This document shows positions 1 through 64,000 of a stretch of DNA of 64,000 nt, in pieces. The notes under the pieces are model-generated. The model was not told the DNA's origin. It was given only the letters and a program-made list of their open reading frames with translations, and did no database searches. The translations under genes and the position numbers were made by a program. Numbering within the stretch: position 1 is the stretch's first letter; each line of letters begins with the position of its first letter. Origin of the DNA: Leeuwenhoekiella aequorea (GTDB lineage: Bacteria > Bacteroidota > Bacteroidia > Flavobacteriales > Flavobacteriaceae); contig NZ_QOVM01000005.1 in the NCBI RefSeq assembly GCF_004104375.1, positions 62,001 through 126,000 on the forward strand, in the 5' to 3' direction.

Positions 1-864
1 GTAAGCGGTTTCTACAACTACAACCTCTTTTTTATAAGTGGTTTTTAGAGAATCAATAGCGCGATGCAAATCACCTAACGCATAAGTTGACCATTTTGAA
101 TAATAAGAAAGCCCTATGATGTCAAAATCTGTTACGTCGTTTGTTTGTGCGTCTTTAAACCAATTAAGCGCATTTTCGGGTTGTGCTATATGAAGAACAA
201 TCTTAATTGCCGAATTAGATGATTGAGAAAAATCTCTCACAGCTTTGACACCTTTATTTAATAACAATGCATTTCGTCTCCAGTTGATCGTATCATTATT
301 TTCAGAATTTTTAGCCTGAAGAATTTCAATATTAGTTTCATTACCAACTTGAACCCATTGTGGTTGCAGGTTTTCTTTAGCTAATTTAATAAGTGTTTGA
401 TACGTGTAGTTATAAATACTATCAGCCATTACCTGATTATCCTGGATTTCATCCCACGCTTTAGGGCGTTCTTGTTTTTGAGGATCTACCCAAAAATCTG
501 AATAATGGAAATCAAGCAAGACAGCAACTCCGGCATCGTGTGCACGTTTTATGGACCGTTTTACATCTTCAAAATTAGAATAAGGTGAATGTTCTGGATT
601 ATGCCATAATCGTAAACGAATAATATTTGCACCCTTTTCAGCGAAGTAAGAATAAGGATCTATGGTATCTCCTTCTGAAGTGAAAAATGCGCTCGCATCT
701 TCAATTTCATTAACATACGATAAATCTGCTCCTAATATAGGAGCTTTCGGCTGTTGGATTTGGTTTTTTAAATCACTCCTTTTGCAGCTCAAGAATGAAA
801 GAGTTGCCAAGAATAGACTAAAGAATAATTTCAGATAAAAGATATTGATTCTAGAAGAGTCCAT
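1..864 (-). CDS. GH53 endo-beta-1,4-galactanase lipoprotein, C-terminus cut by the window edge
   Basis: The reading frame stays open from an ATG at 864 to base 1 (288 codons). An N-terminal hydrophobic stretch ends in a lipobox (LSFLSC, Cys27), so an exported lipoprotein is expected. The body starts with 'ILGADLSYVNEIED', typical of glycoside hydrolase family 53 (arabinogalactan endo-1,4-beta-galactosidase). The two family glutamates are visible: Glu176 in 'VGNETN' (acid/base) and Glu286 in 'VVVETAY' (nucleophile), the latter two codons from the edge. The family cuts beta-1,4-galactan side chains of pectin. The start overlaps the end of the upstream deoxynucleoside kinase gene by 14 bases, so the two are probably co-transcribed although unrelated in function. 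Confidence 0.88.
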   Translation of the reverse strand, partial: MDSSRINIFYLKLFFSLFLATLSFLSCKRSDLKNQIQQPKAPILGADLSYVNEIEDASAFFTSEGDTIDPYSYFAEKGANIIRLRLWHNPEHSPYSNFEDVKRSIKRAHDAGVAVLLDFHYSDFWVDPQKQERPKAWDEIQDNQVMADSIYNYTYQTLIKLAKENLQPQWVQVGNETNIEILQAKNSENNDTINWRRNALLLNKGVKAVRDFSQSSNSAIKIVLHIAQPENALNWFKDAQTNDVTDFDIIGLSYYSKWSTYALGDLHRAIDSLKTTYKKEVVVVETAY

Positions 865-1465
865 TTAATTCTGCATCTATTCTATTTATAATATCACCCA
901 GATCTTCTGGATTGTCTACAAAATTTATGTCGTCTACATCAATAATGAGTAGGTTTCCTTTGGTATAATCGTGAATCCACGCCTCATAACGTTCGTTTAA
1001 TCTACTTAGGTAGTCTATAGAAATTGAATTTTCATAATCACGACCTCGCTTGTGAATTTGAGCTACTAAATTAGGTATGCTGCTGCGTAAATAAATAAGT
1101 AAATCAGGCGGATCAACAACGCTTTCCATCAAATCAAATAATGATCTGTAGTTATTAAAATCGCGATTAGTTAATAAACCCATTGCATGTAAGTTAGGAG
1201 CAAAAATAAATGCATCCTCATAAATTGTGCGATCCTGAATAATGGCAGTTTCACTATCTTTTATTTCAAGTAGCTGTCTAAATCGGCTATTTAAAAAGTA
1301 AATCTGAAGATTGAATGACCAGCGCTCCATCGAATTATAAAAATCATCTAGATAAGGATTGTCAACCACATCTTCAAATTGTGCTTGCCAGTTAAAATGT
1401 TTAGCAAGTAGTCGTGTAAGAGTTGTTTTTCCGGCGCCTATATTGCCTGCAATGGCTATGTGCAT
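851..1465 (-). CDS. deoxynucleoside kinase (dGK/dCK/dAK family)
   Basis: At 204 residues it has the usual length for bacterial deoxynucleoside kinases, which phosphorylate deoxynucleosides with ATP in nucleotide salvage. Visible motifs are the P-loop GNIGAGKT (residues 7-14), an acidic substrate-side segment starting EDVVDNPYL (31-39), the family D-R pair (Asp78-Arg79) followed by Glu83, and an arginine-rich lid near residues 139-142 (KRGR). Which base is preferred cannot be read from the sequence. It lies 3 bases after the upstream secreted-protein gene and overlaps the downstream GH53 gene, so the three reverse genes form one transcription unit. Confidence 0.93.
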   Translation of the reverse strand: MHIAIAGNIGAGKTTLTRLLAKHFNWQAQFEDVVDNPYLDDFYNSMERWSFNLQIYFLNSRFRQLLEIKDSETAIIQDRTIYEDAFIFAPNLHAMGLLTNRDFNNYRSLFDLMESVVDPPDLLIYLRSSIPNLVAQIHKRGRDYENSISIDYLSRLNERYEAWIHDYTKGNLLIIDVDDINFVDNPEDLGDIINRIDAELNGLF

Positions 1466-1468
1466 GAG

Positions 1469-2263
1469 TTAAAATTTAGGTAGGTTCAGTTTGTAGGTTG
1501 AGATTAAATCAGAATGGTAAAGATACAGGATTCCTGCATTCAAATAAAATGCTTTTATATCTTCCGGTAGGTATTTAATGGGTGACCAGTGCTTATTATT
1601 TATAGGCCTAATAGAGAGTATATCATCTATAACCGCTATCATTTCTCCTTTTGAATATTGAAAATCAACCAATTTATCGATAGGCTGTTTACTGAGTAAA
1701 CTACCGTATTGATTGTATTGATATAGAGTATCTGTTGTACGTACCCAGCAGGTATTATAATCGTTTGTAAGTGCTAGGGCATTTTGATTCTGAGGAGTAA
1801 AATCGGTTATGAATGTGTTGTTTAAGTAATCATATAGTTCAAGACGTTGAGCATCTACATTAAATACCCATAATCGACGATCGCTGGCCGTGCGAGCGTG
1901 ACTAATATTTCTAAAGTTTTCTAGTTCGTTAAATTGAATACGGATTATTTCATTTAAGGTATTATCAAGAATTACTGCCGTATTCGTTTCAGCATAAAAA
2001 AGGGTGATTCTTAAAGGGTTTAGGAGATCGACATTGTTAATAGTTCCTAACTGTAAATCACTAAACTGAATGGTTGTGCCTGCATATTCTTTATGTAATG
2101 TTTTATTCTTTATATAATATAAACTTTGATAAGAATCTACTCCCACAAAGGTGTCTGCCTGAAGTGAAATTTTCTTACCTAACTGAGATGCCGAGACTAC
2201 GAGCGAGTCTTGTGCTATCAGAAATCCCGGGATAAAAAAACAAATTATGAAGAGCAATCGCAT
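1469..2263 (-). CDS. secreted protein of unknown function, possibly propeller-like
   Basis: This 264-residue protein begins with a clear signal peptide (MRLLFIICFFIPGFLIAQ, cleavage expected after residue 17-18). The rest is rich in Tyr, Asn and short beta-strand-like segments with recurring 'LYQYN', 'LELYDY' and 'LYLYHS' patterns, which suggests a small beta-propeller or repeat fold. I do not recognise a named family. It heads the reverse transcription unit with the deoxynucleoside kinase and GH53 genes. A periplasmic location is inferred from the signal peptide; no function is proposed. Confidence 0.7.
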   Translation of the reverse strand: MRLLFIICFFIPGFLIAQDSLVVSASQLGKKISLQADTFVGVDSYQSLYYIKNKTLHKEYAGTTIQFSDLQLGTINNVDLLNPLRITLFYAETNTAVILDNTLNEIIRIQFNELENFRNISHARTASDRRLWVFNVDAQRLELYDYLNNTFITDFTPQNQNALALTNDYNTCWVRTTDTLYQYNQYGSLLSKQPIDKLVDFQYSKGEMIAVIDDILSIRPINNKHWSPIKYLPEDIKAFYLNAGILYLYHSDLISTYKLNLPKF

Positions 2264-2399
2264 TTGCGAAAATTACAAAAAAATAGAAAGTCCTAACTTT
2301 TAAATAATCAAGTACTGCAACGAGTTAGTTAACATAAATTTTCATACCGTTAAACCTTTAAGAAATTTAGAAGTCAAAGAGCGATAAACCATATGACTT

Positions 2400-3236
2400 A
2401 TGAAAATTCAATCTTTAGTTCTCGCTTTTGTCTTTAGTATTTTAACTACTGCACTTAGCGCACAGACATTTGATGGAGGTATTGCTACCTATCAATCCAA
2501 AACTTCTTTTGATATGGAAGGTTTTGGAGGTCGTGAAATTAGTGAACAACAAAAAAAGCAGTTTGCAGAACGTATTAAAAGTAGATTAGAAAAAACCTTT
2601 ACTCTGACTTTTACAAAAGACGAGTCTATCTATGAAGAGGTAGAAAAATTAGAAACCCCGGGTGCGGGTGGTGGCGGTATGCGTTTTGGTGGTGGTTTCT
2701 CACAAGGAGGCGTTTATAAAAATGTAGCAGAGAATGTCTATGCTCGCGAGAATGATTTGATGGGTAAAAACTTTCTTGTAAAAGATACGCTGTCAAAATT
2801 AGATTGGAAACTTGAGAAAGAAAGTAAAATGATAGGTCAATATGCAGCATTTAAAGCGACTGCAATACGTAAAACAGACCCTAATCCTTGGGAAGCTATG
2901 CGTCCAAGAAGAGGAGGTAGAGAAGAGGAAGAAAAAACTCAGGAACCTACAGAAGAATTAATTACAGCCTGGTATACACCCCAAATACCGGTAAGTCAAG
3001 GTCCCGATGAATTCTGGGGTCTTCCCGGTCTTGTACTAGAAGTTACAGCAGGACGTACAGTTATACTTTGTAATAAAATCGTAATTAACCCTAAAGAGGG
3101 TATCGAAATTGATGTTCCTAAAAAAGGAGATAAAGTATCAAGATTAGAGTATGAAAAAATAGTTGCAGAAAAAACTAAAGAAATGGCAGAGCGTTTTGGC
3201 AATGGAAGACGTAATGGTCCCGGAGGACGCGGATAA
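2400..3236 (+). CDS. GLPGLI family secreted protein
   Basis: The protein is 278 residues with an N-terminal signal peptide ending in 'LSAQ'. The diagnostic motif appears as 'WGLPGLVLEV' in the C-terminal half, preceded by 'TAWYTPQIPVSQGPDEF', the usual context of the Bacteroidota GLPGLI family. The middle carries a glycine-rich run (residues about 88-100), and the C-terminus ends in an RNGPGGRG tail. The family's function is unknown. It normally sits next to an outer-membrane barrel gene, as here: the next gene starts 58 bases downstream on the same strand. Co-transcription and a shared envelope role are inference. Confidence 0.9.
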   Translation: MKIQSLVLAFVFSILTTALSAQTFDGGIATYQSKTSFDMEGFGGREISEQQKKQFAERIKSRLEKTFTLTFTKDESIYEEVEKLETPGAGGGGMRFGGGFSQGGVYKNVAENVYARENDLMGKNFLVKDTLSKLDWKLEKESKMIGQYAAFKATAIRKTDPNPWEAMRPRRGGREEEEKTQEPTEELITAWYTPQIPVSQGPDEFWGLPGLVLEVTAGRTVILCNKIVINPKEGIEIDVPKKGDKVSRLEYEKIVAEKTKEMAERFGNGRRNGPGGRG

Positions 3237-3294
3237 TAGAATTTACTTCTAACAATCAACCAACTTTATTTTGTACAATTAACAACCTCAATCA

Positions 3295-5994
3295 ATGAAA
3301 TATTTTATTGCCTTATTTCTGCTTATTACTTTATCTACAACTGCTCAAAGCGTACGCATTTCAGGAACAGTTAAAGACGATGCAGGAACTCCCCTAGAAT
3401 TGGCTAACGTAATAGCTACCCACAGCGACACAGGAGAAATGGAGTCGTATGCTATATCTAATACTGCCGGTAAATTTCAATTTAATCTACCATCAGGATA
3501 TAACTATTCACTGGTTGCCAGTTTTTTAGGACTTGCACCCACTACCCGCGAACTCAACATCGGGAAAGATGCAGATGATATTACACTCGATTTTGTGCTT
3601 TTACCTGCAGAAAACCAACTGGACGATGTGGAAATTGTGTACGAGATGCCCGTCGTAGTTCGAGGAGATACCATTGTATATAATACTGATAGCTTTACCA
3701 ATGGTACCGAACAGAAGTTAGGTGACATTCTAAAAAAATTACCCGGAGTTACAGTTAGCGACGATGGAGAAATACAAGTAGAAGGTCAAACGGTATCTAA
3801 GGTAATGATAGAAGGAAAAGATTTTTTTGATGGAAGTTCAAAATTAGCTGTAAAAAATATTCCTGCAGATGCATTAAAGAAAGTGGAGGTTTTAAAGAAC
3901 TTTAATGAGATTGATCAAATGAGAGGTTTAGGAAATGATCAAGATAATGTAGCAATAAATTTAAAATTAAAAGAAGGTAAAAAGAACTTTTGGTTTGGAG
4001 AGATTCAAGGCGGTTTAGGAGATGGCGAAAAAACCCGTTACTTGGGGAGTACAAAGCTGTTTTACTACAGTCCTAAAGGAAGTATTAATGTGATCGGAAA
4101 TACAAATAATACCGGTGATGTGCCTTTCACTTTTAGAGACTACTTGAATTTTACAGGAGGATTTAGAAATTTTAATCAGCGTGGCGGTACCTCATTTAAT
4201 ATTGCAGATAGCGGATTAAGCTTTTTAACTACCCAAAATAATAGAGCAAGTGAAATCTCTACAAACTTTGGTGCTGCAAACTTTAGCTATGAAGCATCAG
4301 ACGTTTGGGATATAAGTGGTTTTGCATTGTTTAGCGATAACTCTACAGATTTTATTCAGCGTTCTTTACGTAATTATATTGCTACAGAAGCCACAGAAGT
4401 AAACACCGAAACGAGTGAACAGCGCAATCAACTCGGGATGGTAAAATTTAGTTCGATTTATAAACCAAATGATAAGCTTCAGTTAGATTATGATATCCTT
4501 GCAAAAAAATCTGAACAAAGCGAGATGACCGATGCGCTTTCCATATTTACAGATTCGGGCAATGTGGTAACTAATCCTATTACCGAAGAAAAGGATAATA
4601 ATCCTTTCAGCTTAAATCAAAATCTTAACGCTTACTATACCCTGGATGAGAAAAATATTTTCGCAGGATTTGTACAGCATTTATATCAAAAAGAAGATCC
4701 GTTTTATAGTGCCACTGTACAGCAGCAGCCTTTTACGCAGATCCTTCCGCTAGATACAAATCAATCAGATTTTGATATCAATCAGGATAAAATGATTGAG
4801 ACCAATAAAATAGATAGTAAGATTGATTATTACTACGTGATAAATGATAAGAGCAACCTTAATTTAACTCTTGGTACCACGTTGAGCAGACAAAATTTTA
4901 ACTCTAATATATTTCAAATTTTGGATAATGGGAGTTTAAACAATTTTGTAGGAGATAGTCTTAATAACGATGTTACCTATAAATTTAGTGATGTATTTGT
5001 AGGAGCACATTACAAATTTAAAACAGGCAAATTTACATTTACTCCGGGATTAACCTTGCACAATTATACGGTATCGTCAGAACAATTAGGGACTGAAACC
5101 AGTGAGAGCGAGTTTAAATTACTTCCAGATTTGTATGCAATAGCACAGTTTAAACAAAGTGAAAGTTTACGTCTGGATTACCAGATGACCGCAGATTATA
5201 CAGATGTAAATAATTTTGCTGAAGGTTATGTGTTTAATAATTATAACCGAATGTTTAGAGGTAATAGAGAGATTGAAAACGCTATTTTTCATTCTGCACG
5301 ATTAAATTACTTCAACTTCAATATGTTCAACTTTACAAATATTAATGGAGGGTTGAGCTATACAAAGCGTATAGATGCAATAAAAAGTCAAACAGCGATA
5401 GACCAGATAAATCAAGCGTCATCTCCTATTAATAGTAATTTTGTTGATGAGGTTTTAAGTGCCAACGGTCGATTTCAGAAGACCTTTAGAAAATGGAAAG
5501 CAAATTTGAGCGGTAGCGTTTCATATAGCGAGCTTAATAATATTGTAAATGCGCAGCCTACATTATCTCAAAATTTTACCCAAAATTATCAAGGGAGTGT
5601 AGAGACTAATTTTAAAAACGCTCCCAACTTTGAAATTGGATATAACCGAAGTATAAATAACTACGAAAACGGTGGTTTAGAGCGTATTTTCTATACAGAT
5701 CGCCCGTTTGCAAATGTGGATGTAAAATTTTTAAACGGCTTTACATTTACCGCAGATTGGAGTTATTATAATTATTATGATAAAGACGATACTACGCAGA
5801 ACGAATATTCGTTTATCGAAGCCGGATTGCGCTATCAAAAGCCGGAAAGTAAATGGGAGTTCCGTTTAGACGGTACTAATTTGCTTAACGTAGACTCATT
5901 AAACAATGATAGTTTTAATGAGACCTATAGTACAACTACAGAGTATTTTGTACAGCCAAGAATTTTAATGGCATCCATAAAATACAATCTGTAA
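3295..5994 (+). CDS. outer-membrane beta-barrel protein with carboxypeptidase-regulatory-like N-domain (TonB-receptor type)
   Basis: The 899-residue protein starts with a signal peptide ending 'TTAQS'. A carboxypeptidase-regulatory-like beta-sandwich follows (about residues 20-105), then a plug-like segment with 'LGDILKKLPGVTVSDDG' and 'VEVLKNFNEID' (about 140-225). The rest is a long barrel with alternating aromatic strands, ending in 'ILMASIKYNL' with a terminal hydrophobic residue. This is the architecture of TonB-dependent-receptor-like barrels of Bacteroidota. The substrate is unknown. It is paired with the upstream GLPGLI gene and followed by a strong terminator. No SusD-like partner is present, so a polysaccharide-utilisation role is not supported. 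Confidence 0.88.
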   Translation: MKYFIALFLLITLSTTAQSVRISGTVKDDAGTPLELANVIATHSDTGEMESYAISNTAGKFQFNLPSGYNYSLVASFLGLAPTTRELNIGKDADDITLDFVLLPAENQLDDVEIVYEMPVVVRGDTIVYNTDSFTNGTEQKLGDILKKLPGVTVSDDGEIQVEGQTVSKVMIEGKDFFDGSSKLAVKNIPADALKKVEVLKNFNEIDQMRGLGNDQDNVAINLKLKEGKKNFWFGEIQGGLGDGEKTRYLGSTKLFYYSPKGSINVIGNTNNTGDVPFTFRDYLNFTGGFRNFNQRGGTSFNIADSGLSFLTTQNNRASEISTNFGAANFSYEASDVWDISGFALFSDNSTDFIQRSLRNYIATEATEVNTETSEQRNQLGMVKFSSIYKPNDKLQLDYDILAKKSEQSEMTDALSIFTDSGNVVTNPITEEKDNNPFSLNQNLNAYYTLDEKNIFAGFVQHLYQKEDPFYSATVQQQPFTQILPLDTNQSDFDINQDKMIETNKIDSKIDYYYVINDKSNLNLTLGTTLSRQNFNSNIFQILDNGSLNNFVGDSLNNDVTYKFSDVFVGAHYKFKTGKFTFTPGLTLHNYTVSSEQLGTETSESEFKLLPDLYAIAQFKQSESLRLDYQMTADYTDVNNFAEGYVFNNYNRMFRGNREIENAIFHSARLNYFNFNMFNFTNINGGLSYTKRIDAIKSQTAIDQINQASSPINSNFVDEVLSANGRFQKTFRKWKANLSGSVSYSELNNIVNAQPTLSQNFTQNYQGSVETNFKNAPNFEIGYNRSINNYENGGLERIFYTDRPFANVDVKFLNGFTFTADWSYYNYYDKDDTTQNEYSFIEAGLRYQKPESKWEFRLDGTNLLNVDSLNNDSFNETYSTTTEYFVQPRILMASIKYNL

Positions 5995-6022
5995 ATCCTA
6001 ATTAATTAGCGTTAGCAAGGAT

Positions 6023-6066
6023 TAAAAAAAACCCGTAAGGTTCTAAAGAACTAAACGGGTTTTTAC
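6023..6066 (+). terminator. intrinsic terminator after the GLPGLI/barrel unit
   Basis: The arms acccgt (6031-6036) and acgggt (6055-6060) enclose an inner gttc/gaac stem. An A-run lies before the hairpin and a T-run after it, so it may work in both directions between the convergent genes. Confidence 0.85.
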
Positions 6067-6087
6067 TTTTTAATAGGTTAGGCTAAA

Positions 6088-6327
6088 TTATAACTGAGCT
6101 TTATTGAATTTCATCTCATAGGCTTCAATCGCCTCTGCTATTTTATCTACATTATCTGAAGCCTTTTGATGAGCAGCTTCCATTGCTTTTTCAAGATCTT
6201 TATCAGGATGTTGAAAAAGGTCTGTAATGACATGATTTATTTTATCGATAATGCTTTCCTGGCTATTCTTAATATCCTCCAGTTTGTGAAGCATTTTTTC
6301 CATTTCATCATACTTTACTTGATCCAT
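6088..6327 (-). CDS. small coiled-coil protein of unknown function
   Basis: A 79-residue, highly charged, helical protein with heptad-like spacing of hydrophobic residues (MEKMLHKLEDI, then IIDKINHVITDLF). There is no signal peptide, membrane segment or cysteine. I recognise no named family. It is a stand-alone gene between the terminator of the barrel gene and the 2-hydroxyacid dehydrogenase gene. The overlapping forward frame at 6166-6369 is judged a shadow because this frame has the better codon pattern and a plausible helical protein. Function unknown. Confidence 0.65.
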   Translation of the reverse strand: MDQVKYDEMEKMLHKLEDIKNSQESIIDKINHVITDLFQHPDKDLEKAMEAAHQKASDNVDKIAEAIEAYEMKFNKAQL

Positions 6328-6442
6328 AATCTTTTAATTTTTATTAAAGATATAGGGATTGAAGCCTGAAAATGCCTCTTTTAACCTCACTTTACATGTA
6401 ATTAGGGGCTTTTTAACGGTTTTAATAATTAGCTGGAGCTAA

Positions 6443-7369
6443 TTAATATCCTCTATCGTGGGAGACTGTATTCATTAATTCTTCACCGTTTTGTAATCTT
6501 TTGTAATTCTTGGCAATTTGCGATGATACAGAAGCTGCATTACTCATACTTGCAATATGTGGGGTGATAATGATATTCTTATTTTTCCAGAACGGATGAT
6601 CTTCAGGTAAAGGCTCTGTATTAAAAACATCTATTGCAGCACTACTTAACTGACCAGTTTTTAATGCTTCAGTTAAATCGTTTTCTATTAGGTGTCCTCC
6701 TCGGGCTACATTAATCAAATATGCGCCTTTAGGAAGTTTAGAAAATAATTCAGTATTTAAAATACCTTGCGTTTTTTCAGTTAAAGGAAGTAGGCAGACA
6801 AGAATTTCTGCTTCCGATAAAAATGCATCAAGTTCGTTTTGAGAATAACTAGTTATATTTTCGATTTCCTTTTTTGAGTGTGACCAGCCAGTGACTTTAA
6901 AGCCTACATTAGTTAGCATAGTTCCCACTGCTTGGCCTAGTGTTCCTAGTCCTAAAATCCCTACACAAACTTCTTTGGCTCTGCGGTATGGAGTAGGTTT
7001 CCAGTTTGATTGATCTTGTAATGCCGAATAAACTTTTAAATTTCTAATATGATTAAGGCATAGCGCACTTACAAATTCTTGCATATCACTGGCGAGTTTG
7101 TCATCCACTACGCGAGTAAGAGTCACATCGCCGGGTAATGATTTATCCTCAAACAAATGATCTACACCAGCACCCATTGATCCTATCACTTTTAGATTAG
7201 GGTAATCTGCAAAACTTCCTTGTGGAGCTTTCCAGGTAATAGCCATTGTAACCTCATCAGGATTTTCTACCGTCTCCGGAGTTACTACGGTGATTGAAGA
7301 ATCGGCCTTTTTTAAAGCCTTGATCCACGGTTCATAATTTTTATCGTTACGTATAAGTAGTAATGCCAT
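6443..7369 (-). CDS. D-2-hydroxyacid dehydrogenase, glyoxylate/hydroxypyruvate reductase A type
   Basis: At 308 residues it has the normal length for GhrA-type NAD(P)H-dependent reductases, which reduce glyoxylate or hydroxypyruvate. The Rossmann motif is 'GILGLGTLGQAVG' in the middle. The catalytic Arg lies in 'NVARGGHLIENDL', the Glu in 'NTEPLPEDHPFW' and the His in 'ITPHIASMS'. The substrate is inferred from the GhrA-like features rather than shown. It lies downstream of metK on the same strand, but a hairpin terminator lies between them, so it is probably partly or wholly separate from SAM control. Confidence 0.88.
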   Translation of the reverse strand: MALLLIRNDKNYEPWIKALKKADSSITVVTPETVENPDEVTMAITWKAPQGSFADYPNLKVIGSMGAGVDHLFEDKSLPGDVTLTRVVDDKLASDMQEFVSALCLNHIRNLKVYSALQDQSNWKPTPYRRAKEVCVGILGLGTLGQAVGTMLTNVGFKVTGWSHSKKEIENITSYSQNELDAFLSEAEILVCLLPLTEKTQGILNTELFSKLPKGAYLINVARGGHLIENDLTEALKTGQLSSAAIDVFNTEPLPEDHPFWKNKNIIITPHIASMSNAASVSSQIAKNYKRLQNGEELMNTVSHDRGY

Positions 7370-7387
7370 TATTTTTTATCTAAAATT

Positions 7388-7415
7388 AAAAAATGCCATT
7401 CAAATTGAATGGCAT
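7388..7415 (-). terminator. intrinsic terminator after metK
   Basis: The hairpin tgccattc/gaatggca has a 5-base loop (7394-7414). On the reverse strand it is followed by a T-run (bases 7393 down to about 7388). It ends the metK transcript before the 2-hydroxyacid dehydrogenase gene. Confidence 0.85.
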
Positions 7416-7442
7416 TAGATAGTGTTGTGAAGTATTTAAATA

Positions 7443-8696
7443 TTATAAGCCAAAAGCTTCTTTTACTTTATCTACATAATCCAGTTTTTCCCAAGTAAAG
7501 AGTTCGACTTCTTTAGTCACTCTACCACTGTATGGACTTTCAAATATTTTAGTGATTACCTGAGGATCTTTACCCATGTGACCATAGGCTGCAGTTTCTC
7601 TATAAATAGGATTGCGCAATTTTAAACGCTCTTCGATGGCTGCAGGTCGCATATCAAAAAGCTCACGCACTTTTGATGCAATCTCACCATTACTCATACT
7701 CACTTTTTTGGTTCCGTAGGTATCAACAAAAATTGAAGTTGGCTCCACTACACCTATAGCATAAGAAACCTGAACTAAAACTTCGTCAGCAACACCGGCA
7801 GCTACAAGATTTTTTGCAATGTGTCTTGCTGCATATGCAGCAGAACGGTCAACTTTACTAGGGTCTTTTCCTGAAAATGCGCCTCCGCCGTGAGCGCCTT
7901 TTCCACCATAGGTGTCTACAATGATTTTACGACCGGTAAGTCCCGAATCACCGTGTGGTCCACCTATTACAAATTTCCCAGTAGGGTTTATATGATAGGT
8001 GATCTCGTCATTAAATAATTTTGCCAAGTCTTCTGTAAGTCCTTCCTTAACGCGAGGGATTAAAATAGAAATTATATCTTTTTTAATCTTATTTAGCATT
8101 TTTTCGTCCTCATCAAATTCGTCGTGTTGAGTAGAAACTACAATCGCAACGATTTTTTGAGGGATATTATCATCAGAATACTCAATGGTAACCTGTGCCT
8201 TTGCATCTGGCCTTAAGTAGGTAATATCTTTATCTTCACGGCGCAGTTTAGCAAGTTCGATCATAATACGATGCGATATATCTAAAGCTAGCGGCATATA
8301 ATTAGCCGTTTCTTTAGTCGCATAGCCAAACATCATTCCTTGATCTCCCGCACCTTGTTCTTCTTTAGAAGCCCTGTCGACTCCTTGATTAATATCTTTA
8401 GATTGCTCATGGATTAATGAGATTACTCCACAGCTGTCACCGCTAAACTGATATGCACCTTTTGTATAGCCTATGTCATTTATTACACCACGCGCTATAT
8501 TTTGAACATCTAAATAGGTGTCACTTTTGACTTCTCCAGCCAGAACAACCTGCCCGGTTGTTACAAGTGTCTCGCAAGCAACTTTTGATTCTGGATCAAA
8601 AGCTAGAAAATTATCTAAAAGCGTATCGCTAATTTGATCTGCAATCTTATCAGGGTGTCCTTCAGACACACTTTCTGAGGTAAATAAGTAAGCCAT
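7443..8696 (-). CDS. metK: S-adenosylmethionine synthetase
   Basis: MetK makes S-adenosylmethionine from methionine and ATP in the cytoplasm. The 417-residue protein carries the family signatures: 'SEGHPDKIADQISD' near the N-terminus (ATP site), 'GAGDQGMMFGYA' in the first third, and the glycine-rich 'GGGAFSGKDPSKVDRSAAY'. The start ATG at 8696 gives MAYLFTSESVSEGHPDK, matching the family. It is transcribed divergently from metY and has a structured leader of about 225 bases with its own promoter (separate entries), so expression is probably tied to SAM. It is monocistronic, with a terminator directly after the gene. Confidence 0.98.
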   Translation of the reverse strand: MAYLFTSESVSEGHPDKIADQISDTLLDNFLAFDPESKVACETLVTTGQVVLAGEVKSDTYLDVQNIARGVINDIGYTKGAYQFSGDSCGVISLIHEQSKDINQGVDRASKEEQGAGDQGMMFGYATKETANYMPLALDISHRIMIELAKLRREDKDITYLRPDAKAQVTIEYSDDNIPQKIVAIVVSTQHDEFDEDEKMLNKIKKDIISILIPRVKEGLTEDLAKLFNDEITYHINPTGKFVIGGPHGDSGLTGRKIIVDTYGGKGAHGGGAFSGKDPSKVDRSAAYAARHIAKNLVAAGVADEVLVQVSYAIGVVEPTSIFVDTYGTKKVSMSNGEIASKVRELFDMRPAAIEERLKLRNPIYRETAAYGHMGKDPQVITKIFESPYSGRVTKEVELFTWEKLDYVDKVKEAFGL

Positions 8697-8810
8697 TCAA
8701 GCAAATTTTTCCCAATTAGGGGTATTAAGTTTTAGCACGTACCTAAACTTAAAATTAGTTTTGATTTTTATAACTCCTGTGCTCCCACAGCGAATTGTTT
8801 TAAACCGAAA

Positions 8811-8920
8811 AAAGATTTGACGAGGGCTACTTCTGGTAGTTGTTTACTGCCTTTAGCATTTTTTTATACAGGGGTTTTAGACTTGTATAAGAGGTTGCAA
8901 TCAGTCAAATCTTTCCTCAA
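8811..8920 (-). ncRNA. structured metK leader, candidate SAM-II-like riboswitch
   Basis: On the reverse strand the leader starts with ttgagg (8920-8915) and cctc (8894-8891), which enclose a 20-base loop containing GATTTGA and ATTGCAA. A hairpin follows (ttataca/tgtataa), then AATGCTAAAGGC. This order (short stem, GATTTRA...TTGCAA loop, then a GCTAAA tail) is like the SAM-II (metA/SAM_alpha) pseudoknot aptamer as I remember it. ACTG in the loop can pair with CAGT after GCTAAAGG. In addition, bases 8904-8914 and 8811-8821 are perfectly complementary over 11 bp, and the distal arm runs into six T's, suggesting a termination switch. The ligand is inferred from the gene it precedes; it is not the S-box fold. 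Confidence 0.55.
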
Positions 8921-8928
8921 TGAGTTCG

Positions 8929-8959
8929 CAAATGTATAAATTTAGAAGGTATTACAAAA
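8929..8959 (-). promoter_or_regulatory. metK promoter
   Basis: On the reverse strand TTTTG (8959-8955), an 18-base spacer and TACATTTG (8936-8929) match the Bacteroidota TTTG-N19-TAnnTTTG promoter closely. The expected start of transcription is near 8922, directly before the structured leader. Confidence 0.75.
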
Positions 8960-9074
8960 CGACTATTAAAATCTTATGAAAACTTTTCATTTTGTAAATT
9001 TAATAGGGTTTACTTGCATATCTGTAAAAGGTTTTGCAATCTTTACGCTCATAAAGTTCAAACACGTATTGAAA

Positions 9075-9181
9075 TGTTATCAAGAAAGGCGGAGGGATAG
9101 ACCCAATGAAGCCTTAGCAACCCTTCCTACGGGATGAAGGTGCTAAATTCTACAACAGCAATGTGCTGATGATAGATAACC
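9075..9181 (+). ncRNA. SAM-I (S-box) riboswitch before metY
   Basis: The element has the S-box core in order: closing stem gttatc (9076-9081) with gataac (9175-9180), 'aagaaaggcggaggga', 'atgaagccttagcaaccc', and 'aaggtgctaaattct'. These are the strongly conserved kink-turn, J3/4 and SAM-contact segments of the SAM-I class. A terminator hairpin follows at once, so SAM should stop transcription of metY and what follows. A second S-box is found before metH. Confidence 0.95.
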
Positions 9182-9185
9182 TAAC

Positions 9186-9216
9186 AAGCTATTTTTTCTG
9201 AATAGCTTATTTTTCT
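9186..9216 (+). terminator. riboswitch-controlled terminator before metY
   Basis: The stem aagctatt (9186-9193) and aatagctt (9201-9208) is followed by attttt. It starts 5 bases after the S-box closing stem, as expected for the expression platform of a transcription-attenuating S-box. Confidence 0.8.
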
Positions 9217-9295
9217 TAATAACATTTTTCTTGTAATTAGTGCCAGAGCGGCATTATTTGACTTTGGTTTAATTTATTTAATTCAAAAAAGAAAG

Positions 9296-10573
9296 ATGAG
9301 TACTCAAAAATTTTCAACACAAGCTTTACATGCTGGTCATGACACTACTACAAATGGAGGTACACGAGCTGTGCCTATTTACCAGACTAGTAGTTATGTT
9401 TTTAATGATTCTGATCATGCTGCGGGATTATTTAATCTATCGCAACCCGGTTTTATTTATACACGTTTAAATAATCCTACAAATGATGTTTTAGAGCAAC
9501 GTCTAGCGGCTTTAGAAGGTGGTATTGCAGCTGTAGTGACAGCTTCTGGAACTGCTGCAATTAACACAGCATTGCTCACACTTTTAAAGCAAGGAGATCA
9601 TATCGTAGCTTCGAGTAGTCTCTATGGAGGAACTTATAATTTATTGAATGTTACGCTTCCCAGATTTGGTATAACAACCACGTTTGTTAATCCTGATGAG
9701 GTTTCAAACTTTGATTCTGCTATACAAGATAACACACGTGCTATTTTTGTAGAATCTTTAGGAAATCCTAAGCTTGATGTTTTAGATCTAGAAAAAATTT
9801 CTGCTACAGCTAAAGAACATAAAATTCCCTTAATTGTAGATAATACGGTTGCTTCACCTGCACTTTTAAATCCTATTTCACACGGGGCAAATATTGTAAT
9901 TCATTCCCTCACAAAATACATCAATGGAAATGGAACATCATTAGGAGGGGTTATTATTGATGCAGGAACTTTTGACTGGTCTAGCGGAAAATTCCCAGAA
10001 TTTACAGAACCTTCTGCCGGCTATCATGGATTAGTATATCATGATGTCTTGGGACCAGCAGCTTTCATTGCAAAAACACGTATTGAAGGATTACGGGATC
10101 ATGGTGCAGCTTTGAGTCCGTTTAATGCCTTTCAAATTATACAGGGATTAGAAACTTTAAAAGTCCGTATAAAGCAACATAGTGAAAATGCACTGGAATT
10201 AGCAACTTGGTTAGAAGCACAACCTGAAGTCGCTTGGGTTAATTATCCAGGATTAGCAAGCAGCAAATACAATGATCTAGCAAAAAAATACCTTCCACAC
10301 GGGCAAAGCGGGATTGTAACTTTTGGTCTTAACAGTGGATTTGAAGGAGCAAAGACAGTTGCAGATAAAACAGAAATTTTTTCGCTTCTAGCAAATATTG
10401 GAGATACAAAATCATTAATTATTCATCCGGCGAGTACTACCCATCAACAATTACATGATGAAGCACAGGAAGCAACCGGAGTTACTAAAGATTTAATTCG
10501 TCTTTCTGTGGGTCTTGAGGATGTAGAAGATTTGAAAGCCGATTTAAAGGCAGCTTTTGCTAAAATTAAATAA
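9296..10573 (+). CDS. metY: O-acetylhomoserine sulfhydrylase (aminocarboxypropyltransferase)
   Basis: MetY is a PLP enzyme that makes homocysteine from O-acetylhomoserine and sulfide. The 425-residue length fits MetY (longer than MetB/MetZ at about 390). The start 'KFSTQALHAGHDTTTNGGTR' and the PLP lysine Lys207 in 'HSLTKYINGNG' are typical. An S-box riboswitch controls it, and it lies 71 bases before the gene whose N-domain makes its acetylated substrate. A hairpin between them may reduce read-through. Sulfide comes from the cys genes 9 kb downstream. A second sulfhydrylase-like gene (metZ type) lies at 14.6 kb. Confidence 0.95.
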   Translation: MSTQKFSTQALHAGHDTTTNGGTRAVPIYQTSSYVFNDSDHAAGLFNLSQPGFIYTRLNNPTNDVLEQRLAALEGGIAAVVTASGTAAINTALLTLLKQGDHIVASSSLYGGTYNLLNVTLPRFGITTTFVNPDEVSNFDSAIQDNTRAIFVESLGNPKLDVLDLEKISATAKEHKIPLIVDNTVASPALLNPISHGANIVIHSLTKYINGNGTSLGGVIIDAGTFDWSSGKFPEFTEPSAGYHGLVYHDVLGPAAFIAKTRIEGLRDHGAALSPFNAFQIIQGLETLKVRIKQHSENALELATWLEAQPEVAWVNYPGLASSKYNDLAKKYLPHGQSGIVTFGLNSGFEGAKTVADKTEIFSLLANIGDTKSLIIHPASTTHQQLHDEAQEATGVTKDLIRLSVGLEDVEDLKADLKAAFAKIK

Positions 10574-10595
10574 GAATCACCGCTTTAATTTATAG

Positions 10596-10624
10596 ATCGC
10601 CTGTCTTATAGATAGGCGATTTTA
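10596..10624 (+). terminator. hairpin between metY and the metX-thrA fusion
   Basis: A 10-bp stem (one G-U pair) is formed by atcgcctgtc (10596-10605) and gataggcgat (10611-10620), followed by a short T-run. It is probably a partial terminator or an mRNA-processing/stability hairpin inside the operon. Confidence 0.6.
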
Positions 10625-10644
10625 ATACTACAATATACCCTAAA

Positions 10645-13600
10645 ATGCTACACAAACTTGAAGTACTCAATTTCACAACACAATCCGGTTATCAATTAAA
10701 CTTGCCATTGAGTTATGAGACGTTTGGTCAAGAACTGGGGACAGCACCGGTGATTTTAGTGAACCACGCTCTAACCGGAAATTCGCATGTAAGTGGTGAT
10801 GAGGGCTGGTGGAATGAAATTATAGGAGAGAATAAATGTATAGATACAAATACATACAGTATTCTTTCTTTTAATATTCCGGGGAATGGTTACGACGGAT
10901 TTTTAATAGAAAATTATAAAGATTTTGTTGCGCAAGATGTGGCGCGTTCTTTTCTAGAAGGACTCAAATTACTTAACATTAATGAGCTTTTTGCAATTAT
11001 AGGAGGATCACTGGGAGGTGGTATTGCGTGGGAAATGATTGCGCTTCAACCCGATATTACAAAACATTTAATCCCGGTTGCATCAGACTGGAAATCTACA
11101 GACTGGCTTATTGCAAATTGCCAGATTCAGGAACAAATATTAAAAAACTCATCGCAGCCGGTTCACGATGCACGTATGCACGCGATGTTGTGCTACCGAA
11201 CGCCTGAGTCTTTTAAAAACAAATTTCAGCGCAGCACAAATGAAGACTTGAAAATCTTTAATGTCGAAAGTTGGTTAGACCATCACGGTCATAAATTAAA
11301 AGATCGCTTTCAGGTTGCAGCCTACCGCTTAATGAATCAGCTTTTAAAAACTATAGACGTGACACGAGGTCGCGAAGAGTTTAACGAAATTTTGAGCAAG
11401 GTTGAAGCAAATATTCATATCATCGGGGTGGACTCAGATCTATTTTTTACACCTGCCGAAAACAGAGAAACCTACAAGCAACTTGCCCAGCATAAAAACA
11501 ATGTGACATACGGAGAAATAAATTCGGTACACGGGCACGATGCCTTTTTGATAGAATTTGAGCAGCTCGAGCAATTATTGTATCCTGTTTTTAAAGAAGA
11601 TTCAGCAAAACTGAAAATTTTAAAATTTGGCGGAAAGTCGTTAGCAAATGGTAACGGCTTAACTACTGTTCTTGATATTATTCAGTCAAAAGTGGCTAAT
11701 AACGAGCGTATTGCTGTTGTGCTTTCTGCACGCGGTGGTGCAACAGATGAGCTTGAAGCTATCTTAGAAGCTGCTGCTTCAGGTTTAGCTATTGAGCATA
11801 GATTTGAAGCATTTGAAACCTATCAACAACATGACTTTGATGTTGATTTATCTTCAGAATTTTCCGAATTAAAGCGTCTTTTTGAAGGGGTAACATTACT
11901 AGGCGATTACAGCCGAAGGGTAAAAGATGAGGTGTTGTCTTTTGGAGAATTAATTTCAGTAAAAACGGTTACCCATCTTTTGCAAAAGCAAGGTGTTAAT
12001 GCTCATTTTGCAGACACCAGAAAACTTATAATAACCAATGGTACTTTTGGCAATGCACAACCTAATGATACGCGTTCTAGAGAACAAGTAGTAAAGCATT
12101 TCGCTAAGTACAACGGGAATACGGTGCATGTCGTTACGGGTTTTATAGCAAGTAATGAAGATAATCAAACGACCACTTTAGGAAGAAACGGGAGTAATTA
12201 TACGGCTTCGCTGCTAGCAAATTATCTCGACGCGGGCGAATTGCAAAATTATACCCACGTCGACGGTATTTTTACCGCCAACCCTGATATGGTACCTGAT
12301 GCTCAAAAAATTGAGCGTTTGACATATAGCGAAGCAAACGAACTAGCAAATTTTGGGACTTCGGTATTGCATGCAAAAACCATAATTCCCTTAATCGAGA
12401 AGAATATACCCTTACGTATTTTAAACACCTTTAATGCAGATGATACCGGAACATTAATCACTGCACAAACTGAGCAGGAAGGTATTAAATCACTTTCTGT
12501 ATTGAGTGAGATGGCGTTAATCAATCTGGAAGGCCGCGGACTGTTAGGTAAGGTAGGCGTTGATGCTCGTATATTTAGAGCTTTGGGTAACAGTGGCGTG
12601 AGTGTGAGTATTATTGCGCAGGGCTCTTCAGAACGTGGTATAGGTTTAGTCGTAGAATCTAAACAGGCACAGCAAGCTATCGCAGCGTTGCGTTTTGAAT
12701 TTGAGGCAGATTTTCAAAATCAAGATGTAAACCGTATTGAAATTATAGATGAGGTTGCAGTGATATCGATAATTGGGCAAGATTTAAGCACCTTTCACAA
12801 ACCGTATAGCGAACTTATAAAAAACGGAATTGTGCCGTTACTTTTTAATAATACAGTAACCGGAAGAAATGTGAGTGTTGTTGTGCGTAAGCCCCAATTA
12901 AATAAAGCTATTAATGTAGTTCACGGGGAAATTTTTGGCATTGCAAAGAAAATAAATGTGGCCATTTTTGGACAAGGATTAGTTGGCGGTACTCTAATTA
13001 ATCAGATACTTGCTTCGGCAGCAACCATTCAAGAGCGCAAAGGGATTTCATTAAATATCTTCGCTATAGCAAATTCTAAAAAAATAGTACTGGACAAAAA
13101 TGGGGTTACAGAAGATTGGAAATCACACTTTGATACACATGCAGTAGATGGGGGATTCCAGGAAGTTATCGCTTTTGCCAAGGCAAATCACCTTGCTAAT
13201 TTGATCGCAATAGACAATACAGCGAGTGCTGAGTTTATTGCAAATTATATTGATCTTGCTAAAAATGGTTTTGATCTGGTTTCCTCAAATAAAATTGCAA
13301 ATACAATAGGTTTTGATTTTTATCAAAAGTTACGCAGGGTTTTAGATGAAAATCAAAAACGCTACTTGTATGAGACTAATGTAGGTGCAGGGCTACCGCT
13401 AATCGATACAATACGCTTATTGCATCTTTCTGGAGATAATATTACGCGTATAAAGGGAGTGTTTAGTGGATCGTTAAGTTACTTATTCAATACATTTTCC
13501 ATAGAAGACCGAAGCTTTTCAAATGTACTCCAGGAAGCAATCGATAAAGGTTTTACAGAGCCTGATCCGCGAGAAGATTTGGGAGGCAATGATGTAGGAC

Positions 13601-14028
13601 GTAAACTGTTAATTTTAGCTAGAGAACTCGACTTACACAAAGAACTCAGCGATGTAAATATCGAGAATTTAATTCCAGATCATTTGCGGGATGGGTCGGC
13701 TTCAGATTTCTTAGGCAGTTTAAAAGAATTAGATGCTGTTTTTGAATCGCGCAAAAAAGCTTTAAAAGAGGATGAGGTTCTGCGGTATGTTGGCGACCTT
13801 TACGGAGATTTATCAAAAGAAGATGGCGGTACACTCGAAGTGAAGCTGGTGACTGTTTCAAAAAATTCTGCTTTAGGTCAGGTGAAAGGCAGCGATAGTA
13901 TTTTTGAAATTTATACAGAATCGTATGGCGAAAATCCGTTAGTAATTCAGGGAGCAGGAGCTGGGGCTGCTGTTACTGCCAGAGGAGTTTTTGGTGATAT
14001 ATTGAAACTTGCAGAGCGCAACAATTAA
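10645..14028 (+). CDS. trifunctional fusion: homoserine O-acetyltransferase-like / aspartate kinase / homoserine dehydrogenase
   Basis: One 1127-residue frame holds three enzymes. Residues about 1-320 are an alpha/beta-hydrolase of the MetX type: nucleophile Ser122 in 'GGSLGGG', acid in 'GVDSDLFF' (about 263-265), His298 in 'GHDAF'. Residues about 324-765 are an aspartate kinase starting 'KILKFGGKS', with ACT-like regulatory segments near 615-765. Residues about 770-1127 are a homoserine dehydrogenase with 'VAIFGQGLVGG' and 'SNKIAN'. The kinase-dehydrogenase part is ThrA-like. The protein thus covers aspartate phosphorylation, homoserine formation and homoserine acylation, skipping only semialdehyde dehydrogenase. 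It lies behind the S-box-controlled metY. Confidence 0.93.
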   Translation: MLHKLEVLNFTTQSGYQLNLPLSYETFGQELGTAPVILVNHALTGNSHVSGDEGWWNEIIGENKCIDTNTYSILSFNIPGNGYDGFLIENYKDFVAQDVARSFLEGLKLLNINELFAIIGGSLGGGIAWEMIALQPDITKHLIPVASDWKSTDWLIANCQIQEQILKNSSQPVHDARMHAMLCYRTPESFKNKFQRSTNEDLKIFNVESWLDHHGHKLKDRFQVAAYRLMNQLLKTIDVTRGREEFNEILSKVEANIHIIGVDSDLFFTPAENRETYKQLAQHKNNVTYGEINSVHGHDAFLIEFEQLEQLLYPVFKEDSAKLKILKFGGKSLANGNGLTTVLDIIQSKVANNERIAVVLSARGGATDELEAILEAAASGLAIEHRFEAFETYQQHDFDVDLSSEFSELKRLFEGVTLLGDYSRRVKDEVLSFGELISVKTVTHLLQKQGVNAHFADTRKLIITNGTFGNAQPNDTRSREQVVKHFAKYNGNTVHVVTGFIASNEDNQTTTLGRNGSNYTASLLANYLDAGELQNYTHVDGIFTANPDMVPDAQKIERLTYSEANELANFGTSVLHAKTIIPLIEKNIPLRILNTFNADDTGTLITAQTEQEGIKSLSVLSEMALINLEGRGLLGKVGVDARIFRALGNSGVSVSIIAQGSSERGIGLVVESKQAQQAIAALRFEFEADFQNQDVNRIEIIDEVAVISIIGQDLSTFHKPYSELIKNGIVPLLFNNTVTGRNVSVVVRKPQLNKAINVVHGEIFGIAKKINVAIFGQGLVGGTLINQILASAATIQERKGISLNIFAIANSKKIVLDKNGVTEDWKSHFDTHAVDGGFQEVIAFAKANHLANLIAIDNTASAEFIANYIDLAKNGFDLVSSNKIANTIGFDFYQKLRRVLDENQKRYLYETNVGAGLPLIDTIRLLHLSGDNITRIKGVFSGSLSYLFNTFSIEDRSFSNVLQEAIDKGFTEPDPREDLGGNDVGRKLLILARELDLHKELSDVNIENLIPDHLRDGSASDFLGSLKELDAVFESRKKALKEDEVLRYVGDLYGDLSKEDGGTLEVKLVTVSKNSALGQVKGSDSIFEIYTESYGENPLVIQGAGAGAAVTARGVFGDILKLAERNN

Positions 14029-14053
14029 AAGTTTAAAAGATAAAACATCTAGT

Positions 14054-14476
14054 ATGAAAGTTATTCTTGAAAGAAAAAATAGCGATTACCTGTTTGAAGC
14101 CAAAGGTGCTTCGGGAAATACAGTAATGATAGATAATAAAACTGTTGATGAAGTACATGGTAGTAGCCCGATGGAATTACTCCTTATGGGAGTAGGCGGA
14201 TGCAGCGCTATTGATATTATTTCAATATTAAAAAAACAAAAATTAGAGATTGACTCCTACCGTGTTGAGGTAGAGGGTGATCGTAAAGAAGTAGGAGGTG
14301 CAAAACCTTTTGAAGCTATGCGCGTTTTAGTTTATCTAGAAGGAGATATCCCGGCAGAAAAGGCATTGCGAGCGGCAAAGCTAAGTTTTGAAAAATACTG
14401 TTCGGTTTCAATAACCTTACAAGCAGGTGTTGATATCACTTATAAAGTTTTTCTGAATGGTGAAGAAGTTGCGTAG
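14054..14476 (+). CDS. OsmC family protein
   Basis: An OsmC/Ohr-type thiol-dependent peroxidase-like protein. I chose the ATG at 14054 (140 residues, 'MKVILERKNSDYLFEA') because the frame upstream of it overlaps the end of the fusion gene and adds an atypical, charged N-terminus. Family features are 'SPMELLLMGVGGCSAID' with the first active-site Cys, and 'LSFEKYCSVSITLQ' with the second Cys. This subgroup often sits near sulfur metabolism genes. The gene starts 25 bases after the metX-thrA stop and is probably in that operon. A role in handling thiols or hydroperoxides is inferred from the family. Confidence 0.88.
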   Translation: MKVILERKNSDYLFEAKGASGNTVMIDNKTVDEVHGSSPMELLLMGVGGCSAIDIISILKKQKLEIDSYRVEVEGDRKEVGGAKPFEAMRVLVYLEGDIPAEKALRAAKLSFEKYCSVSITLQAGVDITYKVFLNGEEVA

Positions 14477-14648
14477 ACTTTAAATAGCCAAGAGTATAAA
14501 GAGGGAGAAGCAAGAAGTTAGTGAAAGTGATTAATATTTCAGAGACAACGAGTTAGTATCCTACGACAACCAGATTATAGAAAATAGATTTAATTAGCAT
14601 TATGAGGGTTATAAATCTCACAGCTATAGCCTAATATCTAAAAGAACA

Positions 14649-15815
14649 ATGAGCAAGCATTTTGAAACCGAAGCAATACGTACCCAATTAAACCGAAGTG
14701 AATATTTAGAGCATTCTGTGCCTTTATATTTAACCTCCAGTTTTGTATTTGAAGATGCAGAAGATATGCGAGCATCATTTACCGAAGAAAAGGAGCGCAA
14801 TATTTACAGTAGGTTTACAAACCCTAATACTAGCGAATTTGTAGATAAGATTTGTAAGCTGGAGGGAGCCGAATCGGGTTATGCATTTGCTACGGGAATG
14901 GCTGCTGTTTTTTCAACTTTTGCAGCACTTTTAGATAGCGGAGATCATATCGTATCTGCTAGATCAGTTTTTGGGTCAACACATTCGCTATTTACCAAGT
15001 ACCTCCCAAAATGGAATATTGAAACTTCCTATTTTAATGTTAGTGAAGTTGATAAAGCAGAAAGCCTCATAAAGCCTGAAACTAAAATTCTTTATGTAGA
15101 ATCACCTACAAATCCTGGGTGCGATGTGCTGGATCTTCAGTTTCTAGGAGATTTAGCTAAAAAACACAATTTAATTTTTGTTGTCGATAACTGTTTTGCG
15201 ACACCATATCTACAGCAACCTATAAAATTTGGTGCAGATGTGGTGATTCATTCGGCGACCAAAATGATTGATGGTCAAGGTCGGGTTCTAGGCGGAGTTA
15301 CCGTAGGACGCTCAGATTTAATTCGTGAAATCTATTTATTTGCTCGTAATACAGGACCGGCATTGTCTCCGTTTAATGCCTGGGTTCTTTCAAAAAGTTT
15401 AGAAACGTTGCACGTACGTGCAGATCGGCATTGTGAAAATGCCTTGAAGGTAGCTGAATTTTTAGAAAGTCATGAGCATATAAATATGGTAAAATACCCC
15501 TTTTTAAAGTCGCACCCTCAATATGAAATCGCCAAAAAACAAATGCGTTTAGGAGGTAATATTGTGGCTTTTGAAGTAAAAGGAGGAATAGACGCCGGTC
15601 GTAATTTTTTAAATGCGATTAAAATGTGTTCGCTTTCGGCAAATTTAGGAGATACACGTACAATTGTGACGCATCCTGCATCTACTACGCATAGCAAACT
15701 TGCAGAAGAAGACCGTCTTGAAGTAGGTATTACAGATGGTTTAGTACGCTGCTCAGTAGGTCTTGAGCATATAGAAGACATAATTGCGGATTTAGATCAA
15801 GCCTTAAAAGCATAG
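14649..15815 (+). CDS. metZ: O-succinylhomoserine sulfhydrylase / gamma-synthase family PLP enzyme
   Basis: A 388-residue Cys/Met-metabolism PLP enzyme. It shows 'FATGMAAVFSTFAALL', the PLP-binding region 'VDNCFATPYLQQP', and the Schiff-base Lys in 'HSATKMIDGQGRVLGG'. The Gly-Gln-Gly after the lysine is typical of MetZ-type sulfhydrylases, which use sulfide and an activated homoserine to make homocysteine. With MetY at 9.3 kb this gives two possible direct-sulfhydrylation enzymes in one cluster. Substrate choice (acetyl or succinyl homoserine, or cystathionine chemistry) cannot be settled from sequence. It precedes the Rrf2 regulator by 29 bases, suggesting co-transcription. Confidence 0.87.
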   Translation: MSKHFETEAIRTQLNRSEYLEHSVPLYLTSSFVFEDAEDMRASFTEEKERNIYSRFTNPNTSEFVDKICKLEGAESGYAFATGMAAVFSTFAALLDSGDHIVSARSVFGSTHSLFTKYLPKWNIETSYFNVSEVDKAESLIKPETKILYVESPTNPGCDVLDLQFLGDLAKKHNLIFVVDNCFATPYLQQPIKFGADVVIHSATKMIDGQGRVLGGVTVGRSDLIREIYLFARNTGPALSPFNAWVLSKSLETLHVRADRHCENALKVAEFLESHEHINMVKYPFLKSHPQYEIAKKQMRLGGNIVAFEVKGGIDAGRNFLNAIKMCSLSANLGDTRTIVTHPASTTHSKLAEEDRLEVGITDGLVRCSVGLEHIEDIIADLDQALKA

Positions 15816-15844
15816 AATTCTAACTTTTTATCTACTTTTAGGCT

Positions 15845-16258
15845 GTGTTATCAAAAAAGACGAAGTACGGTTTAAAGGCGTTAGCCTATGTTGCAAAGCA
15901 TAAGGGAGAGGATCCTGTGCAAATAGGAGCAATTGCAAAAAGTGAAAATATCTCTCAAAAATTTCTGGAGAGTATTATGCTTACGCTACGTAAAGCCGGT
16001 TTTCTTGGAAGTAAAAAAGGTAAAGGTGGCGGATATTACCTGAGACGACAACCAGAAGATATTAAGATGGTTGAAGTTATGCGTATCCTAGAAGGTCCGG
16101 TTTCTTTAGTTCCCTGTGTGAGTTTAAATTTTTATGAACGTTGCGATGATTGCCCAGATGAGACTACTTGTTCTGTGCACAGCCTTATGGTACAGCTACG
16201 CGACAGTAATCTTTCCGTTTTAAATAAAAACACTTTAGCAGATCTCATCAAGGAATAG
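15845..16258 (+). CDS. Rrf2 family transcriptional regulator
   Basis: A 137-residue winged-helix regulator with a GTG start (MLSKKTKYGLKALAYVAKH). It has the Rrf2 recognition region 'ISQKFLESIMLTLRKAG' and wing 'GKGGGYYL'. The C-terminal half has a cysteine cluster 'CVSLNFYERCDDCPDETTC' like IscR/NsrR-type cluster or effector sites. Rrf2 members include the cysteine regulator CymR. It sits between metZ and the sulfate-assimilation operon, and the two downstream operons share a palindrome (16367-16389 and 19571-19595), so local control of sulfur assimilation is inferred. Confidence 0.9.
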   Translation: MLSKKTKYGLKALAYVAKHKGEDPVQIGAIAKSENISQKFLESIMLTLRKAGFLGSKKGKGGGYYLRRQPEDIKMVEVMRILEGPVSLVPCVSLNFYERCDDCPDETTCSVHSLMVQLRDSNLSVLNKNTLADLIKE

Positions 16259-16328
16259 TTGCAGAATTCTCTTTTTATTCCTTAAAAGCTGAAAATCACT
16301 TAAAAGTTTCAAAAAATTACCTAAAAGA

Positions 16329-16360
16329 TTTGGTCATAATAAATGCGGGGTCTACTTTTG
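16329..16360 (+). promoter_or_regulatory. promoter of the DUF2061-cysHDN operon
   Basis: TTTG (16329-16332), a 20-base spacer and TACTTTTG (16353-16360) match the Bacteroidota promoter. The expected transcription start near 16367 falls at the left edge of the palindrome described next. Confidence 0.7.
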
Positions 16361-16366
16361 CTTTAT

Positions 16367-16389
16367 AATCCTACTATTCCGATAGGATT
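16367..16389 (+). promoter_or_regulatory. candidate Rrf2 operator, copy 1
   Basis: The inverted repeat aatccta (16367-16373) and taggatt (16383-16389) is followed by taaat. The same arms and the same tail recur before the sulfite reductase gene (19571-19595). It lies over the predicted transcription start of the cys operon, where a bound regulator would block transcription. Assignment to the adjacent Rrf2 protein is inference. Confidence 0.6.
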
Positions 16390-16420
16390 TAAATAAAAAG
16401 ATGATTTTAGAAATTGAGTT

Positions 16421-16693
16421 ATGATTTTAGATCAGGTATATAGCGAGACTAATAAAGAAAAACCAAAAAAGGCTTCTTTTAATAAAGACGTTTCTTCAGA
16501 GAAACCGGCTCGCAGCATTGTAAAATCTATTAGTTGGAGAATTGTGGGTACAATAGATACTGTTCTAATATCCTGGGTGATAACCGGTACGTTAGCTCTG
16601 GCATTTTCGATAGGAGCTGTAGAGCTTGTGACAAAAATGGTATTGTATTTCTTTCATGAACGTATTTGGAACACTATAAACTGGGGAAAATAA
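16421..16693 (+). CDS. DUF2061 small membrane protein
   Basis: The protein is 90 residues. A charged N-terminus is followed by the DUF2061 core 'SIVKSISWRIVGTIDTVLIS' and two hydrophobic segments (about residues 42-57 and 59-76), ending 'FFHERIWNTINWGK'. The 'KSISWRIVGT' and 'HERIW' motifs are typical. The family's function is unknown, but it often leads sulfate-assimilation operons in Bacteroidota. Its stop and the cysH start share a base (TAATG), so the two are translationally coupled. Integral membrane location is expected. Confidence 0.88.
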   Translation: MILDQVYSETNKEKPKKASFNKDVSSEKPARSIVKSISWRIVGTIDTVLISWVITGTLALAFSIGAVELVTKMVLYFFHERIWNTINWGK

Positions 16694-17316
16694 TGAGTTA
16701 TTCAACTGAAAAATTACAGCAGCTTAATTTAGAATTAGGAGATAAATCTCCTTTAGAGATTGCAAAATGGGCAGTAAGAAATGCTCAAAATGCTGTTGTT
16801 ACAACAAATTTTAGACCTTATGAAGCTGCGATTTTATATGTAGCAAGCGAGGCTAAAAAAGATATTCCTGTGGTATGGTGTGATACGGGTTACAACACAC
16901 CTAATACCTATAGACACGCTGAAGAAGTCATTGAACTACTTAAATTAAATATTGACTTATACGTGCCTAAGCAAACCACATCGCATCGTGATGTTGTTAT
17001 GGGTATTCCGCAAATTGACGATCCGTTACATAAAGTGTTTACAGAGCAAGTGAAACTCGAACCTTTTAAACGAGCAATGGCAAATCACAAACCAGATGTC
17101 TGGTTTACTAATTTACGAAAAGGCCAAACTGCCCATCGTGATAATCTTGACATATTAAGTCAGGGAGCAGACGGCATTTTAAAAGTGAGTCCGTTTTATT
17201 ATTACAGCGATGAAGAGTTAGACATCTTTTTGGAGGAGAATAATTTGCCTAACGAACATAAATATTTTGATCCAACAAAAGTTTTGGAGAATCGGGAGTG
17301 TGGCTTACACGCCTAA
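16693..17316 (+). CDS. cysH: phosphoadenylyl-sulfate reductase (thioredoxin-dependent type)
   Basis: The start at 16693 gives 207 residues, begins 'MSYSTEKLQQLNLELGDKSP', and overlaps the DUF2061 stop. CysH reduces activated sulfate to sulfite. The nucleotide-binding region and the C-terminal catalytic cysteine motif 'ECGLH' (Cys203) are present. The CC...CxxC motif of 4Fe-4S APS reductases is absent: the aligned region reads 'FTEQVKLEPFKRAM' and there is no other cysteine pair. This places it with PAPS-type reductases, which need PAPS. No APS kinase is encoded in this operon. Confidence 0.92.
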   Translation: MSYSTEKLQQLNLELGDKSPLEIAKWAVRNAQNAVVTTNFRPYEAAILYVASEAKKDIPVVWCDTGYNTPNTYRHAEEVIELLKLNIDLYVPKQTTSHRDVVMGIPQIDDPLHKVFTEQVKLEPFKRAMANHKPDVWFTNLRKGQTAHRDNLDILSQGADGILKVSPFYYYSDEELDIFLEENNLPNEHKYFDPTKVLENRECGLHA

Positions 17317-17328
17317 AACAAGTATATA

Positions 17329-18228
17329 ATGAGTAAGATTTTAAAAACAAATGCACTAGAAAGCGAAGCTATTTTCATCTTTAGAGAAGTTGTAGCTCAG
17401 TTTGAAAATCCGGTATTGTTATTTTCTGGAGGAAAAGACAGTATCACATTAGTGCGTTTAGCGCAAAAAGCATTTTATCCCGGAAAAATTCCTTTTCCAT
17501 TACTACACGTTGACACCGGACACAATTTTCCCGAAACAATAGAATTTAGAGATCGTCTTGTAGAAGAGTTGGGTTTAAATCTTATTGTACGTAATGTACA
17601 GGATGCTATAGATGCTGGTAAAGTGACAGAAGAGACCGGTAAATACTCAAGCCGAAATATGCTTCAGACTACAACACTTCTCGATGCAATAGAAGAATTT
17701 AAATTTGATGCTTGTATAGGTGGGGCACGTCGGGATGAAGAAAAAGCCCGGGCTAAAGAACGCATATTTTCAGTACGTGATGATTTTGGACAATGGGATG
17801 AGAAAAACCAGCGTCCCGAGCTTTTTGATCTTTTAAACGGAAAGATTGAAATAGGACAAAATGTACGTGTTTTTCCTATATCAAACTGGACCGAACTTGA
17901 TGTGTGGAGCTATATTGAGCAGGAGCAAATTGAAATTCCATCTATATACTTTTCGCATAAGCGTAAAACTTTTGTACGTGACGGCTTGATCTGGAGTGCG
18001 TCTAAGTATGTTTATCGAGAAGAAGATGAAGAAGTATTAGAGCGTATCGTACGTTTTAGAACTGTAGGAGATATGACTTGTACTGCGGCTGTGGAGTCTG
18101 AAGCAGATACTATAGAACGAATAGTGAATGAGATTAAAGTTTCTACAATATCAGAACGTGGGGCGCGTATAGACGATAAACGCTCTGAAGCTGCAATGGA
18201 AAAACGTAAACAACAAGGATATTTTTAG
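17329..18228 (+). CDS. cysD: sulfate adenylyltransferase subunit 2
   Basis: CysD is the catalytic half of ATP sulfurylase, which makes APS from sulfate and ATP. The 299-residue protein has the PP-loop 'LLFSGGKDSITLVRL' near residues 30-44, 'HVDTGHNFPET' and the C-terminal 'RTVGDMTCTAAVESEA' typical of CysD. It lies 12 bases after cysH and 50 bases before cysN, its regulatory GTPase partner, so an operon DUF2061-cysH-cysD-cysN is clear. Confidence 0.97.
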   Translation: MSKILKTNALESEAIFIFREVVAQFENPVLLFSGGKDSITLVRLAQKAFYPGKIPFPLLHVDTGHNFPETIEFRDRLVEELGLNLIVRNVQDAIDAGKVTEETGKYSSRNMLQTTTLLDAIEEFKFDACIGGARRDEEKARAKERIFSVRDDFGQWDEKNQRPELFDLLNGKIEIGQNVRVFPISNWTELDVWSYIEQEQIEIPSIYFSHKRKTFVRDGLIWSASKYVYREEDEEVLERIVRFRTVGDMTCTAAVESEADTIERIVNEIKVSTISERGARIDDKRSEAAMEKRKQQGYF

Positions 18229-18278
18229 ACCTTAGAAGGTAGTCTAAACAACAATATCAATAACAATACAATTACAAA

Positions 18279-19523
18279 GTGGAAGTTCTAAAAATAGCAA
18301 CAGCAGGAAGTGTAGATGACGGTAAAAGTACCTTGATAGGGCGCTTGCTTTACGATACTAAGTCATTAACCGATGATAAATTAGAAGCCATTGAGCGTAA
18401 TAGTAAAAAGAAAGGATACGATTACCTTGATTTTTCTCTTGCGACAGATGGTCTGGTAGCAGAACGCGAGCAGGGAATAACAATTGATGTGGCTCATATT
18501 TATTTTTCTACAAAGAAGAAAAGTTACATTATAGCAGATACACCTGGTCACGTAGAATATACGCGTAACATGGTAACGGGAGCGTCACAGGCTCAAGCAT
18601 CGATTATATTAATTGATGCGCGTAAAGGAGTTATTGAACAGACCTACCGCCATTTTTTTATAAATAATTTGTTGCGTGTAAAACACGTGATTGTGGCTGT
18701 AAATAAAATGGATCTCGTTGATTATGATCAACAGGTTTTTGAAAACATCAAAGCAGATTTTGAAAAGCTTAATGCTCAAAGTAGCTATGATGAACAGCAA
18801 ATTACATTTATTCCCATTAGCGCATTAAAAGGGGATAATGTTGCTAAAAAGACAAATACAATGTCCTGGTATGAAGGAGTAAGTGTTCTGGATTATTTAG
18901 AGGATCTTAAACCGGAATATGATGAACTAACAGCTGCTCGTTTTCCTGTACAAACGGTAATACGTCCTAAAAAAGATGAATTTCATGATTACCGGGGTTA
19001 TGCGGGTAAAATTTATGGAAGTAGCCTCAAAGTTGGCGATGCGGTAACAGTTTTGCCTTCGCTAACTTCATCAAAAATTAAAACCATTGAGTTTTTTGAT
19101 AATCACTATGAAGAGGCAGTTGCAGGAAGTTCAGTATCTATTACACTAGAAGATGAAATTAATGTTACCCGGGGAGACATATTAGTAAAATCTGACGAGG
19201 TTCCTCAATCATCTAAAACCTTAAAAGCTGCAGTGTGCTGGATGGATGGAAAAGTGCTAGTGCCAGGAGCGAAATATGAAATTCAACATAACTCAAATAG
19301 AATTTTAGCTAAAATAGATAGTATCGAAGGTATTATTGCAACTGATTATTCTGGGGAGGATACCAGTAAAAACCAACTTTCATTAAATGAGATTGGTAAG
19401 GTTAATTTTAAATTGAGCAAAAATTTATTCTACGATAATTATGCAGATAATAAAGCCGGCGGTTCTTTTATATTAATTGATACACAAAGCAATACCACGG
19501 CCGGAGTAGGTTTTATCGGTTAA
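18279..19523 (+). CDS. cysN: sulfate adenylyltransferase subunit 1 (GTPase)
   Basis: CysN is the GTPase subunit that drives CysD. It starts with GTG at 18279 (MEVLKIATAGSVDDGKSTL). The G1 motif lies at residues 9-18, G3 is 'DTPGH' in 'IIADTPGHVEYT' and G4 is 'NKMD'. At 414 residues it ends soon after the translation-factor-like beta barrels, so there is no C-terminal APS kinase domain as in CysNC fusions. The APS kinase needed for the PAPS-type CysH must therefore be encoded elsewhere. A terminator follows 20-40 bases downstream. Confidence 0.96.
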   Translation: MEVLKIATAGSVDDGKSTLIGRLLYDTKSLTDDKLEAIERNSKKKGYDYLDFSLATDGLVAEREQGITIDVAHIYFSTKKKSYIIADTPGHVEYTRNMVTGASQAQASIILIDARKGVIEQTYRHFFINNLLRVKHVIVAVNKMDLVDYDQQVFENIKADFEKLNAQSSYDEQQITFIPISALKGDNVAKKTNTMSWYEGVSVLDYLEDLKPEYDELTAARFPVQTVIRPKKDEFHDYRGYAGKIYGSSLKVGDAVTVLPSLTSSKIKTIEFFDNHYEEAVAGSSVSITLEDEINVTRGDILVKSDEVPQSSKTLKAAVCWMDGKVLVPGAKYEIQHNSNRILAKIDSIEGIIATDYSGEDTSKNQLSLNEIGKVNFKLSKNLFYDNYADNKAGGSFILIDTQSNTTAGVGFIG

Positions 19524-19540
19524 TTTACAATACTATAATT

Positions 19541-19567
19541 GAAGGCGACTTGTCGCCCTCTTTTTTA
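19541..19567 (+). terminator. intrinsic terminator after cysN
   Basis: Hairpin ggcgac (19544-19549) with gtcgcc (19552-19557), then ctctttttt. It separates the cysHDN operon from the sulfite reductase unit. Confidence 0.9.
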
Positions 19568-19570
19568 CTA

Positions 19571-19595
19571 AAATCCTATAAAACCCATAGGATTT
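19571..19595 (+). promoter_or_regulatory. candidate Rrf2 operator, copy 2
   Basis: A perfect inverted repeat, aaatcctat (19571-19579) and ataggattt (19587-19595), with a 7-base centre. It lies 22 bases before the sulfite reductase start and matches the copy at 16367-16389 in arms and in the following aaat. Confidence 0.6.
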
Positions 19596-19617
19596 AAATG
19601 AATATAAAAATTGTGCT

Positions 19618-21714
19618 ATGCAAAGCTTCAGAACAGAAATTGAAAATCCAATTGTCGAGAAAGACATTATAGAGCTAGAGAGAAAAATAAGGCTTTTTAA
19701 AGATGGTAAAATTGATGAAGAGCGTTTTAGAAGTCTTCGTCTTGCTCGTGGCGTTTATGGTCAACGTCAGGAAGGTGTTCAAATGATACGTATAAAACTA
19801 CCGTATGGTAAAGTTACAAGTGAACAGCTTTTCAGAATTTCTGATGTTTCTGATGAATATTCAAGAGGGAAATTGCATATCACTACACGCCAGGATATTC
19901 AAATTCATTATGTGAGTCTAGACCGCACTCCAGAACTTTGGGCAGAACTTGAAAAAAGTGATGTTACATTGCGTGAGGCTTGCGGAAACACCGTGCGTAA
20001 CGTGACGGCAAGTCCAGATGCGGGGATTAATCCTAATGAGGCTTTTGATGTCTCGCCTTATGCACACGCTACCTTTCAGTTTTTTCTTAGAAATCCTATT
20101 TCTCAAGAAATGGGTAGAAAATTTAAAATGTCTTTTTCATCAACAGATGATGACTCCGCTTTAGCATTTATACACGATCTGGGTTTTATACCTAAAATTA
20201 AAGACGGCGCACGTGGCTTTAAGGTAATGCTTGGCGGTGGCTTGGGATCGCAACCGCGACACGCAGATACGCTTCACGAATTTTTACCTGTAAATGAGTT
20301 GATACCGCTTATCGAAGGTGTTTTACGTGTATTTGATCGTCACGGTGAACGTGCAAGACGTCTCAAAGCTAGGATGAAATTTCTAATCAAAGATTTGGGG
20401 GTTGAAGGGTTTATGAATCTTGTAGCAGAAGAGCAAAAGGCACTTTCATACAGAACATTTGAGATTGACACTACCGAATTTGAACACGCAATTGCAGTAC
20501 CTCTAGCCGAGGCTCCACAGATAATTATTGAAGACACTAAAGCCTTTGAAGCCTGGAAAGCAACAAATGTATTTAAGCAAAAGCAAAATGGCTTAGTAGC
20601 TATAGGTATTAAAGTTAGATTAGGAGATTTCTCTACTGAAAAAGCGCGTGCTCTGGCAGGTTTAATTAAGAAATATGCAGGTGATGAAATGCGATTTACC
20701 TTGCGTCAAAATATCTTATTAAGACATATTCCTGAAGCAGCCTTATCTTTTTTCTATACCGAATTAGATAAACTTGGTTTTGCTCGCCCGGGATACGAGA
20801 CCACAACAGATATTACTGCCTGTCCCGGTACAGACACGTGTAATTTAGGGATTGCAAGTAGTACCGGTATTGCAGATAAACTGGAAGATGTTTTAGTAGC
20901 AGAATACCCCGAATATTTAAACAACAAAGAAATCACCATAAAAATAAGTGGTTGTATGAATGCATGTGGGCAGCACAATATGGCACATATAGGTTTTCAG
21001 GGGATGTCTGTGCGTACGCCAGACAAGCTAGTGGCACCGGCTCTTCAGGTTTTATTAGGAGGAGGAGTTTTAGGTAATGGTCAAGGGCGCTTTGCAGATA
21101 AAGTTATCAAAATACCCAGCAAAAGAGGTCCGCAGGCATTACGCGCTATACTTGATGATTATAAAGAAAATGCTGGGAACTTAGACTTTTTAAGCTATTA
21201 TGACGAGAAAGGACAGCGCTATTTTTATGATTTTCTAAAGTCATTTTCAGATACAGATAACCTTGTACCCTCAGATTTTATAGACTGGGGAAATGATGAA
21301 AAGTATATTCAGGAAGTAGGTGTAGGTGAGTGCGCGGGTGTAGTAATCGATCTAGTTCAAACTTTATTACTCGAGGCAAAAGATAAATTAGGAAGCGCAA
21401 TAGAGTCTTTTGAAGAAAAGAGATGGGCAGATAGTATCTACCATACCTATGCGAGCTTAGTAAATGGCGCAAAAGCAATTTTACTTTCTGAAAACGTAAA
21501 AACAAATACACAAGCAAATATTATCGCTGAATTTGACGAAATTTTTGAAGATAATTCGACACTTTCCGTAGCTGGATCTTTTGCCGATTTGGTTTATCAA
21601 ATTCAAAATAACGAACCCTCTAAAGAGTTTGCAGAATCTTACCTTTCTGATGCAAATGCATTTTTTGAAAGAGCAGATCTTTTTAGAAAAAACCAACTTG
21701 CACATGCTAATTAA
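19618..21714 (+). CDS. siroheme nitrite/sulfite reductase with C-terminal HEPN-like extension
   Basis: The 698-residue protein reduces sulfite to sulfide (from context), using siroheme and a 4Fe-4S cluster. The first about 555 residues are a duplicated nitrite/sulfite reductase with cluster cysteines Cys402 and Cys408 ('ACPGTDTCNLG') and Cys446 and Cys450 ('SGCMNACGQH'). The last about 135 residues (from 'GVVIDLVQTLLLEA') are an added all-helical domain resembling HEPN domains. No NADPH-flavoprotein subunit (CysJ) is nearby. Siroheme genes and a ferredoxin-NADP reductase follow, so it is probably ferredoxin-dependent. The next gene overlaps it by 11 bases. Confidence 0.92.
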   Translation: MQSFRTEIENPIVEKDIIELERKIRLFKDGKIDEERFRSLRLARGVYGQRQEGVQMIRIKLPYGKVTSEQLFRISDVSDEYSRGKLHITTRQDIQIHYVSLDRTPELWAELEKSDVTLREACGNTVRNVTASPDAGINPNEAFDVSPYAHATFQFFLRNPISQEMGRKFKMSFSSTDDDSALAFIHDLGFIPKIKDGARGFKVMLGGGLGSQPRHADTLHEFLPVNELIPLIEGVLRVFDRHGERARRLKARMKFLIKDLGVEGFMNLVAEEQKALSYRTFEIDTTEFEHAIAVPLAEAPQIIIEDTKAFEAWKATNVFKQKQNGLVAIGIKVRLGDFSTEKARALAGLIKKYAGDEMRFTLRQNILLRHIPEAALSFFYTELDKLGFARPGYETTTDITACPGTDTCNLGIASSTGIADKLEDVLVAEYPEYLNNKEITIKISGCMNACGQHNMAHIGFQGMSVRTPDKLVAPALQVLLGGGVLGNGQGRFADKVIKIPSKRGPQALRAILDDYKENAGNLDFLSYYDEKGQRYFYDFLKSFSDTDNLVPSDFIDWGNDEKYIQEVGVGECAGVVIDLVQTLLLEAKDKLGSAIESFEEKRWADSIYHTYASLVNGAKAILLSENVKTNTQANIIAEFDEIFEDNSTLSVAGSFADLVYQIQNNEPSKEFAESYLSDANAFFERADLFRKNQLAHAN

Positions 21715-22462
21715 TAATCCAAAATTAACAGTTGTAGGAGCAGGACCCGGGGATATTGAGCTATTTACTTTAAAGGGTGTAAAAGCCTTACAAAGTGCAA
21801 ATGTAGTTTTGTACGACGCTTTAGTAAATCCAGAGCTTCTCGATTATGCCCAAGATGCAGAACTTATCTTTGTAGGGAAGCGTAAAGGATGTTACGCTTA
21901 TCAACAGGAGCAAATAAATGATTTAATTATTTCTCGAGCGAATAGCCACGGTCACGTAGTACGATTAAAAGGTGGAGACCCGTTTATTTTTGGGCGTGGA
22001 GCAGAAGAGATGGAAATCGCTGCTGCCGCCGGATTAGAAGTTGCGATGGTACCGGGTATTTCATCGTCATTAGCTGTTCCTGCGTATCAAAATATACCAC
22101 TTACAAAAAGGGGTAGTGCTGAAAGTTTTTGGGTAATTACCGGGACCACAAAAGATCATAAACTATCTAATGATGTAACTCTTGCTTCTCAATCTTCGGC
22201 CACCGTGGTAATTTTGATGGGAATGAGTAAACTAGGTGAAATCGTAAATCTTTTTACCGCCAGTGGTAAAAGGGAGGTTCCTGTGGCTATAATTCAAAAT
22301 GGAACTACCGCAGAAGAGCGCATAGGAATAGGAACAATTGAAACAATACAATCTGTTGTAGAAGCGTTAAAACTTACAAATCCATCAATTATTGTGATAG
22401 GAGAGGTGGTGAGACATCGTGCACAATTGCTAAATTTGCAGTTAGAATATAATGCAGTATGA
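21704..22462 (+). CDS. cobA: uroporphyrinogen-III C-methyltransferase
   Basis: It methylates uroporphyrinogen III twice with SAM to give precorrin-2, the first step to siroheme. I chose the ATG at 21704 (252 residues, 'MLINNPKLTVVGAGPGDIE'); the longer frame lies inside the sulfite reductase gene. Motifs are 'VGAGPGDIELFTLKG', 'VRLKGGDPFIFGRGAEE' and 'VPGISSSLAVPAY'. It overlaps the sulfite reductase stop by 11 bases and the next gene by 4 (ATGA), so siroheme supply is coupled to the enzyme that uses it. Confidence 0.96.
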   Translation: MLINNPKLTVVGAGPGDIELFTLKGVKALQSANVVLYDALVNPELLDYAQDAELIFVGKRKGCYAYQQEQINDLIISRANSHGHVVRLKGGDPFIFGRGAEEMEIAAAAGLEVAMVPGISSSLAVPAYQNIPLTKRGSAESFWVITGTTKDHKLSNDVTLASQSSATVVILMGMSKLGEIVNLFTASGKREVPVAIIQNGTTAEERIGIGTIETIQSVVEALKLTNPSIIVIGEVVRHRAQLLNLQLEYNAV

Positions 22463-23052
22463 TAATTGATTCCCAGGAAAATAACACGTTATATCCGGTT
22501 TTTCTTAAAGTTAGAAATTTACAGATTCTTATAGTAGGTGGTGGTAATGTGGCTTTTGAGAAGCTTACATTTCTTACAAAATCAAGCCCCGATGCGGTTG
22601 TGGAGATGGTAGCACCATTCTTTAGACCAGAAACTTTAGAATTAGCAAATAGGTATAATGTAAAGGTTACTCGTAAGCGATTTACCCGATCGATGCTAAA
22701 AAAGCGACATGTAGTAATTGCAACTACAGATAGCCCGGCAGTAAATAAGAGAATTTACAGAGCGGCTAGAAAGCGCTTTTTACTTTGTAATATTGCAGAT
22801 GTGCCAGAGCTGTGTGATTTTTATATGGGTGGTATTGTAACCAAGGGAAATGTGAAAATAGCTATTTCTACAAATGGGAAGTCACCCACTACTGCTAAGC
22901 GTTTGAGACAGTTTTTTGAAGAGGTTATACCAGAAAACATTGATGATCTGGTTCAAAATCTCAATGAATATAGAAAAACCATTAAAGGAGATTTTGAAGA
23001 AAAGGTAGAAACCTTGAATGAGTTTACAAAAGGATTGATTTCCAAAAATTAA
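22459..23052 (+). CDS. precorrin-2 dehydrogenase / sirohydrochlorin ferrochelatase
   Basis: A Met8p/CysG-N-type protein of 197 residues that oxidises precorrin-2 with NAD and may insert iron to finish siroheme. The N-terminal dinucleotide fold reads 'LQILIVGGGNVAFEKL', followed by 'VVIATTDSPAVNKRIY' and 'LCNIADVPELCDFYMGGI', typical of the family. With the separate cobA gene it does the work of full-length CysG. It overlaps cobA by 4 bases. Confidence 0.94.
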   Translation: MIIDSQENNTLYPVFLKVRNLQILIVGGGNVAFEKLTFLTKSSPDAVVEMVAPFFRPETLELANRYNVKVTRKRFTRSMLKKRHVVIATTDSPAVNKRIYRAARKRFLLCNIADVPELCDFYMGGIVTKGNVKIAISTNGKSPTTAKRLRQFFEEVIPENIDDLVQNLNEYRKTIKGDFEEKVETLNEFTKGLISKN

Positions 23053-23098
23053 AGATAAAGTTGAATGATGAGCTGCTTAAGCTCAAAGAATTAAGAAG

Positions 23099-24151
23099 AT
23101 GATAAAAACAGATATACTTATAATTGGAGCTGGACCTACAGGATTATTTACCGTTTTTGAAGCAGGTTTATTAAAATTGAAGTGTCACATTATTGATGCT
23201 CTTGCACAACCTGGCGGACAATTATCAGAGATTTACCCTAAGAAACCTATTTACGATATTCCGGGTTTCCCTGAGGTAATGGCAGGAAAACTTATAGATA
23301 ATCTTATTGAACAAGGAAAACAGTTTCAACCTGGATTTACTCTAGGCGAACGTGCTGAAACAATAGAAAAACAAGATGATGGTAGTTTTATTGTAACTAC
23401 AAATAAAGGCACTCAGCATCATACTAAGGTGGTTGCAATTGCTGGAGGTCTGGGAAGCTTCGAGCCTCGTAAACCCTTAATTCCTAATATTCATGAATTT
23501 GAAGATAAGGGTGTTGCTTATATGATTAAGGATCCTGAAGTTTACCGAGATAAGAAAGTTGTTATTGCCGGTGGTGGAGATTCTGCTCTTGACTGGAGTA
23601 TTTATCTGGCTGATATCGCAAAAGAGGTAACCCTTATTCATCGTCGTAATGAATTTAGAGGTGCACTAGATTCTGTTGAAAAAGTTAGAGAATTAAAGTT
23701 ACTCGGTAAAATAAACTTAATCACTCCGGGAGAAGTTGTAGGTCTTGCAGGTATTGAAAAACTTGATCAGGTGGTAGTAGAAACTCCAGATGGTGAGGTT
23801 ACTCTTGAAGCAGATGCATTTATTCCTTTATTCGGTCTTTCTCCTAAACTAGGTCCTATTGGAGATTGGGGATTAGAAATTGAGAAGAATGCTATAAAAG
23901 TTAATAATGCACTGGACTATCAAACAAATATTCCTGGTGTTTTTGCAATAGGTGACGTTAATACGTACCCCGGAAAATTAAAATTAATTCTTTGTGGTTT
24001 TCACGAAGCGACTATGATGTGCCAAGCAGCATACCAGATTGTAAATCCTGGTAAGCGCTATGTGATGAAATATACTACTGTAAGTGGTATTGATGGTTTT
24101 GATGGTACACGTAAGGAAGCAGAGAAAGCAGTTGTACAAGCGATAGATTAA
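23099..24151 (+). CDS. ferredoxin--NADP reductase (thioredoxin-reductase-like type)
   Basis: A 350-residue FAD flavoprotein of the bacterial TrxR-like FNR family. It has 'IIGAGPTGLFTVFEAG' for FAD and 'VVIAGGGDSALDWS' for NADPH, but lacks the CxxC redox pair of thioredoxin reductases. The C-terminal 'FAIGDVNTYPGKLKLILCGF' is typical. It closes the sulfite reductase-siroheme operon, 46 bases after the previous gene, which suggests it supplies reduced ferredoxin to the sulfite reductase. It runs into the convergent response regulator with a 4-base overlap. Confidence 0.93.
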   Translation: MIKTDILIIGAGPTGLFTVFEAGLLKLKCHIIDALAQPGGQLSEIYPKKPIYDIPGFPEVMAGKLIDNLIEQGKQFQPGFTLGERAETIEKQDDGSFIVTTNKGTQHHTKVVAIAGGLGSFEPRKPLIPNIHEFEDKGVAYMIKDPEVYRDKKVVIAGGGDSALDWSIYLADIAKEVTLIHRRNEFRGALDSVEKVRELKLLGKINLITPGEVVGLAGIEKLDQVVVETPDGEVTLEADAFIPLFGLSPKLGPIGDWGLEIEKNAIKVNNALDYQTNIPGVFAIGDVNTYPGKLKLILCGFHEATMMCQAAYQIVNPGKRYVMKYTTVSGIDGFDGTRKEAEKAVVQAID

Positions 24152-24528
24152 GAAGCGCTACGCAATTTAGATTTAAGGCTCAGCATTGTATTTTTGGTTA
24201 ATGGCTTTATTAAAAAGTCGACTACCTGAATATAATTCTGAGCCTTTTGCTTATCTAGCTCACTTGTACTTGAGGTTACGATTACCACCTTGGTGGTGTT
24301 GTGACTTTGAGTTAAAGAATCAAGAAATTCCCAGCCACTAATTTTTGGCATATTTAAATCTAAGAAAATGATATCTGGCTGATGCTCTTCAAGCTCTACT
24401 AATGCTTTTTCAGGTAATGTGTAATCGACAACATCTGTTGCCAGTTGGGTTATTTCAATAAGTTTTTTATTTATGAAATTCGCCATTTGTTGATCATCTA
24501 CGAGCATTATTTTAAAAGAATCACTCAT
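24148..24528 (-). CDS. single-domain response regulator
   Basis: A 126-residue CheY-like receiver with no output domain. It shows the acidic pair in 'MLVDDQQ', the phospho-acceptor Asp57 in 'IIFLDLNMPKISG', the switch Thr in 'VIVTSST', and the conserved Lys in 'LIKPLT'. It overlaps the upstream histidine-box protein by 8 bases, so the two are translationally coupled and probably act together. The output is not evident from the sequence. Confidence 0.93.
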   Translation of the reverse strand: MSDSFKIMLVDDQQMANFINKKLIEITQLATDVVDYTLPEKALVELEEHQPDIIFLDLNMPKISGWEFLDSLTQSHNTTKVVIVTSSTSELDKQKAQNYIQVVDFLIKPLTKNTMLSLKSKLRSAS

Positions 24529-25384
24529 CGTTATTCCCTATAGTTTTTCCGTAGTATTCAATTTCTTTTTCACTCTTAGCAACGACATTTTTAAAAATAG
24601 CGTCAAGTTCTAATGAAGACTCACATAATTTTGGTAATATCTCATTGCGTAACCCTTGCTCATCATAATAATCTGCTATTTCAAGAAGACCAAGTATTCT
24701 ACACAGTGGTTCCCTAAGATTATGCGCATTAAGCCGTGATAACTCTAGGATTTTTTTATTTTTAAAACGCAACTCACGTGTGCGTAATTCTATGACATTC
24801 TGCTGGTTACTGTTTATCTGCTCAATTTCTTTGTTTTTGAGCGCTATCTGCCCTACGGCCTCTTCAAGTCTTTTGTTTTTGAGAATTATCTCTTGATTTA
24901 AACAAATCTGCCTATACTTTGAAGTTAATGTGTCTACAAGTAAATGCAAGATATCTACATCACTATAACTAAATTGCGTTTGGTCATCAGCAATAAGAGA
25001 TACGCAAACTTTATAATTTGTATAGGGTAAATACCATCCCCAAAGTTGACCGTTCTTTAAAGGAACGTGATTGATGTAACCAGGTAATTCTTCAGATGAG
25101 ATTGCGTAAGAAAAAGGAATTTGATCCTGAAGCAATTTCTTTTCATAATCTAAAATATCTTCTTGATTCTTATGAGCCCAGATTTCATTTTTTATAAATG
25201 TGTAGCCTGTAACAGTATCTTTGTCGAGAAGGATAATTCTGAATATTTTGAAATTGAAAAGATACTTTAAATTCTTGCTTACCACAGTACTCAAATCTTC
25301 AAGGTTATCAACCCTGCTGAGACTTCCAGAAAATTTAGAAAAGGCCTCGTAGGCAATGCGGTACTTTGCGGCAGCTAGATTCAA
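24521..25384 (-). CDS. histidine-kinase-like protein with H-box but no ATPase domain
   Basis: In this 287-residue protein, residues about 1-160 look like a GAF-type sensor, residues about 162-215 are a coiled coil (repeated 'KNKRLEEAVGQI', 'KNKEIEQIN'), and His221 in 'LNAHNLREPLCRILGL' is a canonical H-box of flavobacterial kinases. Only 66 residues follow, with none of the N, G1, F or G2 boxes, so the catalytic ATP-binding domain is missing. The stop is followed by the coupled response regulator, and no HATPase fragment is seen in other frames nearby. It may be phosphorylated in trans, or act as a phosphotransfer or dimerisation scaffold. Confidence 0.82.
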   Translation of the reverse strand: MNLAAAKYRIAYEAFSKFSGSLSRVDNLEDLSTVVSKNLKYLFNFKIFRIILLDKDTVTGYTFIKNEIWAHKNQEDILDYEKKLLQDQIPFSYAISSEELPGYINHVPLKNGQLWGWYLPYTNYKVCVSLIADDQTQFSYSDVDILHLLVDTLTSKYRQICLNQEIILKNKRLEEAVGQIALKNKEIEQINSNQQNVIELRTRELRFKNKKILELSRLNAHNLREPLCRILGLLEIADYYDEQGLRNEILPKLCESSLELDAIFKNVVAKSEKEIEYYGKTIGNNDE

Positions 25385-25394
25385 AAAAACAGTA

Positions 25395-25982
25395 TTAGGC
25401 TTGAGTTTCCATCAACTCATTGTCAATCTTAATTCCTGCAACATCTGCCAGAGTATTAAGCATATTTACAAGATCTGCTTGAGCCATTAACTCCTGTATT
25501 TCTGAATCATCAAAACCAGCCTGACGCAGTTGTTCAAAATCCTGATCGGTAATTTGATCGTGGTTTAAAGCAGCTTTGGTTACAATTTTAATTGCCGTAC
25601 GGTAACTTTCTGGTATTAACGGACTTTCTAAATCATTAGTAACCCTAAAGTTTTCGTTTTCACTAATCATCGCGCTCATACTGTCTGCAAAAATACCGTG
25701 AGCTTTAGCGCAGTATTCACAGTTACGTTCTTTAGATACGTTGTAGATGATTAATTGCTTCAATACATTAGGAATATCTCCCTGCATTAAAGTAGATTTT
25801 AACTTAGCCCAATTTCCTTTTAGTAAAAGTGGATTGGCACCCTGACATTTAATCCAGTTGAGTACAAATGGTATTTGTAGCGTTCTTTTTGTATCGTCAT
25901 ATATAGCTTTAACTTCTTCTGAAGCCTCCTCATAAGACACAATTTTAAAGCGGGAATTTGAGAGCGTATTGTTGCTAATCAT
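25395..25982 (-). CDS. carboxymuconolactone decarboxylase/AhpD-like protein
   Basis: An alkylhydroperoxidase-fold protein with the redox motif 'NCEYCAKAHG' (CxxC followed by His). The frame is open up to a GTG at 26024, but that GTG is inside a good -7 element (26024-26031), so the ATG at 25982 ('MISNNTLSNSRFKIV', 195 residues) is the likelier start. The family reduces peroxides or disulfides with thiols, or decarboxylates; the CxxC favours a redox role. It lies 10 bases before the histidine-box gene, so this three-gene unit may sense or respond to redox stress (inference). Confidence 0.85.
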   Translation of the reverse strand: MISNNTLSNSRFKIVSYEEASEEVKAIYDDTKRTLQIPFVLNWIKCQGANPLLLKGNWAKLKSTLMQGDIPNVLKQLIIYNVSKERNCEYCAKAHGIFADSMSAMISENENFRVTNDLESPLIPESYRTAIKIVTKAALNHDQITDQDFEQLRQAGFDDSEIQELMAQADLVNMLNTLADVAGIKIDNELMETQA

Positions 25983-26023
25983 AGATGGGTAAATGGTTTT
26001 ATTAAGATAGTAATTTGGGGTCA

Positions 26024-26053
26024 CAAAATTAGTTTAAAATAGTGCTTATACAA
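26024..26053 (-). promoter_or_regulatory. promoter of the AhpD-like/signalling unit
   Basis: On the reverse strand TTG (26053-26051), a 19-base spacer and TAATTTTG (26031-26024). It decides the start codon of the AhpD-like gene in favour of 25982. Confidence 0.7.
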
Positions 26054-26246
26054 TCTTGATTATCAATAAAATGTATAATTTTAGAAAATATTAACTCCTC
26101 GTTTATGACATTTAAACTGCTAAATAACTCTCTTTAGCGCAGTTATTATTTCGTTATTTTAATTAAAGATGAATATTAGTTGTTTAAAATTTATGTATTC
26201 TCAAGTTGTTTTATAATCTTTGCAGCCGAGTTCATTATTTATTTAA
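26054..26246. other. non-coding stretch before the metH leader
   Basis: AT-rich DNA without a credible gene. The only signal I see is TAATCTTTG (26214-26222), one base longer than the usual -7 element and at the right distance to start the S-box transcript. Confidence 0.5.
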
Positions 26247-26346
26247 GTTATCAAGAAAGGCAGAGGGATTAGACCCATTGAAGCCTTAGCAACCCTCCCC
26301 TGGAGAAGGTGCTACGTTCTACTCTTTTGATTAAGGGATAGATAAC
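26247..26346 (+). ncRNA. SAM-I (S-box) riboswitch before metH
   Basis: The closing stem gttatc (26247-26252) pairs with gataac (26341-26346). The conserved blocks 'aagaaaggcagaggga', 'ttgaagccttagcaaccc' and 'aaggtgctacgttct' are in the standard order. It is clearly homologous to the element before metY, and it controls the metH1-metH2-metF unit. The terminator that follows shows transcription attenuation. Confidence 0.95.
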
Positions 26347-26354
26347 AAAAAAAC

Positions 26355-26378
26355 AAGCCATTCTGGCTTTCCGTTTTA
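26355..26378 (+). terminator. riboswitch-controlled terminator before metH
   Basis: Stem aagcca (26355-26360) and tggctt (26364-26369) with a 3-base loop, followed by tccgtttta. It is shorter and has a weaker T-run than the metY counterpart. Confidence 0.65.
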
Positions 26379-26458
26379 TATTCTTGATACTTTTTTATTG
26401 CAGGTCTTTCTATTCAGAGGGCGATTGATCAATGAGCTTTTTTAAAGTTTAAAAAAGT

Positions 26459-27484
26459 ATGAGTCAGAATAAACTATATACCGTTTTACAAGAGAGAATT
26501 CTAGTTCTTGATGGTGCCATGGGCACTATGTTACAGCGCTACAAATTTTCAGAAGAAGATTTTCGGGGAGAACGATTTAAAGATTGGGAAAGTCCGGTTC
26601 AAGGCAACAATGACTTGCTAACCTTAACACAGCCCGAAGCCATTGCAGCTGTACACGCTAAATATTTTGAAGCAGGTGCAGATATCGTAGAGACAAACAC
26701 CTTTAGCGGTACAACTATAGCCATGGCAGATTATGGGATGGAATCTCTTGTGTATGATTTAAATTATGAATCAGCTAAAATAGCCAAATCAGTAGCAGAT
26801 AAGTTTACGGCGAGTGAGCCTCACAAACCCCGGTTTGTAGCAGGAGCAATGGGACCTACAAATAAGACAGCAAGTATGTCTCCAGATGTTAATGATCCTG
26901 GATATAGAGCTATTTCTTTTGATGAATTACGTATAGCTTATAAACAACAAGCCGAAGCACTGGTTGATGGGGGTGTTGATATACTTCTAGTAGAAACCAT
27001 ATTTGATACACTTAACGCTAAAGCTGCTTTATTTGCAATTGAAGAACTAAAAGAAGAACGAGATATTGAAATTCCGGTGATGGTGAGTGGTACGATTACC
27101 GATGCTTCAGGGCGTACTTTGTCTGGACAAACAGCCGAAGCTTTTTTAATATCTATAGGTCATATGCCATTACTTTCTGTAGGTTTCAATTGTGCTTTAG
27201 GAGCAGAGCAATTAACTCCTTATCTCGAGATCGTTTCTGGTAAGTCTGACTTTGCTATCTCTGCATATCCTAATGCGGGACTACCCAATGCTTTTGGAGA
27301 ATATGATGAAACAGCAGAAGAGATGGCTTCTCAAATTAAAACATACCTAGACAAACAACTTGTTAATATCGTGGGTGGCTGTTGTGGTACCACTCCAGAG
27401 CATATACGAGCAATTGCCAATCTAGTAAAAGATTATAAACCCAGACCACTTCCGGCTTTTGCAAAACGTGAAGCAGCATTATAA
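26459..27484 (+). CDS. metH: methionine synthase, homocysteine-binding (N-terminal) half
   Basis: 341 residues equivalent to the zinc/homocysteine module of cobalamin-dependent MetH. The ligand cysteines are Cys245 ('GFNCALG') and Cys308-Cys309 ('[11 protein letters not shown]'), and the N-terminus reads '[13 protein letters not shown]'. The module activates homocysteine thiolate for methyl transfer. MetH is split here: the remaining domains are encoded by the gene that starts 8 bases after this stop. An S-box riboswitch precedes it. It could stand alone as a homocysteine methyltransferase, but context makes the split-MetH reading much more likely. Confidence 0.95.
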
Positions 27485-27492
27485 TATATCCT

Positions 27493-30222
27493 ATGATTAA
27501 TACACCAGAAGCAACGGATAATATTGAGTTTAGACCATTAAAACTAAGTGGTCTCGAACCCTTGATTATTACTCCCGAAAGCAATTTTGTAAATGTAGGA
27601 GAACGTACGAATGTTGCTGGATCCCGTAAGTTTTTACGTCTTATAAATGAAGATAAGTTTGATGAAGCTCTGGCTATTGCAAGAGAGCAGGTAGATAATG
27701 GAGCTCAAATCATTGATGTTAATATGGACGATGGTCTTATTGACGGAAAGAAAGCAATGGTGACGTTTCTAAATTTAATTGCTGCAGAGCCAGACATTTC
27801 AAGAGTTCCTATTATGATAGATAGCTCAAAGTGGGATATTATCGAAGCAGGTCTACAAGTGGTGCAAGGAAAGTGCGTTGTTAATTCAATAAGCTTAAAA
27901 GAAGGAGAATCCGAATTTATAGCACATGCAAAAAAGATTAAGCGATATGGTGCTGCAGTAGTAGTTATGGCGTTTGATGAGGTGGGACAGGCAGATAATT
28001 ATGATAGACGCCTTGAAATAACCAAACGTAGTTATGATATTTTAGTAAACAAGGTTAATTTTCCTCCAGAAGATATCATTTTTGATCTTAATATTTTTCC
28101 CGTCGCTACGGGGATGGACGAGCATAAACTCAATGCAATAGATTTTATAGAGGCTACGCGCTGGGTGAAGAATAATCTGCCTTACGCAAGTGTGAGTGGT
28201 GGTGTAAGTAATGTATCCTTTAGTTTTAGAGGAAATGATACGGTGCGTGAAGCTATGCACTCGGTATTTTTATATCACGCAATAAAAGCAGGAATGAATA
28301 TCGGGATTGTAAATCCGTCTATGCTAGAGATTTATGATGATATTCCTAAAGAATTACTTACTCACGTTGAAGATGTTATTTTAAACAGGAGGGATGACGC
28401 CACAGAGCGACTTTTAGATTTTGCAGAAAGCGTAAAGGGAACTTCAAAAGAGAAAGTTGTTGATCTTGCCTGGCGAGAAGAACCACTGCAAAATAGAATT
28501 ACTCGAGCATTAGTTAAGGGGATAGACGCGTATATTCTTGAAGATATTGAGGAGGCACGATTGGCATCAGAAAAACCGCTACACGTGATAGAAGGACATT
28601 TAATGACCGGAATGAACGTTGTGGGAGATTTATTTGGAAGCGGAAAGATGTTTCTTCCGCAGGTTGTAAAGTCTGCACGAGTGATGAAAAAAGCAGTTGC
28701 TTATTTATTGCCGTATATCGAAGAAGAAAAACTTAAAAATCCGCCGCCAGCAGATGAGAAAGCAAAATCTAATCTGGTATTGATGGCAACCGTGAAAGGG
28801 GATGTACACGACATAGGGAAAAATATTGTGAGCGTCGTTTTAGCGTGTAATAATTACGAGATAATAGATATGGGCGTGATGGTGCCTCCAGAGAAAATTA
28901 TCGCAACGGCAAAAGAGCGTAACGTAGATATTATAGGTCTTAGTGGTCTAATTACGCCTTCTCTGGACGAGATGGTGTTTTTGGCTAAAGAAATGAAGAG
29001 ACAAAATTTTACGGTACCGCTTTTAATAGGTGGTGCAACGACGAGTAAAGCGCATACAGCCGTAAAAATCGATCCCGAATACCCTGAAGCTGTGGTGCAT
29101 GTTAATGATGCGTCCAGAGCGGTAACTGTAGTTGGAGATTTACTGAATCCCGAATCCAGATTAAAGTATAAGTCTGACATTAAAGAAGATTATGCACTTT
29201 TTAGAACACGCTTTCTTACCCGCGGAAAAAAACGTGACTTTCTAAGTATAGAGCAAGCCAGAGCTAACAAATGGAAACTTAACTGGGAGAATTTTGAAGC
29301 TTATACGCCCAATGAATTAGGTATACAGGTAGTAGAAGAATTTGATCTCAATAAGCTTGTGGATTATATTGACTGGTCTCCATTTTTTAGAAGTTGGGAT
29401 CTGCACGGTAAATACCCTGAAATTCTTGATGATGAAGTGGTGGGCGCACAAGCACAAGAACTTTTTGCAGATGCCAAGAAGATATTAGAAAAAATTCTAA
29501 GCGAGAAATTGCTCACTGCCAAAGCGGTGTTTGGTCTTTTTAAAGCAAATACTGTAAATGATGATGATATTGAGATTGTCACATCAAATTTAAGCGGGGA
29601 GCAACACGAGTTTATTTTTAGAACCCTGCGTCAACAAAGCAAAAAAGCATCGGGTAAACCCAATATTGCACTTTCAGATTTTATAGCTCCAAAAGAAACC
29701 GGCAAGCAAGACTATATGGGATGCTTTTGTGTAACGGCTGGTTTTGGAACACAAGAGTTAGCTGCAAAATATGAAGCAGAGCACGATGATTATAACAGCA
29801 TTATGGTAAAAGCACTGGCAGATCGTTTTGCAGAGGCTTTTGCAGAATATCTACATAAAGAAGTACGTACTAAACACTGGGGATATGCTAGTGAGGAGGC
29901 GTTGAGCAATGCCGAATTAATTAAGGAACAATACAAAGGTATACGGCCTGCCCCGGGATATCCTGCGTGCCCAGATCACTTAGAAAAACTCACGATTTGG
30001 GATGTTCTAGATGTTCATAAAAATATAGGCGTAGAGCTTACCGAAAGTTTGGCTATGTGGCCTGCAGCTTCGGTGAGTGGTTATTATTTTGCAAATCCTG
30101 AAGCACGTTATTTTGGCTTAGGAAAAATTAAAATGGATCAGGTTAAAGATTTTGCAGAGCGGAAAAATATTGAAGTAAGAATGGCAGAAAAATGGTTAAA
30201 TCCTAATATTTCTGATGATTAG
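27493..30222 (+). CDS. metH: methionine synthase, folate, cobalamin and reactivation domains
   Basis: A 909-residue protein with the other three MetH modules. The pterin-binding domain begins at '[16 protein letters not shown]' (about 35-50). The cobalamin domain has the cobalt ligand His439 in 'GDVHDIGKN', plus '[13 protein letters not shown]' and '[13 protein letters not shown]'. The C-terminal activation domain has '[19 protein letters not shown]' for SAM-dependent reactivation. It transfers a methyl group from methyl-tetrahydrofolate through methylcobalamin to homocysteine held by the partner. It is followed by a GC-rich repeat and then metF. Confidence 0.97.
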
Positions 30223-30225
30223 AAT

Positions 30226-30312
30226 GCGCTAGGGATTGAGCTCTTGCCGGAGCTCGTTGAAGCGGAAGCGAATACAGCGACGAGCGAAAGCCCGACCCAA
30301 CGGCTAGCGCCC
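30226..30312. repeat. conserved flavobacterial structured repeat, copy 1
   Basis: An 87-base GC-rich island between metH and metF. The terminal arms gcgctag (30226-30232) and ctagcgc (30304-30310) are perfect inverted repeats, and gagctc occurs twice inside. The core blocks ggattg, agcg and aaagcccgaccc are shared in order with the element at 61331-61426, so the two belong to one dispersed family. I recall similar elements as common in Flavobacteriaceae intergenic DNA, possibly the Flavo-1 RNA motif; that name is a suggestion only. Confidence 0.65.
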
Positions 30313-30378
30313 AAAAAAAAAAATAATTGTTCAATTAAAAATACCTGAGAAATTCTGTAAAACGAATTAGGGAATATC

Positions 30379-31332
30379 ATGAAAATTACAGAACACATTA
30401 AAGCAGCAAATGGAAAAACCTTATTTTCTTTTGAATTAATTCCACCTCGTAAGGGTAAAAGTATCCAGGAGCTTTATAATAACATCGATCCATTAATGGA
30501 GTTTAAGCCTCCATTTATTGATGTGACTACGTCTCGTGAAGAATATATTTATATAGAAAAAGATGGACTTTTAGATAAGAAAGTAACGCGTATGCGTCCG
30601 GGTACTTTAGGTATTTGTGCTTCTATTAAACATAAGTATAATGTAGATACCGTGCCGCATGTATTGTGTGGTGGCTTTACAAAAGAGGAGACCGAATATT
30701 TGCTGGTAGACTGTCATTTCTTAGGAATTCATAATGTTATGGCCTTACGCGGTGATGCAATGAAAGAGCAGCAATATTTTGAAGCTACAGATGGTGGTCA
30801 CGAGTATGCGCTAGGACTTGTAGAGCAGATTGCAGAAATGAATAAGGGGCGTTACTTAAACAATGTTGTTGAAACATCAGACTGTTCTAATTTTTGTATA
30901 GGTGTTGCTGGTTATCCAGAAAAACACCTAGAAGCTCCATCATTAAAAACAGATTTGAAGCGACTGATTCAAAAAGTAGAAGCAGGTGCAGATTATGTTG
31001 TTACACAGATGTTTTTTGATAATAAAAAGTATTTTGAATTTGTAGATCTGGTACGGGCAGAAGGTATAGATATCCCTATAATTCCTGGAATTAAACCTAT
31101 TGCTGTTAAGCGTCACCTTCAATTATTACCGCAGGTTTTTAAAATTGATCTTCCGCAGGATTTGATAGATGCAGTAGACGATTGCAAGTCAAATACAGAG
31201 GTGAGACAAGTAGGGATTGAATGGGCCATACAACAATCTAAAGAGCTTATGGATGGCGGCGCTCCTGTACTTCATTACTATTCTATGGGTAAAAGTGATA
31301 ATGTACATGCAATTGCTTCTGCACTTTTTTAA
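30379..31332 (+). CDS. metF: methylenetetrahydrofolate reductase
   Basis: MetF reduces 5,10-methylene-tetrahydrofolate to 5-methyl-tetrahydrofolate, the methyl donor for MetH. The 317-residue TIM-barrel flavoprotein shows 'FSFELIPPRKGKS' at the start (active Glu), 'VMALRGDA', and 'VTQMFFDNKKYFEF' near the middle. It is the last gene of the S-box-controlled unit metH1-metH2-metF, 156 bases after metH and separated from it by the structured repeat. That repeat could modify mRNA stability between the two. Confidence 0.96.
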   Translation: MKITEHIKAANGKTLFSFELIPPRKGKSIQELYNNIDPLMEFKPPFIDVTTSREEYIYIEKDGLLDKKVTRMRPGTLGICASIKHKYNVDTVPHVLCGGFTKEETEYLLVDCHFLGIHNVMALRGDAMKEQQYFEATDGGHEYALGLVEQIAEMNKGRYLNNVVETSDCSNFCIGVAGYPEKHLEAPSLKTDLKRLIQKVEAGADYVVTQMFFDNKKYFEFVDLVRAEGIDIPIIPGIKPIAVKRHLQLLPQVFKIDLPQDLIDAVDDCKSNTEVRQVGIEWAIQQSKELMDGGAPVLHYYSMGKSDNVHAIASALF

Positions 31333-31358
31333 GTGACTCCAAATCTTAAATAAATGCA

Positions 31359-31366
31359 TACTTTTG
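31359..31366 (+). promoter_or_regulatory. -7 element of the first PagL-like gene
   Basis: TACTTTTG fits TAnnTTTG; no clear TTG is found at the right distance upstream. It lies over the first possible start codon (TTG at 31364) and so supports the ATG at 31385. Confidence 0.55.
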
Positions 31367-31384
31367 CCGACATTCTATTTTTCA

Positions 31385-32479
31385 ATGAAATATAAATTAC
31401 TGTTTTTGTTAGTATGTTCTTTTTCGGCATTTAGCCAAGAGATAGAACAGAAACCCTATAGTTTAGATGCCAATTTTTTTTACGGTACAATTTTACAGCA
31501 CAATAAAGATCTAGCTCATTTAATTACAGGACATCCTACCGGTGTTATTCTAAGCTACAACCGCAGAACGTATGGTTTTAATGACTGGGAAGCGCGTTAC
31601 AATTATCCTGATTACGGTTTTTCTTTTATAGCTCAAGATCAAAAAAATGAATTTTTAGGAGAGAATTACGGTTTATACGGTCATTTTAATTTTTATGCAC
31701 TTAATAGAAAATTAATGTTGCGTGTAGGTCAAGGGGTGGCAGTCACTACAAAACCTTTTGATATCGATAAGAATTTTAGGAATAATGCATACGGCTCTAC
31801 ATTGTTAAGTTCGACTTATATTATGATGAACTACAAACAGCCTAACATCATAGATAAAATAGGATTGCAAACCGGGATTTCTTTAATTCATTATTCTAAT
31901 GCTAATGTGAAATCTCCTAATGCCAGTACAAATTCGTTTACATTTAATCTAGGTCTTAACTATCAGTTGTCTGATGAAGAGGCGTTTCCTGGATATATCC
32001 CAAAAGTAAAAAGCAGGTATTCTGAACCTATTAAGTGGAATCTTGTTTTACGAAGTGGGGTAAATGAGAGCGATTATATAGGCCTTGGACAGCAACCTTT
32101 TTTAATAGTTTCCTCGTTTATTGATAAAAGAGTGTCGCATAAAAGCACTTTACAACTAGGAGCAGATCTTTTTTTGAGTCCGTTTTTGAAAGATCAAATT
32201 GAGTATGAGAGTATTGCGTTGAAGCAATATAATACGCAGGGAGATGAAGATTGGAAACGCGTAGGGGTGTTTGCAGGTCACGAGCTGCGTCTTAATAAAA
32301 ATGCTTTTGTCACTCAGCTAGGTTATTATGCGTATTACGATTATGATTTTGAAGGAAGAGTTTATTTTAGAGGCGGTTTAAAGCGTTATTTTACTCCAAA
32401 GATATTTGGGGCTGTCACCTTAAAATCTCACGGTGCTAAAGCGGAAGCTGTAGAATTTGGAATAGGTATTAGACCTTAA
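31385..32479 (+). CDS. PagL-like acyloxyacyl hydrolase family outer-membrane protein, paralogue 1
   Basis: From the ATG at 31385 the protein is 364 residues with a signal peptide (MKYKLLFLLVCSFSAFSQ). The barrel-like body contains 'HYSNANVKSPN' with His169 and Ser171, matching the His-x-Ser catalytic arrangement of lipid A 3-O-deacylase PagL. The family is annotated as acyloxyacyl hydrolase; removing an acyl chain from lipid A in the outer membrane is the expected role. It is about twice as long as PagL, as usual in Bacteroidota. A close paralogue lies at 35059-36168. The protein ends with an outer-membrane-like aromatic and glycine pattern. Confidence 0.8.
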   Translation: MKYKLLFLLVCSFSAFSQEIEQKPYSLDANFFYGTILQHNKDLAHLITGHPTGVILSYNRRTYGFNDWEARYNYPDYGFSFIAQDQKNEFLGENYGLYGHFNFYALNRKLMLRVGQGVAVTTKPFDIDKNFRNNAYGSTLLSSTYIMMNYKQPNIIDKIGLQTGISLIHYSNANVKSPNASTNSFTFNLGLNYQLSDEEAFPGYIPKVKSRYSEPIKWNLVLRSGVNESDYIGLGQQPFLIVSSFIDKRVSHKSTLQLGADLFLSPFLKDQIEYESIALKQYNTQGDEDWKRVGVFAGHELRLNKNAFVTQLGYYAYYDYDFEGRVYFRGGLKRYFTPKIFGAVTLKSHGAKAEAVEFGIGIRP

Positions 32480-32480
32480 T

Positions 32481-34103
32481 TTAATAATAAACAGTCCACT
32501 TCTTAAATTTCTGAGATTTAAAATCTTTAAGAAGATAGGTTAAACTATCTGCCAGTTTCTTTTTATTTTTTATAAGTAAAACGTTGTTTGTGTCCTTCAT
32601 AAGTGACTTAAAACGTTCTAGCTGCCCTGATTCATTTATAGGCAAATAATTTTCTTTCCATTTTTGAGTTGTCTCAAATCGTATGTCTCGTTGCGCTTCA
32701 AAATTAGAATCGTAAATAGTTATTACTTGTTCTCCAAGATAAAAAGGAGCAGAGGAAAGTAAATTGTCATAAACGAGCACTTTATAATCTTCATTAGTGC
32801 GCTGCTTGTTAATAAATGTATATTCTGGTTTTAGAGCATTAATAATAAAGCTATTTTGACTACTAAAAGCGGTATAAATAAGCACAAGAAAACAGAGCGT
32901 CCCTGTGATTAAATAAAGAGATTGTGTAGTAGGATTAGCTTTAAATCTATAAATCATAAAATAGCCAAATGCCAGAATACTTAATAATAAACTGATTGAA
33001 GAAAACCAACTGAAATCCAATAGAGGAATAAAAGGAAAAACGATTACAGCTACTAACAGGATAGAAAGTGATACTATGAATACGTAGTAATACTCTATTT
33101 TATCTGTACGGGAATGATTAATAAAAATGCTTCCGAAGTACATAGCCAGAAATGGATATAAAGGGAGTATGTATAAAAGCAGCTTTGAAGAAAATAAAGA
33201 GAATGTAATTAATATTGAAAGTGCTGTAAAACCTGCAACTTTAGAAGGTTTATCAACTTGTAAGGTTTTCCTTTTTTTGCAAATAGTAATAACCACAGGC
33301 ACAATCCAAGGTAATGCTAGTGCAGGTGCAATAAGTGCATAAAACCAAAAAGGTTTTGCTCTGTGAAAAGTTTCAGCATTTATACTTCGATTTATAATCT
33401 GTTCCTGAACAAAGTAATCCCACAGTTCTGGTTTATGGTAAATTATTAGCGCAAACCAAGATCCCGAAACGATAACCAAGGTAATTAGCCCCAGAACGGA
33501 ATGTATTGAAAAGGCAGGTTTTTCTTTATTAATGATTTTGTAGCAGATTACAAATAGCATAACAGGTAAGAAAGCTACAGGTCCTTTTGTCAAAAATGCC
33601 AATCCTAAAACTATGTAAAACAGATAAAGCCGTATTTTCTTTTCCTTAAGTTTAAACTGAAGCCAGAAATATATACTCCAAATTATAAAAGTGTTTAAAT
33701 AAATATCTGTGGTGAGGTTGCGTGCGGCGATAAGAACAATAGGAAAACTAAAATAGATAAGTGCTGAGGTTATGGCTACTTTTTCATCTTTAAACCATAG
33801 CAATACTATTTTGTATATAAGTATAATTTGAAACAGGAGCGCTACACTTAGGAAGAAGCGAGCACCATATTCATTAAAGCCAAAAATTTTATACCCTACG
33901 GCTGTAATCGCATAGGTAATAGGTGGCTTGTGATAATGCCCTATATTAAGTAAAGAAGGATGAAGATAATTATTGCTTATTGCCATCTCTCTGCCTATCT
34001 CGGCATATCTGGCTTCACTACTTTCTGTAAGTCCCCAACTTCCTTGACCCAAATTTAAAACGCAAAATAGTATAAGAAGAATAAGGTAAAATGACTTTTT
34101 CAA
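32481..34103 (-). CDS. ArnT-like family 39 glycosyltransferase, integral membrane
   Basis: A 540-residue membrane protein of the PMT/ArnT superfamily, which transfers a sugar from a polyprenyl phosphate donor to protein or lipid A on the periplasmic side. The first periplasmic loop has the family acidic motif ('TESSEARYAEIGREM', residues about 25-40), and the 'HYKPPITYAITAVGYKIFG' region follows. About ten hydrophobic segments and a periplasmic C-terminal tail of about 120 residues complete it. It is convergent with the first PagL-like gene (stops 1 base apart). The exact sugar and acceptor are unknown; a lipid A or oligosaccharide role is suggested by the neighbours. Confidence 0.87.
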   Translation of the reverse strand: MKKSFYLILLILFCVLNLGQGSWGLTESSEARYAEIGREMAISNNYLHPSLLNIGHYHKPPITYAITAVGYKIFGFNEYGARFFLSVALLFQIILIYKIVLLWFKDEKVAITSALIYFSFPIVLIAARNLTTDIYLNTFIIWSIYFWLQFKLKEKKIRLYLFYIVLGLAFLTKGPVAFLPVMLFVICYKIINKEKPAFSIHSVLGLITLVIVSGSWFALIIYHKPELWDYFVQEQIINRSINAETFHRAKPFWFYALIAPALALPWIVPVVITICKKRKTLQVDKPSKVAGFTALSILITFSLFSSKLLLYILPLYPFLAMYFGSIFINHSRTDKIEYYYVFIVSLSILLVAVIVFPFIPLLDFSWFSSISLLLSILAFGYFMIYRFKANPTTQSLYLITGTLCFLVLIYTAFSSQNSFIINALKPEYTFINKQRTNEDYKVLVYDNLLSSAPFYLGEQVITIYDSNFEAQRDIRFETTQKWKENYLPINESGQLERFKSLMKDTNNVLLIKNKKKLADSLTYLLKDFKSQKFKKWTVYY

Positions 34104-34290
34104 AATCGTATTTTAAGATGCCTCAAAATTGTAATTTTTTATCGGTTTTACTAAAAAAGAGATTGATAAATTAGGGAGATACGATTTTAGTACACTTGTA
34201 CATTTGATAAAATTTAGGCTACCTACTGCATTTAGCGTAATTTGCCGCACGATAAAATTAAAGACACATTTTATCTTAAAAGTTTTAGTT

Positions 34291-35049
34291 ATGAGATTTT
34301 TCATTGGGCTCTTGGTTTTAGTACTTGTTTCCTGCGGTTCAGATAATATAGGTGACTGTTTTGATTCACAAGGTGATATTGTAGAAGTTACTTACGAGTT
34401 ACCCGCATTTACCCGATTACGAAGTGAAACTGATGTCATTGTCTATTTAAAACAAGGTCCTGTTCAAAAAGTGGTGTTGAAAACAGGAGAAAATATGCTT
34501 AGCGATGCACAAATAGAAGTGATTGATGGCGATCTTTTAAGACTTAAAAACAATAAGCGATGTAATCTTGTGCGAGATTACGAGAATTTTATAGTATATG
34601 TAACAACTCCTAACCTTACGGAGATACGTAATGCGTCTGGTCAAGATATTATAGGAGAGGGAGTTCTTGAGTTTCCTTCTTTAACATTACTTAGTGATAC
34701 ATCTTTTGATTCTGAAGGTGGTCCTGCGCAAAAAAGTGGTAATTTTCATTTAGAGCTAGAGTCTACAAATATGGTCATACGCGCTAATGGTAAAAGTGTT
34801 TTCTACCTAAGCGGAAGCACTCAAAATTTAAACGCAAATTTTGCTAATGAAGGTCCTAGATTAGAATCTAGAGATTTACTAATTCAAAATTTTGTATTCT
34901 CTCAAACATCTGCAAATAAAATGATTGTTAATCCGCAGGCCAGTATTAAAGGAAGAATTTTTGGTACAGGAGATGTTATTTCTGTCAACAGACCACCTGT
35001 TGTTGAGGTAGAAGAACTTTATACCGGCCGTCTTATTTTTGAAGACTAA
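34291..35049 (+). CDS. head-GIN domain (DUF2807) lipoprotein
   Basis: I chose the ATG at 34291, which gives a lipoprotein signal 'MRFFIGLLVLVLVSCGS' (Cys15) and 252 residues; the longer frame upstream adds an unlikely charged N-terminus. The body has the DUF2807 pattern of short beta-helix strands ('LRSETDVIVYLKQG', 'VYVTTPNLTEIRNASGQDI'). Such proteins are cell-envelope lipoproteins of unknown function in Bacteroidota, sometimes called putative auto-transporter adhesins. It is 9 bases before the second PagL-like gene and probably co-transcribed with it. Confidence 0.85.
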   Translation: MRFFIGLLVLVLVSCGSDNIGDCFDSQGDIVEVTYELPAFTRLRSETDVIVYLKQGPVQKVVLKTGENMLSDAQIEVIDGDLLRLKNNKRCNLVRDYENFIVYVTTPNLTEIRNASGQDIIGEGVLEFPSLTLLSDTSFDSEGGPAQKSGNFHLELESTNMVIRANGKSVFYLSGSTQNLNANFANEGPRLESRDLLIQNFVFSQTSANKMIVNPQASIKGRIFGTGDVISVNRPPVVEVEELYTGRLIFED

Positions 35050-35058
35050 CTTCACTTT

Positions 35059-36168
35059 ATGAAACACATTTTATTGGGTTGCTTATGTATATTTAATTTA
35101 GGGCTTCAAGCTCAGGATCTTGATTTTACAGGAGAGAAAAAACCCATTACTTTAGATGCTTCTTATTTCTACGGAACAATTCTAGAACACAATCCAGATA
35201 TAAATCACCTCATCACTGGGCATCCTACCGGAATGATTTTAAGTTACAACCATAAAACATATGGTTTTAATGAATGGGAGCGTCGCTATAATTATCCCGA
35301 TTATGGTTTTTCAATGATTTACCAAGATTTGGATAATGAGTTTCTGGGAGAAAATCTGAGTCTTTACGGTCATTTTAATTTCTATTTCCTAAACCGAAAT
35401 GCCTATTTTAGAATAGGACAAGGTGTGGCATTAGCTGGAAAGCCTTATGATGCCGAAACCAATTACCAAAATAACGCATACGGCACAAAATTGTTGAGTT
35501 CGACATATATAGCGCTTCAATATAATAAGCAGAATATATATAAAGGTTTTGGTGTAAATGCGGGATTTACCGTGGTTCATTATAGTAATGCGAATTTACG
35601 AGCGCCAAATAACAGTACAAATACGTTTGCTTTTAATGTTGGAGCAAACTACAATTTAGATCACGAGGAGTTTCCGGAATACATCCCTGAGGGCGAACGC
35701 ACAAAATATACAGAACCTGTTCATTATAACTTGGTACTTAGAGGAGGTGTCAATGAAAGTGACATTATAGGACAAGGTAGATTTCCGTTTTTTGTTGTTT
35801 CGGCATTTGCAGACAAACGTATTAATCACAAGAGTACTTTAGTGGCTGGTACAGATGTGTTTTTTGCTTATTTTTTCAAGGAGCTTATAAAGTTGCAGGC
35901 AGCGTCTTTTCCAGAACTTGAAGTAGACGGTGATGAAGATTGGAAACGTGTAGGTTTGTTTGTAGGTCACGAGTTGCGCTTTAATAAAATAGCATTTGTA
36001 TCTCACTTAGGCTACTATATTTATTATCCTTATGAATTTGAGAATCGTTTATATAATCGACTGGGACTAAAGCGCTATTTTTCTGAAGATGTGTTTGCTT
36101 CTGTTACTGTAAAAGCTCACGGCGCAAAAGCAGAAGGTGTCGAATTTAGTGTAGGATATCGATTTTAA
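35059..36168 (+). CDS. PagL-like acyloxyacyl hydrolase family outer-membrane protein, paralogue 2
   Basis: A 369-residue protein with signal peptide MKHILLGCLCIFNLGLQAQ. It is plainly a paralogue of the gene at 31385: the blocks 'HLITGHPTG', 'YNYPDYGFS', 'GHFNFY', 'HYSNAN', 'GDEDWKRVG' and 'HGAKAE' occur in both at matching positions. The catalytic His174-x-Ser176 pair is present. Both copies therefore look functional. It follows the head-GIN lipoprotein by 9 bases. Different acyl substrates or different regulation of the two copies is inference. Confidence 0.8.
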   Translation: MKHILLGCLCIFNLGLQAQDLDFTGEKKPITLDASYFYGTILEHNPDINHLITGHPTGMILSYNHKTYGFNEWERRYNYPDYGFSMIYQDLDNEFLGENLSLYGHFNFYFLNRNAYFRIGQGVALAGKPYDAETNYQNNAYGTKLLSSTYIALQYNKQNIYKGFGVNAGFTVVHYSNANLRAPNNSTNTFAFNVGANYNLDHEEFPEYIPEGERTKYTEPVHYNLVLRGGVNESDIIGQGRFPFFVVSAFADKRINHKSTLVAGTDVFFAYFFKELIKLQAASFPELEVDGDEDWKRVGLFVGHELRFNKIAFVSHLGYYIYYPYEFENRLYNRLGLKRYFSEDVFASVTVKAHGAKAEGVEFSVGYRF

Positions 36169-36225
36169 ACTAACTAGGTGCAACTTAGGTATTTCGGTCT
36201 AAAATTGTATTTTCACAGTTAATAC

Positions 36226-36708
36226 ATGATGGTGAAATTAAGACTTCTTTTAGCGTTTGTTTTGTGCTTCACAAGCTGTAAAGATCTGGAAACCCAGAAA
36301 GTTTCTTCAGATGAATTAGTGCAGGAAGAGCTCAAAACAATTAAAATGAATGAGGTAGAAGAATACCCTTCTTTTGCCATTTGTGATTCGCTTAAAAATC
36401 AAGAATTACGATATCAATGCTTTAAAACACAGTTAGCACTTAATTTTCAACGCCAGCTTTCAAATAAACCTATTATTGTAGAAACCGAATTAAATGATAC
36501 AATCTGGCTGTATCTTAGTATAAGTGAATTAGGGGATTTAAAGATAGAGCGTGTCGAAATTCCAGATACAATTGCACTGCAACTTCCTGAACTAGAACTT
36601 TGGCTAAAGGATAGTCTAGACTCGTTACCTCGAATTACACCTGCTAATAAGCGCAGTATCCCCGTAAAGACAGCATTTAAAATGCCTGTTTTAGTTAAAG
36701 TAGATTAG
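36226..36708 (+). CDS. small lipoprotein with TonB C-terminal-like tail
   Basis: A 160-residue protein with a lipoprotein signal ('LAFVLCFTSCKD', Cys19 or so). The middle is charged and has 'FAICDSLKNQELRYQCFKTQL' with two cysteines that could form a disulfide. The end 'RSIPVKTAFKMPVLVKVD' follows the 'IPVKTxFxxPxxF' pattern seen at the end of TonB C-terminal-like domains of flavobacteria. There is no transmembrane anchor or proline spacer, so it is not a normal TonB. Its function is unknown. It may follow the second PagL-like gene in one transcript, or start from its own promoter in the 57-base gap. Confidence 0.65.
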   Translation: MMVKLRLLLAFVLCFTSCKDLETQKVSSDELVQEELKTIKMNEVEEYPSFAICDSLKNQELRYQCFKTQLALNFQRQLSNKPIIVETELNDTIWLYLSISELGDLKIERVEIPDTIALQLPELELWLKDSLDSLPRITPANKRSIPVKTAFKMPVLVKVD

Positions 36709-36711
36709 TTT

Positions 36712-37824
36712 TTACTTCTTAAAGGATCTACCCTTCCATTCAAATTTCCCAAACTGACTCCAAACTGCAATATAGACGGTGAAAAAAGGATGTAAAAAAA
36801 GCACTACCAAATAATATTTTAAGGATTTAGTTTGTCTAAAAAGAGTTGCAGTTAAATAGATTAGACAAAAGTCTATGAATAATTTTATTAGGACTAAATA
36901 CCCAATGTCTTTAAAAAAAAACAGACTTGCGATACCGGCAATATTTCCTGTTAATACAAGAAGAGAAGTGCCTATTGCAAAGACACTTGTATAAGCCGAT
37001 GCTTTTGATGCCCAGCGCTTACGTTGCTGTGAGAGTTGGCTAAATGTAGTTTGTGCGTTTGAGTAAACTAAGGCATCCTTACTATTCATATAAACAACTG
37101 AGTCTACGCTGCTATCTGCAAATTTCTGAAGGAGAAACAAATCATCTCCACTCGCAATGTGATTGGTGTTTTGATAACCATTAAGTTTTAAAAATTCGTG
37201 TTTCGAGAAAGCCAGATTCGCGCCATTGCACATAAATGGTTTGTTGAGACCAAAACTACCTATCGTGGCTCCCTGTAAACTTAAAAAGTCTAATTGCTGA
37301 AACACATTGAGAAATCCTTGTTGTGGAAATAATGTTACTGGTCCCGCTATAAATTTTATTAATGGTTGCTTAGCCTTAAAGTCGATTGCATGTAACCAGT
37401 TTTTAGGAACGCTACAATCTGCATCTGTGGTAACAATCCAGTCAAAAACAGATAAGGAAATGCCTTTGGTAAGTGCATCTTTCTTGGGTGATCCTGAAAA
37501 GCGTACACTATCTACTACTTTTAAATTTAGAGAATGACACTCTATAAATTTTTGAATAACCTGTAGTGATTGATCGCTCGAGTCATCATTAACTAATAGA
37601 ATCTCGTATAAAGACTTCGGGTAATCGAGTGCAGAAAGAGAATTGAGAAGTCGCTCCAGATTTTCAGCTTCATTTCTAAATGGGGTTACTATAGTAAACC
37701 CAGTAAAAGGTTTATTATCTATGTTATGGTCTGAAATCGTATATGTAGGGAGGATTAAAAATCCGTAGCAGAAGAATGCTATAAGAATAACATAGAGGAT
37801 TAGGCAAGCTTCTAGAAGGATCAC
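36712..37824 (-). CDS. family 2 glycosyltransferase, membrane anchored
   Basis: A 370-residue protein with a GTG start (MILLEACLILYVILIAFFC). It has an N-terminal membrane segment, then a GT-A fold: 'VTPFRNEAENLERLLNSL', 'LLVNDDSSDQS' and 'TTDADCSVPKNWL' (DxD metal site), with 'GDDLFLLQKF' and 'QQRKRWASKA' (the Q/RxxRW motif of processive enzymes). Three hydrophobic segments lie at the C-terminus. The substrate is unknown; cell-surface glycan synthesis is likely. It is convergent with the small lipoprotein gene and divergent from ruvC. Confidence 0.9.
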   Translation of the reverse strand: MILLEACLILYVILIAFFCYGFLILPTYTISDHNIDNKPFTGFTIVTPFRNEAENLERLLNSLSALDYPKSLYEILLVNDDSSDQSLQVIQKFIECHSLNLKVVDSVRFSGSPKKDALTKGISLSVFDWIVTTDADCSVPKNWLHAIDFKAKQPLIKFIAGPVTLFPQQGFLNVFQQLDFLSLQGATIGSFGLNKPFMCNGANLAFSKHEFLKLNGYQNTNHIASGDDLFLLQKFADSSVDSVVYMNSKDALVYSNAQTTFSQLSQQRKRWASKASAYTSVFAIGTSLLVLTGNIAGIASLFFFKDIGYLVLIKLFIDFCLIYLTATLFRQTKSLKYYLVVLFLHPFFTVYIAVWSQFGKFEWKGRSFKK

Positions 37825-37836
37825 GCTTATTATGTT

Positions 37837-37844
37837 TAGCTTTG
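37837..37844 (+). promoter_or_regulatory. -7 element before ruvC
   Basis: TAGCTTTG fits TAnnTTTG. Transcription would start near 37850, which excludes the in-frame TTG at 37842 as the ruvC start. Confidence 0.55.
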
Positions 37845-37874
37845 TGTTTGCTTCAAAGATGTAAAAAAATAAGT

Positions 37875-38450
37875 TTGAAATCAGAAAAAATCATTTTAGG
37901 TATCGATCCGGGAACCACAATTATGGGGTTTGGTCTTATACGCGTGGTAAATAAAAAAATGGAGTTTATGCAACTCAACGAGTTGATGTTAAAAAAGTAT
38001 GATGATCCTTACGTTAAGCTCAAACTTATTTTTGAACGTACTATAGAATTAATAGACACTTATCACCCTGATGAGATGGCTCTTGAAGCTCCGTTTTTCG
38101 GAAAAAATGTACAATCTATGCTAAAGCTGGGACGCGCTCAGGGAGTTGCTATGGCTGCGGGATTGTCACGACAAATACCGGTAACCGAATATTTACCTAA
38201 AAAGATTAAAATGGCAATTACCGGTAATGGAAATGCCAGTAAAGAGCAAGTAGCAAAAATGCTTCAGAGTTTGCTAGGCCTTAAAACACTGCCCAAAAAT
38301 CTGGATAGTACAGATGGTCTCGCAGCAGCTGTTTGTCATCATTTTAATTCAGGTCGAGTTGAGGTTGGTAAAAGCTACACAGGGTGGGATGCCTTTGTAA
38401 AGCAAAATGAAAAACGTGTGGTTTCTGCTAAGCCGGCAAAAGGTCTTTAA
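37875..38450 (+). CDS. ruvC: Holliday junction resolvase
   Basis: RuvC cuts Holliday junctions in recombination with RuvAB. The catalytic acids are in 'ILGIDPGTT' (Asp near residue 11), 'MALEAPFFGKN' (Glu) and 'DSTDGLAAAVCHH' (Asp). I start it at TTG 37875 (191 residues, reading (M)KSEKIILGIDPG), because the open frame upstream lies in the promoter and no in-frame ATG precedes the core. The use of TTG is inferred, not certain. hemW follows 9 bases downstream. Confidence 0.93.
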   Translation: MKSEKIILGIDPGTTIMGFGLIRVVNKKMEFMQLNELMLKKYDDPYVKLKLIFERTIELIDTYHPDEMALEAPFFGKNVQSMLKLGRAQGVAMAAGLSRQIPVTEYLPKKIKMAITGNGNASKEQVAKMLQSLLGLKTLPKNLDSTDGLAAAVCHHFNSGRVEVGKSYTGWDAFVKQNEKRVVSAKPAKGL

Positions 38451-38459
38451 CACTAATGT

Positions 38460-39641
38460 ATGGATAAAGTTTTTGTAAAAGAAACTGGTAATGCAACTCC
38501 TGAGTCTAAGCAGTTAGGGCTCTATATTCATATTCCCTTTTGCAAACAGGCGTGTCATTATTGTGATTTTCATTTTTCTACTTCATTAGGCAAAAAGAAG
38601 GATCTTGTTGATGCTCTTTGTAAAGAACTCGTTTTGAGAAAAGATGAAATTGCAGGAGTCGTACAAACCATTTACTTTGGAGGGGGCACTCCTAGTTTAT
38701 TAAATGCTGAAGAGCTAGAACAAATCTTCACAACAATAGCCGCCAATTTTAATATAGGAAACAATCCTGAAATTACATTAGAGGCAAATCCAGATGATTT
38801 AACCGAAGAGAAGCTAGTGGTCCTTGCTAATTCAAAAATCAACCGACTAAGCATAGGTGTGCAGTCCTTTTTTGAAGAAGATTTAAAATTGATGAATCGT
38901 GCACACAACGCGACTGAAGCCGTAAAATCGCTTGAACTTGCAAAAAAATACTTTGATAATATTTCAATAGATCTCATTTATGGTATGCCAGAAATGAGTG
39001 ACGACCGCTGGAAAAAAAATCTAGATCAAGCTATTGCTCTAGCTATTCCTCACATCTCCAGCTATGCGCTTACCGTAGAGCCTAATACTGCACTTTATAA
39101 GTTTATTGAAAAAGGAGTTGTCAAACCAGTAGATGACGCTGTAGCTCAAGCTCATTTTGAAATTTTAATCGATCGCATGCAGCTGGAAGGTTTCGAGAAT
39201 TATGAATTTTCAAATTTTGGAAGACAAGGTTATTTCTCTCAGAACAACACGGCCTATTGGACCGGGAAATCATATTTAGGTATAGGACCTTCGGCACACA
39301 GTTATGATGGTTCTGTGCGTAGTTGGAACATAAATAACAACCCAAAGTATATAAAGGAAATTCAGTCTAATAAATTACCTATCGAGCGCGAATCATTATC
39401 AGTCACAGATAAATATAACGAGTATGTAATGACTGGTTTGCGTACGATCTGGGGCATTTCTCTTGATCACATCAAAATAAACTTCGGAATAAAATACAAG
39501 GAGTATGCAGTAGAGCAGGCAAAAAAACACATAGAAGCGCATTTATTATTTGTTGATGGAGAGCGTATACTTGTTACTAAAAAAGGGAAATTTTTAAGCG
39601 ATGGTTTGGCAAGTGACTTGTTTTTAATTAACCTTTCCTAA
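38460..39641 (+). CDS. hemW: radical SAM heme chaperone
   Basis: HemW is a radical-SAM-fold protein that binds heme and delivers it to target proteins; it was formerly called an oxygen-independent coproporphyrinogen oxidase. The 393-residue protein has the cluster motif 'CKQACHYCDFHFS' (CxxxCxxC, residues about 29-36), the HemW-typical 'IYFGGGTPSLL' and 'LSIGVQSF'. The length and the lack of an extra N-terminal HemN domain favour HemW over HemN. It is in an operon with ruvC. Confidence 0.92.
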   Translation: MDKVFVKETGNATPESKQLGLYIHIPFCKQACHYCDFHFSTSLGKKKDLVDALCKELVLRKDEIAGVVQTIYFGGGTPSLLNAEELEQIFTTIAANFNIGNNPEITLEANPDDLTEEKLVVLANSKINRLSIGVQSFFEEDLKLMNRAHNATEAVKSLELAKKYFDNISIDLIYGMPEMSDDRWKKNLDQAIALAIPHISSYALTVEPNTALYKFIEKGVVKPVDDAVAQAHFEILIDRMQLEGFENYEFSNFGRQGYFSQNNTAYWTGKSYLGIGPSAHSYDGSVRSWNINNNPKYIKEIQSNKLPIERESLSVTDKYNEYVMTGLRTIWGISLDHIKINFGIKYKEYAVEQAKKHIEAHLLFVDGERILVTKKGKFLSDGLASDLFLINLS

Positions 39642-39683
39642 CTTTATTGGAAACTTATAAGTAGTACTATTTATTCAGAACAT

Positions 39684-40430
39684 ATGCGGGCAAAAGTAGA
39701 AATTGATAATAGAGAATATGCGGTAGATTTTTCAAAACCCATAGACATAAGCATTCCGTTAGTAAACGGAGCTATAAATCCTGTTGCCTGGTATCTGGAT
39801 GCTCCTAAAATAGAACCTGTAAAAGAAGGTAAATGGATAGCTGCTGTAGCGCAGGGAGCTGTTGTTAATTTTAATAATATTTATTTTAACCCGCATGGAC
39901 ATGGAACGCATACCGAATGTGTGGGTCACATAACCGAAAATGTTCACAGCATTAATCAAAGTTTAAAGACATTTATGTTTAGTGCAGAAGTGATCACATT
40001 AATTCCAGAAGCTCAGGGAGAAGATCTTGTTTTTACAAAAATGCAAGTGGCAAAAACTCTTGGCAGCAAACGACCTCAAGCCTTAGTGCTGCGTACCTTG
40101 CCCAATACGTCTAGTAAAAAAAGCAGAAAATGGTCAAATACAAACTGGCCTTACCTTCTAGATGAGGCGATGGGTTATCTTAGGGAATGTGGGATTAAGC
40201 ACTTGCTTTTAGACTTGCCTAGTGTAGATAGAGAAAAAGATGACGGGGCACTCGCTTCTCATAAGGCATTTTGGGATGTAAATGGAACATTGCGAATGGA
40301 TGCAACAATCACAGAGATGATTTTTGTGCCGCACACCGTGTCTGATGGTTCCTACTTGCTTAACCTGCAGATAGCATCTTTTGAAAATGACGCAGCACCT
40401 AGTAAACCGGTATTGTATGCTCTGGAATAA
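39684..40430 (+). CDS. cyclase/kynurenine-formamidase-like metal-dependent hydrolase
   Basis: A 248-residue cyclase-family protein. The metal-binding segment reads 'NPHGHGTHTECVGH' (normally HxGTHxDxxxH; here Glu replaces Asp), and 'SHKAFWDVNG' and 'GSYLLNLQIASFENDAAP' follow. Members open or form amide and ester bonds, for example N-formylkynurenine. There are no tryptophan-catabolism genes nearby, so the substrate stays open. It lies 42 bases after hemW. Confidence 0.82.
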   Translation: MRAKVEIDNREYAVDFSKPIDISIPLVNGAINPVAWYLDAPKIEPVKEGKWIAAVAQGAVVNFNNIYFNPHGHGTHTECVGHITENVHSINQSLKTFMFSAEVITLIPEAQGEDLVFTKMQVAKTLGSKRPQALVLRTLPNTSSKKSRKWSNTNWPYLLDEAMGYLRECGIKHLLLDLPSVDREKDDGALASHKAFWDVNGTLRMDATITEMIFVPHTVSDGSYLLNLQIASFENDAAPSKPVLYALE

Positions 40431-40517
40431 TGAATAATTTCACTAGAGGTTAAAGACGTTCAAATAGTCTAAATAGGTTTTAAGAAAATGCGTCTAAGCT
40501 AAATTACAAACTAGCCT

Positions 40518-40525
40518 TATCTTTG
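40518..40525 (+). promoter_or_regulatory. -7 element just before the DUF4230 gene
   Basis: TATCTTTG fits TAnnTTTG and ends only 5 bases before the ATG at 40531. Transcription should therefore start at or next to the start codon. Confidence 0.55.
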
Positions 40526-40530
40526 TTTTT

Positions 40531-41154
40531 ATGGAATATTTATTCATTGGATTAGCTTTAGGAAGTGTAATCGCCTATTTCGTTTTTAATCGCTTTAATA
40601 AAGGTCAGCGTAAGCAGGATGCCCAGCAACAGTCGGTTGTTTTGATAGAAAAGATACGCAACGTCTGTAAATTCATAACAGTTGAGGGTGATTTTTCAGA
40701 AATCTATCATTACCAAAATGTAAAAGATAAGTGGTTAAATCTTTTTCTCGGAAGTAAAAAAGCACTCGTGCTTATAGATGCTAAAGCATATATTGGTTTT
40801 GATCTTACCAAAATTAAAATGCATCCAGATATTGCAAACAGGACGATTATATTAACAGACTTTCCACAACCCGAATTATTAAGTATAGAAACAGATTTTA
40901 AGTACTATGATAAAAAGGAAGGTTGGGCAAATCCTTTTACTTCAACAGATTTAACTGAAATAAATAGAGAAGCAAAAAAGCAGATTGTAGATAAAGTACC
41001 GCAAAGCGGACTTTTTGCTGAGGCATCAAAGCAAGCTTTAAGTACTGTTGCCCTAATGGAAAACCTAGTACAAACCATAGGCTGGAAGCTCGACTACAAT
41101 GCGCTTCAGAATTCCGTAGAGCAACCTAAAATAGCATCAAAAAATGAATACTAG
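40531..41154 (+). CDS. DUF4230 protein with N-terminal membrane anchor
   Basis: A 207-residue protein with one N-terminal membrane segment ('MEYLFIGLALGSVIAYFVF'), followed by the DUF4230 body ('VVLIEKIRNVCKFITVEGDFSEIYHY', 'KALVLIDAKAYIGFDLTK'; quoted here only in part of the domain). The family's function is unknown. The start is supported by the membrane segment, although the -7 element ends 5 bases before it, suggesting a leaderless mRNA. It overlaps the following GNAT gene by 11 bases. Confidence 0.86.
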   Translation: MEYLFIGLALGSVIAYFVFNRFNKGQRKQDAQQQSVVLIEKIRNVCKFITVEGDFSEIYHYQNVKDKWLNLFLGSKKALVLIDAKAYIGFDLTKIKMHPDIANRTIILTDFPQPELLSIETDFKYYDKKEGWANPFTSTDLTEINREAKKQIVDKVPQSGLFAEASKQALSTVALMENLVQTIGWKLDYNALQNSVEQPKIASKNEY

Positions 41155-41668
41155 AAAATGGAGTGTGCAACTCGCTGATGAAGCAGGTATTGCCACCCTC
41201 AATAAACTGGCTCATATTATATGGCCAATTACATTTAAAGATATTTTAAAGCCGGCGCAAATAAGCTATATGCTTGAGTTGATGTATAGCATAGATTCTT
41301 TAAAACAGCAGCAGGAGAAAGGCTGCAGACTCTATATTCTTTCTGCAGACGATGAGCCTATAGGTTACTTGTCTTTAGAGCACGAGACAGGAACTTCTCG
41401 CCTACAAAAAACAGATCTAACAAAAGTGCATAAGATTTATGTATTACCTGCCTACCACGGTACCGGAGCAGGGAGATTTCTTATGGATTTTGCTCTGGAT
41501 GAAGCACGACGATACAAAAGCTCTGGAGTTTTTTTAAATGTTAATCGATATAATAAAGCAACAGGTTTTTATGAGCATTACGGTTTTAATATCGCGTATA
41601 GCGAGGATATAAATATTGGTGATGGCTACCTGATGGAAGACTATGTAATGTATCATCCTTTTATTTAA
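41144..41668 (+). CDS. GNAT family N-acetyltransferase
   Basis: A 174-residue acetyl-CoA-dependent N-acetyltransferase. The acetyl-CoA loop is in 'IYVLPAYHGTGAGRFLMDFAL' (Q/RxxGxG/A-type, here HGTGAG), and 'NVNRYNKATGFYEHYGFNI' is the usual C-terminal signature. The substrate is unknown. It overlaps the DUF4230 gene by 11 bases and precedes the YjbR-type gene by 10, so the three form an operon. Confidence 0.92.
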   Translation: MNTRKWSVQLADEAGIATLNKLAHIIWPITFKDILKPAQISYMLELMYSIDSLKQQQEKGCRLYILSADDEPIGYLSLEHETGTSRLQKTDLTKVHKIYVLPAYHGTGAGRFLMDFALDEARRYKSSGVFLNVNRYNKATGFYEHYGFNIAYSEDINIGDGYLMEDYVMYHPFI

Positions 41669-41678
41669 TATATGCTGA

Positions 41679-42056
41679 ATGAGGATGGATGTAGAAAGCT
41701 ATCGCGAATATTGCATCAATAAAAAAGGCGCATCAGAGGTATTTCCATTTGATGAGAATACGCTTGTCTTTAAGGTAATGGGCAAGATGTTTGCCTTAAG
41801 TAGTCTCGCCAGTTGGGAAGAAGGTCAACCACGGATTAACTTAAAATGTGACCCAGAAAAAGCATTGCAATTACGTACAGATTACCCGGATAGTATTTTT
41901 CCGGGATATCATATGAGTAAAGTGCACTGGAACACAATTGTAATGAATGGAGAACTAAACCCAAAACAATTAAAAGAATTTATAGATGATAGCTACACGC
42001 TAATCATTAGCAGTCTAAGGAAAAAACTTAGAGAAGAATTAAAAAGTGGTGATTAG
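41679..42056 (+). CDS. MmcQ/YjbR family DNA-binding-like protein
   Basis: A 125-residue protein with the YjbR fold (CyaY-like): 'ESYREYCINKKGASEVFPF' at the start, 'VFKVMGKMFAL', and 'INLKCDPEKALQLR'. The family is described as DNA-binding-like with no known cellular role. The start may be at 41679 or at the second Met at 41685. It is the last gene of the DUF4230-GNAT-YjbR unit. Confidence 0.9.
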   Translation: MRMDVESYREYCINKKGASEVFPFDENTLVFKVMGKMFALSSLASWEEGQPRINLKCDPEKALQLRTDYPDSIFPGYHMSKVHWNTIVMNGELNPKQLKEFIDDSYTLIISSLRKKLREELKSGD

Positions 42057-42159
42057 GAGCTTAGTTATCTTGATTATATAGATATTAATAACGAGCTGCC
42101 AGAACGCAAAATAAATAATAAAAATCTTGAAGCTGTGATTTGTACAAGCTTCCAAACCT

Positions 42160-43935
42160 ATGCAAAATCCTAAAGAATCATATTTAGACCTCATAAAAAC
42201 CTATACAGGTCAATTAGAAAAAATAAAATCAAAATTAATTCAAAGCAGCATGTTGAGGCTTGCAATATTTCTTGCAGCAGCATTTGCAGTTTATTTTTTC
42301 TGGTCTAATTCACAAATAGTAATTGGAATAGTAATAGCAGTGATAATCTTGTTTCTAATTCTAGTTTCAAGACACTCTAATCTTCAATATAAGCGTGACT
42401 TTTTTCAGCAATTAATTCAGATTAATGAAACCGAAATGAAGGTTTTAGATAGGCAATTTCACGATCTCCCAGATGGGGGAAATCATAACAATCCACTACA
42501 TCCATTTAGTCTTGATATTGATTTATTTGGTCGGGGCTCTTTTTATCAATATATCAATAGAAGCGGCTTAAAAAGTGGCGAACGGAAGTTGGTAGAACTA
42601 CTTACTGCAAATAGTATATCTAATATAGAGCAAAAACAAGAGGCCATACGCGAACTTGCAGATAATCTAGAGTGGCGCCAAAATTATCTGGCCACTGCAG
42701 CTCTGGTAAAAACTACTACATCTTCAGAATCAATTATCAGGTGGTTGAAAAATTATACTGGCTTTGCACCATGTATGATGAAATGGTTGCCTAACCTTTT
42801 TTCGGCTGTATCTCTGGTATTATTTATTTTAATTTATTTCGATTTTATACCAGAAAGTGTATTGATAGGATGGTTTTTTATAGGTCTTATTATCACCGGT
42901 ATTTATGTAAAAAAAGTAAACAGCTTATGGGATAATTCGGGCAAAGCACAATCTACATTTGAGCAGTATTATAAATTGATGCTTCTTTTAGAAAAGCACG
43001 AGTTTAAATCAGAATACCTAAAAGCGCAACAGCAGAAGATTAAATCTGAGAAAGCTAATGCATCTGGAGTTATTAAGCAGTTTTCAAAAATGCTGGGAAC
43101 ATTAGATCAGCGTTCTAATTTACTGGTAGGAACTTTTATGAATGCGTTTTTTTTATCAGATCTAAGACAAGTTTATAAGATAGAACAATGGATAAAAACA
43201 AATGCAGATAAGGTAGAAGAATGGTTTGATGTAATTGCCTTCTTTGACTCTCAAAACAGTCTGGGAAATTTTAGTTTCAATCATCCACAATATACATATG
43301 CAAAAATTACAAATACGAGGACGACTTTTAAAACAACTGGTTTAGCACATCCGCTATTAGACCCTAAAAAAGCTGTTACAAATGATTTTGAAATTGATAA
43401 TAAGCAATTCTTTATCATCACAGGAGCTAATATGGCAGGTAAGAGCACCTTTCTACGCACCGTATCTCTAAGTATTGTAATGAGCAATGTGGGACTTCCA
43501 ATATGTGCGGATTCTGTGACATATACTCCCATAAAATTGATAACAAGTATGCGTACCAGCGATTCACTTACCGATGATGAATCCTATTTCTTTTCAGAAT
43601 TAAAGAGGCTTCAATTCATAGTAAATGCAATTAAAAGCGATACCTACTTTATCATTCTAGATGAAATTTTAAAAGGAACAAATAGCACCGATAAAGCTAT
43701 AGGCTCCCGTAAATTTATCGAAAAGCTTGTAGGTTCGCATTCTACAGGTATAATTGCAACTCATGATCTCAGTCTTTGCGAGGCAGCAGATGATCTGGAT
43801 CAGGTAAAAAACTATTACTTTGATGCGCAGATTAAAGATGACGAACTATTCTTTGATTATACATTTAAGAAGGGTATTTGTCAAAATATGAATGCTTCCT
43901 TTCTCCTTCGGAAGATGAATATTATAGACGCTTAA
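42160..43935 (+). CDS. membrane-anchored MutS-like ATPase
   Basis: A 591-residue protein with a MutS-type ATPase domain at the C-terminus: Walker A 'GANMAGKSTFLRT' (about residue 425) and Walker B 'FIILDEILKGTNSTD'. The N-terminal half has two pairs of hydrophobic segments (about residues 28-67 and 208-248), so it is anchored in the membrane. It lacks the MutS mismatch-recognition domain (no FxE motif), so it is not classical mismatch repair. Such proteins are common in Bacteroidota but their role is unknown. The gene downstream starts 1 base after its stop. Confidence 0.87.
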   Translation: MQNPKESYLDLIKTYTGQLEKIKSKLIQSSMLRLAIFLAAAFAVYFFWSNSQIVIGIVIAVIILFLILVSRHSNLQYKRDFFQQLIQINETEMKVLDRQFHDLPDGGNHNNPLHPFSLDIDLFGRGSFYQYINRSGLKSGERKLVELLTANSISNIEQKQEAIRELADNLEWRQNYLATAALVKTTTSSESIIRWLKNYTGFAPCMMKWLPNLFSAVSLVLFILIYFDFIPESVLIGWFFIGLIITGIYVKKVNSLWDNSGKAQSTFEQYYKLMLLLEKHEFKSEYLKAQQQKIKSEKANASGVIKQFSKMLGTLDQRSNLLVGTFMNAFFLSDLRQVYKIEQWIKTNADKVEEWFDVIAFFDSQNSLGNFSFNHPQYTYAKITNTRTTFKTTGLAHPLLDPKKAVTNDFEIDNKQFFIITGANMAGKSTFLRTVSLSIVMSNVGLPICADSVTYTPIKLITSMRTSDSLTDDESYFFSELKRLQFIVNAIKSDTYFIILDEILKGTNSTDKAIGSRKFIEKLVGSHSTGIIATHDLSLCEAADDLDQVKNYYFDAQIKDDELFFDYTFKKGICQNMNASFLLRKMNIIDA

Positions 43936-43936
43936 T

Positions 43937-44941
43937 ATGGATTCATTAACTCAAATTGTTTTAGGAGCTGCAGTGGGTGAGGCGGTTTTAGGGAAAAAAG
44001 TGGGGAATAAAGCTATGCTTTATGGAGCAATTGCAGGTACGATTCCAGATCTAGATACGATCGTAGGTGAATTTCTTGATCCCTTGACAGCTATTGAGAT
44101 TCATAGGGGAATTAGTCATTCTATTGTCTTTAGTCTATTTATGGCACCCATATTGGGGTGGATTGTAGCAAAAATTCACAGAAAAGAAATTGCTACCTGG
44201 CAAAATTGGTCTTGGTTGTTTTTCTGGGGTTTAGTAACGCATCCATTACTCGATGCGCACACAACTTGGGGAACTCAGTTGTTTTGGCCATTTGATTTGC
44301 GACTCGCTTATCAAAATATTTTTGTGATAGATCCACTTTATACAGTTCCTTTTCTAATTTTTTTAATCTTGGCTTTACGGCTCCCTAAAACATCAGAAAA
44401 ACGCAGAAAGTGGAACCTTCTCGGTCTTATTGTAAGTACGTCTTATATGGTTCTCACCTTACTATTAAAATGGATAAGTTTTGGCAAGTTTGAGCAGGCT
44501 TTAGCAGATAAAAATATACAATATGCAGAACTAGATACACGGCCTGCAGCTTTCAATACCATATTATGGTATGCTAATATTGATGCCGGAGACAAGTATC
44601 TCTTAGCAGATTATTCCTTTTTTGATACACAACCCATAACTTTTAGAGAAATACCTAAAAACCACAATTTGCTTGGAGAACTTGCAGCATCTAAAACCGT
44701 AAAACGTCTTGCAAAAATTGCCGAAAACTGGTATGCCATCGAAGTGAGAAATAGAGATTTTTACTTTAATGATTTACGTTTTGGAACTTATGATCTGAAA
44801 GCAAAAGATTTAAAGTTTGTATTCAGCTATAAATTGATTTCAAACTCAAATGGAGCACTCAAAATAAAAGAAGCAGAGCGCGATCCGGAGGCTATGAAAG
44901 AAGTCTTAACGGGTCTCTGGTCTAGAATATGGGGAAATTAA
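43937..44941 (+). CDS. YdjM/YbcI-type metal-dependent hydrolase, membrane protein
   Basis: A 334-residue membrane protein of the LexA-regulated YdjM family. It has 'MDSLTQIVLGAAVGEAVLG', metal-binding 'GTIPDLDTIVG', 'HRGISHSIVFSL' and 'THPLLDAHTTWGTQ', plus about four membrane segments. The C-terminal about 130 residues form a soluble part. The family resembles phospholipase C-like zinc hydrolases; its substrate is unknown. It lies directly after the MutS-like gene. Confidence 0.88.
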   Translation: MDSLTQIVLGAAVGEAVLGKKVGNKAMLYGAIAGTIPDLDTIVGEFLDPLTAIEIHRGISHSIVFSLFMAPILGWIVAKIHRKEIATWQNWSWLFFWGLVTHPLLDAHTTWGTQLFWPFDLRLAYQNIFVIDPLYTVPFLIFLILALRLPKTSEKRRKWNLLGLIVSTSYMVLTLLLKWISFGKFEQALADKNIQYAELDTRPAAFNTILWYANIDAGDKYLLADYSFFDTQPITFREIPKNHNLLGELAASKTVKRLAKIAENWYAIEVRNRDFYFNDLRFGTYDLKAKDLKFVFSYKLISNSNGALKIKEAERDPEAMKEVLTGLWSRIWGN

Positions 44942-44974
44942 AATTGTGAGCACTTAAAATAAATACATACAATT

Positions 44975-45292
44975 ATGCACTACAAATTATCTGAAATCGC
45001 ATCAAAAGAAATAATGCCGGGATATAACGGTAAATTGGTTCATACACGAAACACATCGTTGGCTTTTTGGGATGTACAGGAAGGTGCTGAGGTTCCTGAG
45101 CATAGTCATATGAATGAACAAATAATGCATGTTATAGAGGGTGAATTTGAATTTACTTTAAACGGAGAAACAAAGGTGTATTATCCTGGAGATATCGTAG
45201 TGATTGCTCCACATTTAAAGCATAGCGGTAAGGCCCTTACTCCTTGTAAACTTATGGATGTATTTAGTCCTACCCGAGAAGAATACAGATAA
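44975..45292 (+). CDS. single-domain cupin protein
   Basis: A 105-residue cupin. Motif 1 reads 'PEHSHMNEQIMHVIEGEFEF' and motif 2 'PGDIVVIAPHLKHSG', giving the usual His/Glu metal site (His-x-His plus Glu, and a later His). It probably binds a metal and a small ligand. It lies 59 bases before the SDR gene and the two may work together in a small catabolic or detoxifying step; the substrate is not evident. Confidence 0.88.
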   Translation: MHYKLSEIASKEIMPGYNGKLVHTRNTSLAFWDVQEGAEVPEHSHMNEQIMHVIEGEFEFTLNGETKVYYPGDIVVIAPHLKHSGKALTPCKLMDVFSPTREEYR

Positions 45293-45351
45293 GGATTAAA
45301 ATTTATTCTAGAAATTTTGATAAGTAGATAAGCAATTAAAACGACCAGATC

Positions 45352-46137
45352 ATGATTATAGATTTAAGCGGTAAAAATGCACTAGTAGGTGGGAGTACTT
45401 CCGGAATAGGAAAAGCCATTGCATTACAATTAGCAGCGAGTGGTGCTAATGTAACACTGATGTCTAGATCTAAAGAAAAGCTAGAAATGGTAAAGGAACT
45501 ATTGCCATCAATTAAAGGTCAAAATCACCAGATTTTAGTCGTAGATTTTACAGACTTTGAATCGTATAAAAAAAATATCGCAAAATACTTTGAGAATAAT
45601 CACATAGATATTCTGGTAAATAATACACAAGGTCCTGCCTCGGGAACTGCACTAGATAAAGAGGTCTCAGATTATCAGCAGGCTTTTGATTTGTTATTCA
45701 AAACCGTTGTTTTAACTACAGAATTAGCTTTAAACGGAATGCGCAACGCGCAATGGGGTCGTGTGATTAATGTAGCTTCGGTATCTGTAAAAGAGCCTTT
45801 ATCGTATTTAGTTTTGTCTAATAGCATACGAGCTGCAGTTGTTACTTGGGCAAAAAGTCTCGCTTCGGAAGTAGGTCAAGACCAAATCACAGTAAACAGT
45901 ATTCTTACCGGATATTTTGATACCGAACGTATCACATCGCTCAATGCACAAAAAGCTCAGGAACAAGGTGTTTCAGAAGAGGAAGTCTTAAAGCAAATGG
46001 AAGCAAAAGTACCGGTACGCCGTATCGGTAAACCGGAGGAATATGGCTTTTTAGTTTCCTTTTTAGCTTCAGAACAGGCTTCTTATATCACAGGAACGCA
46101 AATTCCTATAGACGGTGGTTTACTAAGTAGCTTGTAA
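45352..46137 (+). CDS. SDR-family protein lacking the canonical YxxxK
   Basis: A 261-residue short-chain dehydrogenase/reductase fold. It has the cofactor motif 'VGGSTSGIGKAIA' (residues about 12-24), 'VNNTQGPASG' and C-terminal 'ITGTQIPIDGGL'. The catalytic serine region 'INVASVSVKEPL' is present, but the YxxxK segment aligns with 'SNSIR' in 'LSNSIRAAVVTWAKSLA': Tyr is Ser and Lys is Arg. A subgroup of SDR proteins shows this change, so activity may be altered or lost. It follows the cupin gene. Confidence 0.87.
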   Translation: MIIDLSGKNALVGGSTSGIGKAIALQLAASGANVTLMSRSKEKLEMVKELLPSIKGQNHQILVVDFTDFESYKKNIAKYFENNHIDILVNNTQGPASGTALDKEVSDYQQAFDLLFKTVVLTTELALNGMRNAQWGRVINVASVSVKEPLSYLVLSNSIRAAVVTWAKSLASEVGQDQITVNSILTGYFDTERITSLNAQKAQEQGVSEEEVLKQMEAKVPVRRIGKPEEYGFLVSFLASEQASYITGTQIPIDGGLLSSL

Positions 46138-46189
46138 ATAAATAGAATATTAAAACCGATAGCTGTTAATACCTAATTAGCTGCTAGGA

Positions 46190-46579
46190 TTAGAGTTTAG
46201 CTAACTGCTTCTTTTCAATCCAATAAATATTAGATTCTGTAAAAAGTAAATTGGTTTCACTTTTATGAAAACGCGCTTTGGAGTTGGTAAAATCAAGAGT
46301 GTAGTTTTCATTTAAGTCTGTAGATTCGGTAGTAAAAAAGATATACTTACCTTCTTGTCGCCACGTTCCTTTACCATACTGGTTTTCTTCCTTGCAAATT
46401 TTACAAATAAGTTTGCGGTAAAAATGAAATTCAAATCTACCGGAAGGATTGAGTGTTAACTCATAAACGATTACTCCACCATCATCAATATTAATAATTT
46501 GATTGTAGTTTCCTGAAAAATTTTGAGCTTGAGCACAATAGCTCGTAAAGATGAAAGCAACAAGAAATAAGTAGTTCAT
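46190..46579 (-). CDS. small secreted protein of unknown function
   Basis: A 129-residue protein with a signal peptide ending 'CAQAQ'. The mature part is beta-rich with 'GNYNQIINIDDGGVIVYELTLNPSGRFEFHFY' (partly quoted), a CxxC pair in 'LICKICKEE', and 'GKGTWRQEGKYIFFTT'. This pattern (growing ligand/structure strands followed by GTW) resembles small lipocalin-like or NlpE-like folds, but I do not recognise a family. It lies downstream of the AraC regulator gene on the same strand. Confidence 0.65.
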   Translation of the reverse strand: MNYLFLVAFIFTSYCAQAQNFSGNYNQIINIDDGGVIVYELTLNPSGRFEFHFYRKLICKICKEENQYGKGTWRQEGKYIFFTTESTDLNENYTLDFTNSKARFHKSETNLLFTESNIYWIEKKQLAKL

Positions 46580-46617
46580 GGTAGAAGTTTAAAAATCAGG
46601 ATCAAAAAGTATTCCAA

Positions 46618-47466
46618 TTAGGCAACACGTTTTTTATAGGCTCGCGGACTTATACCTTTTTGTTTTTTGAAATAACGATTAAAATTAGAAACCGAATTAA
46701 AACCACAACTGTAAGCGATAGTTGCAATAGCCTCTAGATCTCTAGTAGTGCGTAGCATTTGACAAGCGTGTTCTATACGCAACTCGAGCAAAAACTGATT
46801 GAAGGTTTTATTAGTTCGCTCTTTAAAAAACCTACAAAAAGCAGTTGGACTCATTGCGGCGATCTCAGAAATTTCTGAAAGGCTAATGCGTTCTCTAAAA
46901 TAAGTTAAGCAATAATCAAATACGCTGCTCATACGCTGCCCTTCGGTATCTGTATAGTTGGAGTTTTTGGTAAAATTAGAAAGGAGTTCTTTTTTAGCAT
47001 TATTTAAATGGTAAAGCAAACGCATAAAACTCATAAAACGTTTGAGGTGAGCAGTATTCTTTAAGATTAGAAACTCTTTCAGTAATCGATCGTTTATATC
47101 TAAAACTCTAAACCCTGAGGCAGCCTTTTTAAAGAAAGAATTAAAATCTTTTAATTCTTCAGTTTCAAAAAACGAAGTGCCGAAACCTTCCCGGTTAAAA
47201 AATACAGTAAGCATATGAGAAAGGTGCTCAGTATGTGCATCGCTTCTAAATACGTGAGGTAAGTTTCCGCCGAAAACTAAAATATCACCCCTGTTAAAGC
47301 GAGATATAGTATCGCCTACAAGCAGTTTACCACTGCCAGAAACAATATAACTTATCTGTATTTCGGGATGTTGATGTAATTGATCGTAAAACGAGGGTTC
47401 ACGATCTTCTTGAAAGATGAGCGCGTTATTATCCGATTTAGGTATTTTAAAAGGTAAAACTTTCAA
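46618..47466 (-). CDS. AraC family regulator, likely of hydroxyproline catabolism
   Basis: A 282-residue regulator. The N-terminal cupin-like sensor has 'HQHPEIQISYIVSGSGKLLVG' and 'GDILVFGGNLPHVF'. The C-terminal pair of helix-turn-helix motifs reads 'ISLSEISEIAAMSPTAFCRF' and 'ATIAYSCGFNSVSNFNRYFKK'. It is transcribed divergently from the DapA-family gene that starts the hydroxyproline cluster, with 133 bases between, so it probably activates that cluster when the substrate is present (inference). Confidence 0.92.
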   Translation of the reverse strand: MKVLPFKIPKSDNNALIFQEDREPSFYDQLHQHPEIQISYIVSGSGKLLVGDTISRFNRGDILVFGGNLPHVFRSDAHTEHLSHMLTVFFNREGFGTSFFETEELKDFNSFFKKAASGFRVLDINDRLLKEFLILKNTAHLKRFMSFMRLLYHLNNAKKELLSNFTKNSNYTDTEGQRMSSVFDYCLTYFRERISLSEISEIAAMSPTAFCRFFKERTNKTFNQFLLELRIEHACQMLRTTRDLEAIATIAYSCGFNSVSNFNRYFKKQKGISPRAYKKRVA

Positions 47467-47565
47467 TTCGTAATATTTGACGTGAAATTCTGTTCAAAAT
47501 GAGTAATTAGGTTAATATATGCAAACTTCTGGCTAAAAACTACAAAATCAATTCTTAGAAAGGCT

Positions 47566-47585
47566 GTTACTTTTGTTTAAGTAAC
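47566..47585 (+). promoter_or_regulatory. promoter with overlapping inverted repeat before the hydroxyproline cluster
   Basis: The -7 element TACTTTTG (47568-47575) lies inside the inverted repeat gttact (47566-47571) / agtaac (47580-47585). No good TTG is found upstream, in keeping with a promoter that depends on an activator such as the divergent AraC protein. Confidence 0.5.
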
Positions 47586-47599
47586 AAACATCAGAAACT

Positions 47600-48532
47600 A
47601 TGCAAATTAATTGGGAAGGCGTGATGCCGGCAGTAACCACAAAGTTTACAGCAGACGATAAATTAGATCTTGATTTATTTGAGATTAATATTAAAGCACA
47701 ACTTGACGCCGGTGTGCACGGTATTGTTCTAGGTGGTACGCTTGGTGAAGCAAGTACATTAACAGATGAAGAAAAGAGCATCTTAACACGCAAAACTGTA
47801 GAGATCGTAGCTGACAGAGTACCTGTGATGATGAATATTGCCGAGCAAACTACAAAAGGAGCAATTGCAGCAGCAGCTCAGGCAAAAAAAGATGGTGCAA
47901 ATGGTTTAATGATGTTGCCTCCTATGCGCTACAAAGCAAATGATGCAGAAACTGTGGCTTATTTTAAAGCAGTTGCGCAAAGTACTAGCTTGCCTATAAT
48001 GGTTTATAATAATCCTATAGATTACAAGATAGAAGTAACACTTGATATGTTTGAAGACTTACTACAAGAAGCAAATATTGTTGCTGTTAAAGAGTCTACC
48101 CGCGATATTTCTAATGTAACGCGAATTAAAAATCGTTTTGGTGATCGTTTAAAAATTATGACCGGTGTAGATACACTGGCTCTCGAGAGTTTATTGATGG
48201 GAGCAGATGGCTGGGTTGCCGGCTTGGTTTGTGCATTTCCGGCAGAGACGGTTGCTATTTATGAATTGCAAAAAGCAGGACGTATTGCAGAAGCTTTAGA
48301 GATTTACCGATGGTTTTTACCGCTTTTAGAATTAGATATAGATGCCCAACTCGTACAAAATATTAAACTTGCTGAAGTGCATACAAATATAGGTTCTGAA
48401 CACGTGCGTGCACCGCGTCTTCCTTTGTCTGGAGCACGTCGTGAAGAAGTACTTAAAATTATTAGTCTTGGGTTAGCGAGCCGGCCTAAATTGCCAGATT
48501 ACAAAAATTTAAGTACAAGTGCTTCTATATAA
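47600..48532 (+). CDS. DapA-family lyase, probable pyrroline-4-hydroxy-2-carboxylate deaminase
   Basis: A 310-residue TIM-barrel protein of the dihydrodipicolinate synthase family. The Schiff-base Lys164 lies in 'VAVKESTRD', and the Tyr in 'IMVYNNPIDYK' is conserved. By neighbours it should be the hydroxyproline-pathway enzyme that deaminates 1-pyrroline-4-hydroxy-2-carboxylate to alpha-ketoglutarate semialdehyde. True DapA is less likely because the flanking genes encode the rest of that pathway. It is the first gene of the cluster. Confidence 0.88.
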   Translation: MQINWEGVMPAVTTKFTADDKLDLDLFEINIKAQLDAGVHGIVLGGTLGEASTLTDEEKSILTRKTVEIVADRVPVMMNIAEQTTKGAIAAAAQAKKDGANGLMMLPPMRYKANDAETVAYFKAVAQSTSLPIMVYNNPIDYKIEVTLDMFEDLLQEANIVAVKESTRDISNVTRIKNRFGDRLKIMTGVDTLALESLLMGADGWVAGLVCAFPAETVAIYELQKAGRIAEALEIYRWFLPLLELDIDAQLVQNIKLAEVHTNIGSEHVRAPRLPLSGARREEVLKIISLGLASRPKLPDYKNLSTSASI

Positions 48533-48743
48533 CAATTGCGTAACCTAAATTGGTAAACAAATGAATTTGAAGTGAATGACATAATTTTATGATCAGCTAT
48601 TAATAACCCGAGAGGTTCTTAACTAAAAGCACAGGTATATGGCCCATAAAATTCATCTACACGAATTATATAGAATTGAATTATAAGATTTTAATCAAAT
48701 ACTTGATTAAACAAAAAAATAGAGCTAAAAGAAATTGAACACA

Positions 48744-50321
48744 ATGATCACAGGTAAAAATTATATAGGGAGTAAAATTTCTGCGGAAGGTAACGTGACA
48801 TATACTACGATAAACCCAAAATTAAATACTGAAAACGAGTGGGTATTTACTGAAGCTACCGAAGCCGAAGTTGATGCTGCTGCTACATTAGCTGCTGAAG
48901 CTTTTGAAGTTTATAAAAATAAAACCGATGCCGAACGTGCTCTTTTTTTACGTCAAATAGCCCTAGAGATTGAAGACTTGGGTCAACAACTTATCAACGC
49001 ATACACTACAGAATCTGGTCTTCCAGAAGGTAGAGCAATGGGAGAGCGTGGTCGCACAATAGGCCAATTAAATGCGTTTGCATCGCTTTTAGAACAAGGT
49101 GACTGGGTACAGGCAACATTAGATTTAGCAGATCCTAAACGTACACCTGCACCTAAACCCGATTTACGTAAAATGCAGATTGCGATAGGTCCCGTTGCTG
49201 TTTTTGGTGCGAGTAATTTTCCGTTTGCATTTTCAACAGCAGGAGGTGATACGGCAAGTGCACTTGCAGCGGGTTGCCCGGTAATTGTAAAAAGCCATCC
49301 TATGCACGCTGCTACAGGTGAGTTAGTTGCTTTGGCGATTATTAAGGCAGCTCAAAAAACCGGAATGCCGGAGGGAGTGTTTTCTAATTTAAATAGTAAA
49401 GGAATAACTGTAGGCGAACAACTTGTAAAACACGCGGCAATTAAAGGTGTTGGTTTTACAGGAAGTATAAAAGCAGGTAAAGCATTGTGCAAAATTGCTG
49501 CAAACCGAGAAGAACCTATTTCGGTTTATGCAGAAATGGGAAGTATTAATCCAGTAGTTCTCTTACCTGAAGCACTAAAAGCAAGAGGAGAATCCTGGGC
49601 TCAAAAATATGCAGCGAGTATCAATATGGGAGCAGGTCAGTTTTGTACAAATCCCGGACTTATTCTGGGTATTGCAAGTACTGAGTTAGATAACTTTGGG
49701 AAGCATTTAGCTTCGTATATAGACGAGCAGATAGCAAGCTGTATGCTACATCCTAATATTCATTCGGCTTACGAGACCGGTAAACAAAATATGCTTGATG
49801 CTTCAGAAACCGAAGTTCTCGCAGTAAAACTGGCTACAAATGGTGCAAACGATGGGAAGCCTACACTTGTAAAAGTAAGTGGAGAGGCTTTTTTAGAAAA
49901 TAAAGATTTGCATACTGAGGTTTTTGGACCTTTTTCGATGCTGGTTGCTTGTGATTCACAAACCCAGTTAGTAGAAGTCTTAAATCAATTAGAAGGGCAG
50001 TTAACAGGTTCCTTGATAGGTGATAGTTCTGAGGTTGCCAAATACAGTAAAGTTATTGATGCGTTACGCTCCCGAGTAGGAAGAATACTTTTTAACGGCG
50101 TTCCCACGGGTGTTGAGGTATGCCCCGCAATGCATCATGGTGGCCCTTTTCCTGCTTCTTCAGATTCTAAATTTACCTCTGTAGGTAATGACGCTATCTA
50201 TCGATGGGTGCGTCCTGTTTCTTATCAAGATTGGCCACAAGAGATTTTACCAGCAGCCTTACAAGATGATAACCCATTAGGAATTTTACGCAAAGTAAAT
50301 GGATTTTATACTAAAGCATAA
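48744..50321 (+). CDS. alpha-ketoglutarate semialdehyde (2,5-dioxopentanoate) dehydrogenase
   Basis: An aldehyde dehydrogenase that gives alpha-ketoglutarate, the last step of hydroxyproline breakdown. I start it at ATG 48744 (525 residues) rather than at the in-frame TTG three codons upstream. The catalytic Cys is in 'GAGQFCTNPGL' (about residue 301) and the general-base Glu in 'YAEMGSINPV'. The 'MHHGGPFPASSDSKFTSVG' region is typical of the NADP-type 2,5-dioxovalerate group. It lies about 210 bases after the DapA-family gene. Confidence 0.93.
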   Translation: MITGKNYIGSKISAEGNVTYTTINPKLNTENEWVFTEATEAEVDAAATLAAEAFEVYKNKTDAERALFLRQIALEIEDLGQQLINAYTTESGLPEGRAMGERGRTIGQLNAFASLLEQGDWVQATLDLADPKRTPAPKPDLRKMQIAIGPVAVFGASNFPFAFSTAGGDTASALAAGCPVIVKSHPMHAATGELVALAIIKAAQKTGMPEGVFSNLNSKGITVGEQLVKHAAIKGVGFTGSIKAGKALCKIAANREEPISVYAEMGSINPVVLLPEALKARGESWAQKYAASINMGAGQFCTNPGLILGIASTELDNFGKHLASYIDEQIASCMLHPNIHSAYETGKQNMLDASETEVLAVKLATNGANDGKPTLVKVSGEAFLENKDLHTEVFGPFSMLVACDSQTQLVEVLNQLEGQLTGSLIGDSSEVAKYSKVIDALRSRVGRILFNGVPTGVEVCPAMHHGGPFPASSDSKFTSVGNDAIYRWVRPVSYQDWPQEILPAALQDDNPLGILRKVNGFYTKA

Positions 50322-50345
50322 ATTTTATAGGTGAGACTGAGCCTG

Positions 50346-50368
50346 CCAGAGTCTTTGAAAAGCTCTGG
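50346..50368 (+). other. intergenic hairpin after the semialdehyde dehydrogenase gene
   Basis: Arms ccagag (50346-50351) and ctctgg (50363-50368), extended inside by ctt/aag, without a T-run. It may stabilise or process the mRNA rather than terminate it. Confidence 0.4.
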
Positions 50369-50409
50369 ATAAATCTATTGAGAAATTACTTTTTAAAACC
50401 CATAAGCCT

Positions 50410-52125
50410 ATGAAACAATACATTGTACTTGCTATTCTTGTTTTAAGTTTTGCAACTTCAAGGGCGCAGCAAGCTATTTCTTTAGATAGTATAATTAGTG
50501 AGTATCAGCAGCATCGTGATTTCGATAGAAACGAATTCCCATTAGGAAGGAACGATGAACAATTACCAAAAGAACGTGCTGATTTTGCAACAGGCTTACT
50601 TAGCAAGCTCGATAAAATTACGGTTTCAGACTTAAGTAAAGGGGAGACGATTTCCTTTAAATTACTGCGTTTTGTATTACAAGATCAGATTGATGAATAC
50701 AGCTATAAAATGTATCTTAATCCGTTGCAAGCAGATCAGGGTTTTCATTTAGATCTTAATTATCAAGTACGTCCTATACGTAGTTATAAGCAGGCAAAAG
50801 AATATCTAGATCGGTTAAAAGCTATCCCATATTTTACCGATAGTCAGTTTAAACTAATGCGAAAAGGTCTGGAGCAAGGCATCGTTCAGCCTCTAATAAT
50901 TTTTAAAGGATACGAGGCTTCATACGACACGCATATTGTAGATAATCCGTTAGAAAGTTATTTTTATTCGCCTTTTCTAAATTTACCAGATAGTTTTTCG
51001 CAAAAGCGAAAGGACTCTTTATTAATAGCTGCTGAGCAAGTAATTAGTAATGATGTAATACCAAGTTTTAAAAAAATTAAAACCTTTTTTGAAACTGAAT
51101 ATCTTCCTATTAGCCGTGAGAAGATTGGAGTTTCAGCACAACCCGGTGGAGCAGATTTCTATCAAAATCGAATAAATTTTTACACCACGTCAAAAGCATA
51201 CACAGCAAAATCTATTCACGAGTTGGGGCTTCAAGAAGTGGCGCGTATAAAAACGCAAATGAAGGAAATAATTAAGGAAGTTGGTTTTACAGGCTCATTT
51301 GCAGAATTTCTTCAGTTTTTACGTACCGATAAGCAATTTTATGTAACTACCGGAGATGCGCTTTTAATGCACGCCCGTGATATTGCGAAACGTATTGATA
51401 ATGAGTTGCCGACTTATTTTAAAAAACTTCCTCGTCAACCGTACGGAGTGATCAAAGTGCCCGATGCTATTGCTCCAAAATATACAACCGGCCGTTATAG
51501 CGGAAGCTCTATTAACGGTACTCAGGCAGGTCATTATTTGGTAAACACCTATAAACTTGATAGTAGAACTCTTTATACATTACCAGCACTAACTGCACAT
51601 GAGGCCGTGCCAGGTCATCATTTGCAAGGAGCACTTAATCAGGAATTAGGTGATAGCATTCCGCAGTTTAGAAAAAACTTATACCTCTCTGCATACGGAG
51701 AAGGGTGGGGTTTATACGCTGAATTTTTAGCAGATGAGATGGGGATTTACAGAACTCCGTATGAGAAATTTGGTCAGCTTACTTATGAGATGTGGCGGGC
51801 TTGCCGACTCGTAGTTGATACCGGTATACATGCAATGGGCTGGTCACGACAAGAGGTGGTAGATTATATGTCACAAAACACAGCACTTTCTATTCATGAG
51901 ATTAATACCGAAACAGATCGTTACATTGGCTGGCCGGGGCAAGCGTTAAGTTATAAAATAGGCGAACTTAAAATACGCGAATTGCGAGAGCGCACTAAAA
52001 AAGAATTAGGAGAAAAGTTCAACATTCGGGATTTCCACGAGGTGATTTTAGGTGCTGGTACCGTAACACTGCCTATTCTTGAAGAGCAGGTTGATGCGTA
52101 CATCGATAAGACCATAAAAAGTTAA
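50410..52125 (+). CDS. DUF885 family secreted peptidase-like protein
   Basis: A 571-residue protein with a signal peptide (MKQYIVLAILVLSFATSRAQ). The putative zinc site is 'LTAHEAVPGHHLQGAL' (HExxxGHH), and 'AYGEGWGLYAEFLADEMG' supplies further conserved acids. DUF885 proteins resemble M3/M32-like metallopeptidases. It sits inside the hydroxyproline cluster and could release hydroxyproline or short peptides in the periplasm (inference; a collagen-derived diet is possible). No experimental substrate can be read from the sequence. Confidence 0.85.
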   Translation: MKQYIVLAILVLSFATSRAQQAISLDSIISEYQQHRDFDRNEFPLGRNDEQLPKERADFATGLLSKLDKITVSDLSKGETISFKLLRFVLQDQIDEYSYKMYLNPLQADQGFHLDLNYQVRPIRSYKQAKEYLDRLKAIPYFTDSQFKLMRKGLEQGIVQPLIIFKGYEASYDTHIVDNPLESYFYSPFLNLPDSFSQKRKDSLLIAAEQVISNDVIPSFKKIKTFFETEYLPISREKIGVSAQPGGADFYQNRINFYTTSKAYTAKSIHELGLQEVARIKTQMKEIIKEVGFTGSFAEFLQFLRTDKQFYVTTGDALLMHARDIAKRIDNELPTYFKKLPRQPYGVIKVPDAIAPKYTTGRYSGSSINGTQAGHYLVNTYKLDSRTLYTLPALTAHEAVPGHHLQGALNQELGDSIPQFRKNLYLSAYGEGWGLYAEFLADEMGIYRTPYEKFGQLTYEMWRACRLVVDTGIHAMGWSRQEVVDYMSQNTALSIHEINTETDRYIGWPGQALSYKIGELKIRELRERTKKELGEKFNIRDFHEVILGAGTVTLPILEEQVDAYIDKTIKS

Positions 52126-52162
52126 ACAGACTTATTCGAAATACTTGCAAAGAGTAGATATG

Positions 52163-52179
52163 TCTGCTCATTGAGCAGA
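52163..52179 (+). other. intergenic hairpin before the epimerase gene
   Basis: A 7-bp palindrome: tctgctc (52163-52169), loop att, gagcaga (52173-52179). It could be an operator or an mRNA hairpin; there is no T-run directly after it. Confidence 0.4.
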
Positions 52180-52218
52180 TTAATACACTTTTCAAACAAT
52201 CATTTAAATTGACTGTCA

Positions 52219-53226
52219 ATGGCCATACATACATTTGAATGTATAGATGCACATACCTGTGGTAATCCCGTGCGGGTGGTAAGATCAGGAGGTCCTTCTT
52301 TAATAGGCGAGACCATAAGCGAAAAAAGGCTACACTTTTTAAAAGAGTATGATTGGATTCGTAAAGGGTTGATGTTTGAGCCTCGCGGTCATGACATGAT
52401 GAGCGGTAGTATTTTGTTTCCGCCTCATGATTCTAAAAATGACTTTGCCATTTTATTTATTGAAACCAGCGGATGTTTACCTATGTGTGGTCACGGTACA
52501 ATAGGCACCATAACAATTGCCATTGAGAAGGGATTGATTACACCCAAAATCCCGGGAAAAATACGAATGGAAGCCCCTGCAGGACTCGTAGAAATTGAAT
52601 ATCAACAGACTGCAGATAAGGTAGATTGGGTAAAGCTAACCAATGTAAAAAGTTATCTGGCAGCTCGAGATTTGACAATTATTTGTCCTGTGTTAGGCGA
52701 ACTAAAATTTGATGTTGCGTATGGTGGAAATTACTACGCGATTGTTGATCCACAGAAAAATTTTAGCGGAATTCAGGATTTTTCAGCTTCAAAAATTATT
52801 CAATTAAGTCAGGAGTTGCGCCAGCGAATAAATCTTAAATATCCTGATCATTTTATACATCCTGAAAATACAACCATACGAGATGTGAGTCATATATTAT
52901 GGACAGGAACTCCTATAGATCCTGCCTCATCGGGTAGAAATGCAGTTTTTTATGGAGACAAAGCAATAGACCGATCACCTTGTGGTACGGGAACTTCAGC
53001 ACGTATGGCACAACTTCATGCGCGCGGTCTCTTACAACCGCAAACCGATTATGTTCACGAAAGTATAATAGGTTCAAAATTTATAGGGAGGGTAGAGACA
53101 GTAATTACTTTAGGTACTTTTCCAGCAATAATTCCCAGTATAAAAAGATGGGCGCGTATTTACGGGCAAAATACATTGACTATAGATACCGAAGATCCCT
53201 ATGCGTTGGGGTTCCAGGTAATTTAA
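52219..53226 (+). CDS. 4-hydroxyproline 2-epimerase
   Basis: A 335-residue proline-racemase-family enzyme. Both catalytic cysteines are present: Cys90 in 'MCGHGTIGT' and Cys255 in 'SPCGTGTSARMA'. Two cysteines mark racemases/epimerases; trans-3-hydroxyproline dehydratases have Thr at the second site. It turns trans-4-hydroxy-L-proline into cis-4-hydroxy-D-proline, the first step of the pathway. The next gene, 18 bases away, encodes the D-amino-acid oxidoreductase that uses the product. Confidence 0.94.
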   Translation: MAIHTFECIDAHTCGNPVRVVRSGGPSLIGETISEKRLHFLKEYDWIRKGLMFEPRGHDMMSGSILFPPHDSKNDFAILFIETSGCLPMCGHGTIGTITIAIEKGLITPKIPGKIRMEAPAGLVEIEYQQTADKVDWVKLTNVKSYLAARDLTIICPVLGELKFDVAYGGNYYAIVDPQKNFSGIQDFSASKIIQLSQELRQRINLKYPDHFIHPENTTIRDVSHILWTGTPIDPASSGRNAVFYGDKAIDRSPCGTGTSARMAQLHARGLLQPQTDYVHESIIGSKFIGRVETVITLGTFPAIIPSIKRWARIYGQNTLTIDTEDPYALGFQVI

Positions 53227-53244
53227 ACTCAAAAATCAATTAAT

Positions 53245-54495
53245 ATGAGTAAAAAATGTGTGATTGTTGGTGGGGGAATTATTGGACTTTCTTGTGCGTA
53301 TTATTTACAGAGAGCAGGTCACGAGGTTACTGTTATTGATCAAGATAACATGGAAGGTGGAGCATCTTACGTGAATGCTGGATATTTGACACCTAGTCAT
53401 ATTATTCCACTTGCAGCACCGGGTGTGATGAAGCAAGGTATAAAATGGATGTTTAGCAGTAAAAGTCCGTTGTATATCAAGCCGCGTTTAGATCCTGAAT
53501 TTCTAAAATGGTCTGTAGCGTTTAATAAGTCGTGCTCAGCAGTTAATGTAAACAAAGCGATACCTGCGATTCGCGATATTAATTTGCTGTCGACAGATTT
53601 GTATTCAGACATAAAACAGGTAGAAAATTTTTCATTTCAATTAGAGAAAAAAGGCTTGTTGATGCTGTGTCAAACAGATTATATGCTAGAAAAGGAAGCT
53701 CATATTTTAGAATTAGCAACTCGGGAAGGTTTACCGGCAAGATTGCTTTCTGCGGAAGAAGTACAGCAAAAAATGCCAAATGCAACGCTTAATATAAAAG
53801 GTGCCGTATTTTACGAGTGTGATCAACATACTACACCCGGCGAATTTATGACAGAGTTAAAAAGTTTGCTTGAAAAGAAAGGAGTTACTTTTTTAAAGAA
53901 TGAGCAGGTAATTGATTTTGAACTGAGTGAAAATAAAATAAATATCGTCAAAACGCTTAACGGGAAAAGTGTAAAAGCAGATGAGGTGGTGCTCGCAACC
54001 GGCGCCTGGGCGGGTTTTTTAAACAAGAAACTAAATCTGAATATTTTGATGCAAGCCGGTAAAGGATATCGCATTAATTCAACAGTAGAAAATGGGATCA
54101 CATTACCATCGATTTTATGTGAGGCTAAAGTTGCAGTTACTCCTATGAACGGCTTTACACGTTTTGCAGGTACTATGGAAATCGCTGGTATCAATCATAA
54201 GATCAATAAAACCCGCGTTGAAGCCCTTGCAGAAGCAGTGCCTAAATATTTTAAAAATGTTTTGATAACTAAGCAAGAAAAAGCAGAAGCGCAGTGTGGT
54301 TTGAGACCTGTAACGCCAGACGGATTGCCCTATATAGGTAAAACTTCAAAATGGAAAAACCTTACACTTGCAACTGGTCACGCGATGATGGGATGGAGTC
54401 TGGGACCAGCTACCGGGCTTTTAGTTTCTGAAATTATTGATGCCCAAAAACCTTCTCTAGATCTCAGTGTCTACAATCCCGACAGGAAATTTTAA
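53245..54495 (+). CDS. FAD-dependent D-amino-acid oxidoreductase, probable D-hydroxyproline dehydrogenase
   Basis: A 416-residue DadA-like flavoprotein with the FAD motif 'IVGGGIIGLSCAYYLQRAG' (residues 6-24), 'VVLATGAWAG' and the C-terminal 'GLRPVTPDGLPYIG'. In context it oxidises cis-4-hydroxy-D-proline to 1-pyrroline-4-hydroxy-2-carboxylate and passes electrons to a quinone or another acceptor. The single-subunit form differs from the three-subunit LhpBEF enzyme of pseudomonads. It closes the hydroxyproline cluster. Confidence 0.9.
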   Translation: MSKKCVIVGGGIIGLSCAYYLQRAGHEVTVIDQDNMEGGASYVNAGYLTPSHIIPLAAPGVMKQGIKWMFSSKSPLYIKPRLDPEFLKWSVAFNKSCSAVNVNKAIPAIRDINLLSTDLYSDIKQVENFSFQLEKKGLLMLCQTDYMLEKEAHILELATREGLPARLLSAEEVQQKMPNATLNIKGAVFYECDQHTTPGEFMTELKSLLEKKGVTFLKNEQVIDFELSENKINIVKTLNGKSVKADEVVLATGAWAGFLNKKLNLNILMQAGKGYRINSTVENGITLPSILCEAKVAVTPMNGFTRFAGTMEIAGINHKINKTRVEALAEAVPKYFKNVLITKQEKAEAQCGLRPVTPDGLPYIGKTSKWKNLTLATGHAMMGWSLGPATGLLVSEIIDAQKPSLDLSVYNPDRKF

Positions 54496-54501
54496 AGCTG
54501 G

Positions 54502-54530
54502 AATTTCCCTTCTCTAGGAGAAGGGAAATT
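54502..54530. terminator. 13-bp hairpin between convergent genes
   Basis: Arms aatttcccttctc (54502-54514) and gagaagggaaatt (54518-54530), with a 3-base loop. It lies between the end of the oxidoreductase gene and the end of the DUF4407 gene, so it probably ends both transcripts. It lacks a long T-run on either side. Confidence 0.6.
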
Positions 54531-54547
54531 GAATAAGTAGCAATTAA

Positions 54548-55648
54548 TTAGAGTAATTTACTTTGTTTTTTATAGAAGGCATCCTGCTGTTTTTGCATAA
54601 GATCTCGTGCCATTTTCTTTTTGTAGTTGTAGAGTTCGTCTTCTTGAGCCAGATCGCCATAAACCTTATCATTTACCACATTATCTGCATCAATTAAATT
54701 CTTACGCTGATTTGCTTTTTGGGTTACCCATGAGGTTAGTTCGCCCTCTGAATCGGCCAGTCTCAAATCATATTCGCCTCTTGGAGAAATAAGCTTAGCA
54801 AAAATAGGAGTTGTTTCAATAGCTAGAAAAAGTAGAAAAATGAAAAATGAAGGGATCCATGGTAATTCATTCAAAGCTTCGATGCGTGCCATAAGGCCAT
54901 CAAAATTGTCTATTATAGGCTGTGTTTCTGCAACACGTGTTTCATAGGTTGCAACAAGATCGTTTTTTTCAATTTCTATGGCCGAAATCTTGTCTGCATT
55001 TGATTCTTTCAACAATTTTAAATCTGCTAAAGCAGCATCGTGTTTATCTCTTTTTTCCTTGTAAACAGGTCCTTTCCCTAATCGGTTTGTACCTGCTGTA
55101 CCTTCAGCTTCTGTTATATAAGTTGTGTAAAGATCATTTACTTCTTGTTCCTTCGCTACAATTTGATTTTTAAGTTCTTTTATTTGATTATCTAAGAGCG
55201 TAACTGCCGGAATAAACTGTTCTCCAATTTGAATTTGATTTGCAAGGGTTAGATCATTTTTTTGTTCAAGTAGAACGCGATCAATTTCTTTCTCAAATAT
55301 TTTTAATTCAAGAGGTTTTGAGATTACAATTGCAATAATTAATGCTAGAATTAATCGGGGCAATGCCTGCAAAAATTCGTCTAAAATGCTCTCGCGTTTT
55401 TTTATTGTTGAAACAATAAAGCGATCTAAATTAAATATTAAAAGGCCCCAGATAAAACCAAAACCTACAGCAATGGGTATTGAATCAAATACAGTATAAA
55501 GCGCATAGCCCGATGCTACAAATGCCATTAAAGCAGTAAAGAAAACCGTAGCTCCTATACCAGCATATTTATTTTGCTCTCCGGGAGCACAAGTATCTAG
55601 CAAGACGTGATCAGCACCAGAACAAAGGATGAAGAATTTTTTAAGCAT
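54548..55648 (-). CDS. DUF4407 membrane protein
   Basis: A 366-residue protein starting 'MLKKFFILCSGADHVLLDTC', which is typical of DUF4407. Three hydrophobic segments lie in the first about 125 residues and one near residue 265. Between them is a long coiled coil (about 140-255, with many Lys/Glu and 'QIKELKNQIVAKEQEV'-type heptads). The function is unknown. It is a stand-alone reverse gene between the hydroxyproline cluster and a secreted protein gene. Confidence 0.9.
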   Translation of the reverse strand: MLKKFFILCSGADHVLLDTCAPGEQNKYAGIGATVFFTALMAFVASGYALYTVFDSIPIAVGFGFIWGLLIFNLDRFIVSTIKKRESILDEFLQALPRLILALIIAIVISKPLELKIFEKEIDRVLLEQKNDLTLANQIQIGEQFIPAVTLLDNQIKELKNQIVAKEQEVNDLYTTYITEAEGTAGTNRLGKGPVYKEKRDKHDAALADLKLLKESNADKISAIEIEKNDLVATYETRVAETQPIIDNFDGLMARIEALNELPWIPSFFIFLLFLAIETTPIFAKLISPRGEYDLRLADSEGELTSWVTQKANQRKNLIDADNVVNDKVYGDLAQEDELYNYKKKMARDLMQKQQDAFYKKQSKLL

Positions 55649-55812
55649 AATGTGATGATTGATGAATTATCCTAAACGTAAAACATTAATATATAGTATG
55701 CAACAAAGATTACATGTGCTGAGATTGTAGCTTATAACTTGTAAAATATATGAGTTGCTTCTTTATTTGTGTATATGATCGATAAAAAACGTATTTTATC
55801 GTTTTAGTTGAG

Positions 55813-55820
55813 TACTTTTG
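55813..55820 (+). promoter_or_regulatory. -7 element of the secreted surface protein gene
   Basis: TACTTTTG fits TAnnTTTG. Transcription would start near 55826, which favours the ATG at 55852 over that at 55828. Confidence 0.55.
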
Positions 55821-55851
55821 AAGGTCTATGAATATCCAAATCCCTACTATT

Positions 55852-57294
55852 ATGCTTAAAAATTACCTATTTTTTATACTTTTTTTACCAAGTTTACTAG
55901 CTGCTCAAATAGGTATTGGTACAACTTCACCAGATCCTGCAAGTATACTAGATGTTACATCTACAACACAAGGTGTTCTGTTTCCTAGAATGACCACTGC
56001 TCAAATGAACGCTATTAGTAGCCCCACGAAAGGACTTACTATTTTTAACTCTGTAACAAACAGCTATTATTATAATGATGGGAGCGTCTGGGTAGAGCTT
56101 GAAGGTGCCGTCAAAAGAGATAATTACAAACTAGTAAAAACAATTGCAGATCTTTCTGACGAACTTACATTAGGTGGAGGATCTCAATATTTATTAAAAA
56201 CTAATTTCCTATATGAGATTAACGGAAATGTAACTGTAAATTTTCCTATAAATCTAAATGGAGCATATGTCGAAGGGGTAGACACAGGGAGCGATATATT
56301 TGTAAACAATACCTCTGGCTCCTTATTTACCGGATCTGGAGGTGGCAGTATAAGAAACCTTACCATTAATGGAAATAAGAAACAAATTTTTAATTTAACT
56401 GGAGGTACGCTCGTTGCTAACAATGTTATTTTTAGCAACGCTTCCTCCTTAGGTAGACTAACCGGATTAGACCTGGTTTTTTTTAGTATTTCACAGTATG
56501 TAAATAATACGACCGGTTTTGCAGTGTCTAATATTGGTTCTTTTTTTATGAACAATACGTTCTGGACAGCTACTAATCAAGGAACATTTATGACCTTGAC
56601 CGGAACATTCAGTAATTTGCAAATGGCAAATGGTCGTGTGGTAGCAGACACGGGGGAAACTGGTTTAAATGTAAATGCAAATCCTACCGTGACTAATTCA
56701 GCTTTACTGAGTGGCTTAAGTTTTGTAGGTGATGGAAGATTGGTAAATGGTTATACCGCAGCTAATACTTTCTCGGGGTATAATTTTTCAAAGCAATGGG
56801 ATGTGAATTGTGAGGGTATTCCTGTTGAAACAGACGGCAATGCATCTGCAAATTTTTATTCTACTAGTGGTTTAACCACTGGGTTCGTTAAAAAAATTGA
56901 TAACAATACAGCAGTAGAAGTCGAATATGATGATGCTACAAATAATGGTTTTTCGGCTCAGAATCTTTTTAGGTTTACAGCTAGTGGAGGTAATAATCGT
57001 CTTACGTATACCGGAAGAAAAGGTCGTAATTTTCAATTAACCGCATCATTATCTGTACGGGTGAACAATGCTGCAGGAGATTATTATGCATTTGTTTTCG
57101 CTAAAAATGGAGGGGTAATTACAGAATCCAATGCGGTAGTTTATATAGATAGCAATTCTCAAATACAAAATGTGGCTTTATCTAGTGTAGTGAATCTAGA
57201 TGCGGGTAATTATATAGAAGTTTTTGTACGCCGACTTACAGGAAGTGGAGATGATGATTTAATAGTGTTTTCAGAAAATGTTTCAATTAAGTAG
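55852..57294 (+). CDS. secreted surface protein, tail-fibre/beta-helix-like
   Basis: From the ATG at 55852 it has 480 residues and a signal peptide (MLKNYLFFILFLPSLLAAQ). The mature N-terminus 'IGIGTTSPDPASILDVTST' and 'GVLFPRMTTAQMNAI' form a motif very common at the N-terminus of Bacteroidota surface proteins that resemble phage tail-fibre stalks. The middle (about 110-320) is a run of Asn/Thr/Gly-rich short strands that suggests a beta-helix. The last about 140 residues look like a jelly-roll domain. No catalytic motif is seen. A bidirectional terminator follows at once. Confidence 0.8.
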   Translation: MLKNYLFFILFLPSLLAAQIGIGTTSPDPASILDVTSTTQGVLFPRMTTAQMNAISSPTKGLTIFNSVTNSYYYNDGSVWVELEGAVKRDNYKLVKTIADLSDELTLGGGSQYLLKTNFLYEINGNVTVNFPINLNGAYVEGVDTGSDIFVNNTSGSLFTGSGGGSIRNLTINGNKKQIFNLTGGTLVANNVIFSNASSLGRLTGLDLVFFSISQYVNNTTGFAVSNIGSFFMNNTFWTATNQGTFMTLTGTFSNLQMANGRVVADTGETGLNVNANPTVTNSALLSGLSFVGDGRLVNGYTAANTFSGYNFSKQWDVNCEGIPVETDGNASANFYSTSGLTTGFVKKIDNNTAVEVEYDDATNNGFSAQNLFRFTASGGNNRLTYTGRKGRNFQLTASLSVRVNNAAGDYYAFVFAKNGGVITESNAVVYIDSNSQIQNVALSSVVNLDAGNYIEVFVRRLTGSGDDDLIVFSENVSIK

Positions 57295-57300
57295 AATTAA

Positions 57301-57351
57301 GATAAAAAAAGGCTCAAATAAGCTTTAAGCTTATTTGAGCCTTTTTTTATC
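57301..57351. terminator. perfect 25-bp palindromic bidirectional terminator
   Basis: The arms 57301-57325 and 57327-57351 are perfect inverted repeats around one base (57326). Their outer ends are A-runs and T-runs, so both strands give a GC stem followed by seven T's. It separates the convergent surface-protein and blaR1-like genes. Confidence 0.95.
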
Positions 57352-59135
57352 TAATTGTCTTTTATGATAAGATCAGGAGTTCCTTTCCCTTTATTTTCAT
57401 TGAGAAGTATTTGTAAATTTTTCTTCTGTTTCATAACAGAAAGCGCTGTTTCATAAGAAACCTTTTTACCGTTGTAGTAAGCGGTTCCGTTGTTTTCTTT
57501 TAGCGTATTAATCATAGCTGTAGGTCCTGAAGCTTGAGGAAGTTCACCAATTTTAGGAGGAGCAGGTGGCGCTGGCGTTTCCTTTTTAAAAGTAATTCTA
57601 TTGATTTTAAAATCTTGTATCTTTTTAAATACTTTGTGTGCCTGACTTTCAGAAACACCCTCTGGTAAATGAAATAGTACACCGCGTGGTTTCTCATTCG
57701 TGTCCTGAGTCCAGTCTTTGAAGTTACTTTTAATAAAATCTTTTGCTTTAGAAATCGTTGTTTTTTGACCTTCTATTTCTATAGCTTCTGTATTTGATAA
57801 TTTTATATTTAATAAATTGTATTTGTCATTAGCAAATGCTGCGGGATCTGCTGGTGTTGGCGGTGGCGGTGGCGGTGGAAGTTGACCCTGAGGCACAGCC
57901 GGAGCTGGCGGTGGTGGAGGCGGGATCAACTCCCGTGTAGGATTGGTTTTATAAAGCTTGGTTTTTTTGAATTCTTTTGAAAGCGCACTTATAACGTTAT
58001 CAACTCCGTTTTTAGCTTGTAAACGGGTAGAATAGTTCATCATGTCAGAATTCGTCCAGTCTTTTGTGACCTCGTTTATAGTTTTAACGAAATTTTCTAT
58101 GGAAGTAGATACCCCATTTACCCATACCAATTCATCTTCAACACGTATAGTTAAAGTCATAAGTTCTTGGTTTTTCCAAGTTTGAATAGGTGAAGCTGTT
58201 GGTTCATTTTTTTGCTCAGCAACTACTGATGTTTCGTTTGGCTGGATTCCCTCGTCTGAAACTGGCTTCGCCACAATTTCCTGATTAAAGAAATACACGC
58301 AGAGTGTGAAAACGGGCACAAATAGTGCGAGACGGGCGGTCAGTTTTTTGACTGAGCGGGTTTTTGATAACATAATGATTCGTTTTTTAGTTAATGAATA
58401 ATTAATCGGGCTTGATAACGCGGTTTGATGACTACCACCCGAATAGGTAAATAAAAGATTTGTGTAATTTTTAATATCAGCTTCTTCTTTTAATGCGGTC
58501 TTATCAGCGAGAAATTCGTGGTTAAGCCGAATGCTATTTTTGATTAAAATAAATAGCGGATTAAACCAAAAGACTACCTGTAAAATCTCTATAAAAAGAA
58601 TGTCCCAGCTGTGCTTCTGACTTACATGTGCTTGCTCATGCGCTAGAACTTCTAGAGCGATCGCATTATTTTTAAAGTCATTTTTGGGTAGGAAAATATA
58701 GTTTAAGAACGAGTGTGGGACTATCTTTTCAAGAAGGAGCACATTAATATGCGATTTAGATTTTACGCGCTCATTGTGAGTTACTTTTTCGCGTAGGCGA
58801 TATAGATTACCTAAGAATCTAAAGCCAAAAAGCAATACACCTGCCGCGTAAATTGAGCCTATTAGTATAGGTGTCCAATGTATAGTTTCTTCAATCGATG
58901 TATTAACTTCGTCTGTAACTGCAATAGTATCAAATGCTATCTGCTCAACTGCTGGTTGCGGTTCAACTTCTACAGAGTAGCTTAAGGTAATTAGAGGTAA
59001 TACAAGCGCTATAACCAAGCATCCCAACAAATAAAAACGCTTCAATTGATGTACGGCTTGTTGCTCTAAAGCGATCTTGTAAAACCCCCAGAGAATTAAC
59101 AAACACAATACCGATTTTATAATATAGGCTATCAT
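57351..59135 (-). CDS. BlaR1/M56-type membrane metallopeptidase sensor
   Basis: A 594-residue protein. About four membrane segments lie in the first 300 residues, with the zinc peptidase motif His166-Glu-x-x-His170 ('LAHEQAHVSQKHSWD') on the inner side. BlaR1-type proteases cut the partner repressor (BlaI) after sensing a signal. The C-terminal periplasmic part is not a penicillin-binding domain; it holds two short repeated domains joined by proline-rich linkers (runs of six or seven prolines around residues 405-430). The signal is therefore not evidently a beta-lactam. It overlaps the upstream blaI-like gene by 4 bases. Confidence 0.9.
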   Translation of the reverse strand: MIAYIIKSVLCLLILWGFYKIALEQQAVHQLKRFYLLGCLVIALVLPLITLSYSVEVEPQPAVEQIAFDTIAVTDEVNTSIEETIHWTPILIGSIYAAGVLLFGFRFLGNLYRLREKVTHNERVKSKSHINVLLLEKIVPHSFLNYIFLPKNDFKNNAIALEVLAHEQAHVSQKHSWDILFIEILQVVFWFNPLFILIKNSIRLNHEFLADKTALKEEADIKNYTNLLFTYSGGSHQTALSSPINYSLTKKRIIMLSKTRSVKKLTARLALFVPVFTLCVYFFNQEIVAKPVSDEGIQPNETSVVAEQKNEPTASPIQTWKNQELMTLTIRVEDELVWVNGVSTSIENFVKTINEVTKDWTNSDMMNYSTRLQAKNGVDNVISALSKEFKKTKLYKTNPTRELIPPPPPPAPAVPQGQLPPPPPPPTPADPAAFANDKYNLLNIKLSNTEAIEIEGQKTTISKAKDFIKSNFKDWTQDTNEKPRGVLFHLPEGVSESQAHKVFKKIQDFKINRITFKKETPAPPAPPKIGELPQASGPTAMINTLKENNGTAYYNGKKVSYETALSVMKQKKNLQILLNENKGKGTPDLIIKDN

Positions 59136-59503
59136 TTTCTTTCCTCTTTTAAGCGTTGATCAATCAGTTTTTTGAGATCTTCAAGCTCTTCTTGCGACAA
59201 ATCTGTTTCCTTGGTAAAAAACGATGCAAACTGTGCTGCAGAGTCATTAAAGAAATTTTTAATCATCCCGTTTACTTGTTTTGAGAAATACACCTTCTTT
59301 TTAACCAGCGGAAAATATTCTCGCGACCTGCCATATTGCACATAGTCAACAAAATTTTTATCCTGCATACGTTTTAGCAACGTAGCAATCGTAGTAGTCG
59401 CCGGCTTAGGATCTGGATACGCATCGATGAGATCTTTCATAAATGCTTTTTCTTTTTTCCAAAGCAGTTGCATTAATTGTTCTTCGGCATTTGAAAGTGT
59501 CAT
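59132..59503 (-). CDS. BlaI/MecI/CopY family repressor
   Basis: A 123-residue winged-helix repressor: 'LSNAEEQLMQLLWKKEKAFM' at the start and 'TTIATLLKRMQDKNFVDYV' as the recognition region, with a C-terminal dimerisation helix pair. It represses its own operon until cleaved by the BlaR1-like protease encoded next to it. Operators of the family type lie on the promoter just upstream (59507-59565). The start ATG at 59503 is 4 bases from a degenerate operator. Confidence 0.94.
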   Translation of the reverse strand: MTLSNAEEQLMQLLWKKEKAFMKDLIDAYPDPKPATTTIATLLKRMQDKNFVDYVQYGRSREYFPLVKKKVYFSKQVNGMIKNFFNDSAAQFASFFTKETDLSQEELEDLKKLIDQRLKEERK

Positions 59504-59506
59504 ATT

Positions 59507-59565
59507 CTACAAATTGAGATTGTGTTCTACAAATGTAGAAATAAATTTTAATTCTACAAGTGTAG
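59507..59565 (-). promoter_or_regulatory. blaI promoter covered by BlaI-type operators
   Basis: Two perfect palindromes, ctacaaatgtag (59527-59538) and ctacaagtgtag (59554-59565), match the BlaI/MecI core TACAnnTGTA. A degenerate third copy lies at 59507-59518. On the reverse strand the promoter is TTG (59559-59557), 19 bases, TACATTTG (59537-59530), so each perfect operator covers one promoter element. Confidence 0.85.
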
Positions 59566-59777
59566 AGCAATCTTTTTTATTTTTAAAATTTTCTCAAATT
59601 TTTTCGGTTAAGAAGGAGCCCTTAAAAAACCGGGCTTCCGGCAGTCGTTTCTTTGCAGAAAGGCAAATAGAGCTTCAACAAAACCTCAATACCTATCGCA
59701 TTGATGCTTAACTCTAGGAGTTAGGTTTAGTGATATTGCGTTTAATTAATAATAGCTAATCAATAAATCAATAAATC

Positions 59778-59785
59778 TATCTTTG
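59778..59785 (+). promoter_or_regulatory. -7 element of the PhnA-type gene
   Basis: TATCTTTG fits TAnnTTTG, 19 bases before the start codon; no TTG at the standard distance. Confidence 0.5.
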
Positions 59786-59804
59786 CGTTCTAAATAAATT
59801 AACA

Positions 59805-60383
59805 ATGAGCCTAGAACAAAACTTAAGAGATCGTAGTGGTAATGTATGCGAATTATGCAACAGTACAACCGATTTAGATATATACACAGTACCAGATTCT
59901 CCAGAAAACATAACAGCAGACACGCATATTTTTGCTTGCGGAACATGCAGAACTCAATTACAAGATGCAGAACAAATAGCAGCAAATCACTGGCGATGTC
60001 TTAATGATAGTATGTGGAGCCAGATCCCAGCGGTACAAGTGGTTGCTTATCGTATGCTTAATCAATTAAAGGCTCAGGGATGGCCTCAAGATTTGCTTGA
60101 TATGATGTATATGGAAGATGAGGTTAAAGAATGGGCTCAAGCTGGTATTGCAGACGATTCTTCAAAAGGGTTGATTCACCGTGACAGCAATGGGGTTATT
60201 CTTGAAGCGGGAGACTCTGTAGTATTGATTAAAGATCTTAAAGTAAAAGGTAGCAGTATGGTTGCTAAGCAAGGTACAGCGGTGCGCCGTATATCATTAG
60301 ATCACGAAAATGATAAATACATAGAAGGCAAAGTAGATGGTCAACAAATTGTTTTAATTACTGATTATGTAAAGAAGCTGTAA
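59805..60383 (+). CDS. PhnA domain zinc-ribbon protein
   Basis: A 192-residue protein of the PhnA family. The N-terminal zinc ribbon is 'VCELCNST' with 'FACGTCRTQ' (residues about 16-55). The C-terminal domain reads 'DSNGVILEAGDSVVLIKDLKVKGSS' (partly quoted), the diagnostic PhnA fold. Despite the name, the family is not shown to act in phosphonate use, and no phn genes are near. The middle part (about 60-115) is a helical insertion. Function unknown. Confidence 0.9.
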   Translation: MSLEQNLRDRSGNVCELCNSTTDLDIYTVPDSPENITADTHIFACGTCRTQLQDAEQIAANHWRCLNDSMWSQIPAVQVVAYRMLNQLKAQGWPQDLLDMMYMEDEVKEWAQAGIADDSSKGLIHRDSNGVILEAGDSVVLIKDLKVKGSSMVAKQGTAVRRISLDHENDKYIEGKVDGQQIVLITDYVKKL

Positions 60384-60491
60384 ACGTAATTTTTAATAAT
60401 AGATTACACTTAAATGCCTGACTTTTGTTTACGTAAATAAAATAACAACTCCTTAAGATGTGATGTGTATTAAGCATAGTATCTTTCTAAA

Positions 60492-61265
60492 ATGGATCAG
60501 AAAAAGGAAAAACTAGCCCGGTTTGGTATGGTAGCGAAAGGTATGGTATATGCTATAATAGGTATGCTTACAGCGATGGCAGCATTTAATTTAGGAGGTT
60601 CAAAAAGCGGACAGCAAAATGCGCTTCAGTTCATACGGGAGCAACCCTTTGGTAAAGTATTACTTATAATTCTGGCTATAGGTTTGTTTGGATACACCTT
60701 TTATAGATGGTTTGAGGCACTAAAGGGTGCTGAAGAACCTTGGAGTAATTACAAAGGTTTTGTAAAAAGAAGCGGATATCTTATTAGCGGAATTTTTTAT
60801 GGTGCCTTAGGTATAACTGCCTTAAAAATGGTTCTTGTAGGTAATTCGGGCTCTGGTGGCGACTCTTTAATTTCCACCATTATGTCTAATTCATACGGTC
60901 CCTACTTATTAGGTTTTGTAGCATTATGTATCGCCGGAAAAGCTATATTTCAAACGTATAAAGCCTACTCTGGTGAGTTTAGAGATGACGTGAATGAAAG
61001 CAAATTAGGTCCCAAAGGAAAGAAAATATTAATACGAGCGGGGGAGATAGGCTTTACCGCACGCGGAATTGTATCTGGAATAGTGGCATTCCTATTATGT
61101 AAAGTTGCCTTAGGCAATTCTGGATCCTCAGGTAGTAAGGTAGCAGCGTTTGATTTTTTACAAGATACACTAGGTGGAGTGGCTATGGGTGTTGTGGCTT
61201 TAGGACTTGTCGTTTACGCTGTATTTATGTTTATACAAGCTAAATATGCACAGATTAAAATTTAA
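60492..61265 (+). CDS. DUF1206 membrane protein
   Basis: A 257-residue membrane protein made of three similar two-helix repeats, each starting with an 'ARFGMVAKGMVYAIIG'-type segment (residues about 8, 95 and 175) and containing a Gly/Ser-rich turn ('GGSKSGQQNAL', 'GNSGSGGDSL', 'GNSGSSGSKV'). This internal triplication is the hallmark of DUF1206. The function is unknown. A strong terminator follows 20 bases downstream. Confidence 0.93.
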   Translation: MDQKKEKLARFGMVAKGMVYAIIGMLTAMAAFNLGGSKSGQQNALQFIREQPFGKVLLIILAIGLFGYTFYRWFEALKGAEEPWSNYKGFVKRSGYLISGIFYGALGITALKMVLVGNSGSGGDSLISTIMSNSYGPYLLGFVALCIAGKAIFQTYKAYSGEFRDDVNESKLGPKGKKILIRAGEIGFTARGIVSGIVAFLLCKVALGNSGSSGSKVAAFDFLQDTLGGVAMGVVALGLVVYAVFMFIQAKYAQIKI

Positions 61266-61284
61266 TCTTATATATCCTAAGTAG

Positions 61285-61310
61285 AAAAAGAGCCTTAAGG
61301 CTCTTTTTTT
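61285..61310 (+). terminator. intrinsic terminator after the DUF1206 gene
   Basis: Stem gagcc/ggctc with a ttaa loop (61290-61303), followed by seven T's. Confidence 0.92.
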
Positions 61311-61330
61311 ATGTCTAATAATAAAATTTT

Positions 61331-61426
61331 GCGTGAGGGATTGCAGCGGCATCCTTTGTGAAGACTACTTAGTCTTTATAAAGATATAGCGTAAAGCCCG
61401 ACCCCAATTTTAATAGGGGTCACGCC
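61331..61426. repeat. conserved flavobacterial structured repeat, copy 2
   Basis: A 96-base element between convergent genes. The outer arms gcgtga (61331-61336) and tcacgc (61420-61425) pair. Inside are aagact/agtctt, atccttt/aaagat and acccc/ggggt stems, and the blocks ggattg, agcgg and aaagcccgacccc. The order of blocks matches the element at 30226-30312. It could be a transcribed structured RNA or a small mobile repeat. Confidence 0.65.
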
Positions 61427-61438
61427 ATTACTATTAGA

Positions 61439-62836
61439 TTACTTCTCTTCAGATTTTAATTTTGTAAACTCATGATAAAAATGAGGAATTGTCTCAATAC
61501 CTTTTAAGAAATTCCAAACTCCGAAATGTTCATTGGGAGAGTGAATTGCGTCACTGTCGAGGCCAAATCCCATTAAAATAGTTTTACTATTTAATTCTTT
61601 CTCAAAAAGAGAAACGATAGGTATGCTTCCTCCACTACGTTGTGGTATTGGAGTTTTTCCAAAGGTTTTTTCATAAGCTTTTTCTGCTGCTTTGTATCCT
61701 ATATGATCTATGGGTGTCACGTAAGCTTGTCCGCCGTGATGTGGAGTCACTTTAACACGAACCCCTTTTGGAGCGATACTTTCAAAATGGTTTTTAAACA
61801 AATCGGTAATTTTTTTCCAATCTTGATCAGGTACTAACCGCATGCTTATTTTAGCAAATGCTTTGCTGGCAATCACGGTTTTTGCGCCTTCACCTATATA
61901 ACCGCCCCAGATACCATTTACATCTAGAGTAGGGCGTATACTATTGCGCTCATTGGTGGAATAACCCGCCTCTCCATAAACAGATTCAATATCTAAAGCT
62001 TTCTGATAATTTTCTAATAAGAAGGGTGCTTCTGCCATTTTATTGCGCTCATCTGCACTTAATTCTTCAACATCGTCGTAAAACCCGGGTATAGTAATAT
62101 GATTGTCCTCATCGTGAAGTGACGCGATCATCTTTGTAAGCACATTAATAGGATTTGCCACAGCACCACCATACAATCCACTGTGTAAATCGCGGTTGGG
62201 ACCTGTAACTTCTACTTCTACATAACTTAAACCACGAAGCCCGGTTGTAATACTAGGCGTATCTTTTGCAATCATACCTGTATCAGAGATAAGAATTACA
62301 TCATTTGCAAGTTTTGTTTGATTGCGGGATATAAACCAGCCAAGATTTTCACTGCCTACTTCTTCTTCACCCTCTATCATAAATTTTACATTGCAGGGCA
62401 AGTCGTCGTTTTGAGTCATATATTCAAGAGCCTTAACGTGCATATACATCTGCCCTTTATCATCACAAGCTCCTCTGGCAAAAATTGCACCTTCAGGATG
62501 TAAATCTGTTTTTTTGATAACAGGCTCAAATGGAGCACTGTCCCATAAATTTAGAGGATCTGGTGGCTGCACATCATAATGACCGTAAACCAGAATTGTA
62601 GGTAGATTTTTATCAATTATTTTCTCCCCATAAACAATAGGGTAACCCGGTGTCTCGCAAACTTTAACAGTATCACAACCTGCTTCCTTAAGACGTTCTG
62701 CAACCGCATCTGCGGTATTAAAAACATCGTCTCTATATGATTTATCTGCACTAATAGATGGAATTTTTAATAAATCTATCAGTTCGTTTAAAAATCTTTG
62801 TTGGTGTTTATCTACGTAGTTTTTAGCGTCTTTCAT
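61439..62836 (-). CDS. M20 family dipeptidase
   Basis: A 465-residue zinc peptidase of the M20 family. Metal and catalytic motifs are 'LVYGHYDVQPPDP' (His and catalytic Asp), 'ARGACDDKGQMY' (bridging Asp), 'EGEEEVGSEN' (general-base Glu plus metal Glu) and the C-terminal 'DAIHSPNEHFGV' (metal His). A dimerisation lid domain lies in the middle ('PNRDLHSGLYGG'). It cleaves dipeptides in the cytoplasm. It is a stand-alone gene. Confidence 0.95.
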   Translation of the reverse strand: MKDAKNYVDKHQQRFLNELIDLLKIPSISADKSYRDDVFNTADAVAERLKEAGCDTVKVCETPGYPIVYGEKIIDKNLPTILVYGHYDVQPPDPLNLWDSAPFEPVIKKTDLHPEGAIFARGACDDKGQMYMHVKALEYMTQNDDLPCNVKFMIEGEEEVGSENLGWFISRNQTKLANDVILISDTGMIAKDTPSITTGLRGLSYVEVEVTGPNRDLHSGLYGGAVANPINVLTKMIASLHDEDNHITIPGFYDDVEELSADERNKMAEAPFLLENYQKALDIESVYGEAGYSTNERNSIRPTLDVNGIWGGYIGEGAKTVIASKAFAKISMRLVPDQDWKKITDLFKNHFESIAPKGVRVKVTPHHGGQAYVTPIDHIGYKAAEKAYEKTFGKTPIPQRSGGSIPIVSLFEKELNSKTILMGFGLDSDAIHSPNEHFGVWNFLKGIETIPHFYHEFTKLKSEEK

Positions 62837-62921
62837 AGTGTCAAAATCGTGTTTGAGTAAAAATAAGAATATGATTGTAAAATTTATCTCAAAAAATACA
62901 ATTCATATTAAAAATCTTTTC

Positions 62922-62929
62922 TATATTTG
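62922..62929 (+). promoter_or_regulatory. -7 element upstream of the tRNA-Leu region
   Basis: TATATTTG fits TAnnTTTG and lies about 140 bases before the intact tRNA gene and 68 before the fragment. Confidence 0.5.
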
Positions 62930-62996
62930 CACTCGCATTTTCAGATATGGAAGTGCAAGCTTTTAGCAGAAGTCCTAAGTATGTTAAAGGTAGTTT

Positions 62997-63035
62997 GCAG
63001 GCGTGGTGGAATTGGTAGACACGCTAGACTTAGGA
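62997..63035 (+). pseudogene. degenerate 5' fragment of tRNA-Leu
   Basis: Aligned without gaps to the intact gene at 63070-63108, 36 of 39 bases agree (5' acceptor arm, D-arm and the first part of the anticodon arm, including the loop cttagga). After that the sequence diverges; the variable, T and 3' acceptor arms are absent. The anticodon stem cannot form fully, so it is not a working tRNA. Confidence 0.8.
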
Positions 63036-63069
63036 CATAGCGAAATATAAAGTGTTAAAATATTAAAAT

Positions 63070-63151
63070 GCGGGCGTGGTGGAATTGGTAGACACGTCAG
63101 ACTTAGGATCTGATGCCGCGAGGTGTGGGAGTTCGAGTCTCCCCGCCCGTA
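63070..63151 (+). tRNA. tRNA-Leu (anticodon UAG)
   Basis: The acceptor arm gcgggcg (63070-63076) pairs with cgcccgt (63144-63150). A D-arm with attggtag, the anticodon stem tcaga/tctga around the loop cttagga (anticodon tag), a long class II variable arm, and the T-loop gttcgagtc are present. CCA is not encoded. A terminator follows directly. Confidence 0.95.
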
Positions 63152-63152
63152 C

Positions 63153-63181
63153 AAAAGCCGAAGAGAAATCTTCGGCTTTTT
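63153..63181 (+). terminator. intrinsic terminator after tRNA-Leu
   Basis: Arms aagccgaaga (63155-63164) and tcttcggctt (63169-63178), loop gaaa, then a T-run. Confidence 0.92.
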
Positions 63182-63533
63182 CCATTTAAAAAAATGTCGA
63201 AAAAAATGTCAGGTACAACATAGGTACAACATTTTGCTAATTTCAGGGCAACATTTGTATTGATGTCAAATATTTCTATTTGTTATTAAACCCTATTAAT
63301 TTTCTGGTAAAATAATAAATTCTGCTAAATAGCAACCTTATTACTTCGTAAGGGGGAGTTTATTATCATACAATATAACCGCAATTTAAACTCGTAAAAT
63401 ACTTCCATCAAAAGACTACGGCATAAAGCCAATGCTCTTTCCAACGCTTATTTATTCCGTTTCCTTTTGAGCCAAGATTTTATCTTCCGTTTGGTTTCTG
63501 CTCAAATATTGTTTAATCAAAAATTTGAGTATT
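63182..63533. other. non-coding boundary region between tRNA-Leu and parB
   Basis: About 350 bases without a credible gene. It contains tandem direct repeats of an 11-mer (aggtacaacat at 63211-63221 and 63222-63232), preceded by two imperfect copies of aaaaaaatgtc (63188-63210). Just before parB an inverted repeat ctcaaat (63501-63507) / atttgag (63523-63529) is present, which could be a parB autoregulatory site. The tandem repeats may be integrase arm sites. Confidence 0.5.
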
Positions 63534-64000
63534 ATGACAACAAAAGCGAGTACCACAAAGCAGCGCAGTAGAGCGAAATCTACTGTCAAGAAAGAAGTAA
63601 ACGGAAAGAAATCATCCATTCTTCAAATTCAGAACTTACAATTGGGCAAAATCAAGCCTGACCCGGAACAGCCAAGAAAGACTTTTAACGAGAATGCATT
63701 AAAGCAGCTTTCTGAGAGTATCGAAAAGCACGGTGTGTTACAGCCAATCACGGTAAGACAACAAAATGGCCATTTCATCATCGTGATGGGCGAACGTCGA
63801 TATCGTGCCAGTAAATTGGCAGGAAAGAAAACGATGCCCTGTATCGTTAGTGCTTATGAGAACAATGATGTGCTTGAAGTTCAGATTATCGAAAACCTGC
63901 AAAGACAGGATGTCGAACCGACCGAAGAAGCTGAGGCGATTGCTTACCTAAGTGAGAAATATGAGCCTACCGAAATTGCAAAGCGATTGGGTAGGACAGA
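63534..64000 (+). CDS. ParB/RepB/Spo0J-type partition protein, cut by the window edge
   Basis: Starting at ATG 63534, 155 codons are visible. A basic N-terminal tail (about 30 residues of Lys, Arg, Ser and Thr) leads to the ParB N-terminal domain: 'IKPDPEQPRKTF', 'LKQLSESIEKHGVLQPITVR', 'MGERRYRASKLAGKK' and 'VQIIENLQRQDVEPTEEAEA'. The GERRYRA motif is the CTP-binding box of ParB proteins. The helix-turn-helix starts at the window edge. Such ParB-like genes open many Bacteroidota plasmids and integrative conjugative elements, which fits the position next to a tRNA. Confidence 0.93.
   Translation, partial: MTTKASTTKQRSRAKSTVKKEVNGKKSSILQIQNLQLGKIKPDPEQPRKTFNENALKQLSESIEKHGVLQPITVRQQNGHFIIVMGERRYRASKLAGKKTMPCIVSAYENNDVLEVQIIENLQRQDVEPTEEAEAIAYLSEKYEPTEIAKRLGRT

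Follow-up and report, generated by a model that had tools for sequence, protein, structure and literature searches.

The metK leader carries a SAM-II long-loop aptamer

The window, a stretch of 64,000 nucleotides of Leeuwenhoekiella aequorea DNA, contains a metK gene (7443-8696, minus strand) that encodes a 417-residue S-adenosylmethionine synthetase with the domains PF00438, PF02772, and PF02773. Its leader carries a SAM-II (long loop) aptamer (8842-8924), on the minus strand like all features below unless stated otherwise. The aptamer was identified by cmscan with the RF01726 covariance model at 55.5 bits (E 6.4e-8), above the gathering score of 44, and the other SAM-II model, RF00521, gave no match at E up to 1 within 8600-9300. 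The aptamer is the known SAM-II long loop of RF01726 and no new class. An earlier note on this DNA had assigned the leader to SAM-II, which the RF01726 match bears out, but its wording, "candidate SAM-II-like", is too weak for a family that a passage of Weinberg 2010 (PMC2864571) already lists for Bacteroidetes and marine samples.

The leader follows the order of RF01726, with a P1 stem, a GATTTGACTGATTGCAA loop, and a GCTAAAG(G)CAGT tail, and these elements are invariant in 11/11 aligned leaders of the genus. According to the RF01726 alignment and the sequence, P1 is formed by the 5′ strand GAGG (8915-8918) and the 3′ strand CCTC (8891-8894), and the predicted P2 pseudoknot by ACTG (8905-8902) and CAGT (8849-8846), two complementary strands that are both invariant in the genus alignment. 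The conserved tail GCTAAAGGCAGT, likewise invariant in the 11 leaders, lies at 8846-8857. The short stem, the tail, and the pseudoknot partners are present as the earlier note described them, and so is the extra hairpin that it placed between stem and tail. This inserted hairpin (8864-8890), with arms TTATACA (8890-8884) and TGTATAA (8870-8864), is the "long loop" of the family name; across the 11 genus leaders, 98.5% of its cells are paired and 4/7 pairs have changed on both sides. The stretch between P1 and GCTAAA is at most 16 nt in 132/208 leaders of the sample described below, so the inserted hairpin is optional.

A promoter-like sequence (8929-8959) precedes the aptamer, with TTTTG at 8959-8955, an 18-nt spacer, and the -7 box TACATTTG at 8936-8929. 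The -7 consensus of sigma-A in Flavobacterium psychrophilum is given as TAnnTTTG in a passage of PMC9723704, and this motif was found no more than 35 nt upstream of P1 in 199/208 leaders, where shuffles lead us to expect 5.7. Because TAnnTTTG lies just upstream of P1, the RNA would begin a few nucleotides before the aptamer, which is probably near the 5′ end of the mRNA, judging from the position of the -7 box.

Distribution of the aptamer and the leader sample

RF01726 was found at E up to 0.001 in 187/199 genomes of the bacterial family (182 above the cut-off) and in 13/13 genomes of the genus (12 above the cut-off). At the same threshold, it was found in 101/148 genomes of the order and 45/296 genomes of the phylum. 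Our sample of 208 leaders comprises 162 loci read first and later loci from the order and phylum searches. The leaders were drawn from the stronger RF01726 matches among those listed, with at most 30 loci each from order and phylum, and L065 (the same place as L040), L215, and six repeats were excluded. Leaders of genes other than metK were kept among the 208; their start codons are uncertain, and that of L143 lies inside the gene. The gene behind L037 is metK by sequence.

Several SAM-II long-loop aptamers precede genes other than metK. By eye, these genes are metY-like (L016) and metH-like (L143); L161 precedes the gene of a DUF6580 protein, and L160 and L162 precede genes of two similar proteins. 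The 39-residue start of the L162 protein gave no Pfam match.

An anti-aptamer strand is complementary to the aptamer loop

The earlier note described an 11-bp perfect complement between 8904-8914 and 8811-8821, and this complement is exact, with the right coordinates: on the minus strand, AAAGATTTGAC (8914-8904) is fully complementary to GTCAAATCTTT (8821-8811). The distal arm is correct as far as it was given but omits 8810-8807, as the full helix has 15 pairs (13 Watson-Crick, 2 G-U) between the aptamer strand GAGGAAAGATTTGAC (8918-8904) and the anti-aptamer strand GTCAAATCTTTTTTC (8821-8807). The 15-bp helix consumes the 5′ strand of P1 (GAGG) and half of the aptamer loop. The note had argued that helix and aptamer exclude each other, and the anti-aptamer helix is supported by the co-evolution tests below. 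It had also considered a three-way junction of another class; its P1-closed fold resembles the predicted SAM-free fold of this same RNA.

The minimum free energy (MFE) fold of 8800-8930 (-29.3 kcal/mol, z -3.34) includes the switch helix plus three further pairs, and 1/200 shuffles was as good. The duplex between the aptamer and the downstream platform has an energy of -23.2 kcal/mol in the window, which 0/48 mock upstream regions of the window match. When the window was scanned, 5/1966 overlapping 130-nt stretches reached this energy; the platform and the antisense of the aptamer are necessarily among these five. The 11-mer GTCAAATCTTT occurs twice over both strands of the window, as the platform and as the antisense of the aptamer. 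We note that the leader in the window is atypical, as 109 nt separate the end of its helix from the ATG.

The anti-aptamer strand co-evolves with the aptamer

In 161 leaders, the duplex between each aptamer and its own platform had a mean energy of -17.49 to -17.6 kcal/mol, compared with -11.16 to -11.5 kcal/mol for dinucleotide-shuffled platforms. All 100 shuffles were beaten in 46/161 leaders, and at most 5/100 shuffles were as good in 107/161, leaving 54/161 that miss this level. Platforms swapped between leaders gave -15.69 to -15.88 kcal/mol (sd 0.145 for the latter value), and 0/10000 permutations were as good as the own platforms. To allow for the conserved loop and the similarity among relatives, we also kept a single leader for each of 72 distinct aptamer cores, which gave a mean z of -10.2, with 0/1000 permutations as good in each of 100 draws; the P values ignore phylogeny, for which the 72-core test corrects in part.

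A further 47 leaders, 32 from other families and 15 from the same family, were fetched after the idea had been formed. Their own platforms gave -16.05 kcal/mol, shuffled platforms -10.32 kcal/mol, and swapped platforms -12.81 kcal/mol (sd 0.39; 0/5000 permutations as good), and when these leaders were reduced to 24 cores, z was -6.2. The switch helix is real, and the anti-aptamer strand co-evolves with the aptamer.

The paired segment varies between leaders in two registers. The platform contains CAAA[TG] in 112/208 leaders, where a mononucleotide shuffle expects 15%, and GCAAT or GTAAT, facing ATTGC in the other half of the loop, in 55/208 (11% expected); 17 of these 55 have both registers, and 58/208 leaders have neither as strict 5-mers. 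Contingency counts of Watson-Crick pairs around CAAA[TG], seen against those expected if the two sides were independent, showed an excess at -1 (88/76.7), -2 (65/43.9), and +1 (93/79.2), little or none at the linker positions -3 (58/52.8), -4 (47/47.8), and -5 (54/54.0) and at +2 (77/70.6), and no excess at +3 (9 seen, 12.5 expected). Compensating variants, chosen by eye and then each found in the best duplex of its leader, are GGTC/GACC in L122, ACTTTGAT/ATCAAAGT in L156, GAGTAG/CTACTC in L194, TTGTC/GACAA in L198, and GAGCA/TGCTC in L202. In addition, the loop GATTTGGC faces the platform GCCAAATC in L174, L178, L183, and L188, with the near-identical L174 and L183 counted once.

Within the genus, no pair of the long helix has changed on both sides in the 11 aligned leaders. 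Eight of the 15 pairs never vary, three vary on one side, and four depart by unpaired cells only. The 8-bp core GATTTGAC/GTCAAATC is the only part of the helix that is invariant in the genus, and the adjoining pair is broken in 7/11 rows; the full 11 bp of the earlier note are therefore not kept, while their 8-bp core is. That note had made its proposal depend on conservation of GCTAAA or of either helix among relatives, and both GCTAAAGGCAGT and GTCAAATC are invariant in 11/11 aligned genus leaders, which leaves the proposal unrefuted by this check. Two genus leaders lie outside the alignment: GTCAAATC is present in L043 and absent from L042, which pairs weakly through another stretch.

Predicted effect on the start region

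In 184/208 leaders, 10-35 nt separate the end of the best helix from the start codon (45% for shuffles). In folding calculations that leave out SAM and the pseudoknot, the mean unpaired probability of the start region (-18 to +3) was 0.557 with the aptamer available, 0.502 with the aptamer removed, and 0.499 with a shuffled aptamer. The start region was predicted to be more open with the aptamer free to pair in 151/208 leaders, although the effect is modest. Shuffled platforms reverse the change (-0.027 vs +0.055), and for the start region they give 0.536, slightly more than the bound state of the real platforms. For the region -15 to +12, the change had the predicted direction in 112/156 leaders.

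In the window, the predicted unpaired probability of the start region falls from 0.59 to 0.33 when the aptamer is taken out of pairing. When the aptamer is constrained to its own structure, the MFE fold brings the anti-aptamer region onto the start-codon region, and the metK translation-initiation region (8690-8715) is its predicted partner in this constrained fold. The free fold has an energy of -53.0 kcal/mol and the constrained fold -39.5 kcal/mol, both without the energy of SAM or the pseudoknot; from this gap, it seems that SAM has to act while the anti-aptamer is still to be transcribed. The distance from the aptamer tail to CAAA[TG] has a median of 25 nt (107 leaders). Complementarity to the start region shows a moderate enrichment for the anti-aptamer (34/207 leaders at the level of at most 5/100 shuffles) and likewise for the whole platform, which reached this level in 38/206 leaders, where about 10 are expected. 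The fold of the window's platform alone is not unusual (z -1.37, 17/200 shuffles as good).

We propose that the metK leader is a SAM-II riboswitch with an anti-aptamer platform that turns translation down at high SAM, a reading to which we give a probability of about 0.6. An RF01726 aptamer near the 5′ end of the mRNA would be followed by an expression platform built on the anti-aptamer strand. When SAM is absent, the anti-aptamer would pair with the 5′ strand of P1 and the aptamer loop (15 bp in the window), which would destroy the SAM pocket and hold the platform strand off the start region, and metK would be translated. Should SAM bind while the anti-aptamer is not yet made and paired, the aptamer and its pseudoknot would persist, and the freed anti-aptamer may then fold around the start codon and lower metK translation. 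The computed basis of this reading is the family match, the helix, its recurrence, its co-evolution, its placement relative to the start codon, and the direction in which accessibility is predicted to change. We infer that this RNA binds SAM, that the switch follows an OFF logic, and that its control is translational and kinetic.

Two further candidate structures were rejected. The first was a common off-state hairpin of the platform and 20 nt of coding sequence, for which the mean z was -0.72, with 34/208 leaders below -2 and 20 above 1, so that the platforms share no strong fold; in these folds, the end of the tail was placed too early for some long-loop leaders. The second was an anti-tail hairpin, CTTTAG/CTAAAG, which beat shuffles in 47/208 leaders and gave no swap signal (z -0.09, 31 tails), and which is at most a lead.

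GCTTT...AAAGC arms, a candidate off-state hairpin, stand on both sides of the anti-aptamer region, ahead of the start codon, in 11/208 leaders (L002, L003, L005, L006, L008, L009, L011, L019, L021, L106, and L112).

Alternative explanations

Part of the match with an A/T-rich platform is due to composition, given an A/T-rich core and a loop that hardly varies. That the complementarity as a whole is due to chance is nonetheless extremely improbable, as shuffles, swaps, reversed-aptamer decoys (-10.29 kcal/mol), and coding stretches (-12.12 kcal/mol) were all weaker than the own platforms in the 161 leaders. The earlier note suggested a termination switch, in which the long helix and the T6 of its T-rich arm would form an intrinsic terminator competing with the aptamer. 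The window helix does carry T6 at its 3′ side, a T-run of at least 5 occurs somewhere in 84/208 platforms, and the SAM-II of meliloti metZ is predicted to terminate, according to a passage of PMC9373788. However, the sign is wrong for feedback, since SAM would block the terminator and raise metK, and all six U of T6 are paired inside the switch helix. The only site that a terminator scan of 8650-9000 picked up lies on the plus strand (8777-8790), leaving the minus strand without any. A T-run of at least 5 lies near the helix end in just 25/208 leaders, and 72/208 platforms have no T-run above 3. We therefore regard termination as quite improbable.

Two other readings keep the anti-aptamer helix and change what it does. 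SAM may switch metK on if the helix represses and SAM relieves the repression, and initiation might in principle suffer from a long-range helix that forms upstream of the start codon. This logic would be the opposite of product feedback on metK, and the start region is predicted to be more accessible with the helix in those 151/208 leaders, which makes a SAM-activated metK very improbable. A more serious contender, still unlikely in our judgment, is that the anti-aptamer sets the folding of the aptamer and that repression acts through access of Rho or RNase to the exposed platform or through the stability of the mRNA 5′ end. It would fit the co-evolution, which is with the aptamer, the weaker complementarity between platform and start region (38/206), and the many exposed platforms that look pyrimidine-rich by eye. 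The location of the helix just before the start codon in 184/208 leaders and the reversal of the accessibility change by shuffled platforms favour instead an effect on initiation, as in the translational reading that we prefer.

Relation to known riboswitches

A passage of Weinberg et al. 2010 (PMC2864571) describes RF01726 as a cis-regulatory riboswitch of Bacteroidetes and marine samples, and the leader agrees with it in aptamer, taxa, and regulatory label. The Rfam model, in contrast, has 60 positions, ends just after CAGT, and is without the anti-aptamer, the two registers, and the start region. With SAM-II of RF00521, as presented in passages of Corbino et al. 2005 (PMC1273637), it has in common one stem with a pseudoknot, a promoter a few nucleotides before P1, and genes of methionine and SAM synthesis, whereas many platforms there have putative intrinsic terminators and the scan of 8650-9000 found no terminator-like site on the minus strand here. 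SAM-II is generally described with terminators or with masking of a Shine-Dalgarno (SD) sequence in the relevant passages of PMC2258182, PMC1273637, and PMC9373788, the last of which describes a Sargasso Sea example as masking an SD. Riboswitches in which bases of P1 pair with the platform in the ligand-free state are treated in a passage of PMC2258182. The leader resembles them in that a helix between aptamer and platform excludes the bound fold, and differs in that the helix also takes half of the loop and precedes an SD-less start, and in that the paired segment varies between lineages. No description of the switch-helix platform was found in the titles and abstracts searched, although a mention in the supplements of Weinberg 2010 is possible. 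The switch helix thus appears undescribed, while the aptamer was already known.

According to a passage of PMC6847099, Bacteroidetes do without SD sites, and in F. johnsoniae, whose mRNAs have none, the structure around the start codon adjusts the level of translation. How a riboswitch could control translation in Bacteroidetes is therefore not obvious, and our model offers a concrete, testable answer for a riboswitch present in 187/199 genomes of the family. More tentatively, and with somewhat less than even odds, Flavobacteriales and relatives may share an as yet undescribed platform of SAM-II long-loop riboswitches, a roving anti-aptamer directly upstream of an SD-less start codon. Such an element would co-evolve with the loop, pair with different halves of the loop in different lineages, and mask the start when SAM is bound, with a kinetic choice made within the ~25 nt between tail and anti-aptamer. 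The aptamer loop is seen here co-evolving with a competitor strand, and the natural compensating pairs are suited to mutational tests.

Other riboswitches and RNAs in the window

The SAM-II aptamer (8842-8924, minus strand) and a SAM-I riboswitch (RF00162, 84.8 bits; 9074-9182, plus strand) lie back to back in one intergenic region, the former serving metK and the latter the gene of a Cys/Met-metabolism PLP enzyme. Both classes were found at E up to 0.001 in 151/199 genomes of the family; a passage of Barrick and Breaker 2007 (PMC2258182) reports no species with both SAM-I and SAM-II. A second SAM-I riboswitch (79 bits; 26245-26348, plus strand) lies upstream of a homocysteine S-methyltransferase ORF (26459-27484), and the next ORF (27493-30222, 909 residues) resembles, by eye, the rest of methionine synthase. 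A Flavo-1 RNA (RF01705, 53.3 bits) was found at 61326-61407 on the plus strand.
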